64,000 nt of DNA from Actinocatenispora rupis (GTDB taxonomy: Bacteria; Actinomycetota; Actinomycetes; Mycobacteriales; Micromonosporaceae), in the NCBI RefSeq assembly GCF_016861975.1, contig NZ_BOMB01000001.1, positions 248,001-312,000 on the forward strand, given 5' to 3'. The notes beneath the pieces are model-generated. The model made no database searches and had not been told where the DNA came from. It was given only the letters and a program-made list of their open reading frames with translations. Positions within the stretch are counted from its first letter, which is position 1, and every line of letters begins with the position of its first letter. Position numbers and translations under genes: made by a program. This document shows positions 1-64,000 of this stretch, in pieces.

Positions 1-258
1 GCGGTCGAGGGAGTAGACGACGGCGAGGATGACGCCGCACACCATCGCCGCGATGGTCCAGCCGCGGGCGCGGACGATCTGCCGCTCGAACTCGTACGCG
101 TCGCCGCGGTCGCGGGCGCCCATCGCGAGTGCGGAGAACACGATGCCCACGATGCCGAACGGCAGGCAGCAGCAGACGGTGGAGGCGATCGAGAGGCCGA
201 GCCAGAGGCCGGGGGAGTCGCCGCCGCGTGGCGCGTAGCCGTCGAAACCGTCGCTCAT
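1..258 (-). CDS. CD225/dispanin-like small membrane protein (3' end outside window)
   Basis: The reading frame opens at an ATG (256-258, minus strand) and runs off the left edge without a stop, so only the first 86 residues are visible. A short hydrophilic start (MSDGFDGYAPRGG) is followed by a hydrophobic segment at about residues 18-44 containing CCCLPFGIVGIVFSALA. A polar loop rich in Arg/Asp comes next, then a second hydrophobic segment (AAMVCGVILAVVY). The Cys-Cys, PFG and G-x-V-F-S pattern and the two-helix layout match the CD225/dispanin family, which is common and functionally undefined in actinobacteria. The role is unknown; an inner-membrane location is inferred from the helices. 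Confidence 0.72.
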   Translation of the reverse strand, partial: MSDGFDGYAPRGGDSPGLWLGLSIASTVCCCLPFGIVGIVFSALAMGARDRGDAYEFERQIVRARGWTIAAMVCGVILAVVYSLDR

Positions 259-614
259 CGGCCACCGCCCCGGGTCCGTGCCGTTGTCGGGCGTCATCGT
301 ACCGAGAGTGCGCCAGCCATGCCGTTCCGCGATGATCGTCCTCCTTCGTCCCGCCAATTCCGTACGACGACGGCTCGTGGCCGACGGGCCGTGTTGACGG
401 GATGCGGCGCCGGACCGGGTACGGCGGGGCAGTGACCGGGCCGTGATCCACGGGAGGTCGGGGTGTCGGGCGGTGGGATCTTCGGCGTACCGGCGATGTT
501 GCCGAGGGATTTCCGGTGGCTGTCGGGTGTCCACAAGGTTACGGCGTTTGGGCTGTTCGCAGAGGGTGGGACGGGCGCCACAGCCCGGCCGCGGCCAGGT
601 ATAGCCTGACGGGC
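259..614. other. Divergent spacer between CD225-like gene and pyk
   Basis: No convincing reading frame or RNA was seen in these 356 bases. The right end carries the candidate pyk -10 box, annotated separately. The left end must hold the promoter of the CD225-like gene, but no clear hexamers were recognised there. Confidence 0.5.
602..607 (+). promoter_or_regulatory. Candidate leaderless -10 box of pyk
   Basis: TAGCCT lies 7 nt before the GTG at 615 and there is no Shine-Dalgarno sequence between them. Transcription would start at or next to the first base of the start codon. Confidence 0.5.
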
Positions 615-2039
615 GTGACACGTCGAGCGAAGATCGTTTGTACCATCGGTCCGGCCACCGCCACGCCGGAGCGGATGCGGGGACTGGTCGAGGCGGGCAT
701 GGATGTGGCCCGGCTGAACTTCAGCCACGGCAGCCACGCCGACCACGAGGCCGTGTACCACATGGTGCGTGAGGCCGCCGCGGCCACGGGGCGGGCGGTC
801 GGCATCCTCGCCGACTTCCAGGGGCCGAAGATCCGCCTCGGCACGTTCGCCGAGGGCAAGGCTGAGTGGAACACCGGCGACACGGTCGTCATCACCGCCG
901 AGGACGTCGAGGGCACCGCCGCGCGGGTGTCGGTGACGTACAAGAAGCTTCCGGCGGAGGTGCGTTTCGGGGACCGGCTGCTCGTCGACGACGGCAAGCT
1001 GGCCCTGGAGGTCACCGACGTGACCGGTGACGACATCACCTGCCTGGTGGTGGAGGGCGGCCCGGTCTCCAACAACAAGGGCCTGTCGCTGCCGAACGTG
1101 GCGATCAGCGTCCCGGCGCTGAGCGAGAAGGACGCCGAGGACCTGCGGTTCGCGCTGGGCCTCGGGGTCGACCTGGTGGCGCTGTCGTTCGTGCGGTCGG
1201 CCGACGACATCAAGCCGGCGCACGAGATCATGGACGAGCTGGGCAACCGCGTCCCGATCATCGCGAAGATCGAGAAGCCGGAGGCGGTGGACCGTCTCGA
1301 CGCGATCGTCGACGCGTTCGACGGGCTGATGGTGGCGCGCGGCGACCTGGGCGTCGAGCTGCCGCTGGAGCGGGTACCGATGGTGCAGAAGCACGCGGTG
1401 CAGCTGTGCCGGGAGAACGCGAAGCCGGTCATCGTCGCCACCCAGATGCTCGACTCGATGATCGAGAACTCGCGGCCCACCCGCGCGGAGACGTCCGACG
1501 TCGCCAACGCCGTACTCGACGGGGCGGACGCGGTGATGCTGTCCGCCGAGACGTCCGTCGGCCGGTACCCGGTGCTGACGGTGCGGACGATGGCCCGCAT
1601 CGTGGAGTACGCCGAGTCGGGCGAGTTCACGTGCCCCGGTCTCCAGCACGACCCGCGTACGCAGGGCGGCGCGATCACGGCCGCGGCGGCGCACACGGCC
1701 GGGGTGATCGGCGCGAAGGCGCTGGTGGCGTTCAGCCAGACCGGCGACACGGTGCGGCGGCTCGCCCGGCTGCACTCGCCGCTGCCGCTGCTGGCGTTCA
1801 CGCCGGAGGAGAAGGTGCGCCGGCAGCTCGCGCTGAGCTGGGGCGTGGAGACGTTCCTGGTGCCGTTCGTGCACCACACGGACGACATGTTCCGCCAGGT
1901 CGACCACGCCCTGCAGGACCTCGGGCACGGCCGCGCCGGCGACTCCGTCGTCATCGTCGCGGGCACCCCCGCCGGTACGCCGGGTTCGACGAACACGCTG
2001 CGGGTGCACCGCCTCGGCTCGCTCGCCGACCCGGCCTGA
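615..2039 (+). CDS. pyk: Pyruvate kinase
   Basis: This is the final glycolytic step: phosphoenolpyruvate plus ADP gives pyruvate plus ATP, in the cytoplasm. The 474-residue length is normal for bacterial type I/II enzymes. Visible marks are the N-terminal CTIGPAT and ARLNFSHG strands, the DFQGPKIR region leading into the B domain, and the active-site signature IAKIEKPEAV. These are followed by MVARGDLGVEL, then VIVATQMLDSMI and the SAETSVGRYP loop. The GTG at 615 is chosen because it begins the family-typical MTRRAKIVCTIGP and is preceded at 7 nt by a -10-like TAGCCT. tesB starts 1 nt after the stop, and a perfect 18-bp hairpin lies just beyond. Confidence 0.97.
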   Translation: MTRRAKIVCTIGPATATPERMRGLVEAGMDVARLNFSHGSHADHEAVYHMVREAAAATGRAVGILADFQGPKIRLGTFAEGKAEWNTGDTVVITAEDVEGTAARVSVTYKKLPAEVRFGDRLLVDDGKLALEVTDVTGDDITCLVVEGGPVSNNKGLSLPNVAISVPALSEKDAEDLRFALGLGVDLVALSFVRSADDIKPAHEIMDELGNRVPIIAKIEKPEAVDRLDAIVDAFDGLMVARGDLGVELPLERVPMVQKHAVQLCRENAKPVIVATQMLDSMIENSRPTRAETSDVANAVLDGADAVMLSAETSVGRYPVLTVRTMARIVEYAESGEFTCPGLQHDPRTQGGAITAAAAHTAGVIGAKALVAFSQTGDTVRRLARLHSPLPLLAFTPEEKVRRQLALSWGVETFLVPFVHHTDDMFRQVDHALQDLGHGRAGDSVVIVAGTPAGTPGSTNTLRVHRLGSLADPA

Positions 2040-2040
2040 C

Positions 2041-3015
2041 ATGCCCGACCAGCACGACCCGTCCGGGCCGGACCGCAACGAGGGTCCGGCCCGGACGGGT
2101 GCTGCCGGCGGTCCCGCCGAACCGGCCGGGCCGGGCGGCGCCGCGCCGCTGACCGGGCAGGCCGCCGTCGACAACCTGCTCGGCCTGCTCGACCTGGAAC
2201 CCATCGAGGTCAACATCTTCCGCGGGCGCAGCCCCGAGGTGGGGCCGCAGCGGGTGTTCGGCGGGCAGGTCGCGGGGCAGGCGCTGGTCGCCGCCGGGCG
2301 TACGGTCGACGCCGCCCGGCCGGTGCACTCGCTGCACGGCTACTTCGTGCGCCCCGGCGACCCCACCGTGCCGATCGTGTACTCGGTGGAGGTGATCCGG
2401 GACGGCGGTTCGTTCTCGGTGCGCCGGGTGACCGCGATCCAGCACGGCAAGTCGATCTTCTTCATGTCCGCCTCGTTCCACACACCGGAGCGCGGGCTGG
2501 ACCACCAGACGCAGATGCCGTCCGACGTACCGCCGCCCGAGAGCGTGCCGACGCTGACCGAGCGGCTCGCCCGCTACCCGGAACGGCTCGGGATCTGGTC
2601 GCGCGTCCCGCAGTCCATCGACGTGCGGTACGTCGGCGAGCCCGGCTGGGTACCCAGCGGCGACCGGCCCGCCTCGCCGCACCAGCGGGTGTGGATGCGC
2701 ATCGCCGGGCGGCTGCCGGACAGCCCGCTCATCCAGGCCTGCGCCCTGACGTACGCCAGCGACCTGACGCTGCTCGACTCGGTACTGTCCTGGCACGGCG
2801 AGGTCTGGGGGCCGGAGGGGTTCGCCGGGGCGAGCCTCGACCACGCGGTGTGGTTCCACCGGCCGTTCCGCGCCGACGACTGGTTCCTCTACGACTGCGA
2901 GAGCCCGTCCGCCGCCGACGGCCGCGGCCTCGCCACCGGGCGCATCTTCGCCGCGGACGGCCGGCACCTGGCGACCGTCGTACAGGAGGGTCTGCTCCGC
3001 CGCGTCGGCTCCTGA
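2041..3015 (+). CDS. tesB: Acyl-CoA thioesterase II
   Basis: Hydrolyses acyl-CoA to free acid and CoA. It is a double hot-dog protein: the first hot-dog contains RVFGGQVAGQAL and HSLHGYFVRPGDP, followed by SFSVRRVTAIQHG. The second contains LTYASDLTLLDS, FAGASLDHAVWFHRPFRADDWFLY and GRIFAADGRHLATVVQEGLLR. These are classic TesB signatures. The protein has 324 residues; family members are usually nearer 290, and the excess is a Gly/Pro/Ala-rich stretch over the first 35 residues. No ATG/GTG/TTG lies between this ATG and the conserved core, so 2041 is the only ordinary start. A perfect palindrome occupies codons 6-20, so the extension may be partly an artefact of pyk terminator sequence. Confidence 0.9.
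   Translation: MPDQHDPSGPDRNEGPARTGAAGGPAEPAGPGGAAPLTGQAAVDNLLGLLDLEPIEVNIFRGRSPEVGPQRVFGGQVAGQALVAAGRTVDAARPVHSLHGYFVRPGDPTVPIVYSVEVIRDGGSFSVRRVTAIQHGKSIFFMSASFHTPERGLDHQTQMPSDVPPPESVPTLTERLARYPERLGIWSRVPQSIDVRYVGEPGWVPSGDRPASPHQRVWMRIAGRLPDSPLIQACALTYASDLTLLDSVLSWHGEVWGPEGFAGASLDHAVWFHRPFRADDWFLYDCESPSAADGRGLATGRIFAADGRHLATVVQEGLLRRVGS
2057..2100 (+). terminator. Perfect 18-bp hairpin just after pyk, inside tesB 5' codons
   Basis: ACCCGTCCGGGCCGGACC at 2057-2074 is the exact reverse complement of 2083-2100, with an 8-nt loop. It lies 18 nt after the pyk stop, where an intrinsic (U-tract-poor, actinobacterial type) terminator would be expected. However, it is inside the annotated start of tesB. 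It may terminate or attenuate read-through from pyk, or fold over the tesB initiation region. Confidence 0.5.
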
Positions 3016-3067
3016 CCGCAGCCACGTTGTCCAGCAGCACAACCCATGCCGGCGCCACCGGCCGCGG

Positions 3068-4102
3068 CTACGCCAGCAGGCTCAGGTAATGGCGCGCCAC
3101 GGCAGTGGCCGCGGACCGCGACTCGTCGTACGTCATGCCGTGGCCGTGCAGCGTGTTCCCGGTGCGGGGCTCGTCGTACACCGCCGCCCGGTACTCGACG
3201 ACCACCAGCACGTTGCGGTCCCGGGCGACCACCTTCGCCCCGGTCAACGGATACGTGATCGCGTCGGCCTCGGTCTTGCCCGAGATGATCGGCCCCGCGA
3301 CGGCCGCCGCGAACGCCTCGTCGCCGAGCTTCGGCAGCCGGCGCACGTTCCCCTCGTCCCCGCCGTTGGCGCTCTCGTCCCCGGCGTAGTCCAGATCGTT
3401 CCGGTACGAGCCGCGCGCGGTCGCCACGTCGGACGCCAGCGTCAGCGTCACGTTCAGCGCCACACCGCGCGCCGTGGTCAACGACTCCCACTGGCACAGC
3501 CGTTGCTGGTCCGACGAGTTCGACCCGTCCGCCCGGACTCCCTTGGCACGCTTGGGAAGCGCGGCACCGATCGCGCACCCGTCCGGCAGTTTCGCGTACG
3601 TCGCGGCGGCGCTGGGCGACGCGCTGGCACTCCCGGACGCGCCCCCGCTCGCGGCACCGCGCGGCGCCGACCCGTGCTGCGGCGCGCCGCCGAGCCGCGC
3701 GGCGAACACGATGCCACCGGTGACGAGCCCACCCACCAGCAGTACGGCCACGACCACCACCAGCGGCACCACCCAGCCCGGCCGCCCCGAACCACCGCCG
3801 GGCGGCGGCGGAGGGAAACCAGGCGGCGGCCCGCCGTACCCGGAAGTCGTCCACGGCGCACCGGCCGCGGGCATCCCCGGCTGCGGACCGGCCCCGAGCA
3901 CTGGCATCCCGGGCTGTAGCGCCGGAACGGGCCCAGCGCCGGAAGCGGGCGGCACCGCACCCGGAACGTCCACCCCGGGCCGGCCCGGACCAGAAGGCGG
4001 GTACCCGATGGTCTGGTCGAACGGAGGGAACGCGGCAGGCTCCTGCGGCCGCTGACCGAAGGGCGGCTGCGAGGCGTCCGGCGATCCAGGCACGGCGTTC
4101 AT
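3068..4102 (-). CDS. Proline-rich single-pass membrane protein with C-terminal extracytoplasmic domain
   Basis: No function is recognised. The 344-residue protein starts with about 110 residues very rich in Pro, Gly and Ala (GPGRPGVDVPGAVPPASG, FPPPPPGGGSGRPG). One transmembrane helix follows (VVPLVVVVAVLLVGGLVTGG). An Ala/Ser-rich linker then leads to a folded C-terminal domain of about 180 residues. That domain has a Cys pair (LPDGCAIG and QQRLCQWESL) and alternating strands, reminiscent of the DUF3558/lipoprotein-like sensor domains of actinobacteria. The likely topology is inside-N, outside-C. It is tail-to-tail with tesB (52 bp apart). A protein of similar architecture, but without clear C-domain similarity, lies at 59391-60521. 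Confidence 0.75.
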   Translation of the reverse strand: MNAVPGSPDASQPPFGQRPQEPAAFPPFDQTIGYPPSGPGRPGVDVPGAVPPASGAGPVPALQPGMPVLGAGPQPGMPAAGAPWTTSGYGGPPPGFPPPPPGGGSGRPGWVVPLVVVVAVLLVGGLVTGGIVFAARLGGAPQHGSAPRGAASGGASGSASASPSAAATYAKLPDGCAIGAALPKRAKGVRADGSNSSDQQRLCQWESLTTARGVALNVTLTLASDVATARGSYRNDLDYAGDESANGGDEGNVRRLPKLGDEAFAAAVAGPIISGKTEADAITYPLTGAKVVARDRNVLVVVEYRAAVYDEPRTGNTLHGHGMTYDESRSAATAVARHYLSLLA

Positions 4103-4216
4103 GGCGCCCCATTCTGTCGGGGACCGTCAAGCCCGCCGGAACCGGGCCGGCGGGCGGGGTGCGGCACGCCCGGTCGGGACCGTCGGGGAGAATCGGGCGG
4201 CGGGGGAGGGATCGCT

Positions 4217-7200
4217 GTGCGGATCGGGCTGCTCGGGCCACTGGAGGTGGCCGACGGGGACGCCGACGTCGCCGTGACCGGCGCGCGGCTGCGTGCCTTG
4301 CTCGCGCTGCTCGCCCTGCACCCCGGCCGCCCCGTCGGCGTCGACCGGATCGTCGCCGCCCTGTGGGGCGAGGAGGCACCAGCCGGGGCGGCCAACGCGC
4401 TCCAGTCGCTGGTGTCCCGGCTGCGCCGGGTCGTACCGGTGGCGATCCGTTCGCTGCCCGCCGGGTACCAGGTGGACCTGGCCGCCACGGACGTCGACAC
4501 CGGACGCTTCGCCGACCTCGCCGCCACCGGTCGCCGCCGGCTCACCGACGGCGACCCCGTCGGCGCCGTCGACGCGCTGCGCGACGCGCTCGCCCTCTGG
4601 CGCGGCCCCGCCCTGGCCGACGTGACGGCACCGTTCGCCGCACCCGTCGCCACCCGACTCGCCGCCGACCGGCTCACCGCGACCGGCGACCTCGCCGAGG
4701 CGTACCTGGGGGCGGGGATGGCGGAGGACGCCGCGCTGCTCGTCGCCGGCCCCGCCGCCGACCACCCGCTCGACGAACGGCTGTGCACCCTCACCGTCCG
4801 CGCCTTGTACGCGGCCGGCCGGCAGGCCGACGCCCTCGCCGCGTACGAGACGACCCGGCGCGCCCTCGCCGACGAGCTGGGCATCGACCCGTCCGCCGAC
4901 CTCGCCGCCGTCCACCTCACCGTGCTGCGCGGCGAACCCAGCGGCGACACCACACCCACCGGCGCCACCAACCTGCGCGCCGCGGTGTCCAGCTTCATCG
5001 GCCGCGACCGCGAGACCGGCGAGATCCGCAAACTGCTCGCCGACACCCGGCTCGTCACCCTCGTCGGCCCCGGCGGTACCGGCAAGACCCGGCTGGCCGG
5101 TGAAGCCGCCGGCGGGCTGCTCGACCGGTACCCGGACGGCGTGTGGTTCGTCGAACTCGCCCCCGTCGCCGACCCCGTCGACGTACCGCACGCGGTGTTC
5201 GCCGCGCTCGGCGCCACCGCACCCAGCCTGTCCGGCGCCACCACACCCAGCCTGCCGGCCGCCACCCGGACCGCGCCCGCCGTCCGGGACCGCGCCGAAC
5301 ACCTGCGCGCCCTGCTCGCCGACCGGCGCCTGCTGCTCGTCCTCGACAACTGCGAACACCTCGTCGACGCCGCCGCCCGGCTCGCCGACGACGTCCTCGC
5401 GCACTGCCCCGGCGTCCGGATCCTCGCCACCAGCCGCGCCCCGCTCGGCATCACCGGCGAGAAGCTCTACCCGGTACCCCCGCTCGAACTGCCCGCCGAG
5501 GGCGCCGACGCCGACACCGCCGGTACCACCGCCGCGGTCCGGCTGCTCGCCGACCGGGCCGCCGCCGTACGGTCCGGCTTCACCGTCGACGCCGGCAACG
5601 TCGCCGCCGTGACCCAGATCTGCCGCCGCCTCGACGGCGCCCCGCTCGCCCTCGAACTCGCCGCCGCCCGCCTGCGTACGCTGACCCCCGCGCAGGTCGC
5701 CGAGCGCCTCGACGACCGGTTCCGGCTGCTCACCGCCGGCGACCGCACCGCACCCGGCCGGCACCAGACCCTCCAGGCCGTCGTCTCCTGGAGCTGGGAC
5801 CTGCTCGACGAACCGCAACGCGCCCTCGCCCGCCGGCTGTCCGTGTTCGCCGGCGGCGCCAGCCTCGACGCCCTCGACGCCGTCTGCCCCGGCGGGCCGC
5901 TGCCGGCCGACGCCGTCCTCGACGCGCTCACCGGCCTCGTCGACCAGTCCCTCGTCGACGCCGGCGAGGACGGCCGCTACCGGATGCTGGAGACACTCCG
6001 CGCGTACGGCGCCGACCGGCTCGCCGACGCCGGCGAGACCCGCGCCACCCGCGACGCGCACCTCGCGTACCACCTGGCGCTCGCCGAACGGCTCGAACCG
6101 CTGCTGCGCACCAGCGAACAGGACACCGCGATCGCCGGCCTCACCGCCGACTACGACAACCTCGTCACCGCCCTGCGGTACGCCATCGACGCCCGCGACG
6201 CGCACTCCGCCCTGCGTCTCGGCAGCACCATGCTCTGGTACTGGTTCCTCCTCGGGTACGCCACCGACGCCACCAGCCTGCTGCACGACGTCATGCGCAT
6301 CGCCCCGGACGAACCGCCCGCCGGCCTCGCCGCGCCGTACGCGCTGTGCTACCTCGGCTCGCAGCTCGACTCCCTCGGCGAGTACGTCAACCACCGCGAA
6401 CGCGTACGCGGAAAGATCGAACGCTTCGAACGGCTCGCCGACGCCGCCCGTGCCGAAGGCCCGCTCCCGCCGCCGCTCGCCCTCGCCCGCTGCTTCCCCG
6501 CCCTGCTCGCCGGCGACCACGAGCGCACCCGCGCCCGCCTCGGCGAACTCGTCGACGGCGCCGACCGCTGGACCGCCGCCGCCGCACAGATGCTGCGCGC
6601 CAACATCACCCACGACGTCCTGCGTACGCCCGAGGCCGCCGCCCGCGACGCCGACCAGGCCGTCGCCCGGTTCCGCGACCTCGGCGAACGCTGGGGCCTC
6701 TCCGCCGCCCTCGTCGGCCAGGGCGAACACCTCGTCGCCCTCGGCGACCTCGACCGCGCCGCCGACGTCCTCGCCGAAGCCTGGGACGTCGCCCGCCACT
6801 TCATCCCGCGCGGCGAGCAACCCGGCTTCCTCGTCCGCCTCGCCGGCATCCACATCCGCGCCGGGGACGTCGACACCGCCGAACGCGAACTCGCCGAAGC
6901 CAACACCCTGCGCGCCAGCCTCCCGCCCGGCGACCGGCACCGCGGCCAGGACTGGTGGTTCCAGGCCGAGATGGTCGCCGGCGAGGTGCACCGCGCCCGC
7001 GGCCGGTACGACGCCGCACGCGACTGCTACCACCGCATCCTGCGCTGGTCCGACGAGAACCCCGGCTCCCGGCCACCCCAGGTCGGCGCCTTCGCGTACA
7101 ACGGGCTCGCCCGGCTCGCCCACGACAACGGCGACACCGCCGAGGCCGAATCCCTGGTGTACCAAGGGATCCGGCGGCTCGCGCCCAGCCGCGACCTGCC

Positions 7201-7444
7201 CATGATGGCGTACCTGGTGGAGACCCTCGTGCTCGCCACCGGCGAGCAGGACCCCCGCCGCGTCGCCGTCCTCCTCGGCGGCTTCGCCGCCGCCTCCCCC
7301 CACCGGCTGCCCGCCCTGCGCGAGGCCGCCGACGCCGCCCGCGCCGCCCTCGGCCCCGCCGAGTACGACCGGGCCGCCGCGGAAGGCGCCGACCTCGACT
7401 TCGCCGGCGTCTGCGCCTACCTCGGCGTGCCCCTCACCAACTGA
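4217..7444 (+). CDS. AfsR/SARP-type STAND transcriptional regulator (wHTH-BTAD-NB-ARC)
   Basis: A large cytoplasmic DNA-binding regulator of 1075 residues. Residues 1-90 form an OmpR-like winged helix (MRIGLLGPLEV, VDRIVAALWGE, ALQSLVSRLRR). Residues 95-240 form the bacterial transcriptional activator domain (ALALWRGPALADV, ALYAAGRQADALAAYE, ELGIDPS). An NB-ARC ATPase follows, with P-loop GPGGTGKT at 284-291 and Walker B LLLVLDNCE at 372-380. About 450 helical residues of TPR-like repeat follow. A short Ser/Thr/Pro/Ala insertion with two near-repeats (APSLSGATTPSLP) interrupts the NTPase. The start is a GTG with GGGGAGGG 7 nt upstream. It is convergent with, and directly abuts, a DrrAB-type exporter. 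No biosynthetic genes lie nearby, so the regulated target is unknown. Confidence 0.9.
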   Translation: MRIGLLGPLEVADGDADVAVTGARLRALLALLALHPGRPVGVDRIVAALWGEEAPAGAANALQSLVSRLRRVVPVAIRSLPAGYQVDLAATDVDTGRFADLAATGRRRLTDGDPVGAVDALRDALALWRGPALADVTAPFAAPVATRLAADRLTATGDLAEAYLGAGMAEDAALLVAGPAADHPLDERLCTLTVRALYAAGRQADALAAYETTRRALADELGIDPSADLAAVHLTVLRGEPSGDTTPTGATNLRAAVSSFIGRDRETGEIRKLLADTRLVTLVGPGGTGKTRLAGEAAGGLLDRYPDGVWFVELAPVADPVDVPHAVFAALGATAPSLSGATTPSLPAATRTAPAVRDRAEHLRALLADRRLLLVLDNCEHLVDAAARLADDVLAHCPGVRILATSRAPLGITGEKLYPVPPLELPAEGADADTAGTTAAVRLLADRAAAVRSGFTVDAGNVAAVTQICRRLDGAPLALELAAARLRTLTPAQVAERLDDRFRLLTAGDRTAPGRHQTLQAVVSWSWDLLDEPQRALARRLSVFAGGASLDALDAVCPGGPLPADAVLDALTGLVDQSLVDAGEDGRYRMLETLRAYGADRLADAGETRATRDAHLAYHLALAERLEPLLRTSEQDTAIAGLTADYDNLVTALRYAIDARDAHSALRLGSTMLWYWFLLGYATDATSLLHDVMRIAPDEPPAGLAAPYALCYLGSQLDSLGEYVNHRERVRGKIERFERLADAARAEGPLPPPLALARCFPALLAGDHERTRARLGELVDGADRWTAAAAQMLRANITHDVLRTPEAAARDADQAVARFRDLGERWGLSAALVGQGEHLVALGDLDRAADVLAEAWDVARHFIPRGEQPGFLVRLAGIHIRAGDVDTAERELAEANTLRASLPPGDRHRGQDWWFQAEMVAGEVHRARGRYDAARDCYHRILRWSDENPGSRPPQVGAFAYNGLARLAHDNGDTAEAESLVYQGIRRLAPSRDLPMMAYLVETLVLATGEQDPRRVAVLLGGFAAASPHRLPALREAADAARAALGPAEYDRAAAEGADLDFAGVCAYLGVPLTN

Positions 7445-8236
7445 TCACACCTTCCGCCGGTACGCCCGGATCGCCAGCGGCGCGAACACCACCGTCAACG
7501 CCACCGTCCACGCCAGCGACCACCACACCGACGAGCCCACCGGCGTACCCGTCAACAGCCCGCGTACCGCGGTCGACAGGTGCGACACCGGATTCACCTT
7601 CGCCCACGACTGCAGCCACCCCGGCATCGTCTCCGTCCGCACCAGCACGTTGCTGCCGAACGTGATCGGGAACATCAGCACACCCGAGAACAGCTGCACC
7701 GTCGTCGCCGACTTCGCCAACAGGCCGATCAGCATCGACACCCACGACAGCCCCACACCGAACAGCACCACCAACGCCAGACCGGCCACAGTGGACAGTG
7801 GACCGGTGTGGATCCGGAACCCCAGCACCATCCCGAACCCCAGCAGGATCACCAGCGACGCGCCGAACCGCACCAGATCCCCGATCGCGCGCCCCACCAA
7901 CGGCGCCGACCGCGCGATCGGCAGGCTCCGCAACCGGTCGAACACCCCGTTCGTGATGTCCTGGTTCAGCCCCGCGCCCGTCGCCATGATCGAGAACACC
8001 CCGGACTGCGCGATCAACCCCGGCAACGCGTACTGCAGGTACGACGCGCTGTCGCCCGCGATCGCCCCACCGAACACGTACACGAACAGCACGATGAAGA
8101 TCAGCGGCTGGATCACGAACCCGGCCAGCTCGCCCGGGTTCGACTTCAACTGCACCAGGTTCCGCCACGCCAGCGTCAGGCTGTGCCGCGCCGCCTGCAC
8201 CGGCGACACCCGGTGCGCGATCGTCGCCTCGGTCAC
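7445..8236 (-). CDS. ABC-2 type transporter permease (DrrB-like)
   Basis: The membrane half of a two-gene exporter, 263 residues with about six hydrophobic helices. Family marks are a cytoplasmic N-terminus with SLTLAWRNLVQLKSNPGELAGFVIQPLIFIVLF, the DITNGVFDRLRSLPIARSAPLVGR loop, and the late PITFGSNVLVRTETMPGWLQSWAKVNPVSH motif, typical of DrrB/NodJ-type permeases. The GTG start overlaps the stop of the ATPase gene (GTGA), implying translational coupling. Its stop codon directly abuts the convergent AfsR-like gene's stop. It probably exports a hydrophobic or toxic compound; the substrate cannot be inferred. Confidence 0.9.
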   Translation of the reverse strand: MTEATIAHRVSPVQAARHSLTLAWRNLVQLKSNPGELAGFVIQPLIFIVLFVYVFGGAIAGDSASYLQYALPGLIAQSGVFSIMATGAGLNQDITNGVFDRLRSLPIARSAPLVGRAIGDLVRFGASLVILLGFGMVLGFRIHTGPLSTVAGLALVVLFGVGLSWVSMLIGLLAKSATTVQLFSGVLMFPITFGSNVLVRTETMPGWLQSWAKVNPVSHLSTAVRGLLTGTPVGSSVWWSLAWTVALTVVFAPLAIRAYRRKV

Positions 8237-9195
8237 GACACCCTCCCCGTACCGTTCCCGTTCGCGTCACCGGTCGCGTGCCCCGTCAACGACAGGAACA
8301 CGTCGTCCAGGCTCGGCAGCCGCAACGCCAGCTCCAGCACCGGAACCCCCACCTCGTCCAACCGCCGCAACACCGCCGCCGGTACCGCCGGGTCGGCCAC
8401 CGGCGCCGACAGCCGCTGCCCCCGTACCGTCGGGGCCACCCCCGTCAGCTCCGCCACCACCACGGCCACCCGCTCCACCGCGTCCGGATCCGCCGGCCGG
8501 ATCTCCAGCGTCTGACCACCCGTCTTCGCCTTCAACTCGTCCGGCGACCCCGTCGCGATCACCTTCCCGTGGTCGATCACCGCGATGTCGTCCGCCAACT
8601 GGTCCGCCTCGTCCATGTACTGCGTCGTCAGCAGCACCGTCGACCCGTCCGCCACCAGACCCCGCACGATGCCCCACAACTCGTTGCGGCTGTGCGGATC
8701 CAGCCCCGTCGTCGGCTCGTCCAGGTACAGCACACCCGGCCGCCCCACCAGGCTCACCGCCAGGTCCAGCCGCCGCCGCATGCCCCCCGAGTACGTCTTC
8801 GCCCGGCGGCCACCCGCGTCCGCCAGCCCGAACCGCTCCAGCAGCTCCGCCGACCGCCGCCGCGCGTCCCGCCGCGACAGCCCCAACAACCGACCCACCA
8901 GCAGCAGGTTCTGCGTGCCCGTCAGCTCCTCGTCCACCGCCGCGTACTGCCCCGTCAGGCCCACCACCCCGCGTACCTCGTGCGCCTGGCGCACCACGTC
9001 GAACCCGGCCACCCGGGCCGACCCCGCGTCCGGCCGCAACAACGTCGCCAGCACCCGCACCGCCGTCGTCTTGCCCGCCCCGTTCGGCCCCAGCACACCC
9101 AGTACCGTGCCGGAACGCGCGAACAGGTCCACCCCGTCCAGCGCCGTCGTCGCGCCGAACCGCTTCACCAGCCCCTCGGCCTCAATCGCGTACAT
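8233..9195 (-). CDS. ABC transporter ATP-binding protein (daunorubicin-resistance DrrA-like)
   Basis: The energising subunit of the exporter. It has 320 residues, with Walker A GPNGAGKT at 36-43, the Q-loop in VVGLTGQYAAVDEELTG, signature SGGMRRRLDLA, Walker [14 protein letters not shown] and switch His in LLTTQYMDEADQLA. An extra C-terminal domain of about 80 residues (QTLEIRPADPDAVERVAVVVAELTG) is typical of the DrrA/DUF4162 group. The two genes form an operon. The nearby AfsR-like gene is the only regulator in the immediate area, but a regulatory link is speculative. Confidence 0.93.
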   Translation of the reverse strand: MYAIEAEGLVKRFGATTALDGVDLFARSGTVLGVLGPNGAGKTTAVRVLATLLRPDAGSARVAGFDVVRQAHEVRGVVGLTGQYAAVDEELTGTQNLLLVGRLLGLSRRDARRRSAELLERFGLADAGGRRAKTYSGGMRRRLDLAVSLVGRPGVLYLDEPTTGLDPHSRNELWGIVRGLVADGSTVLLTTQYMDEADQLADDIAVIDHGKVIATGSPDELKAKTGGQTLEIRPADPDAVERVAVVVAELTGVAPTVRGQRLSAPVADPAVPAAVLRRLDEVGVPVLELALRLPSLDDVFLSLTGHATGDANGNGTGRVS

Positions 9196-9292
9196 CGCCG
9201 CACCCGCGCACCGCCGCGCCTCCCTCGGTCGTCACCACGCCACCATCGCGCCGACCGCTGACACCGCGCGCACATCCGGCTGAGCCCGGCGC

Positions 9293-10057
9293 TCAGCTCT
9301 TCGCGCCGACGAACGAGTCCAGCCGCGCCACACCCTCCCTGCGCGCCACCGACAGACAGTTCCGCCGCGTGAACCGCCATTCCACCCCCACCCGGTCCAA
9401 CGCCTCACCGCAGATCCGCAGAATGTCCACCGACTCGTTCGAAAAGAAGTACCGCGGATACCGGTACGTCTTTCCGCGGGTGACCACGGTGTTGAGTGAA
9501 CGGCACCCGTCCGCGTGGATCAGCCCGCGCAGGAACGGTTCCGGCCAGGTGTCGACGACGCCCCGCTGCCAGTCGGCCAGTTCGATTCGGCGCTGGTGTT
9601 TCATGCCCGGACCGTGCTGTGGGAACAGACACGGCCAGTGCGTCGAATAGCTCTGCACCGCAACACATCCCCGCCGCGGCACGACGCTGACCGACCTCGC
9701 GTGGACCCGCAGCATCGCGCGCCGGCATTCGTCGATGATGTCCGGATAGTCGAGCGCGCAGTACACCCGCAACACGGGCACCCGGGCGCTCGTCACGAGA
9801 TGCCCGTCCCCGAGGTACTGCCCGAGCAGGTAGGCGTACGCCGGCGCGTCGGCCAGGTGCGCGGGATCACCGGAACAACCTGCACAGCGGCGTACGGGCG
9901 CCGATCTCCGCCGCGCGGCCATCTGCCGGGCGCGGACGCCGTAGAGCCAATGCGCGACGGTGCCCTTCGGTACCTCGAGCTGTCGGGCTATCTCGGCGAG
10001 CGGCGTCCCGGAATCGCGCAGGAGAATGGCGCTCGCGTATTTCTCGGGGGGATGCAC
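9293..10057 (-). CDS. HTH protein with LAGLIDADG endonuclease-like core
   Basis: Predicted 254 residues from a GTG at 10057. Residues 16-38 form a helix-turn-helix (SGTPLAEIARQLEVPKGTVAHWL), and a CxxC pair follows at 58-61 (CAGC). Two LAGLIDADG-type motifs are seen: YLLGQYLGDGHL at 76-87 and FLRGLIHADGCR at 175-186, each keeping the acidic residue (D84, D183). The tail contains FFSNESVDILRICGEALDRVGVEW, the pattern of the second half of monomeric LAGLIDADG proteins. An upstream ATG (10132) exists but would overlap tRNA-Leu, so it was rejected. It lies 45 nt downstream of the tRNA on the same strand. It is free-standing, with no visible intron or intein host. It could be a domesticated regulator or an active endonuclease. 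Confidence 0.75.
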   Translation of the reverse strand: MHPPEKYASAILLRDSGTPLAEIARQLEVPKGTVAHWLYGVRARQMAARRRSAPVRRCAGCSGDPAHLADAPAYAYLLGQYLGDGHLVTSARVPVLRVYCALDYPDIIDECRRAMLRVHARSVSVVPRRGCVAVQSYSTHWPCLFPQHGPGMKHQRRIELADWQRGVVDTWPEPFLRGLIHADGCRSLNTVVTRGKTYRYPRYFFSNESVDILRICGEALDRVGVEWRFTRRNCLSVARREGVARLDSFVGAKS

Positions 10058-10102
10058 GAAAGCGATGGTCGCACCGGGGTCTGACGATTCCGGTCGGTTC
10101 GG

Positions 10103-10189
10103 TGGTGCCGAGAGCGGGACTCGAACCCGCACGCCCTTTCGGACAAAAGCTTTTGAGGCTTTCGTGTCTGCCTATTCCACCATCTCGGC
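10103..10189 (-). tRNA. tRNA-Leu (anticodon CAA), CCA end encoded
   Basis: On the minus strand the acceptor GCCGAGA (10183-10189) pairs with TCTCGGC next to a discriminator A at 10106. CCA is encoded at 10103-10105. The anticodon stem AAAGC/GCTTT encloses loop CTCAAAA, giving anticodon CAA for UUG codons. A long variable arm (GTCCGAAAGGGC region) and T-arm GCGGGTTCGAGTCCCGC are as expected for a class II tRNA-Leu. Confidence 0.95.
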
Positions 10190-10218
10190 ATGTGTCCGTT
10201 TGACCGGACATGTTACCT

Positions 10219-10256
10219 GCTTGTGTCCCGGATCCTCAGATCCAGGCGGCACAAGC
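10219..10256. promoter_or_regulatory. Nested dyad between tRNA-Leu and pdtaR
   Basis: Outer arms GCTTGTG (10219-10225) and CACAAGC (10250-10256) enclose inner arms GGATC (10230-10234) and GATCC (10239-10243). The dyad ends 8 nt before a -10-like TAGGCT (10265-10270), so it may be an operator or a hairpin in this divergent promoter region. Confidence 0.35.
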
Positions 10257-10346
10257 GTACCGGCTAGGCTGTGGGCTTGGCCGACGGGGCCGGTGGGGAC
10301 GCCGGGTGCGTCGGGGACTTGACCGGGACCGGAGGTAGGCCGAGTC

Positions 10347-11000
10347 GTGAGTGGGCAGGATGCGGGCGAGGTCCGCAGGCGCCGGGTGCTGATCGCCGAG
10401 GACGAGGCGCTGATCCGGCTGGACCTCGCGGAGATGCTCGCCGAGGAGGGCTACGAGGTCGTCGGGGAGGCCGGGGACGGCGAGACCGCCGTGCGGTTGA
10501 CCCAGGAGACGCGGCCGGATCTCGTCATCCTGGACGTGAAGATGCCGATCATGGACGGCATCGCGGCGGCCGAGCAGATCGCCGGCGACCGGTTGGCGCC
10601 GGTGGTCATCCTGACCGCGTTCAGCCAGCGGGACCTGGTGGAGCGGGCGCGCGCGGCGGGTGCGATGGCGTACCTGGTGAAGCCGTTCCAGAAGAGCGAC
10701 CTGGTGCCGGCGATCGAGATCGCGGTGTCGCGGTTCGCGGAGCTGTCGGCGCTGGAGTCCGAGGTGGCCTCGCTGTCGGACCGGTTGGAGTCCCGGAAGG
10801 TCATCGATCGGGCGAAGGGTCTGCTGATGACCCGGTACGGGATGACCGAGCCGGATTCGTTCCGGTGGATCCAGCGTGCGGCGATGGATCATCGGCTGAC
10901 GATGCGTCAGGTTGCCGAGCGGATCATGGCGGAGGGTGACGGCGCGACCGACGGTCCGGAGTCTGGTTCCTCCTCCACCGTTACCTCCCCTACACAATGA
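10347..11000 (+). CDS. pdtaR: ANTAR-domain response regulator (PdtaR-like)
   Basis: A cytoplasmic response regulator that acts on RNA rather than DNA: phosphorylated ANTAR proteins bind tandem hairpins and antitermination follows. It has 217 residues. The receiver domain spans about 13-130, with acidic pair E18/D19, phosphoacceptor D63 in DLVILDVKMPIMDG, T in VILTAFS and K in YLVKPFQ. The ANTAR domain spans about 145-196 (LESRKVIDRAKGLLMTRYG, SFRWIQRAAMDHRLTM, QVAERIM). This matches mycobacterial PdtaR (Rv1626 type). The GTG start has GGAGG at 10331. A Ser/Thr-rich tail of about 20 residues is variable. The partner kinase PdtaS is not in the window. Confidence 0.93.
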   Translation: MSGQDAGEVRRRRVLIAEDEALIRLDLAEMLAEEGYEVVGEAGDGETAVRLTQETRPDLVILDVKMPIMDGIAAAEQIAGDRLAPVVILTAFSQRDLVERARAAGAMAYLVKPFQKSDLVPAIEIAVSRFAELSALESEVASLSDRLESRKVIDRAKGLLMTRYGMTEPDSFRWIQRAAMDHRLTMRQVAERIMAEGDGATDGPESGSSSTVTSPTQ

Positions 11001-11229
11001 CCTTGGTTTCCGGCTTGGCAGGCCGCTGACCTGCGGTCTTGCGCGTCCGTCGGGGCCGCGTCCAGATAACGGTTTGGTACGTCGCGGGGGTGTGTTCCCT
11101 ACCGCGGGGCGTGGAACTGGGATAGCTTTCCGCGCCACAGGCTGTATGTGGGCGCAGCGTCTCGCATCGTGTCCAGTGGCCTTCGGGCCCGGGCGTGATC
11201 GGGGCGCCGACGGAGGAGGACTGGGAGCC

Positions 11230-12390
11230 TTGAACAGCAGGATCAAGCGGTCGCTTGCGGTGCTACCGGTGGCGCTGCTCGTTGCCGGTGCCATGGGGGC
11301 GTGTTCGAACAACGGGAACGGCACCACCACCGCTTCCGGCAAGTGCGATTCGAAGATCGCCTTCTTCGGCGCACTGACCGGCCCGAACGCGAACCTCGGC
11401 ATCAACATCTACAACGGCGCGAAGCTCGCCGTGGACCAGTACAACGCGAAGAACTCCAACTGCAAGGTCACGCTCGTGCAGAAGGACTCGCAGGGCGACG
11501 AGAAGCAGGCGCCGGCCCTGGCGCAGAACCTGGTGCAGGACCCGAAGGTGGTCGGCGTCGTCGGCCCGGCGTTCTCCGGTGAGTCGGAGGCGGCGGACGG
11601 GATCCTGGAGCAGGGCAACCTGCCGCTGATCACGGCGTCGGCGACGAACCCGACGCTGGCCCAGAAGGGGTGGAAGGTCTTCCACCGGATGCTGGGTAAC
11701 GACGCGTCGCAGGGTCCGGCGGCGGCGTCGTACATCAAGGACACGGTGAAGGCGAAGAAGGTCTTCGTCATCGACGACACCACGGCGTACGGCAAGGGTC
11801 TGGCGGACCAGGTGAAGAAGAGCCTGGGCGGCATGGTCGGCGGTACGGACACGGTGCAGCCGAAGCAGACGGACTTCCAGGCGACCGTGGCGAAGGTGAA
11901 GGCGTCGAAGGCGGACGCGATCTTCTACGGCGGGTACTACGCGGAGGCGGGCCCGTTCGTGAAGCAGCTGCGTGCGGCGAACGTGAACGCCAAGTTCGTG
12001 TCGGACGACGGCGTGAAGGACCCGGGTTTCGTGGCGGGTGCCGGTAAGGCGTCGGCCGAGGGTTCCGTGGTGACCTGCCCGTGCATTCCGGGTGACGAGG
12101 CCAAGGGCACGTTCTTCGCCGACTACAAGAAGAAGTTCGGCAAGGAGCCGGGCACGTACGGTCCGGAGGCGTTCGACTCGGCGAACGTGTTCCTGGACGG
12201 GATCAAGGCCGGCAAGACGTCGCGGGCGGCGATGCTGAGCTTCGTCAACTCGTACGACAAGGACGGCGTCACCAAGCACATCAAGTTCGACAAGAACGGC
12301 GAGATCGCCAAGTCCGAGATCGTGATCTGGTCGTACCAGATCAAGGGCGGCGAGATCGTCAAGGACACCGAAATCAAGGCCACGAGCTGA
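11230..12390 (+). CDS. livJ: Branched-chain amino acid ABC transporter substrate-binding lipoprotein
   Basis: The extracytoplasmic receptor that delivers ligand to the Liv permease. The TTG start at 11230 is preceded by GGAGGAGGA and gives MNSRIKRSLAVLPVALLVAG..AC with a lipid-attachment Cys at 25. Longer upstream starts would add a non-signal extension. The mature part is a type I periplasmic-binding fold (KIAFFGALTGPNANLG, NLVQDPKVVGVVGPAFSGE, VFVIDDTTAYGKGLADQ, FVSDDGVKDPGF). It has 386 residues. Mature codon usage is Lys/Asp-rich with AAG and GAC. It is the first gene of the liv operon; a strong hairpin separates it from livH. The exact ligand (Leu/Ile/Val or a related molecule) cannot be read from sequence. 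Confidence 0.92.
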   Translation: MNSRIKRSLAVLPVALLVAGAMGACSNNGNGTTTASGKCDSKIAFFGALTGPNANLGINIYNGAKLAVDQYNAKNSNCKVTLVQKDSQGDEKQAPALAQNLVQDPKVVGVVGPAFSGESEAADGILEQGNLPLITASATNPTLAQKGWKVFHRMLGNDASQGPAAASYIKDTVKAKKVFVIDDTTAYGKGLADQVKKSLGGMVGGTDTVQPKQTDFQATVAKVKASKADAIFYGGYYAEAGPFVKQLRAANVNAKFVSDDGVKDPGFVAGAGKASAEGSVVTCPCIPGDEAKGTFFADYKKKFGKEPGTYGPEAFDSANVFLDGIKAGKTSRAAMLSFVNSYDKDGVTKHIKFDKNGEIAKSEIVIWSYQIKGGEIVKDTEIKATS

Positions 12391-12395
12391 TCGTT

Positions 12396-12422
12396 GTGGG
12401 GCCGGCGAGCCGCCGGCCCCAC
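12396..12422 (+). terminator. Hairpin between livJ and livH
   Basis: GTGGGGCCGGCG and its exact reverse complement form a 12-bp stem with a 3-nt loop, 6 nt after the livJ stop. Placed between receptor and permease, it probably acts as a partial terminator or 3' mRNA stabiliser that keeps livJ mRNA more abundant than the rest. Confidence 0.7.
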
Positions 12423-12535
12423 GGCCCCTCTGTGCCCGTGGTGCCGGCTCGTCGCGCGTCGGTCGGATCCGGTCCGGCCGGACGCCGTACGCGCGTGCCG
12501 GTCGGCACCGGGTGCCCTGCCGCCCTGGAGCGTAG

Positions 12536-13486
12536 GTGAACTTCGAGTTCCTTTTTGCCAACATCGGTGATCTGACGGTCACCGGTCTTTCCCAAGGTGC
12601 GATCTACGCATTGATCGCCCTGGGCTACACCCTGGTGTACGGGTTGCTCAAGCTGATCAACTTCGCGCACTCCGAGGTCTTCATGATGGGGACGTTCGGT
12701 GCGCTGTTCGCTTGGCAGCTCGTCGGGTTGCACGAGAACAACCCGATCCCTTCGGTACCGATGATGATCGTGTACCTGCTGGTCGGTCTGGTCGGTGCGG
12801 CGGTGTGGTCGGGTGTCACGGCGCTGGCCGTGGAGTTCGTGGCGTACCGGCCGTTGCGTCGGCGCAACGCGCCCCGGCTGGTCTTCCTGATCACCGCGAT
12901 CGGCGCGTCGCTGGCCATCAGCGAGGCGGTCGGCATCGCGACGGGTCGTCAGCAGTTCGGCATGCCGGACCTGTTCAAGACGACGACGCTGGTCACGATC
13001 GGCGACGCGCACATCACGAACCTGGACCTCGGCGTGATCGTCGCGGCGATCGTGATGATGGTGGTGCTGGACCAGTTCATCAACCGGACCCGGTTGGGTC
13101 GTGGTATCCGCGCGGTGGCGCAGGACTCCGACACCGCCGCGTTGATGGGTATCAACAAGAACCGCGTGATCGTGCTGACGTTCGTGCTCGGTGGCGTGAT
13201 GGCCGGCGCGGCGGCGCTGCTGTACAACCTGAAGATCGGCGTGACCCGCGCCGACATCGGCTTCCTGCTGGGCATCAAGGCGTTCACCGCGGCGGTGCTC
13301 GGTGGTATCGGCAATCTGCGCGGTGCGCTGTTGGGCGGCCTGGCGCTGGGCCTGGTGGAGAACTACGGCTCCGCCCTGTTCGGTACGTCGTGGCGGGACG
13401 TCGTGGCGTTCGCGGTGCTGGTGATCATCCTGATGTTCCGGCCCACCGGTCTGCTGGGTGAGTCGCTCGGAAAGGCGCGCGCATGA
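12536..13486 (+). CDS. livH: Branched-chain amino acid ABC transporter permease LivH
   Basis: One of two membrane subunits of the Liv importer. It has 316 residues and about eight hydrophobic helices. Diagnostic stretches are LSQGAIYALIALGYTLVYGLLKLINFAHSE near the N-terminus and ARNS-like RGIRAVAQDSDTAALMGINKNRVI (the coupling loop that contacts LivG/LivF). The C-terminal FTAAVLGGIGNLRGALLGGLALGLVENYG is also diagnostic. It starts at a GTG 145 bp after livJ. Its last four bases overlap the livM ATG. Confidence 0.94.
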   Translation: MNFEFLFANIGDLTVTGLSQGAIYALIALGYTLVYGLLKLINFAHSEVFMMGTFGALFAWQLVGLHENNPIPSVPMMIVYLLVGLVGAAVWSGVTALAVEFVAYRPLRRRNAPRLVFLITAIGASLAISEAVGIATGRQQFGMPDLFKTTTLVTIGDAHITNLDLGVIVAAIVMMVVLDQFINRTRLGRGIRAVAQDSDTAALMGINKNRVIVLTFVLGGVMAGAAALLYNLKIGVTRADIGFLLGIKAFTAAVLGGIGNLRGALLGGLALGLVENYGSALFGTSWRDVVAFAVLVIILMFRPTGLLGESLGKARA

Positions 13487-14628
13487 GTACGGGTGGCGAC
13501 GCTCCGCGGCGGAGCGCGGGTGGCCGGTTCGTCGACGGTCTGCGGACGGTGGACGAGCGGCGGGTGGCCGGCCTGGCCGGTATCCGGTCGCGCTGGCGGG
13601 CACTTCCGCTGGTGGTACGGATCGCGGCGCTTGCCGCGGTCGCGGTGTTCTTCTACCTGTTGCCGAACCTGGCCATCCCGCTGATCCCGACCCCGGACAC
13701 GAACTTCGCGTCGGTGCTGTTCACGGTCGCGGTGTACGTGCTGGTCGCGGTGGGTCTGAACGTGGTGATCGGGCTCGCCGGCCTGCTGGACCTGGGGTAC
13801 ATCGGGTTCTTCGCGGTCGGCGCGTACTCGGTGGCGATCTTCGGTTCACCGGCGTCGCCGTTGGCGACGAAGTACCCGTGGCTGATGTTGATCCCGATCG
13901 CGATCGCGGTGTCGATGGTGTCGGGCGTGATCCTGGGTGGGCCGACGCTGCGGCTGCGCGGTGACTACCTGGCGATCGTGACGTTGGGGTTCGGCGAGAT
14001 CGTGCGGCTGATCGCCGTGAACTGGTCGATCACCAACGGCCAGATCGGTATCCCGAACGTGCCGGCGCCGCCCGGCAAGTTCCCGGACGGGTCGCCGCTG
14101 TTCGGCGTGATCGACACCCGCCCGTTCTACTGGCTGGCGTTGACGGTCGTGCTGATCTGCATGTTCGGCGTGAAGCTGCTGGAGAACAGCCGGGTCGGCC
14201 GGTCGTGGCTGGCGATCCGGGAGGACGAGGACGCGGCCGAGCTGATGGGCGTGCCGTCGTTCAAGTTCAAGCTGTGGGCGTTCGCGATCGGCGCGGGGCT
14301 GGGTGGCCTGTCCGGCGCGCTGTTCGCCAGCCGGCAGGGTTTCATCAACTCGAACTCGTTCGACGTGCTGACGTCGGTGCTGTTCGTGGCGGCGGTCGTA
14401 CTCGGTGGTGCGGGCAACCTGGCCGGCGTGACGCTGGGTGCGGTGCTCATCTCGTACCTGCCGGAGCGGTTCCGCGGTGCCGCGGAGTACCGGTTCCTGT
14501 TCTTCGGGTTGGCGCTGATCGCGATCATGATCTTCCGGCCGCAGGGCCTGATCCCGAGTCGGAGACGCGCGGTGGAACTGGCCGACCGTAAACGGGAGGC
14601 CGAGGAGGAGGTGACCGCGGGTGCCTGA
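13483..14628 (+). CDS. livM: Branched-chain amino acid ABC transporter permease LivM
   Basis: The second membrane subunit. It has 381 residues with a hydrophilic N-terminal extension of about 45 residues before the first helix. Family motifs are LNVVIGLAGLLDLGYIGFFAVGAYS, GPTLRLRGDYLAIVTLGFGEIVRL, SWLAIREDEDAAELMGV (coupling loop) and VVLGGAGNLAGVTLGA. The ATG sits in an ATGA overlap with livH, and the 3' end overlaps livG by 8 nt, so the operon is tightly coupled. Confidence 0.94.
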   Translation: MSTGGDAPRRSAGGRFVDGLRTVDERRVAGLAGIRSRWRALPLVVRIAALAAVAVFFYLLPNLAIPLIPTPDTNFASVLFTVAVYVLVAVGLNVVIGLAGLLDLGYIGFFAVGAYSVAIFGSPASPLATKYPWLMLIPIAIAVSMVSGVILGGPTLRLRGDYLAIVTLGFGEIVRLIAVNWSITNGQIGIPNVPAPPGKFPDGSPLFGVIDTRPFYWLALTVVLICMFGVKLLENSRVGRSWLAIREDEDAAELMGVPSFKFKLWAFAIGAGLGGLSGALFASRQGFINSNSFDVLTSVLFVAAVVLGGAGNLAGVTLGAVLISYLPERFRGAAEYRFLFFGLALIAIMIFRPQGLIPSRRRAVELADRKREAEEEVTAGA

Positions 14629-15421
14629 CGCGACGACGGGTGTGGCCGGGCCTCCGTTGTTGGAGGTGGACGACGTCACGATGCAGTTCGGTGGCGTGAC
14701 GGCGTTGGACCACATCAGCTTCGAGGTACGCCGGGGCGAGATCCTCGGCCTGATCGGGCCGAACGGTGCCGGCAAGACCACCTGCTTCAACGTGATGACC
14801 GGCGTGTTCCAGCCGACCTCGGGCGAGGTGCGGTTGAACGGTCAGAAGCTGGTGAGCCGCAGCCGGCACCAGATCACGCGGTTGGGCATCGCCCGGACGT
14901 TCCAGAACATCCGGTTGTTCCCGGAGATGACGGCGCTGGAGAACGTCCAGGTCGGCGGGGACGCGCGGCACAGGACGAGCGTGCCGGGTGCGTTGCTGCG
15001 GCTGCCGCGGCACCGCCGGGAGGAACGCGACGGTCGGACCCAGGCGTTCGAGTTGCTGGACTTCATGGGCATTCCGCACGCGGCGAACTCGTTGGCGCGC
15101 AACCTTCCGTACGGTGACCAGCGGCGGCTGGAGATCGCGCGGGCGCTGGCGACGGGTCCGGAGCTGCTGTGCCTGGACGAGCCGGCGGCGGGCTTCAACC
15201 CGGCGGAGAAGGAGGAGCTGCTGGCGTTGATCCGGCGGATCCGGGACCGGGGCCAGACCGTTCTGTTGATCGAGCACGACATGCGCCTGGTGATGGGCGT
15301 GACGGACCGGATCGTGGTCCTGGAGTTCGGCCGGAAGATCGCGGACGCGGCGCCGGCCGCGGTCCGGGCCGATCCGAAGGTCGTCGCGGCCTACCTGGGG
15401 GTGCCCGAAGATGCTGCTTGA
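14621..15421 (+). CDS. livG: Branched-chain amino acid ABC transporter ATPase LivG
   Basis: One of two nucleotide-binding subunits, 266 residues. Walker A is GPNGAGKT at 46-53 and the Q-loop lies in IARTFQNIRLFPEMT. The signature region is unusual: NLPYGDQRRLEIARALA replaces LSGGQ with LPYGD, which is normal for LivG proteins. Walker B is LLCLDEPAAGFNPAE and the H-loop is LLIEHDMRLVMGV. The GTG start lies within the livM end, and livF begins 11 nt before its stop. Confidence 0.94.
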   Translation: MPDATTGVAGPPLLEVDDVTMQFGGVTALDHISFEVRRGEILGLIGPNGAGKTTCFNVMTGVFQPTSGEVRLNGQKLVSRSRHQITRLGIARTFQNIRLFPEMTALENVQVGGDARHRTSVPGALLRLPRHRREERDGRTQAFELLDFMGIPHAANSLARNLPYGDQRRLEIARALATGPELLCLDEPAAGFNPAEKEELLALIRRIRDRGQTVLLIEHDMRLVMGVTDRIVVLEFGRKIADAAPAAVRADPKVVAAYLGVPEDAA

Positions 15422-16121
15422 GTTGCAGGACCTGGTCGTGTCGTACGGCCGGATCGAGGCGCTGCACGGGATCAGCCTGGGCATCGAGCAGGGTGAGATC
15501 GTGGCGCTGATCGGTGCGAATGGTGCCGGAAAGACCACGACGATGCGCGCGATCTCCGGACTGCGGGCGGCACACCGGGGGAAGATCTTCCTGGAGGGCC
15601 GGGACATCACCCGGATGCGGGCCGACCGGCGCGTGGTGCAGGGCATCTCGCAGGCGCCGGAGGGCCGGGGGATCTTCCCGGGCATGACCGTGATGGAGAA
15701 CCTGGATCTCGGCTGCTACACCAGGCGGGACGCGGCGATGATCGCAGAGGACCGGGAGCGGGTGTTCACGCTGTTCCCGCGGCTGGCGGAGCGGCGTAAG
15801 CAGCTCGGCGGGACGATGTCGGGCGGTGAGCAGCAGATGTTGACGATCGGCCGGGCGTTGATGGCGCGGCCGAAGATCCTGCTGCTGGACGAGCCGTCGA
15901 TGGGTCTGGCGCCCATGCTGATCCAGCAGATCTTCGCGATCATCAAGGAGATCAACGGCCAGGGCACCACGGTGCTTCTGGTGGAGCAGAACGCCCAACA
16001 GGCACTTTCCCTGGCGCACCGCGCATACGTCCTGGAGACCGGAAGTATCGTACGGTCCGGCACCGGGGAGGAACTGCTCGCCGACCCCGCGGTACAGGAG
16101 GCGTATCTCGGGGTCGCGTGA
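15411..16121 (+). CDS. livF: Branched-chain amino acid ABC transporter ATPase LivF
   Basis: The second nucleotide-binding subunit. At 236 residues it has the usual LivF size. Walker A is GANGAGKT at 35-42, the Q-loop is ISQAPEGRGIFPGMTV, the signature is MSGGEQQMLTIGRALM, Walker B is ILLLDEPSMGLAP and the switch is LLVEQNAQQALSLAHRAYVLE. All match LivF. It closes the liv operon; the next gene starts 41 nt later with its own Shine-Dalgarno sequence, so read-through into the polar amino acid system is possible. Confidence 0.95.
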   Translation: MLLELQDLVVSYGRIEALHGISLGIEQGEIVALIGANGAGKTTTMRAISGLRAAHRGKIFLEGRDITRMRADRRVVQGISQAPEGRGIFPGMTVMENLDLGCYTRRDAAMIAEDRERVFTLFPRLAERRKQLGGTMSGGEQQMLTIGRALMARPKILLLDEPSMGLAPMLIQQIFAIIKEINGQGTTVLLVEQNAQQALSLAHRAYVLETGSIVRSGTGEELLADPAVQEAYLGVA

Positions 16122-16162
16122 GCGGCGGGCCGGCGGACTGCGACGAACATGTGGAGGGTGTC

Positions 16163-17089
16163 ATGAGGGGGAAGACCGGATCCGGTGTCCGGCTTGCCGT
16201 GGCGGGCGCGGCCATGGTCGCGCTCGCCCTGGTGGCGGGCTGCGGCAACGGCTCGACCGGCAGCAACAGCAGCAGTGGCCCGAAGTCGCCGGCACCGAAG
16301 GTGACCGCGGACAAGGCGCTGTCGGCGAAGGTGCCGGCGGCGATCAAGCAGGCCGGCACGGTCACCGTGGGCACCGACTCGACGTACGCGCCGAGTGAGT
16401 TCCTGGCCGCGGACGGCAAGACGGTGCAGGGTTTCGACGTCGACCTGTTCAACGCGGTGATGGCCAAGCTGGGCCTGAAGGCGAAGTACGAGTCGGCGAA
16501 GTTCGGCGTGATCATCGCGGGCGTGGAGTCGGGGAAGTACACGGCGGGTGTCTCGTCGTTCACGATCAACGCCGACCGGCTCAAGCAGGCCAACATGGTG
16601 TCGTACTTCTCGGCCGGCACCTGGTGGGCCACCAAGAAGGGCAACCCGTCGAAGATCACGCAGGACACGGCGTGCGGGCACAAGGTGGCGGTGCAGACCG
16701 ACACGGTGCAGGTCGACGACATCACGGCCCGTTCGAAGAAGTGCGTGAGCGCCGGCAAGAAGGCGATCTCGATCGACCAGTACGAGGCGCAGGACCAGGC
16801 GACCGCGTCGGTGGTGTCCGGTAAGGACGACGCCATGCTGGCCGACTCGCCGGTCGTGGCGTACGCGGTGAAGAAGACCGGCGGCCAGATGGAGAAGCTG
16901 GGCTCGATCTACGAGGCCGCGCCGTACGGGTACGTCGTGAAGAAGGACCAGCTCGCGTTCGCCGAGGCGATCCAGGGCGCGCTGAAGGAGCTGATCTCGG
17001 ACGGGACGTACGCGAAGATCCTGACCAACTGGGGTGTCCAGGACGGCAAGATCGACAACCCGACGGTCAACCCGAGCGTCACGGGATAA
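16163..17089 (+). CDS. Polar amino acid ABC transporter substrate-binding lipoprotein
   Basis: A family 3 solute-binding protein (glutamine/glutamate/arginine type). The ATG at 16163 follows GGAGGG by 4 nt and yields MRGKTG..ALVAGC, a signal peptide with lipobox L-V-A-G-C (Cys27). An earlier in-frame GTG at 16118 overlaps livF and would displace the signal peptide, so it was not used. The mature chain has [56 protein letters not shown] and a late [18 protein letters not shown]. This is the standard two-lobe SBP_bac_3 layout. It has 308 residues. The permease and ATPase follow at 5 bp and with overlap. Confidence 0.92.
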
Positions 17090-17094
17090 CCCGG

Positions 17095-18060
17095 ATGTCC
17101 TCCACGACATCGATCCGGAACCGCCCGGAAGCCATCCGGGCGGTTCCGGTCCGTCACCCCGGCCGGTGGATCGCGGTCGCGGTGATCGTGCTGTTGACCG
17201 CCATGTTCGTCAACATGCTGGTGACGAACTCGGCGTTCCACTGGGACTTCATCGCCCAGAACATCCTGAGTACGCCGGTCGCGCGCGGGGCGCTGACCTC
17301 GATGGAGCTGACCATCTGCGCGATGGTCATCGGCATCGTGCTGGGCGTGGTGCTGGCCATCATGCGGCTCTCGCCGAACCGGGTGCTCTCCAGCGCGGCC
17401 TGGCTGTACATCTGGGCGTTCCGCGGCATTCCGCGGCTGGTGCTGTGCGTGCTGTTCGGCAACCTGGGCATCCTGTACGGCAGGCTGGAGTTCGGGCTGC
17501 CGTTCGACCACCAGATCGGGCAGCTGTTCGGGGTGACCGACTTCCACGCCCGGATCTTCGGGCTGAACTGGTCGTCGCTGATCTACGGCTTCGTGGCCGG
17601 GCTGCTGGCGCTGGCGCTGTCCGAGGGCGCGTACATGGCGGAGATCGTGCGGGCCGGCATGCAGGCGGTCGACCCGGGGCAGACGGAGGCGGCGCAGGCG
17701 CTGGGCATGCGGCGCCCGACCGTCCTGCGCCGGATCGTACTGCCGCAGGCGATGCGGGTGATCGTCCCGCCGACCGGCAACGAGACGATCGCGATGCTCA
17801 AGGACACCTCGCTGGTGGCGTACGTGCCGGTCACCAACGAACTGTTCTTCCAGCTGCAACACATCGGCGCGCGGACGTACCTGATCTTCCCGATGCTGGT
17901 CGCCGCCTGCATCTGGTACCTGGCGATGACGTCGGTACTGATGGTGGGGCAGTATTTCTTGGAGAAGCGGTTCTCCCGCGGGTTCGGTGCGACGGGGCGG
18001 GCCCGCATGCGGTTGCGGACGCGCGGGGCCGGCGCGCCGGGAGGGGTCGTCGAAGAATGA
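17095..18060 (+). CDS. Polar amino acid ABC transporter permease (HisM/GlnP family)
   Basis: The membrane subunit, 321 residues with five to six helices. The inner-membrane helices include [29 protein letters not shown]. The EAA loop that docks on the ATPase is clear: [26 protein letters not shown], followed by [20 protein letters not shown]. The N-terminus has a cytoplasmic extension of about 25 residues, and the Arg-rich tail ([12 protein letters not shown]) is unusual. Only one permease gene is present, so it presumably homodimerises. The ATG is 5 nt after the receptor stop. Confidence 0.93.
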
Positions 18061-18890
18061 GCGATGCCGAAGTGTCCGACCAGCCCGAGCCGCCCGGCCC
18101 GGCCGGGTCGACCGACCTGCCCCCGCCAGCCGACTGCATGGTGCTGGCCGACAACGTGCACAAGTCGTTCGGGCGGCTGGAGGTGTTGCGCGGCATCGAC
18201 CTCGCCGTACCGGCCGGGTCGGTGGCGTGCGTGCTCGGGCCGTCCGGCGGCGGGAAGTCGACGTTCCTGCGCTGCATCAACCACCTGGAGAAGATCGACG
18301 CCGGTCGGGTCTGGGTGGACGGCGAACTGGTCGGCTACCGGCAGTCGGGGGACCGGCTGCACGAGATGCGTGAGCGGGACATCGCGGAGCAGCGCAGCCG
18401 GATCGGCATGGTGTTCCAGCGGTTCAACCTGTTCCCGCACCTGACCGCCCGGCAGAACGTGATGGAGGCGCCCTGCCAGGTCAAGGGCAAACGGCGGACC
18501 GAGGCGCGGACGCGGGCCGACGAACTGCTGGCCCGGGTGGGCCTGGCCGACAAGGGCGAGACGTACCCGGCGCAGCTGTCCGGCGGTCAGCAGCAGCGGG
18601 TGGCGATCGCCCGGGCGCTGGCGATGGACCCGAAGCTGATGCTGTTCGACGAGCCGACCTCCGCGCTCGACCCGGAACTGGTCGGCGAGGTCCTGGACGT
18701 GATGAAGGACCTGGCCCGGTCGGGTATGACGATGGTGGTGGTGACGCACGAGATCGGGTTCGCCCGGGAGGTCGCCGACACCGTGGTGTTCATCGACGGC
18801 GGGGTCGTCGTCGAGGCCGGGCCGCCGGACCAGGTGATCGCCAACCCGCGGCACGAGCGGACGAAGTCGTTCCTGTCGAAGGTGCTCTGA
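18057..18890 (+). CDS. Polar amino acid ABC transporter ATPase (GlnQ-like)
   Basis: The nucleotide-binding subunit, 277 residues. A Pro-rich lead of 25 residues precedes the core. Walker A is GPSGGGKS at 61-68, the Q-loop is [19 protein letters not shown], the signature is [17 protein letters not shown], Walker B is [14 protein letters not shown] and the H-loop is [23 protein letters not shown]. The last is the hallmark of the amino acid (PAAT) subfamily. Its ATG overlaps the permease stop (ATGA). It is the last gene of the operon; polA follows 64 bp later from its own promoter. Confidence 0.94.
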
Positions 18891-18942
18891 CGACGCCCGT
18901 CGATGTGCGGTGGTGCCCGGCGGTTTCGTCGGGGGTCGACGT

Positions 18943-18948
18943 TAGAGT
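18943..18948 (+). promoter_or_regulatory. Candidate leaderless -10 box of polA
   Basis: TAGAGT ends 6 nt before the polA GTG (18955). No Shine-Dalgarno sequence is present. Confidence 0.5.
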
Positions 18949-18954
18949 CACGGG

Positions 18955-21711
18955 GTGACCGCACCAGCCAGCGACTCCCGGGTACCGACCGCCGCGTCCG
19001 ACACGACCAGGCCGCGCCTGCTGCTCATCGACGGGCACTCCGTCGCCTACCGGGCATTCTTCGCGCTGCCCGTGGAGAACTTCTCGACCAGCACCGGCCA
19101 GCCGACCAACGCGGTCTACGGCTTCACCTCGATGCTGATCAACGTGCTGCGTGACGAGCAGCCGACCCACCTGGCGGTCGCGTTCGACGTGTCCCGCCGG
19201 TCGTTCCGTACGGAGCGCTACGCGGAGTACAAGGCGGGGCGGTCGGAGACGCCGACCGACTTCCACGGCCAGGTCAGCCTGATCGGCGAGGTGCTGCAGG
19301 CGCTGCGGGTGGTCCAGGTGACCAAGGAGGACTACGAGGCCGACGACGTCATCGCGACGCTCGCCCGGGGCGCCGCGGCGGCCGGCTTCGAGGTGCTGAT
19401 CTGTACCGGTGACCGGGACGCGTTCCAGCTCGTCGACGAGCACGTCACCGTGCTGTACCCGAAGAAGGGCGTGTCCGAGCTGGCCCGGATGACGCCGGCC
19501 GCGATCGAGGACAAATACGGTGTGCCGCCCGAGCGGTACCGGGATCTGGCCGCGCTGGTCGGGGAGTCCAGCGACAACCTGCCCGGGGTGCCCGGCGTCG
19601 GCCCGAAGACCGCCGCCAAGTGGATCGGTCAGTACGCGTCGATCGAGGGGATCGTCGCGTCCGTCGACGCGATCAAGGGCAAGGCCGGCGAGTCGCTGCG
19701 TGCGCACCTGGCCGACGTGCTGCGCAACCACGAGCTGAACCGGCTGGTCGACGACCTTCCGCTGCCGGTCGAGCCGGACGACCTGGCCTGGCACGGCTGG
19801 GACCGCGAGCAGGTCGCGCAGGTGTTCGACACGCTGCAGTTCCGGGTGCTGCGCGAGCGGCTGTACGACTACCTCGCCGCGCCCGAGCCGGAGGCCGAGG
19901 AGGGCTTCGACCTGACCGGCAGCGTACTCGGCGCGGGTGAGGTGGCCGGGTGGCTGTCCGCGCACGCCACACCGGGTACGCCGGTGGGTGTCGCGGTGTC
20001 CGGCGCGTTCGGCCGCGGCACGGGCACGCTCGCCGCGCTGTCGCTGGCCGTCGACGAGGGTTCCGCGGCCTGCCACATCGACCCGACGACGCTGGACGAG
20101 TCGGACGACGCGGCGCTCGCCGCGTTCCTCGCCGACGAGGACCGGCCGAAGGTGCTGCACGACGCGAAACCGGTGCTGCTGGCGCTGTCCGCGCACGGCT
20201 GGCAGCTGGCCGGGCTGGCCACCGACACCGCGCTCGCGGCGTACCTGGTGCGGCCGGACCAGCGCAGCTACGACCTCGCCGACCTGTCCGTGCGGTACCT
20301 GCACCGGGAGCTGCGCGCCGAGGAGCCGGACAACGGCCAGCTCACCCTCGACGGGCTGGGCGACGCGCTCGGCGACCGGGCCGCCGAACAGCAGCTCATG
20401 CTGCGCGCCCGCGCGACCCTCGATCTCGCCGAGGCGCTGCGTACCGAGCTGGCCGCGCAGGCCGGCGACGACGGCGTGAGCCGCGGCCTGGAGCTGCTGA
20501 CCGACATGGAGCAGCCGCTCAGCCGGGTACTGGCGGCCATGGAGCGCACCGGCATCGCCGCCGACACCGACTACCTCAGCGAGCTGGAGGCGCACTTCGC
20601 CGGCGAGGTGAAGGCCAGCGCCCAGGCGGCGTACGACGTGGTCGGCCGCGAGTTCAACCTGGGGTCGCCGAAGCAGCGGCAGCAGCTGCTGTTCGAGGAG
20701 CTGGGGCTGCCCAAGTCCAAGCGCACCAAGACCGGCTACACCACCGACGCCGACGCCCTCCAGACGCTGTACCTGACGACCCAGCACCCCGTGCTGCCGC
20801 ACCTGCTGCGCTACGCGGACGTGTCGAAGCTGCGGTCGATGGTGGAGGGCCTGCTGAAGTCGGTCAGCGACGACGGCCGCATCCACACCACGTTCAAGCA
20901 GACCGTCGCCGCGACCGGCCGGCTGTCGTCCACCGACCCCAACCTGCAGAACATCCCGATCCGCAGCGAGGAGGGCCGGCGGCTGCGCCGCGCGTTCGTG
21001 GTCGGCTCCGGCTTCGACGAGCTGCTCACCGCCGACTACAGCCAGATCGAGATGCGCATCATGGCGCACCTGTCCGGCGACGAGGCCCTGATCGAGGCGT
21101 TCAACACCGGCGCTGACTTCCACGCCGCCACCGCCGCCCGGGTCTTCTCCGTCCCGGCCGCCGAGGTCACGCCCGACCAGCGCAGCAAGATCAAGGCGAT
21201 GAACTACGGCCTCGCGTACGGGCTGTCCGCGTACGGCTTGTCCGGCCAGCTCGGCATCACCGCCGACGAGGCCCGCGGCCTGATGGACGAGTATTTTGAA
21301 CGGTTCGGCGGCGTGCGCGACTACCTGCGCGGCGTCGTCGACCAGGCCCGCCGCGACGGGTACACCCAGACGATGCTCGGCCGCCGCCGCTACCTGCCCG
21401 ACCTGACCAGCGACAACCGGCAGCGGCGCGAAATGGCCGAGCGGATGGCGCTCAACGCGCCCATCCAGGGCTCCGCCGCCGACATCATCAAGATCGCGAT
21501 GCTGCGCGTCGACCGCCGCATCCGGGAAGCCGGGCTGACCTCGCGGATGCTGCTCCAGGTCCACGACGAACTCGTCTTCGACGTCGCACCCGGCGAGCGC
21601 GCCGAGCTGGAAGCCCTGGTCCGCGCGGAGATGGGCGAGGCGCAGGCGCTGTCCGTACCGCTCTCGGTCTCCGTCGGCTCCGGATCCGACTGGGCCACCG
21701 CCGGCCACTGA
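18955..21711 (+). CDS. polA: DNA polymerase I
   Basis: Fills repair patches and removes Okazaki primers. It has 918 residues. Residues about 20-300 form the 5'-3' exonuclease (LLLIDGHSVAYRAFFAL, DDVIATLARGAAAAG, ICTGDRDAFQLVDEHV, GESSDNLPGVPGVGPKTAAKWI). The middle exonuclease-like domain has lost the proofreading acidic residues: where Escherichia coli has D-x-E this protein reads VGVAVSGAFGRGTG, so it is predicted 3'-5' exonuclease-negative, as in mycobacterial PolA. The polymerase domain is intact, with ATGRLSSTDPNLQNIPIR, DYSQIEMRIMAHLSGD (motif A), RSKIKAMNYGLAYGLSAYGL (motif B) and LLQVHDELVFD (motif C). The GTG is chosen because it follows the -10 box directly. Confidence 0.97.
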   Translation: MTAPASDSRVPTAASDTTRPRLLLIDGHSVAYRAFFALPVENFSTSTGQPTNAVYGFTSMLINVLRDEQPTHLAVAFDVSRRSFRTERYAEYKAGRSETPTDFHGQVSLIGEVLQALRVVQVTKEDYEADDVIATLARGAAAAGFEVLICTGDRDAFQLVDEHVTVLYPKKGVSELARMTPAAIEDKYGVPPERYRDLAALVGESSDNLPGVPGVGPKTAAKWIGQYASIEGIVASVDAIKGKAGESLRAHLADVLRNHELNRLVDDLPLPVEPDDLAWHGWDREQVAQVFDTLQFRVLRERLYDYLAAPEPEAEEGFDLTGSVLGAGEVAGWLSAHATPGTPVGVAVSGAFGRGTGTLAALSLAVDEGSAACHIDPTTLDESDDAALAAFLADEDRPKVLHDAKPVLLALSAHGWQLAGLATDTALAAYLVRPDQRSYDLADLSVRYLHRELRAEEPDNGQLTLDGLGDALGDRAAEQQLMLRARATLDLAEALRTELAAQAGDDGVSRGLELLTDMEQPLSRVLAAMERTGIAADTDYLSELEAHFAGEVKASAQAAYDVVGREFNLGSPKQRQQLLFEELGLPKSKRTKTGYTTDADALQTLYLTTQHPVLPHLLRYADVSKLRSMVEGLLKSVSDDGRIHTTFKQTVAATGRLSSTDPNLQNIPIRSEEGRRLRRAFVVGSGFDELLTADYSQIEMRIMAHLSGDEALIEAFNTGADFHAATAARVFSVPAAEVTPDQRSKIKAMNYGLAYGLSAYGLSGQLGITADEARGLMDEYFERFGGVRDYLRGVVDQARRDGYTQTMLGRRRYLPDLTSDNRQRREMAERMALNAPIQGSAADIIKIAMLRVDRRIREAGLTSRMLLQVHDELVFDVAPGERAELEALVRAEMGEAQALSVPLSVSVGSGSDWATAGH

Positions 21712-21771
21712 CACCTCGCCCGCGCACACACCTCTCCTTGGTACGCGCGGGCACGTCACCGCCGACGCGCC

Positions 21772-22526
21772 GGCGGTGGCCGTTGCGCCGCACCGTCCGC
21801 GCATCGGGGCGCAGTCCGTGTCCGGACACCTCCTGTGCAGTCGTGCGGCGGCGGCCGGATTCCGTTGCGCCGCAACGTGCGTAGGGTCGACAGCCGGGTG
21901 TCGCGGCGTGGCCCGCCTTTGTTCGTGTGTTCGTGCGTATTCGGGCGTCAGTGCCCGGATTCCGTTGCGCCGCAACGTTTTCGGAGCGATGGCCGGGTGC
22001 CGGTGCACTGCCACGTTCGCGTGGGCGGTGGCCGGTTCCTTTGCCACGTTCGCGCGGTGGTCGGGTTCGGTTGGGCCGGAGACGTTCGCACGCCGCTGCG
22101 CGCCGTGCGTCCGGACTGCGCCCTCGCAGTCGGGTGGCGGTGGCCGGATTCCGTTGCGCCGCAACGTTTTCGGAGCGGTGGCCGGGCGCCGGTGAGGTGC
22201 CACGTTCGCGTGACGGTGGTCGGTTCCGTTGTGCCGCCACGTTTGCGTGGCGGTGGCGGTTGCGTTGCCACGTTGCGCGACGGTGGTCGGGTTCCGTTGG
22301 GCCGCAACGTTCGCACGTCACCGCGCGCCTTTCAGCCGGGTGGCGCGGCGTGGCCCGCCGTTGTTCGGGTGCCCGCGCGCATTCGGGCGCCCGTGCGCAG
22401 TCGTGCGTCCGTGGTCGGATTCTGTTGCGCCGCGCCGCTCGCGCCGCGTCGGCAGCCTTTGATCGGGTGCCCGCGCGCAGTCGGGCGGCGGTGGCCGACT
22501 CCGTTGCGCCGCACCGTCCGTCCGCA
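21772..22526. repeat. Array of degenerate palindromic (REP-like) repeats
   Basis: The core CCGTTGCGCCGCAACG folds as CGTTGC-GCC-GCAACG. A 24-base block around it is identical at 21855-21878, 21955-21978 and 22144-22167. The copies at 21955-22005 and 22144-22194 match over 51 bases with two differences. Diverged copies lie at about 21779, 22221, 22287, 22415 and 22495. A longer module that includes GCGTGGCCCGCC and TTCGGGCG recurs at about 21890-21980 and 22336-22440. Copies are irregularly spaced, unlike a CRISPR. Confidence 0.85.
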
Positions 22527-23011
22527 GCGCGCTGTATCGGCGTTCGCCGGGCGCACTCCGCGGGCACCGCACAATGCCGCCGCGCCCGGGCCGCGCGTTC
22601 CGTCGCGAACCGCCGTGCCGTGTGGCCGCGCGATCGCACCAAGGTGTCGGCGCGCTGGCCGCGTCGGGCCCAGTTCGCGGGGCGGGCCCGTACCGACGGT
22701 CGGTGCCGGCTGGTCCCGCGGCGGTCCGTTCCCGCCCGAACCAGGCAGTACGGCAGCGCCCGTGTCCGGTTCGGGGCGGGTCGCGCGGGCTGTTACCTGG
22801 GCGAGACGTGCGCGGTGACGATGCGCTGGCGTACCGGAGGGTGACGGGCGGTGTGGTCCGGTCACGGGTGGTGTGCGCGATGGTGCCGGTGGTTTCTGCT
22901 GGTCGTACGGAGGAATGCCGGGGGCCTGGCCGGGGTACGCGATGACGATGGCGTTACCGAGTCGTTGCGGGATGGGTGTCCCCGGGATCTGGCGGGCCGC
23001 ACGAATCGCAG

Positions 23012-23170
23012 TATGGTGCGACAAGATCGGCTAAGGGGGCATCTCGCTTCGGCGACGAGCCGACCCCGCCGGCAGGTACGAACGGTCGAACCGGGCAGTG
23101 GGCCGAGGTGGGCGGCAGTACCCGGGTCGCCGGCGCCAACGACGGCGCCGGTTGGTAGAGGAGGTCGTAG
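23012..23170 (+). promoter_or_regulatory. Candidate promoter and structured 5' leader of the APC permease gene
   Basis: A -10-like TATGGT at 23012-23017 would give a leader of about 147 nt. Within it TCGGCT (23027-23032) can pair with AGCCGA (23056-23061) around an inner TCGC-TTCG-GCGA hairpin. A perfect stem CCGGCGCC/GGCGCCGG (23130-23137, 23144-23151) ends 6 nt before the Shine-Dalgarno GAGGAGG. No known riboswitch consensus was recognised. Confidence 0.35.
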
Positions 23171-24832
23171 GTGACGACAGCGGCTGAGCCGTCTTCGGAC
23201 AGCGGTACGGCGACAAAGCACCATCTGAGGCGGGACATCGGGCGCATCGGTCTGCTGTTCACCGGGATCGGATCGATCATCGGTTCGGGTTGGCTGTTCG
23301 GCGCGTTGAACGCGGCGCAGCAGGCGGGCCCGGCGGCGATCTTCTCCTGGCTGATCGCCGGCGTGATGATCATCCTGATCGGCCTGACGTTCGCCGAGCT
23401 GGGCACGATGTACCCGGTGACCGGCGGCGTGATCCGCTTCCCGCAGTACGCGTTCGGCTCGTTCGCGAGCTACACCATGGGCTGGATCACCTGGCTCGCG
23501 GCGGCGGTGGTGGCGCCGATCGAGGTCACCGGTGTCCTGCAGTACGCGACGAAGTACTACTCGGGCTTCACCGCCGAGCACATGGTGAACGGCGAGACGG
23601 TGCACACGCTGAAGCCGATCGGCATCGTGGTGGCGATCCTGCTGCTGGCGCTGTTCTGCGTGGTGAACGTGATCGGCGTGAAGTTCTTCGCGCAGATCAA
23701 CAACGTCATGGTGTGGTGGAAGCTGGCCGTGATCGTGCTGGTGATCGTCGCGTTCGCGGTGACCGCCTTCCACGGGGCGAACTTCACGAGCCACCACTTC
23801 GCACCGGCCGGCGCGCACGGCATCTTCACCGCGATCGCCACGGCCGGCATCACGTTCTCGTTCCTGGGTTTCCGGCAGGGCATCGAGCTGGCCGGTGAGA
23901 CCAGCAACCCCAAGCGGAACGTGCCGTTCGCGGTGATCGGTTCCGTGGTGATCACGACGATCATCTACATCGGCCTGCAGGTCGCGTTCATCGGCGCGGT
24001 GCGGCCGAGCGACCTGATGCACTCCGACGGCTGGGCGAAGCTGGCGTTCGCCAACGACTTCGGCCCGCTGGCCGCGATCGCCACGATCATCGGCCTGGGC
24101 TGGCTGGCCGTCGTGCTGTACATCGACGCGATCGTCTCGCCCGGTGACACCGGCCTGATCTACAACGCCGTCACCTCCCGCCTCGGGTACGTGATGGCGA
24201 AGAACGGCAACGCGCCGTCCGGTCTGGCGAAGATCAACCGCAACGGTGTGCCGTGGGTGGCCACGATCGTGACGTTCGTCCTCGGTCTGATCTTCCTGCT
24301 GCCGTTCCCGAGCTGGCAGCAGCTGGTCGGCCTGGTCACCTCGGCGACGGTGCTGTCGTTCGGTTCCGGCCCGCTGGTGTGGGCGGCGATGCGCACCGAA
24401 CTGCCCGACGCGAAGCGCCCGTTCAAGGTGCCGGGCGGCCACGTCATCCCGCTGCTCGCCTTCTACTCGTCCAACCTGATCGTGTACTGGGCGGGCTGGT
24501 CGACGAACTGGAAGTTCTTCGTCGCGATCCTGATCGGTCTGGTGCTGCTGGCGGTGTTCACCGCGACCAAGCAGATCAAGCCGATCGGCGGCCTGGACCT
24601 CAAGCACGGCTACTGGACGATCGTGTGGCTGGCCGGTCTGGCCTTCATCAGCTTCATCGGCGACTACGGCAACGGCCTGGGCATCATCGCGCTCGGCTGG
24701 GGTTTCGCGGTCAACGCCGTGTGGAGCGTGTTCATCTACTGGCTGGCCTGGCGTACCCGGTTCTCCCGGGAGCGGATGCAGTCGATGATCAGCGACACCC
24801 CGCACGACGAGGTCGAGGTCGGCATGGCCTGA
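23171..24832 (+). CDS. APC-superfamily amino acid permease
   Basis: A secondary transporter of the amino acid-polyamine-organocation superfamily, 553 residues with about 12-14 hydrophobic helices. Helix 1 has the family substrate-binding glycine run IGLLFTGIGSIIGSGWLFGALNAAQQAGPAAIFSW. The consensus after helix 2 is TFAELGTMYPVTGGVIRFPQYAFG. The mid-protein AGITFSFLGFRQGIELAGETSNPKRNVPFAV is the helix 6 region. A 20-residue hydrophilic start and a charged tail (ISDTPHDEVEVGMA) flank the core. The GTG start follows GAGGAGG by 6 nt. Substrate unknown. It stands alone, with a bidirectional-looking terminator just after it. Confidence 0.9.
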   Translation: MTTAAEPSSDSGTATKHHLRRDIGRIGLLFTGIGSIIGSGWLFGALNAAQQAGPAAIFSWLIAGVMIILIGLTFAELGTMYPVTGGVIRFPQYAFGSFASYTMGWITWLAAAVVAPIEVTGVLQYATKYYSGFTAEHMVNGETVHTLKPIGIVVAILLLALFCVVNVIGVKFFAQINNVMVWWKLAVIVLVIVAFAVTAFHGANFTSHHFAPAGAHGIFTAIATAGITFSFLGFRQGIELAGETSNPKRNVPFAVIGSVVITTIIYIGLQVAFIGAVRPSDLMHSDGWAKLAFANDFGPLAAIATIIGLGWLAVVLYIDAIVSPGDTGLIYNAVTSRLGYVMAKNGNAPSGLAKINRNGVPWVATIVTFVLGLIFLLPFPSWQQLVGLVTSATVLSFGSGPLVWAAMRTELPDAKRPFKVPGGHVIPLLAFYSSNLIVYWAGWSTNWKFFVAILIGLVLLAVFTATKQIKPIGGLDLKHGYWTIVWLAGLAFISFIGDYGNGLGIIALGWGFAVNAVWSVFIYWLAWRTRFSRERMQSMISDTPHDEVEVGMA

Positions 24833-24848
24833 CCCGGCGCGCAGTTGC

Positions 24849-24878
24849 GACGGCCCCGGCGTTCGCGTCGGGGCCGTC
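24849..24878 (+). terminator. Terminator between convergent permease and dppA-like gene
   Basis: GACGGCCCCGGCG pairs with CGTCGGGGCCGTC (one G-U) across a UUCG tetraloop. It starts 17 nt after the permease stop, and its mirror orientation can also serve the convergent gene. Confidence 0.85.
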
Positions 24879-24913
24879 CGCGTGTACGCCCCCGTCGCGC
24901 GCCCGGCCGGGCG

Positions 24914-25738
24914 TCAGCGTTCGACGAGCGACCGGGTCAGGTACACCAGCGTCATGAACGTGCGGAACGCGGTGAGCGCGTCGTCCTCGGTGTACGCGAC
25001 GGTGCGGGTGCCGGTGCGCGTCACGCCGCGGATCCAGGCCGACTGTTCGGCCATGTCGGGGGAGACGAGGTCGACCTCGATCCGTACCGGCAGGTCGATC
25101 GCGGGTGGCGTGAGCCCCGCCAGGCCGGCCAGCGCCGCGCGTACGCCGTCGTGGATCGCGCGCCGGGCCCGCTCCGGGTGCAGGCTGGTCGCGGCGTACC
25201 GGTTGGTGGACTCCTTCACCACGATCGGCGTGACGCCCGGGCAGAACGGCGCCGCCTCCGGCCCCACGTACTGGTCGCCGGTGACGACCGCGACCGGTAC
25301 CCGGTGGTGTTGCGCGACGAGCGCGTTGAGCCCGGACTCGCCGGCCACGGTCCCGTTGATCCGCACGTCGTGCACCGCACCCGGGTTGTACGTGTGGGAC
25401 AGGATCCCCGGCGTCGGCATCGCCGCGTGGTACCCGAGGAACAGCACGGCGTCGAAGCTCGCGTCGAGCCCCTGCATCATGTACAGCGGCTTGTACCGGC
25501 CGGACAGGTAGCTGGCCTGCCCGGCAAGTTCGTCCGGGGCGAGGTTGCGCATCACCGAGTGCGCGTCGTTGACGAGGATCTCGGTGGCGCCGGCGGCGAG
25601 CGCGCCCTCGATCGCGGCGTTCACCTCGGCGAGCGCGAGCCGGCGGCCGAGCGCGTAGTCCTCCCCGGTGCGGGTGATCTGCGCCCAGTCGACGACCCCG
25701 GCGACACCTTCCAGGTCCACCGACACGAATACCTTCAT
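24914..25738 (-). CDS. dppA: M55-family D-aminopeptidase
   Basis: A zinc aminopeptidase that removes N-terminal D-amino acids, for instance D-Ala from D-Ala-D-Ala-type peptides. It has 274 residues, the standard size. The residues known to bind the two zinc ions in Bacillus DppA are all in place: D8 and E10 (VSVDLEGVAG), H60 (NDAHSV), H104 (LGYHAAM) and E134 (VAGESGLN). The catalytic His115 (LSHTYNPG) is also present. The ATG has GAGGGGA upstream. It is 24 bp downstream of the MFS gene on the same strand. Together with the NlpC/P60 and epimerase genes at 42-44 kb it hints at turnover of wall peptides, though these are not co-transcribed. Confidence 0.93.
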   Translation of the reverse strand: MKVFVSVDLEGVAGVVDWAQITRTGEDYALGRRLALAEVNAAIEGALAAGATEILVNDAHSVMRNLAPDELAGQASYLSGRYKPLYMMQGLDASFDAVLFLGYHAAMPTPGILSHTYNPGAVHDVRINGTVAGESGLNALVAQHHRVPVAVVTGDQYVGPEAAPFCPGVTPIVVKESTNRYAATSLHPERARRAIHDGVRAALAGLAGLTPPAIDLPVRIEVDLVSPDMAEQSAWIRGVTRTGTRTVAYTEDDALTAFRTFMTLVYLTRSLVER

Positions 25739-25762
25739 GTCGACAGTGTCCCCTCGCGGCGG

Positions 25763-27979
<2,217 letters not shown>

Positions 27980-27980
27980 T

Positions 27981-28084
27981 CAGTCCGGGCGGCGCACCCA
28001 GCGCCGGGTGCGCCCAAGCCCGGGGTGCGCCCAAGCCCGGGATGCGCTCAGCCCGGGCGGTGCGCTCAGTCCGGGCGGTGCGCC
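27981..28084. repeat. Six tandem 16-18 bp repeats
   Basis: The units follow the pattern CAGYCCGGGCGGTGCGCY, starting at 27981, 27999, 28015, 28032, 28049 and 28067. The last unit covers the final codons of the methyltransferase gene; the rest fill the spacer behind it. Unit length is not a multiple of three, and no protein frame is conserved. Confidence 0.8.
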
Positions 28085-28863
28085 ACGAAGATCGCGGTAC
28101 CGGGGAACAGCCGGCCGCGCAGCGGACTCCACTGCCCCCACAGCTGCTCGTGCCCGTCGGGCCACTCCGGTTCGACCACGTCGGTCAGCGTGAACCCGGC
28201 CGACACCAGGTCGCGTACCCGGTCGCCCAGCGTCCGGTGGTGCTCCACGTACGTCGGAACCCCGCGCTCGTCGTACTCCACGTACGGCGTGCGGTCGAAG
28301 TACGAGTGGACGGCGACGAGGCCGCGTTCCCCGGGGTCGTCGAGGAAGATCCAGCGCATCGGGTGCGTCACGGCGAACACCCACCGTCCGCCGGGCCGCA
28401 GCACCCGGTACACCTCGCGCATGACCGCACCCGGGTCGGCCACGAACGGCACCGCGCCGAAGGCGGTCGCCGCCACGTCGAAGCTGCGGTCCGCGAACGG
28501 CAGCGCCTCCGCGTCGGCCTGTACCAGCGGCACCCGCGTCCCGGTACGCCCGGCGGCGGCGCGCGCCTCGCCCAGCATCCCGGCCGACAGATCGAACGCC
28601 ACCGGGTACGCCCCCTGCCGCGCCAGCCAGCGCGAACAGGACGCCGCGCCGCAGCCGACCTCCAGTACCCGCCGGCCGGTGACGTCGCCGAGCAGCCCGG
28701 CCGACGACTCGGTCAGGCCCTCGGGACACCACACGAAGTCCGCGTCGCCCAGGAACCGGCCGTGTTCCGCCTGGTAGCTGGCGGCGTCGGCGTCCCACCA
28801 GTGCCGGCTCGCCCGTCGGGACGCCGCACTGCCGACCGCCCGCCGTCCCACCCGATCTGCCAC
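28066..28863 (-). CDS. Class I SAM-dependent methyltransferase
   Basis: 265 residues. The Rossmann core has motif I VLEVGCGAASCSRWLARQG (the SAM glycine loop), motif II VAFDLSAGMLGEAR, and motif III LVQADAEALPFADRSFDVAATAFGAVPFV. VYRVLRPGGRWVFAVTHPMRWIF follows, and VEPEWPDG lies near the C-terminus. This is the Methyltransf_11 (UbiE-like) pattern. The N-terminal YQAEHGRFLGDADFVWCPEGLTE is typical of a common actinobacterial group whose substrate is undefined. The GTG at 28863 is preferred because TACGGT sits 6 nt upstream. A 14-bp inverted repeat lies 57 bp before the start. Confidence 0.88.
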   Translation of the reverse strand: MADRVGRRAVGSAASRRASRHWWDADAASYQAEHGRFLGDADFVWCPEGLTESSAGLLGDVTGRRVLEVGCGAASCSRWLARQGAYPVAFDLSAGMLGEARAAAGRTGTRVPLVQADAEALPFADRSFDVAATAFGAVPFVADPGAVMREVYRVLRPGGRWVFAVTHPMRWIFLDDPGERGLVAVHSYFDRTPYVEYDERGVPTYVEHHRTLGDRVRDLVSAGFTLTDVVEPEWPDGHEQLWGQWSPLRGRLFPGTAIFVAHRPD

Positions 28864-28869
28864 CCGCCC

Positions 28870-28875
28870 ACCGTA
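28870..28875 (-). promoter_or_regulatory. Candidate leaderless -10 box of the methyltransferase gene
   Basis: TACGGT on the minus strand, 6 nt before the GTG at 28863. Confidence 0.45.
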
Positions 28876-28920
28876 GAGCCCGCCCGCGCGCCGACGCCGG
28901 CCAACCCACCGGGCCGACGC

Positions 28921-28964
28921 TCCACTGTGGACGGATTCAGGTCGCCGGCACCGTCCACAGTGGA
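28921..28964. repeat. 14-bp perfect inverted repeat upstream of the methyltransferase
   Basis: TCCACTGTGGACGG (28921-28934) is mirrored exactly by CCGTCCACAGTGGA (28951-28964). Each arm begins or ends with the near-palindrome TCCACTGTGGA, so the site could bind a dimeric repressor at both arms or form a hairpin. Confidence 0.6.
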
Positions 28965-29255
28965 CATCGACGCCCACGGCGCGCGGTGTCCGATCGGCCG
29001 CCACGGTCCGGAACACCACGGATGTACGGAATCGTCCCGTGTGGCCTCGTCGCCGGTGAACGTGTCGTCGCGCACACCGTCGCGGTGCCGCGTGCGTCGT
29101 ACCCGGGGGCGGAATGCCGGATTCGGTGGAACATGCCGGTCGGCGGACACCCGGCGGACACCCGCGTCCGACACTCCCGTGGTACGCGGATCCGGCCTGG
29201 TTGGGCGGATCCGGTGTCGATCCGGATCACGTGGAGCTGGGGTTTTGGGGGAGGG

Positions 29256-29286
29256 TTGGACCTTATGGTATGGCGCACGGTAGGCT
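29256..29286 (+). promoter_or_regulatory. Candidate housekeeping promoter of rpsA
   Basis: TTGGAC (29256-29261) and TAGGCT (29281-29286) are separated by 19 nt (18 if the -35 is read as TGGACC). The -10 fits the actinobacterial TANNNT consensus. Confidence 0.45.
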
Positions 29287-29476
29287 GGCGGATGCGCTCG
29301 GGGTCTGCGTGTCTCGGCAGGGAGCAGGCCCGCGTCATCCGGAGCCCGGTCCGGTGGTCACAAAGGGATCCTCACCATCATGATCTCGTACGTCGGCTGC
29401 TGATCGTCCGTCCGGTTGGACTGACCTCGGGGCGCGCAGACCGACCGAACACCCACCCGACGGAGCAATCTCCCAC

Positions 29477-31003
29477 ATGACGAGCAGTGTCGAGGCCACC
29501 TCGAACATCGCCGCGGCCAGCAAGGCCGGCGGCAACCAGATCGCCGTTGACGACATCGGTTCCGAGGAAGCGTTCCTCGCCGCCATCGACGAGACGATCA
29601 AGTACTTCAATGACGGCGACATCGTCGAAGGTACCGTCGTCAAGGTCGACCGGGACGAGGTCCTGCTCGACATCGGTTACAAGACGGAGGGCGTGATCCC
29701 CTCCCGCGAGCTGTCCATCAAGCACGATGTGGACCCGCACGAGGTCGTGTCGGTCGGTGACCACATCGAGGCCCTGGTTCTCCAGAAGGAGGACAAGGAG
29801 GGCCGGCTGATCCTCTCGAAGAAGCGCGCGCAGTACGAGCGGGCGTGGGGCACGATCGAGAAGATCAAGGACGAGGACGGCGTGGTTCGCGGCACCGTCA
29901 TCGAGGTGGTCAAGGGTGGCCTGATCCTGGACATCGGTCTGCGTGGCTTCCTGCCTGCCTCCCTGGTGGAGATGCGGCGCGTGCGCGACCTCCAGCCGTA
30001 CGTGGGGCGCGAGCTCGAAGCGAAGATCATCGAGCTGGACAAGAACCGCAACAACGTGGTTCTGTCGCGCCGCGCCTGGCTGGAGCAGACCCAGTCCGAG
30101 GTGCGCACCGAGTTCCTCAACAAGCTGGCGAAGGGGCAGGTCCGCAAGGGCGTCGTGTCCTCGATCGTCAACTTCGGTGCGTTCGTCGACCTGGGCGGCG
30201 TGGACGGTCTGGTGCACGTCTCCGAGCTGTCCTGGAAGCACATCGACCACCCGTCCGAGGTCGTCGAGGTCGGCCAGGAGGTCGAGGTCGAGGTGCTGGA
30301 CGTCGACCTGGAGCGCGAGCGCGTGTCGCTGTCGCTCAAGGCGACCCAGGAGGACCCGTGGCGTCAGTTCGCCCGGACCCACCAGATCGGCCAGATCGTG
30401 CCGGGCAAGGTCACGAAGCTGGTTCCGTTCGGTGCGTTCGTGCGCGTCGACGACGGCATCGAGGGCCTGGTGCACATCTCCGAGCTGGCCGAGCGCCACG
30501 TCGAGGTGCCGGAGCAGGTCGTGACCGTCGGCAAGGAGGTCATGGTCAAGGTCATCGACATCGACCTTGAGCGCCGTCGGATCTCGCTGTCGCTGAAGCA
30601 GGCCAACGAGGGCTTCGTCGACACCGGCGAGGAGCACTTCGACCCCACGCTGTACGGCATGGCCGCCGAGTACGACGCCGAGGGGAACTACAAGTACCCC
30701 GAGGGCTTCGACCCGGAGACCGGCGAGTGGCTGGAGGGCTACGACTCGCAGCGCGAGACGTGGGAGCGGGAGTACGCCGAGGCGCACACCCGGTTCGAGC
30801 AGCACATGAAGCAGATCACGGAGTCGCGCGAGGCGGAGGCCGCCGCGGCGGCCGAGGCCCCGGCGGCGAGCGCGGGCGCGAGCACCAGCAGCGCGCCGGC
30901 GCAGAGCGCCCCGGCCGCGGGTGGTGCCGAGCCGGCGGGCACGCTGGCCACGGACGAGGCCCTGGCCGCGCTCCGCGAGAAGCTGGCCGGCGGCAAGGGC
31001 TGA
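29477..31003 (+). CDS. rpsA: 30S ribosomal protein S1
   Basis: Helps the 30S subunit bind and unfold mRNA. It has 508 residues and four S1 (OB-fold) repeats: GDIVEGTVVKVDRDEVLLDIGYKTEG at about 54, RGTVIEVVKGGLILDIGLRGFLP at about 139, RKGVVSSIVNFGAFVDLGGVDGLVH at about 224, and PGKVTKLVPFGAFVRVDDGIEGLVH at about 309. Actinobacterial S1 proteins carry four repeats, unlike the six of Escherichia coli. An acidic linker (YDAEGNYKYPEGFDPETGEW) and an Ala/Ser/Gln-rich tail follow; such tails vary between genera. The ATG is the first codon of the conserved MTSSVEATS. A strong terminator follows. Confidence 0.97.
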   Translation: MTSSVEATSNIAAASKAGGNQIAVDDIGSEEAFLAAIDETIKYFNDGDIVEGTVVKVDRDEVLLDIGYKTEGVIPSRELSIKHDVDPHEVVSVGDHIEALVLQKEDKEGRLILSKKRAQYERAWGTIEKIKDEDGVVRGTVIEVVKGGLILDIGLRGFLPASLVEMRRVRDLQPYVGRELEAKIIELDKNRNNVVLSRRAWLEQTQSEVRTEFLNKLAKGQVRKGVVSSIVNFGAFVDLGGVDGLVHVSELSWKHIDHPSEVVEVGQEVEVEVLDVDLERERVSLSLKATQEDPWRQFARTHQIGQIVPGKVTKLVPFGAFVRVDDGIEGLVHISELAERHVEVPEQVVTVGKEVMVKVIDIDLERRRISLSLKQANEGFVDTGEEHFDPTLYGMAAEYDAEGNYKYPEGFDPETGEWLEGYDSQRETWEREYAEAHTRFEQHMKQITESREAEAAAAAEAPAASAGASTSSAPAQSAPAAGGAEPAGTLATDEALAALREKLAGGKG

Positions 31004-31026
31004 TCGGCCGGTAGCACGTACGAAGC

Positions 31027-31059
31027 GGAGCCCCGTCGGACCTGGTCCGGCGGGGCTCC
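31027..31059 (+). terminator. rpsA intrinsic terminator
   Basis: GGAGCCCCGTCGG pairs with CCGGCGGGGCTCC (13 bp, one G-U) around a 7-nt loop, 23 nt after the rpsA stop and before coaE. Confidence 0.85.
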
Positions 31060-31103
31060 GTCGTGTCCGGGGGAGTCGGCGGCGGCCCCACGGCGACGGC
31101 TGG

Positions 31104-31109
31104 CAGACT
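31104..31109 (+). promoter_or_regulatory. Candidate leaderless -10 box of coaE
   Basis: CAGACT, one base from TAGACT, lies 7 nt before the GTG at 31117. Confidence 0.35.
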
Positions 31110-31116
31110 TGCGGCC

Positions 31117-32298
31117 GTGCTGCGGGTGGGACTGACCGGCGGGATCGGCGCCGGCAAGAGCGAGGTGGCCGGGCTGCTGGTGGCGCGCGGCGCCGTCCTC
31201 GTCGACTCCGACGTACTGGCGCGCGAGGTCGTCGCCCCCGGTACGCCGGGGATCGCGGCGGTGGCGGCCGAGTTCGGTGCGGACGTGGTCGGTGCGGACG
31301 GGCTGGACCGGGCGCGGCTGGCGCAGATCGTGTTCGCCGATCCGGCCGCGCGGGGCCGGCTGGAGGCGATCGTGCACCCGCTCGTCCGTGCCCGCGCGGC
31401 GAAGCTGATCGCCGCGGCCCCGGCCGACGCGGTCGTCGTCAACGACGTACCGCTGCTGGTGGAGACGGGGCTGACGCCGACGTACCACCTGGTGCTGGTG
31501 GTGGCGGCGGACCCGGCGGTGCGGCGCGAACGGCTGGTCGCGCGCGGCATGACCGCCGAGGCGGCCGACGCCCGGATCGCCGCCCAGGCCACCGACGCGC
31601 AACGCGCCGCCGCCGCCGACGTCCTGCTCGACAACTCCGGTACCCGCGAGGCGCTGGCCGCGGCGGTGGACACGCTGTGGTCGACGCGGCTGGTGCCGTA
31701 CGAGCGGAACGTGCGGGAACGCAACCCCGTGCGCCGGCCCGAGACGCTGCACATCGCCGAACCCGATCCGACCTGGCCGCAGCAGTACGAACGGGTCGCC
31801 GCCCGGATCCGGCACGCGCTCGGCGACCGGTACCTGCGGCTCGACCACATCGGCTCCACCTCCGTGCCCGGACTCGCCGCCAAGGACGTGCTCGACCTGC
31901 AACTCGTCGTACCGGACCTCGCCGCCGCCGACGACCTCGCCGACCTGCTCGCCGCCACCGGCCTCCCGCGGTACGCCGGCGACTGGTGGGACGGCCCGCC
32001 ACCCGGCGGTGCCCCGGAAGCCTTGCTGGTCAAGCGATTCCATGGCTCCGCCGACCCCGGCCGGCTCGTCCAACTGCACGTCCGGACCGCCGCGTCACCC
32101 GCCTGGCGGTACGCGCTGGCGTTCCGCGACTGGCTGCGCGCCGAACCCGCCGCCCTCGCCAGCTACGCCGCGCTCAAACGCCGGCTCGCCGACACCGGCG
32201 CCACGACCACGGAGTACGCCGAGTTGAAGGATCCCTGGTTCGCCCGGGCGCTGCCCGAACTCGACCGCTGGACCGCCGAGACCGCCTGGTCCGCCTGA
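31117..32298 (+). CDS. coaE: Dephospho-CoA kinase fused to a GrpB/UPF0157 domain
   Basis: Last step of coenzyme A synthesis: ATP-dependent phosphorylation of dephospho-CoA. The N-terminal 200 residues are CoaE: P-loop TGGIGAGKS at 7-15, [42 protein letters not shown]. The C-terminal 170 residues are a GrpB nucleotidyltransferase-fold domain ([58 protein letters not shown]). This fusion is known in actinobacteria, including Mycobacterium tuberculosis CoaE, where the extra domain is thought to help folding. The total is 393 residues from the GTG at 31117; an earlier GTG at 31063 lies next to the terminator and was rejected. Confidence 0.94.
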
Positions 32299-32700
32299 CC
32301 ACCGTCATCCGGTACTGCCCGGGCCCGGCCGTGCGCCGCGTCGCCCGGGTACGGCATGGCTCGGTGTGTCGGTGCGCTGGTCGTACGGCCGTGTCGGTTA
32401 GGGCTGTGCCGGGGCGCTGTGGCGCGGCGTGGCGCCTTCGGGTCTGGGCCGTGGGTGGGCGCGGTGTTTGCGGGGCGTGCCCTCGTCGGACGGGACACGG
32501 ATCCCCTGTCTGGCTTGGGATCCACCCGAGGTGGCCGCGCACCGCCGGTCGCCCTGGTCCACTGTGGAGGAACGTACGCGGTCGGCCACTGCCACCGCAC
32601 CGCTGTCCCGCGCCACCGCGACGAGCCGGTCGTGCAACCGGCCGGGCGCGAGGAAGTACTTCGGTTCGGCAGCATTGTCATGCCCGTGCGTGGCGCCGAC

Positions 32701-32856
32701 CCGGCTCGGTCTGCGGGCAGGACGTGGTGGCCTGGTATCGCGTGGCGCCGTCCCGGTTCGGTCTGGGGGTAGAACGTGGTGGCCGGGTTCTGGGTGGCGT
32801 CGTCCCGGTTCGGTCTGCGTGCAGGACGTGGTGGCCTGGTTCTGGGTGGTGCCGTC
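32701..32856. repeat. Three tandem 52-bp repeats
   Basis: Copies at 32701-32752, 32753-32804 and 32805-32856 share CCGGTTCGGTCTG, the middle ACGTGGTGGCC and the end GGTGGCGCCGTC, with scattered substitutions. A fourth, decayed copy seems to start at 32857. A different pair built on GGACTGCGGACNCCGTCTCG follows at about 32875 and 32908. The period is not divisible by three. Confidence 0.85.
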
Positions 32857-33224
32857 GCGGGTTCGGCAACGGGTGGACTGCGGACACCGTCTCGGTTGGT
32901 CACAGGCGGACTGCGGACGCCGTCTCGTGCCGATTCCGGTGGGCGGCGATGGCTGGCCTTGCGCGGCGCCAGTTCGGTTCGGTCTACCAGCGGGCTCCGA
33001 TGATCTGGTGCTGGCTAATCTGTCCGGTCTTCGTGAACGAGGCGGCCCCGTCGTGCCCTTGCGCGGGCTGGTTCGGCTTCGTGGCAACGTTTCCGCCGCT
33101 TCACGCGGCTTCACCGGCAGGCAGGCGCGGGTCTCGCCGCGCCGGTTGATGCCAACGGTTTCGGGAATCGCTGTGATGCGGGGGACCGTTGGCTGATGGC
33201 GCCGGCTCGGATCGTCGTTCCTAC

Positions 33225-33297
33225 GGCCCGGTGGCCCGGTGGCCCGGTGGCCCGGTGCCCGGCGGCCCGGTGGTGCGGTGGTGCGGTGGTGCGGTGG
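33225..33297. repeat. Octamer tandem repeat (GGCCCGGT / GGTGCGGT)
   Basis: Four GGCCCGGT units (33225-33256), a 7-bp slipped unit, one more GGCCCGGT (33264-33271) and three GGTGCGGT units (33272-33295). This is a microsatellite-like tract likely to vary by slippage. Confidence 0.85.
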
Positions 33298-33639
33298 CTT
33301 GCACGCCGCACGCGCCGCGGACATGAAACCAGCTACCTAGAAAGCCCGTGAGTGCGGTGCCCGAGACCACAGCACCGTTCCGCCTACACCCATGCCACCC
33401 CATCCGCAGAGCACGCCCGGAGCGTTGTACCTGCAGAGGCGCACCCGCAGCGTCGCGTGCGCAAGGCCGGGCACGCATTGCCACACCGGCAGCGCCACAC
33501 CAGCAGCGCCGCACCCACAGCATCGCGACCGGGCCGCGGCGCCGCCGTACAACCGCACCGCGGCGCCCACCCGCAGTCCCGACCAGAGCGGCGCCCGCAG
33601 AACCGCCCACGGAACTTCACCAACTCACCCGGCCTGCGC

Positions 33640-33935
33640 CGGACTGCCCGCACCCACCCGGCCGGCACCGCGCCGATCGCGCCCGCGCCGACCCGCCGGC
33701 CCCGCGCCCGCGTCGACCGCGCCGACCCCGCGCCCACGTCGACCGCGCCGAGCGCCGGCCGGCACCGTGCCGATCGCGTCCGGGCCCGCGCCGCCCACGC
33801 CGACCCCGCGCCCGTGCCGATCGCGCTCGCACCGACCCGCCAGCCCCGCGCCCGCACCGCCCGCGCCGACCCGCCGGCCCCGCGCCGCCCACGCCGCCCA
33901 CGCCGACCCCGCGTCCGCGTCGGCCCGTACGCGGA
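33640..33935. repeat. C-rich degenerate repeat tract
   Basis: About 300 bases with strong C-over-G bias on the + strand, built of variants of CGCCGACCCGCCGGCCCCGC and GTGCCGATCGCG. All frames are low complexity, and no start signal belongs to it. Confidence 0.7.
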
Positions 33936-34010
33936 TCTGACAGATGTCATGGGGGATCGGTGGTGGTACGGCACTACCTCGGGTACGGCGGGGACGGGAC
34001 GCTGGTGGGC

Positions 34011-34910
34011 GTGAGTGGGAGCGGTGACGCCGTCGTACTGCGCGGCGTACGGAAGAGGTATGGCGACGTGACGGCGGTGGCCGGCGTCGACCTGACGATC
34101 GCGGCGGGCGAGGTGGTGGCGCTGCTGGGTCCGAACGGGGCCGGCAAGTCGACCACGGTGGACATCATGGTGGGGTTGCGGGCGCCGGACGCGGGCGAGG
34201 TGTCGTTGTACGGCATGGCGCCGCGCCGGGCGTTGGACGAGGGCCGGGTCGGCGCCGTACTCCAGGCGGGTGCGTTGCTGCCGAACGCGACGGTGGGGGA
34301 GCTGTTGCGGGCGATCGCCGCGTTGCAGCCGCATCCGTTGCCGGTGGCGGAGGTGGCGGCCGCGGCGGGGGTGTCGGAGCTGTTGCGCCGGCGTACGGAC
34401 AGGTTGTCGGGCGGGCAGCAGCAGCGGGTGCGGTTCGCGTTGGCGCTGGTGGGTGATCCGAGCCTGCTGGTGTTGGACGAGCCGACGGCGGGGCTGGACG
34501 TGGCGGCGCGGCGGGACTTCTGGGCCGGGGTGCGGCGGTACGCGGGGCAGGGCCGGACGGTGCTGTTCAGTACGCACTACCTGGAGGAGGCGGACGAGGT
34601 CGCGGACCGGATCGTCCTGATCGACCGGGGGAGGGTGGTGGCGGACGGTCCGACGACGGCGATCCGGGCGATGGGGTCGGCGCGGCAGGTGCGGTGCACG
34701 TTGCCGGACGCCGACCCGGACGCGTTGCGGGATCTGCCCGGAGTGTCGTCGGTCGAGGTGCACGGCGCGGCGGTCGTACTGCGCAGCAACGATTCGGACG
34801 CGACGCTGCGGGCGCTGCTGGCGGCGTACCCGCTGGCTCATGACGTCGAGGTGAACGCGGCGGCGCTGACGGACGCGTTCCTGGAGCTGACCGGCGCGGA
34901 GGCGCACTGA
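34011..34910 (+). CDS. ABC exporter ATP-binding protein
   Basis: The nucleotide-binding subunit of an ABC-2 exporter, 299 residues from the GTG at 34011; a GTG at 34005 is equally possible. Walker A is GPNGAGKS at 40-47, and the Q-loop region is VGAVLQAGALLPNATV. The signature is [17 protein letters not shown], Walker B is LLVLDEPTAGLDVAARR, and the H-loop is VLFSTHYLEEADEVADRIVLIDRG. The remaining 90 residues form a small accessory domain (VRCTLPDADPDALRDLPGVSSVEV). Longer starts in the C-rich repeat tract upstream were rejected. The stop overlaps the permease ATG, and a DesK/DesR-like two-component system follows; this four-gene layout is common for stress-responsive exporters. Confidence 0.92.
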   Translation: MSGSGDAVVLRGVRKRYGDVTAVAGVDLTIAAGEVVALLGPNGAGKSTTVDIMVGLRAPDAGEVSLYGMAPRRALDEGRVGAVLQAGALLPNATVGELLRAIAALQPHPLPVAEVAAAAGVSELLRRRTDRLSGGQQQRVRFALALVGDPSLLVLDEPTAGLDVAARRDFWAGVRRYAGQGRTVLFSTHYLEEADEVADRIVLIDRGRVVADGPTTAIRAMGSARQVRCTLPDADPDALRDLPGVSSVEVHGAAVVLRSNDSDATLRALLAAYPLAHDVEVNAAALTDAFLELTGAEAH

Positions 34911-35623
34911 TGGGTACCTATCTGCTGCTGGAGGTCCGGCGGACGCTGCGCAGCGTGCCGTTCCTGCTGTACACGGTCGGCTTCCCGGTCGGCTTCTACC
35001 TGCTGTTCACGCAGGTGTTCGGGGGTGGCGCGAGCAACTGGGCGGCGCAGTACATGGTGTCGATGGCGCTGTACGGGGCGATGGGCGCGGGTCTGACGGG
35101 GGTCGGCGCCCGCATCGCCACCGAACGGACCCGGGGCTGGACCCGCACGCTGGCGCTGACGCCGCTGCGCCCCGCCGGGTACCTGGTGATCAAGCTGGCC
35201 GCCTCGGTACTGCTGACGCTGCCGGTGATCCTGCTGGTCATGCTGGCCGGCTTCGCCGTCAACGGGGTGCGCCTGCCGGTGTCGACGTGGCTGCTGCTGG
35301 TGCCGTTGCTGTGGTTGGCGACCTTGCCGTTCACCGCGCTCGGCATCGCCATCGGGTACTCGGCGCGCGACGAGGTCGCGAACGGGGTGTCGATCGTGCT
35401 GCTGTTCGCGCTGTCGATCGGCGGCGGGCTGTGGATGCCGGTGCAGCTGTTCCCGGGCTGGCTGGCGGCGGTGGCGAAGGGCCTCCCGTCGTACCGGGCG
35501 GGCGAGCTGGCGTGGCGGGTGCTGGACGGGCACCAGCCGTTCGGGGCGGGTGCGCTGGTGTTCGCCGGGTGGCTGGTGGCGCTGCTGGCGCTGGCCGGGT
35601 GGCGTTTCCGCCGGGCGTCCTGA
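34910..35623 (+). CDS. ABC-2 type exporter permease
   Basis: 237 residues with six predicted helices. The N-terminal LLLEVRRTLRSVPFLLYTVGFPVGFYLLFTQVFGGG is the helix 1 region. Others are MVSMALYGAMGAGLTGVGARIATERTRGWTRTLALTPLRPAGYLVIKL (the cytoplasmic coupling loop) and the late GGGLWMPVQLFPGWLAAVAKGLPSYRAGELAW. The last matches the BceB/YhaP-like ABC-2 group. The ATG overlaps the ATPase stop by one base (TGATG). The substrate is not deducible. Confidence 0.9.
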   Translation: MGTYLLLEVRRTLRSVPFLLYTVGFPVGFYLLFTQVFGGGASNWAAQYMVSMALYGAMGAGLTGVGARIATERTRGWTRTLALTPLRPAGYLVIKLAASVLLTLPVILLVMLAGFAVNGVRLPVSTWLLLVPLLWLATLPFTALGIAIGYSARDEVANGVSIVLLFALSIGGGLWMPVQLFPGWLAAVAKGLPSYRAGELAWRVLDGHQPFGAGALVFAGWLVALLALAGWRFRRAS

Positions 35624-35658
35624 CCGGCCGTGACAGGGGTGGGGCACCATTGACCGCG

Positions 35659-36777
35659 ATGACGATCGACCACTTCGACTGGACGCCCCGGCGGCGCCGG
35701 CTGGCCACCGTACTGGCCTGCTGCTGGCTGGGCTACCTGGTCCCGGTGATCGTGGCGATGGTGACGGATCCGCCGTCGACGGCGAACCTGGCGCTGGGTG
35801 TGCTGGGGCTGGCCGTGTTCGTCCTGCTGTACGTGCGGCTCGTGTCGGTCGGCATGGTCCGCCCGTTCCAGCTGGCCGCGCCGTACGCGCTGGTCGGGTT
35901 GGTCGCGGTGAGCCTGCTGCTCACGGTGCCGATCGGCGCGCCCTGGCGCTACGCCTTCCCGTACTACCTGATCGCGACGCTGCCGGGGCACCTGCCGCAG
36001 CGCTGGTGGGTGCCGGCGGAGCTGGCCGTGCTGGCCGTCGCGACCGCCGTCGCCGTCTACGAAGGCGACCGGGGCGCGGGACTCGCCGGGTACGTGGCGT
36101 CGGTCGGCGCGGTCGGCCTGTTCGTCTCGATGTTCTACTGGATGCTGATCGCGATGGTGCGGCTGCGGCGGGCGCGGGCCGAGCTGGCCCGGCTGGCCGT
36201 GGCCGACGAACGGTTGCGCATCTCCCGCGACCTGCACGACGTACTCGGCCAGCGGCTCGCCGCGGTGGCGCTCAAGTCGGACCTGGCGCGCCGCCTGGTA
36301 CCGGCGGATCCGGAGCGGGCGGCGGCCGAGATGGCCGACGCGGGGCGGATCGCGCGCGAGGCGCTGGACGAGGTACGGGCGACGGTGTCCGGCTTCCGCG
36401 ACTCGTCGCTGCCCGGTGAGCTGTCGACCGCGCGGTCGCTGCTGGCCGCGGCCGGCGTCGACTGCGTACTGTCCGCGCCGGACGCGGGGGAGCTGCCCGC
36501 CCGGACCGCCGACGTCGCCGGCTGGGTGGTCCGTGAGGGCGTCACCAACGTGGTACGGCACGCCCGCGCGGCGACCGCCCGCATCGTCGTCCGTACCGGG
36601 GCGACGGTGGTGGTGGAGGTCAGCGACGACGGCCGCGGCACCGGCCCCGACACCGGGTACGGCAACGGCCTGACCGGGCTGCGCGAGCGCGTCACCGCCG
36701 CCGGCGGCACGCTGGTCACCGAGCGCGCCGACGGCTGGTACCGGCTGCGCGCCGAACTGCCGGCCGGCACCGGATGA
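35659..36777 (+). CDS. Sensor histidine kinase (HisKA_3, DesK-like)
   Basis: Membrane-bound kinase of the NarL-partner class, 372 residues. Five hydrophobic helices occupy about residues 15-168. The phosphoacceptor is H193 in RLRISRDLHDVLGQRLAAVALKSDLA. The HATPase has N-box VVREGVTNVVRHARA, G1 VSDDGRGTG and G2 YGNGLTGLRERV, the last typical of HisKA_3 kinases. The gene follows the permease by 35 bp. A TTG three codons upstream (35650) has GGGGTGGGG at a better distance and may be the true start. The kinase stop overlaps the response regulator ATG. Confidence 0.92.
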   Translation: MTIDHFDWTPRRRRLATVLACCWLGYLVPVIVAMVTDPPSTANLALGVLGLAVFVLLYVRLVSVGMVRPFQLAAPYALVGLVAVSLLLTVPIGAPWRYAFPYYLIATLPGHLPQRWWVPAELAVLAVATAVAVYEGDRGAGLAGYVASVGAVGLFVSMFYWMLIAMVRLRRARAELARLAVADERLRISRDLHDVLGQRLAAVALKSDLARRLVPADPERAAAEMADAGRIAREALDEVRATVSGFRDSSLPGELSTARSLLAAAGVDCVLSAPDAGELPARTADVAGWVVREGVTNVVRHARAATARIVVRTGATVVVEVSDDGRGTGPDTGYGNGLTGLRERVTAAGGTLVTERADGWYRLRAELPAGTG

Positions 36778-37379
36778 TCCGGCTGCTGCTGGCCGAGGAC
36801 CAGCACCTCGTACGGGGCGCGCTGTCCGCGCTGCTCGGCCTGGAGGCGGACATGACCGTCGTGGCGGAGGCGGCGGACGGCGCGGAGGCGGTGACCGCGG
36901 CGGTCGAGTACCGGCCGGACGTGGCGCTGCTCGACATCGAAATGCCCGTACTGACCGGCATCGACGCCACGGCCGAGATCCGTCGCGCCGCCCCGGAGGT
37001 ACGCGTGCTGATCCTCACCACGTTCGGCCGGCCCGGCTACCTGCGGCGCGCCATGGACGCCGGGGCGCGCGGCTTCGTGGTGAAGGACGCGCCGGCCGCG
37101 GACCTGGCCGCCGCCGTACGGCGGGTCGCGGCCGGGGAGATCGTCCTCGACCCGTCGCTCGCCGTGGCCTCCCTCGGCAGCGGTCCGAGCCCTCTCACCG
37201 ACCGCGAACGCGACGTCCTGCGCGCCGCCGAGGGTGGCGCCTCCGTCGCCGACATCGCCGCCACCCTCGCCCTGTCCGCCGGTACCGTCCGCAACTACCT
37301 GTCCAGCGCCATCGGCAAGACCGCCGCCCGCAACCGCACCGAGGCCGCCCGCATCGCCCACCACAACGGCTGGCTCTGA
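36774..37379 (+). CDS. NarL/LuxR-family response regulator (DesR-like)
   Basis: DNA-binding partner of the preceding kinase, 201 residues. The receiver has acidic E8/D9, phosphoacceptor D54 (VALLDIEMPVL), T in LILTTFGRPGYLRRAMDAGARGF and K in FVVKDAP. The LuxR helix-turn-helix is LTDRERDVLRAAEGGASVADIAATLALSAGTVRNYLSSAIGKTAARNRTEAARIA. The FGRPGYLRRAM switch region resembles DesR-type regulators. It overlaps the kinase by four bases (ATGA). It likely controls the adjacent ABC exporter, as usual for this gene arrangement; that target is inferred. Confidence 0.93.
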   Translation: MIRLLLAEDQHLVRGALSALLGLEADMTVVAEAADGAEAVTAAVEYRPDVALLDIEMPVLTGIDATAEIRRAAPEVRVLILTTFGRPGYLRRAMDAGARGFVVKDAPAADLAAAVRRVAAGEIVLDPSLAVASLGSGPSPLTDRERDVLRAAEGGASVADIAATLALSAGTVRNYLSSAIGKTAARNRTEAARIAHHNGWL

Positions 37380-37742
37380 CCCCGAACGCGGCGAGCCCCA
37401 TCGCCGCGGAATCCGCGAGTGCAGTGCGAGCACAGCCGGTGGCAACCGCGAACGACGCCAAGCACCGCCGCGCGGATTCCGCGGTAGTGCGGCGCGGGCA
37501 CGGCAAGGTGGTGAATCCGGGCGGGTGGCGGCGGCGGGAGGGCGCGGTGGACGCGAGCGCAGCGAAGCGGAATCCGCCCGGTGAAGCCGAATCCCGCGGT
37601 CCCAACACGCCGGGAGACGGCACGGCCGGCGGGGGTGCCGGGGGGCGAAGCCCCACCGGCGCGGGTTCCGGGGGCCGCGCCCCCGGAAAGAATCAGTCTC
37701 GCACCCACGGTCCGCGCGCTCCGCGGACAGGTGTCGCCCGAT

Positions 37743-37774
37743 GCGAGACCCCGGCCCGTGGGCCGGGGTCTCGC
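37743..37774. terminator. Perfect 15-bp hairpin in the response regulator-uvrB spacer
   Basis: GCGAGACCCCGGCCC is followed after two bases by its exact reverse complement. It is 364 bases after the response regulator stop, so it may end the exporter operon transcript or shield uvrB from read-through. Confidence 0.55.
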
Positions 37775-38087
37775 CGGGCAGGTCGCCCGCGGTGGGCGGA
37801 TCGCCTCCACGGCGGTCGCCTCGGGCGCGCTCGCCGACCCTTTCGGGCGGGGCTGCTACCCCCTGCGGAGATGCGGTACGGAACCGTGAGTGGATCGGCC
37901 CGCTCGTCTTCTCCGCCGGTGCCGCAAGCAACCTGCTGACCTTCGACCGTAGACCGGTGGCACGGGTCACACAAGCCGTTCCGGGCGGGAGGCCACGCGG
38001 TCCCGCCGTTTCGGGTGTTTTGGGTACGCCGCGGCGGTGTCGTCCGGGCGCTCGGCCGGCCCCGCCGAACTTGTCGGTGGGTCGTCG

Positions 38088-38093
38088 TACGGT
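38088..38093 (+). promoter_or_regulatory. Candidate leaderless -10 box of uvrB
   Basis: TACGGT, 6 nt before the ATG at 38100; no Shine-Dalgarno sequence. Confidence 0.45.
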
Positions 38094-38099
38094 GGTGGC

Positions 38100-40211
<2,112 letters not shown>

Positions 40212-40212
40212 G

Positions 40213-40587
40213 GTGTCGCCCGGTCGCGGGGCGCTGCCGTTGCCTCCGGGCGTGGACGACCTGACGCTGCTCGGCGGCGGCCGGATCCTGCCGGAGAACA
40301 TCCGCCCCTTGCTGGAACTGCTGGCGATGTACGCGGGCAGCGGCTCTGATCCGGACGAGTGGGAGGCCGTCGAGTCGGGGCTGGTCGGCACCGACGACGC
40401 GGCCACCACCGGGTGGTACGTGCATGCTCTGCAGGGTGGGGCGGCCCGGCTGGTGGTGGTACTGGCGCGCGTGTCGGACGAGGACGTCGTGGCGGTCCGG
40501 GTGTGGGGTGACGAGCAAGCCGGTCTCGGCGAGCGGATCGACACCCTGTTCGACGTCGGCGCGATGTACCGGATGACGCCGCCCTGA
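40213..40587 (+). CDS. Small conserved-looking hypothetical protein
   Basis: 124 residues, not recognised. It is acidic and soluble, without signal peptide, helix hairpins or cysteines. The central part looks like a compact alpha/beta domain: NIRPLLELLAMYAG, TTGWYVHALQGGAARLVVVLARVSDEDVVAVRVWGDEQAG. Codon usage is like its neighbours. The GTG start 1 nt after the uvrB stop implies translational coupling, so a role linked to uvrB expression is possible, but nothing in the sequence shows one. Convergent with the ABM gene. Confidence 0.7.
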   Translation: MSPGRGALPLPPGVDDLTLLGGGRILPENIRPLLELLAMYAGSGSDPDEWEAVESGLVGTDDAATTGWYVHALQGGAARLVVVLARVSDEDVVAVRVWGDEQAGLGERIDTLFDVGAMYRMTPP

Positions 40588-40618
40588 CGCACCGCCGCGG
40601 TGGTCGGTCCAGGCCGGT

Positions 40619-40909
40619 TCAGTCCAGGTCGGTGAAGTGCTCGATGCGCGGCGGGGCGGCGAAGTACGGGCCGATGTGGCCGCGCCAGGCGGTGAAGCGG
40701 TCGGTGGCGCGGAAGTTCTGCTCGTGCGCCTCGACCGAGTCCCATTCGACGAGCAGGACGAAGCGGGACGGGCTTTCCACGCCGCGGGTCATCCGGACCG
40801 AGCGGCAGCCGGGCGTCTCCGCGAGCAGCGACCGCGCCTTCCGGTACGCGTCGACGAAGTCGTCCTCGCCACCCGGGGTGACGTCGATGAGTCCCACTTC
40901 CCACACCAT
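40619..40909 (-). CDS. ABM-domain (antibiotic biosynthesis monooxygenase-like) protein
   Basis: 96 residues. It has the small ferredoxin-like dimeric alpha-beta barrel pattern: VWEVGLIDVTPGGEDDFVDAYRKARSLLAETPGCRSVRMTRG, SRFVLLVEWDSVEAHEQNFRATDRFTAWRGHIGPYF, ending HFTDLD. This is the ABM superfamily, which includes cofactor-free monooxygenases and haem-degrading enzymes; no substrate can be assigned. The ATG at 40909 starts the first beta strand. A longer frame back to 41092 is low-complexity and was rejected. Confidence 0.85.
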   Translation of the reverse strand: MVWEVGLIDVTPGGEDDFVDAYRKARSLLAETPGCRSVRMTRGVESPSRFVLLVEWDSVEAHEQNFRATDRFTAWRGHIGPYFAAPPRIEHFTDLD

Positions 40910-41171
40910 GTCGGCCAGGATGCCGCACCGGTACGGGGGCCTGCCGGTCGGGGCCTCGTACCGGGGGATGGTCGGTGTGCGGTGGGGCGGAAGGGATCCG
41001 GGGGTTGGGACGGTGTCGCGGGGTCGTTCGGGCCGAGACGGGACGTACCGCCGCAGTACGCGGGCGCCGCGCCGCGCGTCGTCCCGCCACACCGCCGTGA
41101 CCAGCGGATTGCGCTGCGAGTTCGGTCACCCCGGTTGCGCGCATCGGCCACTCAAGGGAGAGAATATGGAC

Positions 41172-41313
41172 GAGGAGGGGAGTACTCCCTACGCGTCGGC
41201 TCCGTCAACACGGCGTGCCCCGGCCCAACCGGCCGGTGACACCCCGGGCCCGGCGGCTGTGGCTCCGGCCATGGTGGAGGAGACCTCCGGTAGACAGTCG
41301 TATCTACCGGAGG
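41172..41313 (+). promoter_or_regulatory. yybP-ykoY-type Mn2+ riboswitch with SD-sequestering hairpin
   Basis: Conserved marks in order are GGGGAGTA (41177-41184), CCTACGCG, CGTCAACA (41203-41210), a GC-rich CCCGGGCCCGGCGGCTG segment and GAGACC (41280-41285). These match the Mn2+-sensing yybP-ykoY class, whose best-known client is the TerC/YkoY family found here. CCTCCGGTAGA (41284-41294) and TCTACCGGAGG (41303-41313) form a perfect 11-bp hairpin that buries the terC Shine-Dalgarno GGAGGG. The same CCTCC could instead pair with GAGGAGG at 41172-41178 when the aptamer folds, freeing the site. This predicts Mn2+-activated translation. Confidence 0.8.
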
Positions 41314-41323
41314 GATTCCCGGC

Positions 41324-42322
41324 GTGGTGGTACATGGGTGGGTCTGGGCCACAACGATCGTGGTCCTCCTGGCGATCCTGCTGATCGATCTGGCGGTGAT
41401 CGGACGACGCCCACATGTGCCGTCGATGCGCGAATGCACGCTCTGGGTGGTGCTGTACGTCGGGCTCGCCGGACTGTTCGGCCTCGGTCTCTATCTGCTG
41501 TCCGGGCCGAAGCCGGCCACCGAGTTCTTCGCCGGCTGGATCACCGAGTACAGCCTGTCGGTGGACAACCTGTTCGTCTTCGTGATCATCATGTCGCGGT
41601 TCGCGGTGCCGCGCCGGTACCAGCAGAAGGTGTTGCTGATCGGCATCGTGCTGGCGCTGGTGATGCGCGGCCTGTTCATCGCCGCGGGCGCCGCGATGAT
41701 CGAGCGGTTCGCCTGGGTGTTCTACGTCTTCGGCGCGTTCCTGGTGTACACGGCGGTGAAGACCGCGGTGCACAAGGAGGGCGACGAGGCCGACGAGTTC
41801 AAGGTGAACCCGCTGGTGCGGTGGGCGCGCCGGAGACTGCCGCTGTCACGGGAGTTCGGCGAGGGGCGCGTGCTGGTCCGGGAGGGCGGGCGGCGGATGG
41901 TCACGCCGATGCTGATCGTGATGATCACGATCGGTACGACGGACCTGCTGTTCGCGCTGGACTCGATCCCGGCGATCTTCGGCCTGACGAAGGAGGCGTA
42001 CCTGGTGTTCGCCGCCAACGTGTTCGCCCTGATGGGCCTGCGCCAGCTCTACTTCCTGCTCGGTGGCCTGATGGAACGCCTGGTGTACCTGAACGTCGGG
42101 CTCGGCGTGATCCTCGGGTTCATCGGCGTGAAGCTGATCCTGGAGGCCATGCACGAGAACGAGCTGCCGTTCGTCAACGGCGGGCAGCCGATCACGTGGG
42201 CGCCGCACGTACCGATCTGGCTGTCGTTGTCGGTGATCGTGGCGGCGTTGGCGGTGACCACCGCGGCGAGCCTGGTGAAGACGAGCGTCCAGGCCCGCCG
42301 CGCGGCACACGCGGAACGGTGA
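41324..42322 (+). CDS. TerC-family integral membrane protein
   Basis: 332 residues and about eight to nine helices. Typical marks are an Asp in helix 1 (LLAILLIDLAVIGRR), WITEYSLSVDNLFVFVIIMSRFAVP (the diagnostic E-x-SLSVDN) and the mirrored TDLLFALDSIPAIFGLTKEAYLVFAANVFALMGLRQLYFLL. TerC/Alx proteins export Mn2+ or help metallate secreted enzymes and are linked to tellurite resistance. The GTG at 41324 follows GGAGGG by 9 nt; that site lies in the hairpin of the riboswitch. Upstream ATG-initiated frames run through the riboswitch and were rejected. Convergent with the NlpC/P60 gene, 3 bp between stops. Confidence 0.93.
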   Translation: MVVHGWVWATTIVVLLAILLIDLAVIGRRPHVPSMRECTLWVVLYVGLAGLFGLGLYLLSGPKPATEFFAGWITEYSLSVDNLFVFVIIMSRFAVPRRYQQKVLLIGIVLALVMRGLFIAAGAAMIERFAWVFYVFGAFLVYTAVKTAVHKEGDEADEFKVNPLVRWARRRLPLSREFGEGRVLVREGGRRMVTPMLIVMITIGTTDLLFALDSIPAIFGLTKEAYLVFAANVFALMGLRQLYFLLGGLMERLVYLNVGLGVILGFIGVKLILEAMHENELPFVNGGQPITWAPHVPIWLSLSVIVAALAVTTAASLVKTSVQARRAAHAER

Positions 42323-42325
42323 CGG

Positions 42326-43288
42326 TCAGCTCAACGTACGGCGGGCGCCGGTGAGGGTGGCGGTCCGGTCGTCGGTCATCGGCTCGTTGACGACGCGGCC
42401 GGCGGCGTCCTGACCGGAGGCGTGCAGCATCTGGCGCGGCTCGTCGGCCGTGGTGGCCGCGGCGACGATGCCGACGTGGTGTGGGGCGCGGCCGGCGCGG
42501 GCGAAGAAGTACAGGTCGCCGGGCTGCTCGGTACCGGCCTCGACGGCCTCGCCGACGAGCGCCTGGTCGTCGGCGTCGCGCGGCACCTTCACGCCGAGTC
42601 GCCGGTGCGCCAGGTGCACCAGCCCCGAGCAGTCGATCCCGTACGCGGACAGGCCACCCCACACGTACGGCACGTCGATGAGCCGTTCGGCGACGGCGAG
42701 CAGGTCCTTGGCGGACGGCGCGGACGTCGGGGCGGGCGCGACGTCGGCCTCGCGTACCCAGAGGGCGGTGTCGTGGGCGGGCGCGGAGACCGGCAGCCAG
42801 CCGCGGTCGGAACGGCCGGTCGCGGTCAGGCTGGTGCCGATGACGACGCCGGGCAGCACGACGTCACCGTTCGGCTCGTCGCACAGGGCGGTGGCGGTCG
42901 CGTCGACGACGATCTGCCGGCCGCGGGCCGGGGCGTCGGGCACGGCGAGGTGCGCCAGCCGGACGACGCCCGGGTAGCCGCGCTCGTCCTTGCCGGACGG
43001 CTGCTCGACGGCGACGACGCGCGCCCAGTCGCCGTCCACCTGCTCGACCAGGACCCGCTCGCCGAGCAGTAGCTGGGTCTCCGTGCGACCGTCGAGGTCG
43101 AGCAGCTGCTGCTTGCTCATCGCGCTCACCCAGCGCCGCACGTCGGGCAGGTCGGCGACGGCCGGCCGGTCCACCGCGCGGACCGCGTCGGGCCCGGTCC
43201 ACACGGTCGCCACCGGTACGGCGACGATCGCTTCCTGCCCGGCCGCCGGTGCGGTCCGCTGCGCGGATGTTGTCCTTCTGGTGGTCAC
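42326..43288 (-). CDS. SH3b-NlpC/P60 cell-wall peptidase (YkfC-like)
   Basis: A cysteine peptidase cutting gamma-D-glutamyl-diaminopimelate bonds in murein peptides. It has 320 residues. Two SH3b-like domains occupy about 20-185 (VAVPVATVWTGPDAVRAVD, QLLLGERVLVEQVDGDWARV, RGWLPVSAPAHDTALWV). The catalytic domain has C220 in YVWGGLSAYGIDCSGLVHLAHRRLGVKVPRDADDQ, then H271 (HHVGIVAA) and H289 (MLHASG). No signal peptide is evident, in keeping with YkfC-type recycling enzymes of the cytoplasm. The GTG at 43288 has GGGAGAAG upstream. The dipeptide epimerase gene lies upstream on the same strand, 211 bp away. Confidence 0.92.
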   Translation of the reverse strand: MTTRRTTSAQRTAPAAGQEAIVAVPVATVWTGPDAVRAVDRPAVADLPDVRRWVSAMSKQQLLDLDGRTETQLLLGERVLVEQVDGDWARVVAVEQPSGKDERGYPGVVRLAHLAVPDAPARGRQIVVDATATALCDEPNGDVVLPGVVIGTSLTATGRSDRGWLPVSAPAHDTALWVREADVAPAPTSAPSAKDLLAVAERLIDVPYVWGGLSAYGIDCSGLVHLAHRRLGVKVPRDADDQALVGEAVEAGTEQPGDLYFFARAGRAPHHVGIVAAATTADEPRQMLHASGQDAAGRVVNEPMTDDRTATLTGARRTLS

Positions 43289-43499
43289 GACTTCTCCCTG
43301 CCCCCTCACGGATGCGCCGGTACGACCCGACCTCGGCGGTCGCGGCGAGCGGTGACCCGGACCGTGCCGGCTGGCAGGCGCGAGACGGCTCGCGGCGCAC
43401 CGCTTCCGGACTTGCCGGTGTCCCACCCCGCGGTACCTGTGACCTCCGAGAATACGGAACCCGCCCGGTTCGTGCCGCACCGGGCCGGTTGGGCGTGCG

Positions 43500-44585
43500 T
43501 CACGGTTCGGCGACTGTCAGCGCATCGATGCCCAGACCGGGCGCATCGGGCAGCCGTACGGTGGGCCCCTCGTACGTGATGCCGCCGGTCACGGGGGCCG
43601 ATGTGAGCCACCACGCGGCGTCGAGGTCGCTGACCGCGCTCGTGCCGTACGCGGCGACGAGGCTGGCGGCCGCGCCGACGCCGATGTGCGTCTCCATCAT
43701 CGAACCGACCATGGTGCCCATGCCGGCCGCCTCCGCCAGGTCCAGCAGCGTGCGGGCCGGTCCGAGGCCGGCGGACTTGGCGAGCTTGACGTTCACCATG
43801 TCGGCGGCCCGCCGCTCGATCACCGCGAGCAGCTCGCGGATGCCGTACACGGCCTCGTCGGCGAGGGTGAGGGTGTCCACGTGTGCGGTGACGTGCGCGA
43901 GACCGGCCACGTCGTGCCCGTCGACGGGCTGCTCGACCAGCTCGACGTCGGTGCCGGCGTCCTCCATCGCCCGGATCGCCCGTACTGCCTGGCGTGGCGT
44001 CCAGCCCTGGTTGGCGTCCAGCCGGATCCGTACGCCGGGGCCGACGGCGGCGCGGATCGCGCGCACCCGGGCCACGTCGCCGACCGCGTCCGTACCGACC
44101 TTGATCTTGAGTACGTCGAAGCCCTCGGCGACGCGGGCCGCCGCGGTGGCCGCGAGTTCGTCCGGCTCGGCGACCGACAGCGTCACGTCGGTACGCGCGG
44201 TCGTGGCCGACCCGCCGAGGAACTGTGCCAGCGGTACGCCGAGGCGGCGGGCGGCGAGGTCGTGCAGCGCGACGTCCACCGCGCCCTTCGCGCCGTGGTT
44301 GCCGACCACCGCGCCCCGCACCGTACGCAGCAGGTCGTGGAGGTCGTCCGGGTCGCGGCCGAGCACCGCGTCGCGCAGCGGGCCGTCGATGCAGGCGCGG
44401 GCGCCGGCCAGCGACTCGCCGGTCACCCGCCAGACCTGCGGGGCCTCGCCGTAGCCGCGGTGGCCGTGCTCGTCGGTCACCACGACCACCACCGTGTCGG
44501 TGGTCGTGGTGCGCCGCAGCGCGGTCACGAACGGCGTGTGCAGGGGGGCACTGACCAGGTGGGTCGTCACATCCAGGATCGGCAC
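43500..44585 (-). CDS. L-Ala-D/L-Glu epimerase (enolase superfamily)
   Basis: Inverts the glutamate of L-Ala-D-Glu released from murein so the dipeptide can be broken down. It has 361 residues. The enolase-superfamily barrel has the K-x-K pair at 160-162 (FDVLKIKVG). Metal ligands are D190 (RLDANQGW), E218 (ELVEQPV) and D243 (TLADEAV), and the second catalytic Lys region is MVNVKLAKSAGLG. These residues are those of dipeptide epimerases rather than of mandelate racemases. The GTG start has TACGCT 7 nt upstream. The following NlpC/P60 gene supplies the muropeptide substrate, as with ykfB/ykfC of Bacillus. Confidence 0.9.
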   Translation of the reverse strand: MPILDVTTHLVSAPLHTPFVTALRRTTTTDTVVVVVTDEHGHRGYGEAPQVWRVTGESLAGARACIDGPLRDAVLGRDPDDLHDLLRTVRGAVVGNHGAKGAVDVALHDLAARRLGVPLAQFLGGSATTARTDVTLSVAEPDELAATAAARVAEGFDVLKIKVGTDAVGDVARVRAIRAAVGPGVRIRLDANQGWTPRQAVRAIRAMEDAGTDVELVEQPVDGHDVAGLAHVTAHVDTLTLADEAVYGIRELLAVIERRAADMVNVKLAKSAGLGPARTLLDLAEAAGMGTMVGSMMETHIGVGAAASLVAAYGTSAVSDLDAAWWLTSAPVTGGITYEGPTVRLPDAPGLGIDALTVAEP

Positions 44586-44592
44586 ACGCGGC

Positions 44593-44598
44593 AGCGTA
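44593..44598 (-). promoter_or_regulatory. Candidate leaderless -10 box of the epimerase gene
   Basis: TACGCT on the minus strand, 7 nt before the GTG at 44585. Confidence 0.4.
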
Positions 44599-44641
44599 CC
44601 GGTTCCGTAGTGTGGGCGCCGACGAGCGAGGGGAGCGGCGC

Positions 44642-45442
44642 ATGGGGCGCGGGTTGGGCTTGTCCGGGGCGACCAACGCCCGCGACATCGGCGGGTACGC
44701 CACGGCGCGGGGCCCGGTCCGCACCGGCCGGGTGTACCGGTCGGACGCGTTGGCGAAGCTGACCGACGACGATCTCGCCGCGCTGGCCGGCGCCGGCGTC
44801 ACCACCGTGGTCGACCTGCGCGGGCAGAGCGAGGTGGACCAGCTCGGCGCGGACCGGCTGCCGCCCGGCGTCACCGCGGTGCACCTGCCGATCCTCGACG
44901 CCACGACCGACCTGTACCGGCTGCTCGGCGAGCTGATCGGCAGCCGGGACGCGGTCCGGCAGCGCGCGGAGCTGGCCGACGGCGGCGGCGAGCGGTTCAT
45001 GACCGACATGTACCGCTGGTTCGTGTCGGACGAGGGTGCGCGGGACCGGTTCGGTGCGTTGCTGCGGCGCATCGCCGACGCGGGCGGCACGCCGCTGCTG
45101 TACCACTGCACCGCCGGCAAGGACCGTACCGGCTGGACCACGGCGGTGCTGTTGACGCTGCTCGGCGTCGACCGCGACACCGTGTACGAGGACTATCTGG
45201 CGTCGAACCCGATCGTGCGGGAGGCCGCCGCGACGATGCTGGCGGGGCTGCGCGGGGCGCGGGTGATGGCCGAGCCGGAGCTGCTGCAGCCGCTGCTGGA
45301 CGTGCGCCCGGAGTACCTGGCGGCGGCGTTCGACGAGGTGGACCGGCGGTTCGGCACGTTCGACGGGTTCGTGGCGGACGGGCTGGGACTGGACGCGGGA
45401 GTACGGGCGGCGCTCGCGGATGCGTTGCTGGACGGGCACTGA
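44642..45442 (+). CDS. Tyrosine-protein phosphatase (MptpB-like)
   Basis: 266 residues. The phosphatase P-loop is HCTAGKDRTGW, with nucleophile C156 and R162. The N-terminal TNARDIGGYATARGPVRTGRVYRSDAL is the conserved NxRDLGG region, and TTVVDLRGQSEVD is the strand before it. This is the Y_phosphatase3 family, which acts on phosphotyrosine and sometimes on phosphoinositides; the Lys after Gly (GKDRTG) is typical of it. The ATG at 44642 follows GAGGGGAG by 6 nt. A TAGTGT at 44608-44613 may be its -10 box. No signal peptide. Divergent from the epimerase gene. Confidence 0.92.
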   Translation: MGRGLGLSGATNARDIGGYATARGPVRTGRVYRSDALAKLTDDDLAALAGAGVTTVVDLRGQSEVDQLGADRLPPGVTAVHLPILDATTDLYRLLGELIGSRDAVRQRAELADGGGERFMTDMYRWFVSDEGARDRFGALLRRIADAGGTPLLYHCTAGKDRTGWTTAVLLTLLGVDRDTVYEDYLASNPIVREAAATMLAGLRGARVMAEPELLQPLLDVRPEYLAAAFDEVDRRFGTFDGFVADGLGLDAGVRAALADALLDGH

Positions 45443-45700
45443 CCGCGGAAACGGTGTGGTTGAGCCGGATCAGCCGCCGCCCGTTGCCGGCCGCGGATCG
45501 TGAGCGAGCAGCTCACCGACCTCGGCCACCCGCCCGCGGGCCGGGCTGGTCGCCGCGGCGGGCTGGCTTCGCTGGGCTGCCGTGGCGGGCGCGATCCGGC
45601 TCGTGGCAGGCGTTCCCGCGACGCTCGGTGCGGTCGTGCTCGGCGCTGCCAGTACCGGCGGCGCACCGGCTGACGGCACGTGCGCGGGACCGGCGCGGCG

Positions 45701-46531
45701 TCAGGCGATGGCGTGCCGGTCGGCCCACGCGGCGGCGGACACGTCGGCGACCAGCCGGCAGGCGGCGTCGTCGCCGAGGTCGGTGGTGGTGCACACCGCC
45801 ACCGCGTACGCCGGGGCGTCGTCGGGCAGCACCACCCCGGCGCCGTGCCGGATGCCGTCGACCCAGCCGTTCTTGTGGGCGATCCGGGTGCCCGGCGGCA
45901 GACCCGCGGCCAGGTCCTCGGTGCACTCCTGGGCGAGCAGGATCTCCATCATCGCCGCGCACGACGCGGGCGACGCGATCCGGTGGTCGGCGATCGAGGC
46001 GAGCAGCCGGGCCAGGTCGGCCGCGGTGACCCGGTTGGTACGGCCGGCGTGCTCGGCCGCGCCGTCCTCGATGCCGCGGCCCACGACCATCACCGCGGCG
46101 CCGGCGTCGGCGAGCGTGTGCGCGACCGCGGGCGTACCGATGCGTTCGAGGACGAGGTTGGTGGCCAGGTTGGAGGAGCGCACGATCATGCGGCGCAGCA
46201 ACCATTCCAGCGGCGCGGTGCGCCCCAGCCGGGCCCACACCTCGTCGTCGTTGTCGTACGAGTGGCGCATGGCGAAACGCCCGCCGTCCGGCGCCGCCGA
46301 GCCGAACTCGTCGTGCACCGCCAGCTCCTCGGCCAGGTCCACCGCGTCCGCGTCCGCCAACCGGTACGCCGTGGCCAGCAGCGCCGCCTTCATCGTGCTC
46401 GCCGCGTAGTGCGGGGCGTCCGGCAGCCGGGTGTACGCCGGCGGCCCGGACAGCGGCCCCACGTACACCGAGACGGTGCCGGGGGCGGCGGCGAGCACGG
46501 GGTCCAGGGCGGCCAGGTGCGGGAGCGTCAT
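45701..46531 (-). CDS. Class A beta-lactamase-like serine hydrolase without signal peptide
   Basis: 276 residues. The active-site motifs are S45-T-M-K48 (AASTMKAALL), S119-S-N121 (RSSNLATNLVLERIG) in place of SDN, and HKNGWVDGIRHGAG in place of K-T-G. The segment ASPASCAAMMEILLAQ matches the helix before it. These belong to the beta-lactamase2/PBP-like serine hydrolase family. The start (MTLPHLAALDPVLAA) is neither positively charged nor hydrophobic enough for export, so a cytoplasmic enzyme of unknown substrate is likelier than a resistance enzyme. TAGGGT lies 6 nt upstream of the ATG. Confidence 0.85.
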   Translation of the reverse strand: MTLPHLAALDPVLAAAPGTVSVYVGPLSGPPAYTRLPDAPHYAASTMKAALLATAYRLADADAVDLAEELAVHDEFGSAAPDGGRFAMRHSYDNDDEVWARLGRTAPLEWLLRRMIVRSSNLATNLVLERIGTPAVAHTLADAGAAVMVVGRGIEDGAAEHAGRTNRVTAADLARLLASIADHRIASPASCAAMMEILLAQECTEDLAAGLPPGTRIAHKNGWVDGIRHGAGVVLPDDAPAYAVAVCTTTDLGDDAACRLVADVSAAAWADRHAIA

Positions 46532-46537
46532 GCCCGC

Positions 46538-46543
46538 ACCCTA
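46538..46543 (-). promoter_or_regulatory. Candidate leaderless -10 box of the beta-lactamase-like gene
   Basis: TAGGGT on the minus strand, 6 nt before the ATG at 46531. Confidence 0.45.
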
Positions 46544-46601
46544 CGTGGTCGGCGGCCGCCGGGCCCCGCGCGCGTCACCGCCGCCCGGGGCCGACCACGA
46601 C

Positions 46602-48473
46602 TCAGGAACGGTTCGCGCGCCCGCGGGCCCGGCCGCGCTCCTGCGCCGACAGCACCACCTTGCGCAGCCGCACCGTGTCCGGCGTGACCTCGACGCACTC
46701 GTCGCCGCGGCAGAACTCCAGCGCCTGCTCCAGCGACAGCTTGCGCGGCGGTACCAGCCGCTCCAGCTCGTCGCCGGTGGAGGAGCGCATGTTGGTGAGC
46801 TTCTTCTCCTTGGTGATGTTGACGTCCATGTCGTCGGCGCGGGAGTTCTCCCCGACGATCATGCCTTCGTACACCTCGGTGCCGGGCTCGACGAACAGCG
46901 TGCCGCGCTCCTGCAGGTTGTGCATGGCGAACGCCACCGCGACGCCCGCCCGGTCGGCGATCAGCGACCCCGTGTTCCGGGTACGCAGCTCGCCGAACCA
47001 CGGCTCGTACGACTCGAAGACGTGGTGCGCGATGCCGGTGCCGCGGGTCTCGGTGAGGAACTCGGTGCGGAAGCCGATCAGGCCGCGGGACGGCACGATC
47101 CACTCCATCCGGACCCAGCCGGTGCCGTGGTTGACCAGGTTCTCCATCCGGCCCTTGCGCAGGTTGAGCAGCTGCGTGACCGTCCCCAGGTACTCCTCCG
47201 GCGCGTCCACGGTCAGCCGCTCGGTCGGCTCGTGGATCTTGCCGTCGACGGTCTGGGTGACCACCTGCGGCTTGCCGACGGTCAGCTCGTAGCCCTCCCG
47301 GCGCATGATCTCGACCAGGATGGCCAGCGCCAGCTCGCCGCGGCCCTGCACCTCCCAGGCGTCCGGCCGCTCGGTCGGCAGCACCCGCAGCGACACGTTG
47401 CCGACGAGTTCGCGGTCGAGCCGGTCCTTGACCAGCCGGGCGGTGACCTTGGAACCCTTGACCCGGCCCACCAGCGGCGAGTTGTTGGTACCGATGACCA
47501 TCGAGATGGCCGGCTCGTCCACCGTGATCAGCGGCAGCGGCTTCGGGTTCTCCGGGTCGGCCAGCGTGTCGCCGATCATGATGTCGGCGATGCCGGCGAT
47601 CGCGATGATGTCGCCCTGCCGGGCCGACTCGGCCGGCTTGCGCTCCAACGCCTCGGTCATCAGCAGCTCGGAGATGCGGACCCGTTCGACCGTGCCGTCG
47701 TGCCGGCACCAGGCGACCGTCTCGCCCTTGCGGATCGTGCCCTCGTGTACCCGGCACAGCGCGATGCGGCCGAGGAACGGCGACGCGTCCAGGTTCGTCA
47801 CGTGTGCCTGCAGCGGCGCGCCCTCCGTGTACGAGGGGGCCGGGATGGTCTCCAGGATGGTGCGGAACAGCGGTTCGAGGTTGGGCGAGTCGGGCTGGCC
47901 GCCGTCCTCGGGGCGCTCCAGGCTCGCCCGGCCGGACCGGGCCGACGCGTACACGACGGGGAAGTCGATCTGCTCGTCGGTCGCGTCCAGGTCGAAGAAC
48001 AGCTCGTACGTCGCGTCGAGGACCTCGGCGATCCGGGCGTCCGAGCGGTCCACCTTGTTGATCACGAGTACGACGGGAAGCTTGGCGGTGAGCGCCTTGC
48101 GCAGCACGAACCGGGTCTGCGGGAGCGGGCCCTCGGACGCGTCCACCAGCAGCACCACACCGTCCACCATGGACAGTCCGCGCTCCACCTCGCCGCCGAA
48201 GTCGGCGTGCCCCGGGGTGTCCACGATGTTGATCGTGGTGGGGTCGCCGCCGTCGGCCGGCGTGTAGTGGATCGCCGTGTTCTTGGCGAGGATCGTGATG
48301 CCCTTTTCGCGTTCGAGGTCCATCGAGTCCATGACCCGGTCCTCGGCCTCGTGGGCGGACAGGTGCGCGCCGAACGCGCCGGACTGTCGAAGCATGGCGT
48401 CGACGAGAGTGGTCTTGCCATGGTCGACGTGCGCGATGATCGCGACATTGCGGAGGTCGGTGCGTACTGCCAT
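46602..48473 (-). CDS. typA: Translational GTPase TypA/BipA
   Basis: A ribosome-associated GTPase used in stress, cold growth and 50S assembly. It has 623 residues. G1 is AHVDHGKT, the switch I region is [14 protein letters not shown]3 is [13 protein letters not shown]4 is NKVDR and G5 is YASARSG. Domain II follows ([27 protein letters not shown]). The C-terminal EF-G-like domains include [21 protein letters not shown] and [20 protein letters not shown]. The TypA-specific domain ends [36 protein letters not shown], followed by an Arg-rich tail. The ATG has GGGAGGA upstream. The length is slightly above the usual 605-615. Confidence 0.97.
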
Positions 48474-48546
48474 GCCACCATCCTCCCGTGCCCGCCGGCG
48501 GCACCGTGCGGCGGGGACCGGATATGAGACCGGCCTCCCGCTCGAT

Positions 48547-49449
48547 TCATCCCGTCGGGTTCGGTTTGGCCAGATAAACCAGCTCGACGCCGGTCGGCCC
48601 GGGCGCCCGGTGGGTCTCCGCGTACCCGAGGCGCCGGTACAGGTCGAGGTTGCGGTCGCTGGCGTGCCCGGTGAACAGGACGTACCGGGCGGCGTCGGGC
48701 TCGGCCGCCTCGGCCGCGGTCAGCAGCCGGGTACCGAGTCCGCCGCCCTGCCGGTCCGGCGCGACGGCGAGGCGTCCGATCTCGGCGTCCGCGCCGACCC
48801 GCCGGACCCGGACCGTGCCCACGATCCGGCCGCCGTCGCGCGCCACGAGCACCCCGCCGGCCTCGATCGCGGCGCCCACGCCCGCGGCGTCCTCGACGAT
48901 CGGCGGGATGGCCACCCCGTACCGCAGGGCCTCCCGGACGTACGCGGCGTGCTGGACGGTCAGCAGCTCACCCGCGTCCGCTGGCCGCGCCGGACCGACG
49001 ACGACACCCGGCGGCAACGGCCGGCGGAACACCACCCGGTCCGCGCCCGGCCCCGAGTAGTCGGCGACCGTGTCGGCCGCGAACCCCAGCCGCCGGTGGA
49101 ACGCCACCGAGTCGGCGTTGCCCGGCGTCGTGATCGCCTTCAGCCCCGTCGCCCCGCGCCCGGCCGCCAGCTCCGCGAACCGGTCGTACAGCGCCCGGGC
49201 GACGCCGGCACCGCGCGCGTCGTCGCGTACCGCGACCAGATGCACGTACCCGTCGCCGGTCGGGGCCACGAAACCCAGCAGGTACCCCACGACACCGCCA
49301 GCGCGGGCGGCCAGCGCGGTGCCACCGAACTCGTGCACGTACGTCGGGTGGTGCAGCGAGCGCATGTCCCGGTCACCCCAGTACCGGTGCTGCTCCGCCA
49401 GTACGGTCCGCAGGTCCGCCGGGGTCAGGTGGTCGATCGACACGTTCAC
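48547..49449 (-). CDS. Tandem-GNAT acetyltransferase-like protein
   Basis: 300 residues made of two GNAT folds. The N-terminal copy has its acetyl-CoA loop in [25 protein letters not shown] and [12 protein letters not shown]. The C-terminal copy has [24 protein letters not shown] and [15 protein letters not shown], a better Q/RxxGxG/A loop. Double GNATs are common in actinobacteria (MshD is the best known); this one lacks features that would tie it to mycothiol synthesis. The acceptor is unknown. The GTG at 49449 has TACCGT 7 nt upstream. Confidence 0.88.
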
Positions 49450-49456
49450 GTCCGCG

Positions 49457-49462
49457 ACGGTA
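49457..49462 (-). promoter_or_regulatory. Candidate leaderless -10 box of the tandem-GNAT gene
   Basis: TACCGT on the minus strand, 7 nt before the GTG at 49449. Confidence 0.45.
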
Positions 49463-49552
49463 GGCCGCCCACCGGTACCGCCCGCCGCCCGGGTCGTACC
49501 GTCCCACTCACGCCCGCCCGGTCCGCATCCCCGACACCACCGTGGCTCCGTC

Positions 49553-50129
49553 CGGGATCGGCTCAGTGCCAGGAGAACGCGGCGGCGTGGACGCGCCGGA
49601 TCGGCTCAGCGGCAGCAGTCCCGGTTGCGTCAGGCCCGGCACGTGCTCGCGGCGGCGCAGAGCTGGCGGCCGAGCGAAGGCGCGGGATCGGCTCGGCGGA
49701 AGGATCCGCGGTGGCGCCGGAACGCCGGACCGGGACGGCGGCGGAGGACGCGGGCGACGGCGTACGGATCTCGGTGTCGACACCGCTGGCCGGCGTCTCG
49801 CCGTGCGGGTTCGACAGGGCCATCGAGGGGCGAGATCGGCTCAGCGGTGGGGAATGCGGGTCCGTGGTCCGCGGATGTCGGTGGTGCCGGGCCGGCCCGG
49901 ATCGTACGTGGACGCGGCGCATACGCAGGCACGACGACCGGGCCGCCGTACCGTCGGTCCGGCTGCGCGCTCGGGTCTTCCATCGGCTCGACCGCGCGGA
50001 ACGTGGCACGTGACGCCGGCGCGGAACCGGCCTGGTGGACCGTGGATCGCCGCGGCGTGCGCGCGGTTTCGACCCGGTGGCGGGGGAGCGGGCGTCGCGG
50101 GATCGGCTCTGTTGAGCGGAACGCGGGGG
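49553..50129. repeat. Interspersed degenerate repeat, core GGGATCGGCTCAGCGG
   Basis: Copies of GATCGGCTC or ATCGGCTC start near 49555, 49599, 49687, 49834, 49982 and 50100. Each is usually followed within 10-25 bases by a GGAACGCGG-like tail. Spacing is irregular (44-149 bases) and the units are diverged, so the array is old or under loose constraint. Confidence 0.7.
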
Positions 50130-51722
50130 TCAGGGGCAGGCGGCGGGGCGGGTGGTGGCGGCGGGATCGACGCGTAGCAGGGCGATCCGGCCGGGTCCGC
50201 AGGCGACGAGCCGGGCCCCCGGGTACGGCCAGACCGGGGTGTGTGCGGTGGGTCGCCAGAGGATCCAGCGGACGCGGTAGCGGGCGAGTAGCGCGCCGCG
50301 TTCGGTGGGTGTGGCGGGTGCCCAGCCGAGAATCCGGTCCTCGTCGCTCGCCCGCCGAGCCTCGTCCGGTACGCCCGGCGACGGCCACTGCGTCCGTACC
50401 GAGCGCAGCCCGTACGTGGGGAGTTCGCGGCGGGTCTGCCAGTTGTTGGCGACCGCGACGTCGCCGTCGGGGACGTACCGGGCGATCCAGCCCAGCCGCG
50501 GGTACGGCAGCTGCGAGTCGGTGGCGGTCTCGGCGCGGGCGCGCAGCGCGGTGCCGGGCAGCGCGCGCGCGATGGCCCAGGCGTTCGCGTCGGCGCCGAC
50601 GACGAGGGCGAGTGCGGTCAGCGCGGCGAGCAGGACGGCGCCGGCGCGCCGTGCGCCGGTCAGTACGCGGCGGGTGTCCCAGCAGCCGGCGAGCAGGACG
50701 GCGAGTGCGGCCTGGCCGGGCAGCGCGATCCCGGGGCCGAGCCGGGCGAGCGACCAGGTGTGGGTGAGGCCGCCGGCGAGGACACCGACGGCGCAGGCGG
50801 CGGCGGTCCAGAACAGCGGGTCGCGCCGGTCCCGTACGAGGCGGAGCACCAGCGCCGGCACGATCAGCGGCAGCAGCGCGTACTTGGCAAGTACGCCCTG
50901 GTAGAGCATGTGGTGGATGGCGTCGAAGCCGGCCTGGTCGCCGAGCATGGCGCGCAGGCTGATCCACGGCCAGGCCAGCGCCGCGAGCCCGGAGAGTACG
51001 GCGGCCACGGCGACCTCGGCGACCGGGCGCGGATGCCGGCGTACCCGGAACGCCAGGGTGATCGCCACGGACAGCGCGGCGATGGCGGCGGTGAACGGGT
51101 GCACCAGCAGCGTCAGCCCGGGCAGTACGGCGAAGACCGCGATGCGGTGGGCGCGGCGCACCGCGTCGATCCGCAGCGCGGTACGCCACAGCTCGAACCA
51201 GCACGCGCCGGCGAACACGCTCGGCCACCCGAACCCGAGGCTGAGCGAGCCGAGCATCGGGAACCCGGACCAGAACCACGTCCCGGTACCCCACAGCAGC
51301 AGCATCAGCGCCAGCGCGAGCACCGGCGCCCAGCGCGCCGCGCTCACCGCGCGGACGAACCGGTACCAGGTGGTCAGCAGGAGCGCGGTGCCGAGCAGGC
51401 CGCCGATCGTGAGGACCACCCAGACCGACGCGCCGGTCAGCCGCATCGCCCAGCCGAGCACCATCGCCCAGGGCGAGAAGTACGCGAAGGGGGCGTGCTC
51501 GCCGGTGAGCGGTTCGAGCGGGTGCAGCGGGTGGCGGGCGGCCTCGGCGACGGTCGCGGCGTGGATCCACGAGTCGGACACCCACTCGCCGTGCGGGGCG
51601 GTCAGCGCGAGCAGCGCCAGCAGCAGCGCGCCGAGCACCGCGTACGTGACAGCGGGGAGGCGGCCGGGCCGGGCTGCGGTCGCGCGGGCCCCGCGCGCCT
51701 CGGTGAGTGGGACCGACGTCAC
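50130..51722 (-). CDS. Polytopic membrane protein (GT-C glycosyltransferase-like)
   Basis: 530 residues with about 10-12 helices. After helix 1 there is a long extracytoplasmic loop, HGEWVSDSWIHAATVAEAARHPLHPLEPLTGEHAPFAYFSP, with acidic residues placed as in GT-C enzymes. HPFTAAIAAL, LPGQAALAVLLAG and a soluble C-terminal domain follow (WIARYVPDGDVAVANNWQTRRELPTYGLRS, then LARYRVRWILWRPTAHTP). This pattern fits DUF-type GT-C or 6-pyruvoyl-like hypothetical proteins of actinobacteria. No catalytic assignment is possible. The GTG at 51722 is preferred because TAGGGT precedes it by 7 nt; an upstream ATG (51776) adds 18 residues. Confidence 0.78.
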   Translation of the reverse strand: MTSVPLTEARGARATAARPGRLPAVTYAVLGALLLALLALTAPHGEWVSDSWIHAATVAEAARHPLHPLEPLTGEHAPFAYFSPWAMVLGWAMRLTGASVWVVLTIGGLLGTALLLTTWYRFVRAVSAARWAPVLALALMLLLWGTGTWFWSGFPMLGSLSLGFGWPSVFAGACWFELWRTALRIDAVRRAHRIAVFAVLPGLTLLVHPFTAAIAALSVAITLAFRVRRHPRPVAEVAVAAVLSGLAALAWPWISLRAMLGDQAGFDAIHHMLYQGVLAKYALLPLIVPALVLRLVRDRRDPLFWTAAACAVGVLAGGLTHTWSLARLGPGIALPGQAALAVLLAGCWDTRRVLTGARRAGAVLLAALTALALVVGADANAWAIARALPGTALRARAETATDSQLPYPRLGWIARYVPDGDVAVANNWQTRRELPTYGLRSVRTQWPSPGVPDEARRASDEDRILGWAPATPTERGALLARYRVRWILWRPTAHTPVWPYPGARLVACGPGRIALLRVDPAATTRPAACP

Positions 51723-51729
51723 GCCCCGA

Positions 51730-51735
51730 ACCCTA
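51730..51735 (-). promoter_or_regulatory. Candidate leaderless -10 box of the polytopic membrane protein gene
   Basis: TAGGGT on the minus strand, 7 nt before the GTG at 51722. Confidence 0.45.
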
Positions 51736-51799
51736 GCGGCGTGCCCGCGACCGGTCCGGTACGGGGTGGGCCGCACATCCGGAGGCCGTTTGTCAAATC

Positions 51800-51828
51800 T
51801 TGAAGTGTTTTCCGGTGAACGCGATACT
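51800..51828 (+). promoter_or_regulatory. Candidate promoter of the S1 protease gene
   Basis: TTGAAG (51800-51805) and GATACT (51823-51828) are 17 nt apart in an unusually AT-rich 90-base stretch. A leader of about 100 nt would follow. Confidence 0.5.
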
Positions 51829-51935
51829 TGGCGTGGCTCGTGAGTTTTAGGTCATTTCATGATCTTTCTCGGCGGGTCCTCGCGACCCCTCCGCGAGCCG
51901 ATCCCCTCCACGCCCCCGACCCCAGGAGGCCCCCA

Positions 51936-52991
51936 GTGAGTCACTCCGTCCCCCGTACGCTGCGTCGGGCCGGTGTCGCCGTCGCGGCACTCGCCGCCGG
52001 CGCGCTGCTCGTCGCCGCGCCCGCACAGTCCGCCCCGTCGGTGCCCGCGTCGGCCCAGCCGGCGCTCGCCGACACCCTCGTGCACCGGCTCGGCGACGCC
52101 ACCGCCGGCAGCTACCTCGACGGTGGCCGCACGGTCGTCACCGTCACGACCGAGAGCGCCGCGGCCGCCGTCCGGTCCGCCGGCCTCACCCCCAGATCCG
52201 TCCGGTACGGCGCGGCCGAGCTGCGTACCGTCACCGCCGCGCTGGACGACTCGGCGCGCATCCCGGGCACCGCGTGGTCGGTGGACCCGCGTACCGACCG
52301 GGTCGTCGTCACCGCGGACCGTACGGTGACCGGCGCGGCGCTCACCCGGCTGCGCACCGTCGCCGGGCGGTACGGCACGGCCGTGACCGTGCAGCGCACC
52401 GCGGGCGTGCTGAGTACCCGGATCGCCGGCGGCGACGCCATCTACGGCGGGCAGTACCGGTGCTCGTTGGGCTTCAACGTGCGCAACAGCGCCGGCACGC
52501 ACTACTTCCTGACCGCCGGGCACTGCGGCAACATCGCCAGTTCCTGGTACTCGAACTCGGGGCACACGACGTTGCTCGGCACCACCCGGGCGAGCACGTT
52601 CCCCGGCCACGACTACGCGATCGTCACGTACAGCTCGACCTACACCAACTACTCGGGCACCGTCGACCTGTACAGCGGGTCGCAGGACATCACGTCGTCC
52701 GGCAACGCGACGGTCGGCGAGTCCGTACGCCGCAGCGGCAGCACCACGCACGTGCACTCCGGTACCGTCACCGGCCTCAACGCGACCGTCAACTACGCCG
52801 AGGGCACCGTCACCGGCATGATCAAGACGAACGTGTGCGCCGAGGGCGGCGACAGCGGCGGCGCGCTGTTCGACGGGTCGAAGGCGCTCGGCCTGACCTC
52901 CGGCGGCAGCGGTGACTGCACCAGCGGCGGCACCACGTACTTCCAGCCCGTCACGGCGGCGCTCAGCGCGTACGGCGTGAGCGTCTACTAG
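51936..52991 (+). CDS. Secreted streptogrisin-type S1 serine protease with propeptide
   Basis: An extracellular chymotrypsin-like protease, 351 residues. The signal peptide has RTLRR followed by [22 protein letters not shown] propeptide of about 130 residues comes next ([30 protein letters not shown]). The mature enzyme starts near residue 160-163 ([10 protein letters not shown]). The catalytic triad is H196 (LTAGHCG), D226 (PGHDYAIV) and S307 ([13 protein letters not shown]). Cysteines 176/197 and 301/328 are placed for the two disulfides of streptogrisins A/B. At about 190 residues the mature domain is typical of S1 proteases from Streptomyces and relatives. The GTG follows AGGAGG by 6 nt. 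Confidence 0.95.
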
Positions 52992-53000
52992 CGGATGCGC

Positions 53001-53032
53001 GACGGCCCGGCGCGGGACCGTGCCGGGCCGTC
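53001..53032. terminator. Bidirectional terminator between protease and MBL genes
   Basis: GACGGCCCGGC (53001-53011) pairs perfectly with GCCGGGCCGTC (53022-53032). It fills the 47-bp gap between two convergent stops. Confidence 0.85.
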
Positions 53033-53038
53033 GTCGTG

Positions 53039-53689
53039 TCACCAGCCGCGGGCGCGCCACTCGGCGAGGTGCGGGCGTTCGGCGCCGAGCGTCGTGTCGT
53101 CGCCGTGCCCCGGGTAGACCCAGGTGTCGTCCGGCAGCGGCCCGAACACCTTCGCCTCCAGGTCGTCCATCAGGCTCGTGAAGTCGCGCGGGTTCGTCGT
53201 CTTCCCGGGCCCGCCGGGGAACAGCGAGTCGCCGGTGAACAGGTGCGGCCGCCCCGCCGGATCCCGGTACAGCAGGGCGATCGCGCCGGGCGTGTGCCCG
53301 ACCAGGTGGATCACCGACAGCTGACACCGCCCCACCGGTACGGCCGCGCCGTCGGGCAGGCCGTCGGTGGGCACCGGCAACTCGGCCGCGTCGTACCGGC
53401 CGGCGACGGAGCGGGCGCCGGTCGCCGCGACCACCTCGGCCAGCGCCTGCCAGTGGTCGCCGTGCCGGTGCGTGGTCACCACGGCGCGCAGCACCTTGTC
53501 GTCGACCAGGTCCAGTAGGCGGTCCGCGTCGTTCGCGGCGTCCACCAGCACCTGGTCGCCGGTGGCCCGGCAGCGCAGCAGGTACGCGTTGTTGTCCATC
53601 GGGCCGACCGACACCTTCGTGATCGACAGCCGGTCCAGGGAACGGGTCGCCGGCGCGCCACCCGGCCGTACGTGTCCGGTGTAGGTCAT
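53039..53689 (-). CDS. MBL-fold metallo-hydrolase (glyoxalase II-like)
   Basis: 216 residues. Metal-binding motif THRHGDHWQAL has the H-x-H-x-D-H signature. A later His (HLVGHTPGAIALLY), an Asp (LFTGDSLFPGGPG) and the C-terminal VYPGHGDDTT complete the site. The FTGDSLFPGGPGKT segment resembles small hydroxyacylglutathione hydrolase-like or thiol-ester hydrolases common in actinobacteria. The thiol is likely mycothiol or another compound, since glutathione is usually absent in this phylum; that is inference. The ATG is 10 nt after the stop of the upstream DinB-like gene, so the two are probably one operon, though TAACCT lies 7 nt before the ATG. Confidence 0.88.
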   Translation of the reverse strand: MTYTGHVRPGGAPATRSLDRLSITKVSVGPMDNNAYLLRCRATGDQVLVDAANDADRLLDLVDDKVLRAVVTTHRHGDHWQALAEVVAATGARSVAGRYDAAELPVPTDGLPDGAAVPVGRCQLSVIHLVGHTPGAIALLYRDPAGRPHLFTGDSLFPGGPGKTTNPRDFTSLMDDLEAKVFGPLPDDTWVYPGHGDDTTLGAERPHLAEWRARGW

Positions 53690-53699
53690 GGTGCGAAGG

Positions 53700-54404
53700 T
53701 TACTTCCAGGCCGGCGGTACCGGCAGCGGGCCGGCCGGATCGACCGCCAGTTCGCCGGCGGGCCGGCCGAGCAGCCAGCCGGCGAGCCGCGCCGCCGTAC
53801 CGCTGACGGTCGGGCCGGCGCCGATCCGGTACACCGCGCCGGTGTCGGTGGCGCGCAGTTCGACCGCCGGCGGGGCGGGACGGTCCGCGAACTCGGCGGC
53901 CAGCTCGGCGCACAGCTCCGCGGCGAACCCGGCGTCCCAGTCGTCCACCGTGTACCCGACGGCCAGGTCGACGTGGTGGATCTCCACCTCGCGCAGCCGC
54001 GCCCACGGGACCAGCGTCGCCGGCCCCGGACCCTGCCGGTACGCCACCTCGGCCGCCCACCGCTCCGCCGGTACCGCGTCGATCAGGCCGGCCAGCCGTC
54101 CGGACGCGGCGGCCAGATCGGCGAACTGCTCGGCCTGGCCGCGGCCGGCGCCGGCGGCGATGTCGGCGTTGCGCGCCTCGGGCGAGGCGTACATGACGGC
54201 GGGTTCGCCGCTGATGGCGGAACCGGCGAGGTTCGACAGCGCGTCGGCCTGCCGGCTCAGGTGGGCGAGCACGTGCCCGCGGTTCCAGCCGGGCAGACCG
54301 GACGGTGCGGCCACCTGCCCGTCGTCCATCGTGCGCACCGCCGCCAGCAGGCGGTCGGTGGCGCTGGCCAGCAGGTTCGCATCGGCGTACGGGTCGCGAC
54401 TCAT
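53700..54404 (-). CDS. Mycothiol-dependent maleylpyruvate isomerase-family (DinB-like) protein
   Basis: 234 residues. The N-terminal four-helix DinB-like domain has TDRLLAAVRTMDDGQVAAPSGLPGWNRGHVLAHLSRQADAL, where the W-x-R-x-H-x-L-x-H metal-site pattern is clear. The third metal His is in LREVEIHHVDLAVGY. The C-terminal domain of about 80 residues (ELRATDTGAVYRIGAGPTVSGTAARLAGWLLGRPAG) is the MDMPI C-domain/SCP2-like part. The family includes mycothiol-dependent maleylpyruvate isomerase, but many members are uncharacterised mycothiol transferases, so the reaction is not assigned. TAGCGT lies 7 nt before the ATG. Confidence 0.9.
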   Translation of the reverse strand: MSRDPYADANLLASATDRLLAAVRTMDDGQVAAPSGLPGWNRGHVLAHLSRQADALSNLAGSAISGEPAVMYASPEARNADIAAGAGRGQAEQFADLAAASGRLAGLIDAVPAERWAAEVAYRQGPGPATLVPWARLREVEIHHVDLAVGYTVDDWDAGFAAELCAELAAEFADRPAPPAVELRATDTGAVYRIGAGPTVSGTAARLAGWLLGRPAGELAVDPAGPLPVPPAWK

Positions 54405-54411
54405 GCCGGGA

Positions 54412-54417
54412 ACGCTA
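54412..54417 (-). promoter_or_regulatory. Candidate leaderless -10 box of the DinB-like gene
   Basis: TAGCGT on the minus strand, 7 nt before the ATG at 54404. Confidence 0.45.
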
Positions 54418-54437
54418 CCGGTACCACCGTTATTCGC

Positions 54438-54466
54438 TTGGTGCGCGGGGGATCCCGCCGTAGTGT
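54438..54466 (+). promoter_or_regulatory. Candidate promoter of the leader peptide-rsgA unit
   Basis: TTGGTG (54438-54443) and TAGTGT (54461-54466) are exactly 17 nt apart, a good fit to the housekeeping sigma consensus. It would start a transcript about 40 nt before the small reading frame. Confidence 0.55.
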
Positions 54467-54506
54467 CGGCCCCGGAACGAACGGCGCGGACGTACGGGAG
54501 GTGACG

Positions 54507-54578
54507 GTGCGAGACGTGCACTGGTGGCCGGCGACGCGTCTGGTCCACCGCAACCCCGCGGGTCGCCCGCCGCGCTGA
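54507..54578 (+). CDS. Candidate 23-codon leader peptide upstream of rsgA
   Basis: A GTG at 54507, 5 nt after GGGAGG, opens a frame starting MRDVHWWPATRLVHRN and ending in GRPPR. The peptide is strongly basic with a Trp pair. It has a promoter, a ribosome binding site and a stop 45 nt before rsgA, all of which suggest it is translated. It could control rsgA by attenuation or be an independent micropeptide. No homologue is recognised; an alternative GTG lies two codons upstream (54501). Confidence 0.45.
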   Translation: MRDVHWWPATRLVHRNPAGRPPR

Positions 54579-54623
54579 CGCGCGCGCCGCGCCCGCACGA
54601 AACGTGAGGGTGTCGCTGCAACG

Positions 54624-55709
54624 ATGTCGATCAATCTGGGCGCGCTCGGCTGGGATGCCGGGTGGGCCGACAGCTTCGCACCGTACGGGCGCTCCGGGTG
54701 CCGCTTCGGCCGGGTCGGCCGGGTGGACCGCGGGGTGTACACGGTGCTCGCCGCGGACGGCACGGTGCGCGCCACCGCCGCCGGTCGGCTGCTCGCCGAC
54801 GCCGCGCGCGACCTGCTGATCCTGCCCGTCGCGGGCGACTGGGTGGCGCTGCGCGACTGGCCGGACCGGCGCACCACGGTGGAGGCGGTGCTGCCGCGGC
54901 GTACCGCGGTGATCCGGAACGGTGCCGGCCGCGACTCGCTCGGCCAGGTGCTGGCCACCAACATCGACACGGCCGCCGTGGTCGAACCGCTCGACCCGAG
55001 TCCCGACGAGGGCCGCATCGAGCGCCTGCTCGCGCTCGCCCACCAGTCCGGCGCCACCCCGATCCTGGTACTCACCAAGGCCGACCGGGTACCGGATCCG
55101 GCCGGGCTGGCGGACCTGCTGGGCCGCGCCGCGCCCGGCGTGCCGGTGTACCCGGTCTGTGGCAGTGACCCGGCTTCCCTGCTGCCCCTGCACGAGCACC
55201 TCGCGTACGGCCGGACGTTGGGGTTGTTCGGCGCGTCCGGCGTCGGCAAGTCGACGCTGGTCAACACGCTGGTCGGGACGAGCGTGCTGGCGACCCGGGC
55301 GCTGCGGGCCGACGGCAAGGGCCGGCACACCACCACCTACCGGGCGCTGGTCCCGGTACCGGACGGCGGCTCCGTACTGGACACGCCGGGGATCCGGTCG
55401 GTCGGGCTGGACGAGACCGCCGACGGGCTCGACCGTACGTTCGCGGACGTGGCCGGGCTCGCGGCGGAGTGCCGGTTCGCCGACTGCCGGCACGAGGCCG
55501 AACCGGGCTGCGCGGTCCTGGCCGCGGTCGCCGACGGCAGTCTCCCGCCGCGCCGCCTGGCGAGCTGGCGGAAACTCCAGGCCGAACTGCGCTGGCAGGC
55601 CGACCGGCGGGGGGCCCGGCTGGCCGCCGTCGACCGCGCGGAGACCCGCCGGGTCCGCGCGCTCGCCCGGCGCCGCGTCGACGGCCGCGGCACGCTCCCG
55701 GGTACCTGA
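54624..55709 (+). CDS. rsgA: Ribosome small subunit-dependent GTPase A
   Basis: Circularly permuted GTPase that checks maturation of the 30S decoding centre. It has 361 residues. An N-terminal OB domain (about 20-100: GRVGRVDRGVYTVLAADGTVRATAAG) precedes the GTPase, where G4 (LVLTKADRV) comes before G1 (FGASGVGKSTLVNTLVG) and G3 (LDTPGIRSVGL), the order that defines the family. The C-terminal zinc knuckle is CRFADCRHEAEPGC. KGRHTTTYRALVPV is the switch I region. An ATG start is used; no strong Shine-Dalgarno sequence is seen, so coupling to the upstream small frame is possible. Confidence 0.94.
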   Translation: MSINLGALGWDAGWADSFAPYGRSGCRFGRVGRVDRGVYTVLAADGTVRATAAGRLLADAARDLLILPVAGDWVALRDWPDRRTTVEAVLPRRTAVIRNGAGRDSLGQVLATNIDTAAVVEPLDPSPDEGRIERLLALAHQSGATPILVLTKADRVPDPAGLADLLGRAAPGVPVYPVCGSDPASLLPLHEHLAYGRTLGLFGASGVGKSTLVNTLVGTSVLATRALRADGKGRHTTTYRALVPVPDGGSVLDTPGIRSVGLDETADGLDRTFADVAGLAAECRFADCRHEAEPGCAVLAAVADGSLPPRRLASWRKLQAELRWQADRRGARLAAVDRAETRRVRALARRRVDGRGTLPGT

Positions 55710-56047
55710 CGACACGCCGCCCGCCGCTGGCGGTGCCGTCGTACATGTGTTTGAATTTGCGGCGGTGTCGTCCGGCCGCGAGCGCGGTCGTGATCCAGGT
55801 GGCACGGGCCCGTCGGGGCCCTGTTTCGTAGGCGTCGTCGCTGGCCCGGCGGTTCTGTCGGAGGGCGCGGATACAGTTGCCCTCTGGGTGTGCCCCATGG
55901 CCCGCCCCGGTCGTCCGCGGTCGCTCGGGCGGTCCGGTCGGTCCCAGCGCGTCGCCGCCGTCATCGTCGTGTCGTTGGCTGGGTGTACACCGTGTCGTGG
56001 GGGTGGGGTCGGTCGGCCGGCCCGACGGAGCGGAAGAGCGGGAGACT
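55710..56047. other. Spacer between rsgA and uvrA
   Basis: 338 bases without a believable gene. It contains the SOS box candidate at 55739-55754 and an AT-rich patch around it. The uvrA promoter is expected just to its right, but the hexamers are not clear. Confidence 0.55.
55739..55754. promoter_or_regulatory. LexA (SOS) box candidate upstream of uvrA
   Basis: TCGTACATGTGTTTGA matches the actinobacterial LexA palindrome TCGAAC-N4-GTTCGA at 10 of 12 fixed positions. It is the only such match noticed in the window and sits in the spacer of an SOS-type repair gene, 293 bases before its start codon. Confidence 0.6.
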
Positions 56048-59062
<3,015 letters not shown>

Positions 59063-59074
59063 CCGTCCCGCGCT

Positions 59075-59130
59075 GACCCGCGACGCACGCCGGTGCCGGT
59101 CCGGCACCGGCACCAGGCCCGCCGCGGGTC
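59075..59130 (+). terminator. uvrA terminator (nested hairpin)
   Basis: The core is GCCGGTGCCG/CGGCACCGGC (59089-59098, 59102-59111). An outer pair GACCCGCG (59075-59082) and CGCGGGTC (59123-59130) extends it. It starts 12 nt after the uvrA stop. Confidence 0.75.
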
Positions 59131-59213
59131 ACACTCGCGCTGCCGACCCCGTCGCCCCGCGCCACGCTGACGGCAACGCCAGAGGCGAGCGGCGAGGCGC
59201 GATGCGCCAGTCA

Positions 59214-59373
59214 TGGACGGTGCGCGCCTGGGCCGACCACGTGGCGGGATGCGATGTGGATGGTTCGCGTCTGGCCGACGACGTGCCGGAACGCGATGTG
59301 GATGGTGCGCGTCTGGCCGACCACGTGGCGGGATGCGTGTGCGCGCCGTGGCCGACCAGGCGGCGGGATGCGG
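59214..59373. repeat. Tandem repeats of about 42 bp between uvrA and the convergent gene
   Basis: Units at 59214-59256 (43 bp), 59257-59298 (42 bp), 59299-59339 (41 bp) and a shorter decayed unit at 59340-59373 share TGGAYGGTKCGCGYCTGGCC, CACGTGGCGGGATGCG and minor changes. They fill most of the gap between the uvrA terminator and the next stop. Confidence 0.85.
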
Positions 59374-59390
59374 CGGCGAGGTGCGGGCGG

Positions 59391-60521
59391 TCAGTCGTGC
59401 CAGAGCAGGGCGCTGGCCTCGTCGGCGTTGGCGTAGTGCAGGTACGTGTCGACCTGCTCGACGTCGGCCGCGCTGGACGTGGTGCAGACGGTGACCACGA
59501 TGTACTCGTTGGTGTTGCGGTGCGTCCACTTGCCGGCCTTGGTGGCGCTCTTCGGGTGCAGCGCCTTGCCGTTGAACACCAGATCGTCCTCGGTGAGAGC
59601 ACCGTCGACCTGCTTGGCGTGGGCGGCGGTGTCGAAGGCCAGGATCACGTGTAGGAAGCGGATCCGGTCGTGGTCGGCGGTGTAGTCGAGTTCGATGCCG
59701 TACCGGCAGCCGTGGCTGGTCATGCTCCGGTCGCGTTCGAACGGTCCGCAGGTGTCGGCATCCCGGCCGCCGGTCTTGTCGGCGCTGAGCGCCACGTCGC
59801 CGAGCCGGAACCGCCAGTCGTGGTACTGCTTCTCGCTCAGCCGGTCGCCGTCACCCGGGGTGGCGCCCAACCCTGTTCCGCTGCCGGCGCTGTGTACGGG
59901 CGCGGCGCCGTTCGCGGTGGTCCGGTGGTCGTCGGGCGACGAGTACGCCCAGACGCCGCCGACGCAGCCCGCGACCAGGACCAGGACGCAGGCGATGACG
60001 ATCAGCGGGACGATCCGCCCGCGTCCGGTGGTCGGCTGCGGCGACCAGGCGGTGCCCGGTGGTGGGGTCGACCAGGGCGTGGGCGGCACGTACCCGGCGC
60101 CGTCCCGTGGCGGAACGGGGCCGCCGCTCTCGGAGTGCCCGACACCGGCCCCCGACGGCGGGACGCCGGGCCCCACCCCGCCGGACACGGCCCCGCCACC
60201 CGACGCGGTACCGAACGCCGCGGTCCCGCCGGGCGTCGCGCCGCCGCCGGGCATGGTGCGGTCCGACCACGGGGCGTCGTCCGACCACGGCCCGGTACGC
60301 GCGCCGGCCGGCTCGTACCCGGGGGGAAGGGTGCCGTGTCCCGTGGGGTCGGGGCTCGGTGGCGTGCCCGGGCCGGCGGCGTCGGGCGCCGGTGACCGGT
60401 CGTGGCCGGTACCGGGCGACGAGGCGGGTGGGAGGGGGCCGGTGACGTCGGACGGTGGTACGTGGTCGGTGTCCCGCGGGGACCGGTCCGCGGGGTCCGG
60501 GCCCCACGGTGTGTGCGTCAC
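59391..60521 (-). CDS. Proline/glycine-rich single-pass membrane protein
   Basis: No function is recognised. 376 residues: about 200 N-terminal residues are Pro/Gly/Asp/Thr low complexity (PPASSPGTGHDRSPAP, GVGPGVPPSGAGVGHSES). One transmembrane helix follows (RIVPLIVIACVLVLVAGCVGGVWAY). An external domain of about 150 residues carries a Cys pair (DADTCGPF, SHGCRYG) and a late Cys (TVCTTSSAADVEQVDTYL). The layout is like the protein at 3068-4102. The GTG at 60521 has GGGGAGGGA upstream; longer frames run into uvrC's promoter and were rejected. Confidence 0.75.
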   Translation of the reverse strand: MTHTPWGPDPADRSPRDTDHVPPSDVTGPLPPASSPGTGHDRSPAPDAAGPGTPPSPDPTGHGTLPPGYEPAGARTGPWSDDAPWSDRTMPGGGATPGGTAAFGTASGGGAVSGGVGPGVPPSGAGVGHSESGGPVPPRDGAGYVPPTPWSTPPPGTAWSPQPTTGRGRIVPLIVIACVLVLVAGCVGGVWAYSSPDDHRTTANGAAPVHSAGSGTGLGATPGDGDRLSEKQYHDWRFRLGDVALSADKTGGRDADTCGPFERDRSMTSHGCRYGIELDYTADHDRIRFLHVILAFDTAAHAKQVDGALTEDDLVFNGKALHPKSATKAGKWTHRNTNEYIVVTVCTTSSAADVEQVDTYLHYANADEASALLWHD

Positions 60522-60623
60522 GGCGCGTCCCTCCCCGACCTGTCTGTGCGCTCCGGCGGCGTCACGGTAGCCACCGTACGCAACCGGCGGTTCCCACCCG
60601 GCGGGGTTGTCGGTGGCGGTCGT

Positions 60624-60629
60624 TAGGCT
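60624..60629 (+). promoter_or_regulatory. Candidate leaderless -10 box of uvrC
   Basis: TAGGCT, 6 nt before the GTG at 60636. Confidence 0.5.
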
Positions 60630-60635
60630 TGTGAG

Positions 60636-62735
60636 GTGCCGGATCCGTCGAGCTACCGTCCAGCGCCGGGGACGATTCCGGATGCGCCCGGGGTGTACCG
60701 GTTCCGTGATCCGAGCGGTCGCGTGATCTACGTCGGCAAGGCGAAGAGCCTGCGCAGCCGACTGAATTCGTACTTCGCGGACCCCGCCGGCCTGCATCCG
60801 CGGACGTACACGATGGTCACGACGGCGGCCCGGGTGGACTGGGTGGTCGTGTCCAGCGAGGTCGAGGCGCTGCAGCTGGAGTACACCTGGATCAAGGAGT
60901 ACGACCCGCGCTTCAACGTCAAGTACCGGGACGACAAGAGCTACCCGTACCTTGCGGTCACGCTCAACGAGGAGTATCCGCGGCTGCAGGTGATGCGCGG
61001 CGCCAAGAAGAAGGGCGTGCGCTACTTCGGGCCGTACTCGCACGCCTGGGCGATCCGGGAGACGTTGGACCTGCTGTTGCGGGTGTTCCCGGCGCGGACC
61101 TGCTCGGCGGGGGTGTTCAAGCGGTCCGGGCAGATCGGCCGGCCGTGCCTGCTGGGGTACATCGGGAAGTGTTCGGCGCCGTGTGTCGGCCGGGTCAGCG
61201 CCGAGGAGCACCGGCAGATCGTGGACGACTTCTGCGAGTTCATGGCGGGGCGCACGGACCGGATGGTGCGCCGGCTGGAGCAGGAGATGCAGCAGGCGTC
61301 GGAGGAGCTGGAGTTCGAGAAGGCGGCGCGGATCCGGGACGACCTGGCGGCGCTGCGCCGAGCAGTGGAGAAGCAGGCGGTCGTGCTGGCCGACGGCACC
61401 GACGCGGACGTGGTGGCGTTCGCGGAGGATCCGCTGGAGGCCGCGGTGCAGGTGTTCCACGTGCGCGGTGGGCGGGTGCGCGGCCAGCGCGGCTGGGTGG
61501 TGGAGAAGGTCTCCGACGTCACGACCGGCGACCTGGTCGAGCAGTTCTGCCTCCGGGTGTACGGCGGGGGCGACGCGGCCACCGCCATCCCGCGTGAGGT
61601 GCTCGTGCCGGAACTGCCGGAGGACGCGGCGGCGCTGACCGACTGGCTGTCACAGGTACGTGGCGCGCGGGTGAGCCTGCGGGTGGCGCAGCGCGGCGAC
61701 AAGCGGGCGCTGGCCGAGACGGTCGCACGCAACGCGTCACAGGCACTGGCCCAGCACAAGCTGCGCCGTTCGGGCGACCTGACGGCGCGCAGCCAGGCGT
61801 TGCAGGAGATCGCCGACGCGCTCGGCATGGAGACCGCCCCGCTGCGCATCGAGTGCTACGACATCTCGCACATCCAGGGCACCGACGTGGTGGCCAGCAT
61901 GGTGGTGTTCGAGGACGGGCTGGCGCGCAAGAGCGAGTACCGGCGGTTCGCGGTGCGCGGCAACCCGGACGGGACAGGTACCGACGACGTGTCGGCGATG
62001 GCCGAGGTGCTGCGCCGCCGCTTCTCGCGGTACCTGGAGGCGCGTGCCGAGTCGGGCGACCCGATCGACGCCGCCGACGGGTCGGAGTCCGGTGACGACT
62101 CTCCGGCGGTGTCTGGTGCCGCGGACGAGCGGCCGGAGGGCGGCGTGCCGGGCATCGACCCGACGACCGGGCGACCGCGCAAGTTCGCGTACCCGCCGCA
62201 GCTGGTCGTGGTGGACGGTGGCCAGCCGCAGTGCGACGCGGCGGCGGGGGTGCTGGCCGAGCTGGGCATCGACGACGTGACGGTGTGCGGGCTGGCGAAG
62301 CGGCTGGAGGAGGTCTGGTTGCCGTCCGAGGTCGACGAGTACCCGGTGATCCTGCCGCGCACCAGCGAGGGTCTCTACCTGTTGCAGCGGGTACGGGACG
62401 AGGCGCACCGGTTCGCCATCACGTACCACCGGCAGCGTCGTTCGAAACGGATGACGACCTCGGTGCTGGACGGTGTGGCGGGGCTGGGGGAGATCCGCAA
62501 GAAGGCGCTGTTGCGGCACTTCGGCTCGGTGAAGCGGCTGCGCGCGGCGAGCGTCGGCGAGATCGGTTCGGTGTCGGGCATCGGCGACCGTACGGCGGCG
62601 TTGGTGTTCGCGGCGCTGCATCCGGACGAGTCGGGCGAAACCGCCACGCCGACGGATCCCGGCGACGTACTGTCGTCCGGGGCCGGACCGGCCGACGGGG
62701 CCGGCGACGGCCGCGGGAACGAGGGGGGCGAGTGA
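60636..62735 (+). CDS. uvrC: Excinuclease ABC subunit C
   Basis: Makes both incisions around the lesion marked by UvrB. It has 699 residues. The GIY-YIG nuclease is residues about 10-95 ([31 protein letters not shown], catalytic Arg and Tyr in place). The Cys-rich segment is [30 protein letters not shown]. The UVR motif is [27 protein letters not shown]. The C-terminal RNase H-like nuclease has [24 protein letters not shown] and [11 protein letters not shown], and an HhH pair ([33 protein letters not shown]) ends the core. An acidic insert (about 480-510: [17 protein letters not shown]) is longer than in most bacteria but usual in actinobacteria. The stop overlaps rapZ. Confidence 0.98.
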
Positions 62736-63679
62736 GCAACCACGCGACGGCGTCGGTGGACGTCGTGGTGGCCGGGGGCGGCCCGGAGGGCGTCGCGGAC
62801 GTCGACCGGCCGCGGCACGCGGAGATGGAGCTGGTCATCGTCACCGGCGTCTCCGGCGGCGGCCGGTCCACCGTCGCCCGCGCCCTGGAGAACGTGGGCT
62901 ACTACGTGGTCGACAACCTGCCGCAGACGCTCATGGTCACCATGGCCGAGCTGGCGTACCGGTCGGGCGGGTCGACCCGGCGCACCGCGATGGTGCTCGA
63001 CGTGCGCAGCCGGGCGTTCTCCACCGACCTGTCCGGCGCGGTGCGTGACCTCAAGGCCCGCGGCTTCCGCCCGCACGTGGTGTTCGTCGACGCCGCCGAC
63101 GAGGTGCTGATCCGCCGGTTCGAGTCGGTGCGCCGGTCGCACCCGTTGCAGGGCGAGGGACGGCTCGCCGACGGCATCGCCGCCGAACGCGCGCTGCTCG
63201 CCACCGCCCGCGCCGAGGCCGACGTGCTCATCGACACCTCCCAGCTCAACGTCAACCAGCTGCGCGCCCGGGTCGAGGAGCTTTTCGGTACGCCGGACGT
63301 GCGCACGTTGCGGATCACCGTGCTGTCCTTCGGCTTCAAATACGGGCTGCCGCCGGACGCCGACTTCGTCGTCGACGCGCGCTTCCTGCCGAACCCGTTC
63401 TGGGTGCCGGAGCTGCGCGACCACACCGGCATGCAACCCGACGTCTCCGCGTACGTGCTGGGCCAGCCGGGCGCCGAGGACTTCGTCGACGGGTACGCGA
63501 CGCTCGTCGGCGCCACCGCGGGCGGCTTCGAACGCGAAGGCAAGCGGTACCTGACGGTGGCGGTCGGATGTACCGGTGGTAAGCATCGGAGCGTGGCGAT
63601 TTCCGAGGCACTGGCCGGCCGGCTCCGCGACGCCGGCCTCGCCGCCCACGCCCAGCACCGCGACCTGGGGCGCGAATGA
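62732..63679 (+). CDS. rapZ: RNase adapter protein RapZ / YvcJ-family nucleotide-binding protein
   Basis: A P-loop protein with roles in small-RNA-linked envelope control in enterobacteria; its role in actinobacteria is undefined. It has 315 residues. Walker A is GVSGGGRS at 39-46, with Arg45 where the Lys would be; GxGRS/GRG forms are known in actinobacterial homologues. Next come [81 protein letters not shown] and the C-terminal [21 protein letters not shown]. The GTG overlaps the uvrC stop, and the gene overlaps yvcK by four bases: the classic actinobacterial uvrC-rapZ-yvcK(-whiA) string. Confidence 0.95.
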
Positions 63680-64000
63680 GCGGCCCGGAGGCGACGAGAC
63701 CCGGCCGGGTCGTGGCGTTCGGCGGCGGACACGGGCTGTCCGCGACGCTGCGCGCGCTGCGCCGGCTCGGCCTGGCGCCCACCGCCGTGGTGACCGTCGC
63801 CGACAACGGCGGGTCCAGCGGCCGGCTGCGCGCGTCCCGGCCGATCCTGCCGCCCGGCGACCTGCGGCAGGCGCTCGCCGCGCTGGCCGCCGAGGACGAC
63901 ACCAGCGCCACGAACGCCCGGCTCATGCAGCACCGCTTCGCCGGTACCGACGACCTGTCCGGGCACGCCGTGGGCAACCTGCTGCTGCTCGGGCTCTTCG
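63676..64000 (+). CDS. yvcK: YvcK/CofD-like protein, gluconeogenesis factor family (3' end outside window)
   Basis: The first 108 residues are visible. VVAFGGGHGLSATLRALRRLG is the nucleotide-sugar-binding GGGxG loop of the CofD-like fold. VVTVADNGGSSGRLRASRPILPPGDLRQALAAL is the family's second hallmark. YvcK proteins bind UDP-sugars and are needed for growth on gluconeogenic carbon sources and correct cell-wall synthesis in Bacillus and mycobacteria. The ATG overlaps the rapZ stop (ATGA). The rest, and probably whiA, lie beyond the right edge. Confidence 0.95.
   Translation, partial: MSGPEATRPGRVVAFGGGHGLSATLRALRRLGLAPTAVVTVADNGGSSGRLRASRPILPPGDLRQALAALAAEDDTSATNARLMQHRFAGTDDLSGHAVGNLLLLGLF

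Follow-up and report, generated by a model that had tools for sequence, protein, structure and literature searches.

Riboswitches of the yybP-ykoY class, their metal, their switch helix and a member acting on translation are reportedly covered by Dambach 2015 and Price 2015. In the accessible parts of more recent sources, the class and its metal likewise appear as published knowledge (PMC9603457, PMC6754395), and P1.1 is given as the switch helix of the class (PMC6754395, PMC11087558). The members with solved structures, from L. lactis and X. oryzae, resemble the terC leader described here, which lies in a 64-kb window (the whole stretch of DNA that was analysed): P1.1 is the switch helix, and its 3' strand is common to a competing hairpin. 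However, as far as the accessible parts of the descriptions go, the competing hairpin in L. lactis and X. oryzae is a transcription terminator, whereas in the terC leader it takes in the Shine-Dalgarno sequence, SD (PMC6754395, PMC11087558).

E. coli mntP, according to the part of PMC9603457 that is accessible, is a Mn2+-dependent riboswitch turning on translation initiation. It has the same L1 and GAGACC core as the terC leader, but it precedes another target gene and is weakly matched by our model R2 (see below) with search filters off alone. The aptamer in the leader of E. coli alx, also a TerC-family gene, has GGGGAGTA, TCGTCA, CCGG and GAGACC ordered and nested alike; in alx, the P4 region is longer and P1.1 is rich in A (AAAGG/CCTT). 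The leader of Corynebacterium glutamicum cg2157 (terC), which is of the same aptamer class, comes from an actinobacterium and precedes the same gene; the accessible part of its description reports a yybP-ykoY leader transcript observed by RNA-seq and 49.13 bits with the Rfam release then in use (PMC3890552). Since the class, the metal, the switch helix, mntP and the C. glutamicum terC leader have all been published, the terC leader joins a known class. Among the matches listed from the open-licence literature, in their accessible parts, we found no study of such a platform in the family to which the window belongs.

Aptamer of the terC leader

The elements of the leader and its gene are as follows (positions in the window).

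41160-41165, +: -10-like hexamer GAGAAT, a putative promoter element judging from the clustering of [TG]ANN[ACT]T upstream of GGGGAGTA
41169-41293, +: whole aptamer as delimited by covariance models (R1 76.2 bits, R2 64.4 bits)
41172-41178, +: GAGGAGG, read directly
41174-41178, +: P1.1 5' strand GGAGG (switch helix; resembles an SD), pairing with 41284-41288
41177-41184, +: L1 core GGGGAGTA, without variation in the 55 leaders of alignment A2, a constancy that the search patterns demand; shared with E. coli mntP and alx
41185-41188, +: P1.2 5' strand CTCC, with its partner GGAG at 41276-41279
41203-41210, +: L3 core CGTCAACA, the loop that senses the metal in relatives of solved structure; in A2, CGTCA and CACG do not vary, which the patterns partly impose; CGTCA also in alx
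41280-41285, +: GAGACC, the 3' side of L1 and the first P1.1 pairs; required by the patterns; also in mntP and alx
41284-41288, +: shared strand CCTCC, either P1.1 3' strand or anti-SD, from the sequence and predicted folds
41284-41313, +: OFF hairpin of 11 perfect pairs with an 8-nt loop; arms CCTCCGGTAGA (41284-41294) and TCTACCGGAGG (41303-41313)
41309-41314, +: SD GGAGGG of terC, read directly
41324-42322, +: terC, TerC-family membrane protein, GTG start at 41324 (PF03741, 2.5e-51)

The initial annotation had named three motifs in a fixed order before a TerC-family gene, and direct reading confirms both the order and the coordinates: GGGGAGTA of L1, CGTCA of L3 and GAGACC follow one another within the nesting of P1.1, P1.2 and P3. 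Its perfect 11-bp hairpin over the SD is likewise found at 41284-41294/41303-41313, except that the last G of GGAGGG falls outside the stem. From the closing stem that it had drawn between GAGGAGG and CCTCC, five pairs stand (41174-41178 with 41284-41288), while 41172-41173 face G41289-G41290 and are unpaired. The A of CGTCA is present as A41207; it would be the counterpart of the sensing adenosine in solved structures, and Mn2+ binding is predicted.

Homology was assessed with two covariance models. R1, built from all 55 aligned leaders of A2, gives the window 76.2 bits as a member of its training set. R2, built from 23 actinobacterial leaders outside the family of the window, finds the window at 64.4 bits (E 1.2e-14), with the reservation that its structure came from A2, of which the window is part, and that E-values are rough; two other copies in the same genome score 48.9 and 49.1 bits with R2. 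The alx leader, absent from the training of R1, is found by R1 (37.2 bits, E 5.6e-8) and by R2 (44.5 bits, E 1.7e-9; the same 44.5 bits with filters off), the R2 match spanning the whole model. With default filters, mntP is unlisted by R1 and R2 at E<=1; with filters off, the best R2 match at the mntP locus is mntP itself (15.1 bits, E 0.0024). On the sequence side, the main evidence for the proposed class membership is the recovery of the window and alx by R2. The claim of yybP-ykoY-type membership is supported by this recovery and is in line with covariation, with the target genes and with the conservation of the SD-burying hairpin. Comparison demonstrates that the leaders keep the predicted aptamer fold (P1.1, P1.2, P3 and P4) and that this fold has a homologue in the leader of E. 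coli alx.

The initial annotation had also held that the lack of a covariance-model hit would speak against it, and, taken literally, such a lack is what we obtained: Rfam 15 RF00080 gave no match in 40950-41450 at E<=10. Scanning the whole window with Rfam 15 gave no RF00080 match either, and RF00080 was silent in 18 loci of the family, the locus of the window included. In the host genome, no RF00080 match lies above the cut-off; a weak one on contig C49 falls inside the GDT1-leader copy found by R1 (see below). However, E. coli mntP, our positive control, reaches 41.6 bits with RF00080, under the cut-off of 45, and the E. coli alx leader is unlisted at E<=0.01, as well as at E<=10 in a 451-base stretch; the miss of RF00080 therefore carries little weight and is no fair refuter. 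In 14 control genomes, RF00080 gives matches in nine and matches above the cut-off in two. We treat its miss as a limit of the model and not as a defining biological feature.

Alignment A2 contains 55 leaders thinned from 82: 32 of the 55, including the window, are from the family and 23 from elsewhere in the class. Five helices covary over these leaders. In A2, 92.5% of cells are paired (81.1% shuffled), 162 cells are changed on both sides (49.4 shuffled), and two-sided changes occur at 19 of 27 pairs (12.0 shuffled). The covariation score is 0.364, against 0.165 for shuffled and 0.064 to 0.131 for slid versions, the latter control favouring a structure that was itself informed by A2. None of 500 shuffles reaches the real value on any of five covariation measures, a control that relatedness of the leaders inflates. 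P1.1 is paired in 98.5% of cells, with two-sided changes at two of its five pairs. In P1.2, the first pair is UA in 43 leaders and CG in 7, and the second is UA in 34, CG in 12 and UG in 6. A pairing of columns 11-12 with 19-20 proposed by RNAalifold was replaced by P1.2, which covaries. Because the search patterns contain them, GGGGAGTA, GTCA and GAGACC are to some extent invariant by design, and CCTCC is enriched.

Predicted burial of the Shine-Dalgarno sequence by a shared strand

The platform was compared over 213 elements, drawn from TerC-fetched loci (30 elements), from patterns containing GAGACCTCCG or GAGACCTYCGG, from a looser pattern and from R1. A terC gene lies downstream in 204 of them, or in 174 of 183 without the 30 from TerC-fetched loci. 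A recognisable SD is present in 199 of the 204 TerC leaders (GGAGG in 183 of them) and missing in five. The stretch folded in each leader starts with the CC of GAGACC and ends shortly after the start codon, and burial was defined as pairing of at least four SD-core bases with the first nine bases, i.e., the P1.1 3' strand and what follows it. Predicted folds bury the SD by the shared strand in 182 of the 199 leaders, close relatives being unthinned; the element counts (213, 204, 199, 182, 183, 174) rest on a regular expression over the retrieved loci. Since CCTCC will always fit GGAGG, arms exchanged among leaders served as a control. In 167 distinct arm pairs, the SD arm and the shared strand form 9.01 pairs on average, compared with 7.74 after swapping, and eight or more pairs are formed by 80.8% of real against 54.8% of swapped arms, the highest of 200 swaps reaching 62.9%. 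The SD arm is part of no search pattern.

P1.1 and the SD-burying hairpin are mutually exclusive through one common strand, as is seen from the sequence, the 182 of 199 folds and the swap control. The comparison establishes, at the level of predicted pairing, that the P1.1 3' strand is also a strand able to pair with the SD of terC. The leader might instead belong to a yybP-ykoY relative under mainly transcriptional control (Rho-dependent or intrinsic termination), its hairpin being the decision point and not a mask of the SD. The best-studied members do act on termination, according to the accessible parts of PMC6754395 and PMC11087558, and the copies before the GDT1 and exchanger genes of the host show no SD hairpin by eye. 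However, no T-run follows the hairpin, and the P1.1-competing strand, as folded, includes the SD in 182 of the 199 leaders and lies near the start codon, which fits translation; we regard mainly transcriptional control as unlikely.

Seventeen of the 199 leaders fail the burial test (L004, L005, L091-L093, L095, L097-L102, L104, L172, L190, L193 and L228). In L004 and L005, two of three same-genus relatives, the hairpin is kept with a mismatch at the SD. The shared strand is other than CCTCCG in 14 TerC leaders. In three of the leaders, AAGG is found in all three strands (5' strand, shared strand and SD arm): GCAAGG / CCTTGTG / CACAAGG in L102, TCAAGG / CCTTGTG / CACAAGG in L104 and TTAAGG / CCTTGA / TCAAGG in L091; these three fail the SD-core test because the pairing arm overlaps the start of the SD alone (AAGGAG or AAGGGG). 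L078 and L157 retain CCGGAGG as their SD arm, with a G-U in the pairing, and in L097-L101, P1.1 is changed and has no matching SD arm. Such sequences suggest, from a few leaders only, a possible joint evolution of the three strands.

Seven perfect hairpins with arms of at least 11 (this one included) occur in the window, compared with 0-3 in each of eight first-order Markov controls, and the hairpin alone is weaker evidence than the ordered pattern. A chance hairpin is rejected for this site because of its conservation, though hairpins are in excess in the window.

When 41169-41345 is folded freely, the predicted pair probability of the hairpin is 0.94-1 and that of P1.1 is 0. The ensemble energy is -94.1 kcal/mol, against -76.9 kcal/mol with P1.1 enforced, so that OFF is favoured by about 17 kcal/mol in energies that leave Mn2+ and tertiary docking outside. 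Enforcing P1.1 together with P1.2 leaves a 6-pair stub (41289-41294/41303-41308). In the ON-constrained fold, the SD bases 41309-41312 are unpaired with a probability of 0.78-0.93, versus 0 in the free fold, while 41313-41314 and the GTG are mostly paired (probability unpaired 0.03-0.25). Such a stable hairpin, with P1.1 absent from the free ensemble and perfect hairpins of such size in excess in the window (the seven mentioned above), would also be expected of a constitutive mask of the ribosome-binding site or an RNA thermometer next to a relic or uncoupled aptamer. Yet in many families the aptamer helices have been preserved through covarying changes, and shared strands match the SD arm of their own leader better than arms taken from other leaders; we consider a constitutive mask or thermometer very improbable.

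We consider it likely that the terC leader is a yybP-ykoY-type Mn2+ riboswitch with a translational ON platform. Mn2+ binding, the ON direction, release of the ribosome-binding site and the timing are what we infer for such a switch. In this riboswitch, Mn2+ would dock L1 on L3 and stabilise P1.1 (41174-41178/41284-41288) during transcription, ahead of the synthesis of the SD arm. This arm would then meet an occupied partner, leaving the 6-pair stub and an exposed SD, and TerC would be made. Without Mn2+, the 5' strand would fold locally (GGGAGTACTCCC being self-complementary), the 11-pair hairpin would cover the SD, and terC would be off. When transcripts are cut off at 41290, 41300 and 41308, their predicted folds lack P1.1, and a local GGAGG-AGA-CCTCC hairpin occupies the shared strand; simple folding thus fails to show P1.1 forming first. 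Kinetic control is probably to be favoured by likeness to the L. lactis switch, as given in the accessible part of PMC11087558, although the predicted folds lend it no support.

In the 80 nt upstream of GGGGAGTA in the 213 leaders, 70 of 163 matches of [TG]ANN[ACT]T fall at -21 to -17. Judging from the hexamer GAGAAT, the 5' end of the mRNA may lie at about 41171-41173, just before P1.1. One could also imagine that translation of a short leader ORF, the one candidate considered (ATG 41166, 72 codons, overlapping terC), opens the hairpin; an SD-like AAGGGAG precedes this ATG, and the frame is open to 41384. However, the ORF has no Pfam match, the same-genus relative L003 has the ATG in a different frame, none is present in L004 and L005, and the clustered -10-like hexamer would start the mRNA downstream of ATG 41166. 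Attenuation by a leader ORF, which we hold to be scarcely credible, was rejected, the frame not being kept in three same-genus relatives and likely lying upstream of the mRNA start.

Spread among Actinomycetes and target genes

Of 150 genomes of the family, 85 (the host included) contain the ordered pattern GGGGAGTA..CGTCARCA..GAGACCTCCG, and none contains a reversed control pattern; TerC was found in 149 of the 150. A looser pattern, whose gap limits exclude the window itself, matches 31 of 394 class genomes, and its control matches none. At E<=1e-4, R1 finds the element in 132 of the 150 genomes of the family, with 11 of the 18 negative ones being of one genus (g12), and in 119 of 197 class genomes, some of the genomes counted being part of the R1 training. 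RF00080 gives weak matches (E<=1) in 14 of 150 family genomes, none above the cut-off, and among 197 Actinomycetes genomes it finds three at E<=1e-4 and none above the cut-off; the genome counts for both models come from a first look with strict filters. A pattern scan of contigs gave at least 118 stretches. Among the 80 listed, the genera include Amycolatopsis, Corynebacterium, Rhodococcus, Nocardioides, Blastococcus, Streptomyces and others, and the best TerC matches are in Planosporangium and Hamadaea (66% identity), both of the Micromonosporaceae.

Such a distribution suggests that the riboswitch is common in Actinomycetes. The main interest, in our opinion, lies in the annotation gap between R1 (119 of 197 class genomes) and RF00080 (0 of 197 above the cut-off), and the RF00080 model may need a new seed. 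A broader reading, to which we would give a little less than an even chance, is that we are dealing with a class-wide, mostly GC-rich Mn2+ riboswitch subtype of Actinomycetes, largely missed by the current Rfam model, in which a CCTCC-type strand is contested by two GGAGG look-alikes, at the mRNA 5' end and in the SD of terC, so that a race in the course of transcription decides how far terC is translated. Were this subtype real, the 5' strand would imitate the SD, and therefore P1.1, anti-SD and SD would be bound to evolve together. The terC leader would also offer a compact model of a translational switch in a GC-rich host.

With R1, three places in the host genome score above 46 bits, the next-best reaching 15.7 bits. 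Besides the copy before terC, these are:

C49:64947-65048 (L109:1501-1602): copy found by R1 before a GDT1 gene (PF01169, 1.9e-44)
C10:37141-37247 (L110:1501-1607): copy found by R1 before a Na_Ca_ex exchanger gene (PF01699, 8.4e-27)

TerC, GDT1 and an exchanger are thereby placed under one likely Mn2+-sensing RNA in the same genome. UPF0016 is another name of GDT1, and yrbG belongs to the exchanger family. By eye, the platforms of L109 and L110 differ from that of the terC copy; in L110, CCTTCGACC..GGTCGAGG would compete with P1.1 but is not an SD. The accessible part of a study of Vibrionaceae gives comparable predictions of yybP-ykoY before mneA (UPF0016), terC and, in V. vulnificus, yrbG (PMC13274385).

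Among the 9 of 183 elements lacking terC, L202 sits at the end of its locus. In L123 (G062:C1:216904-217010), a 98.6-bit copy with an SD hairpin precedes an 89-codon ORF, which is not terC and looks like a small membrane protein; L054 and L087 are further copies lacking terC, L054 having, by eye, a similar small ORF. A copy in a 2.3-Mb actinobacterial genome (L103:1493-1603) stands directly before a GreA/GreB-domain gene (PF01272), an unusual target. The actinobacterial pattern was also seen in Chloroflexota MAG contigs before P-type cation ATPases (L204:3523-3633 and L210:5224-5313).

Finally, we would like to mention other features of the window. Six further perfect hairpins with arms of 12-18 pairs lie at 2057-2100, 12396-12422, 17115-17149, 37743-37774, 44478-44511 and 53000-53033 and are perhaps terminators, and a tRNA gene (RF00005, 58.2 bits) occupies 10106-10189 on the minus strand.
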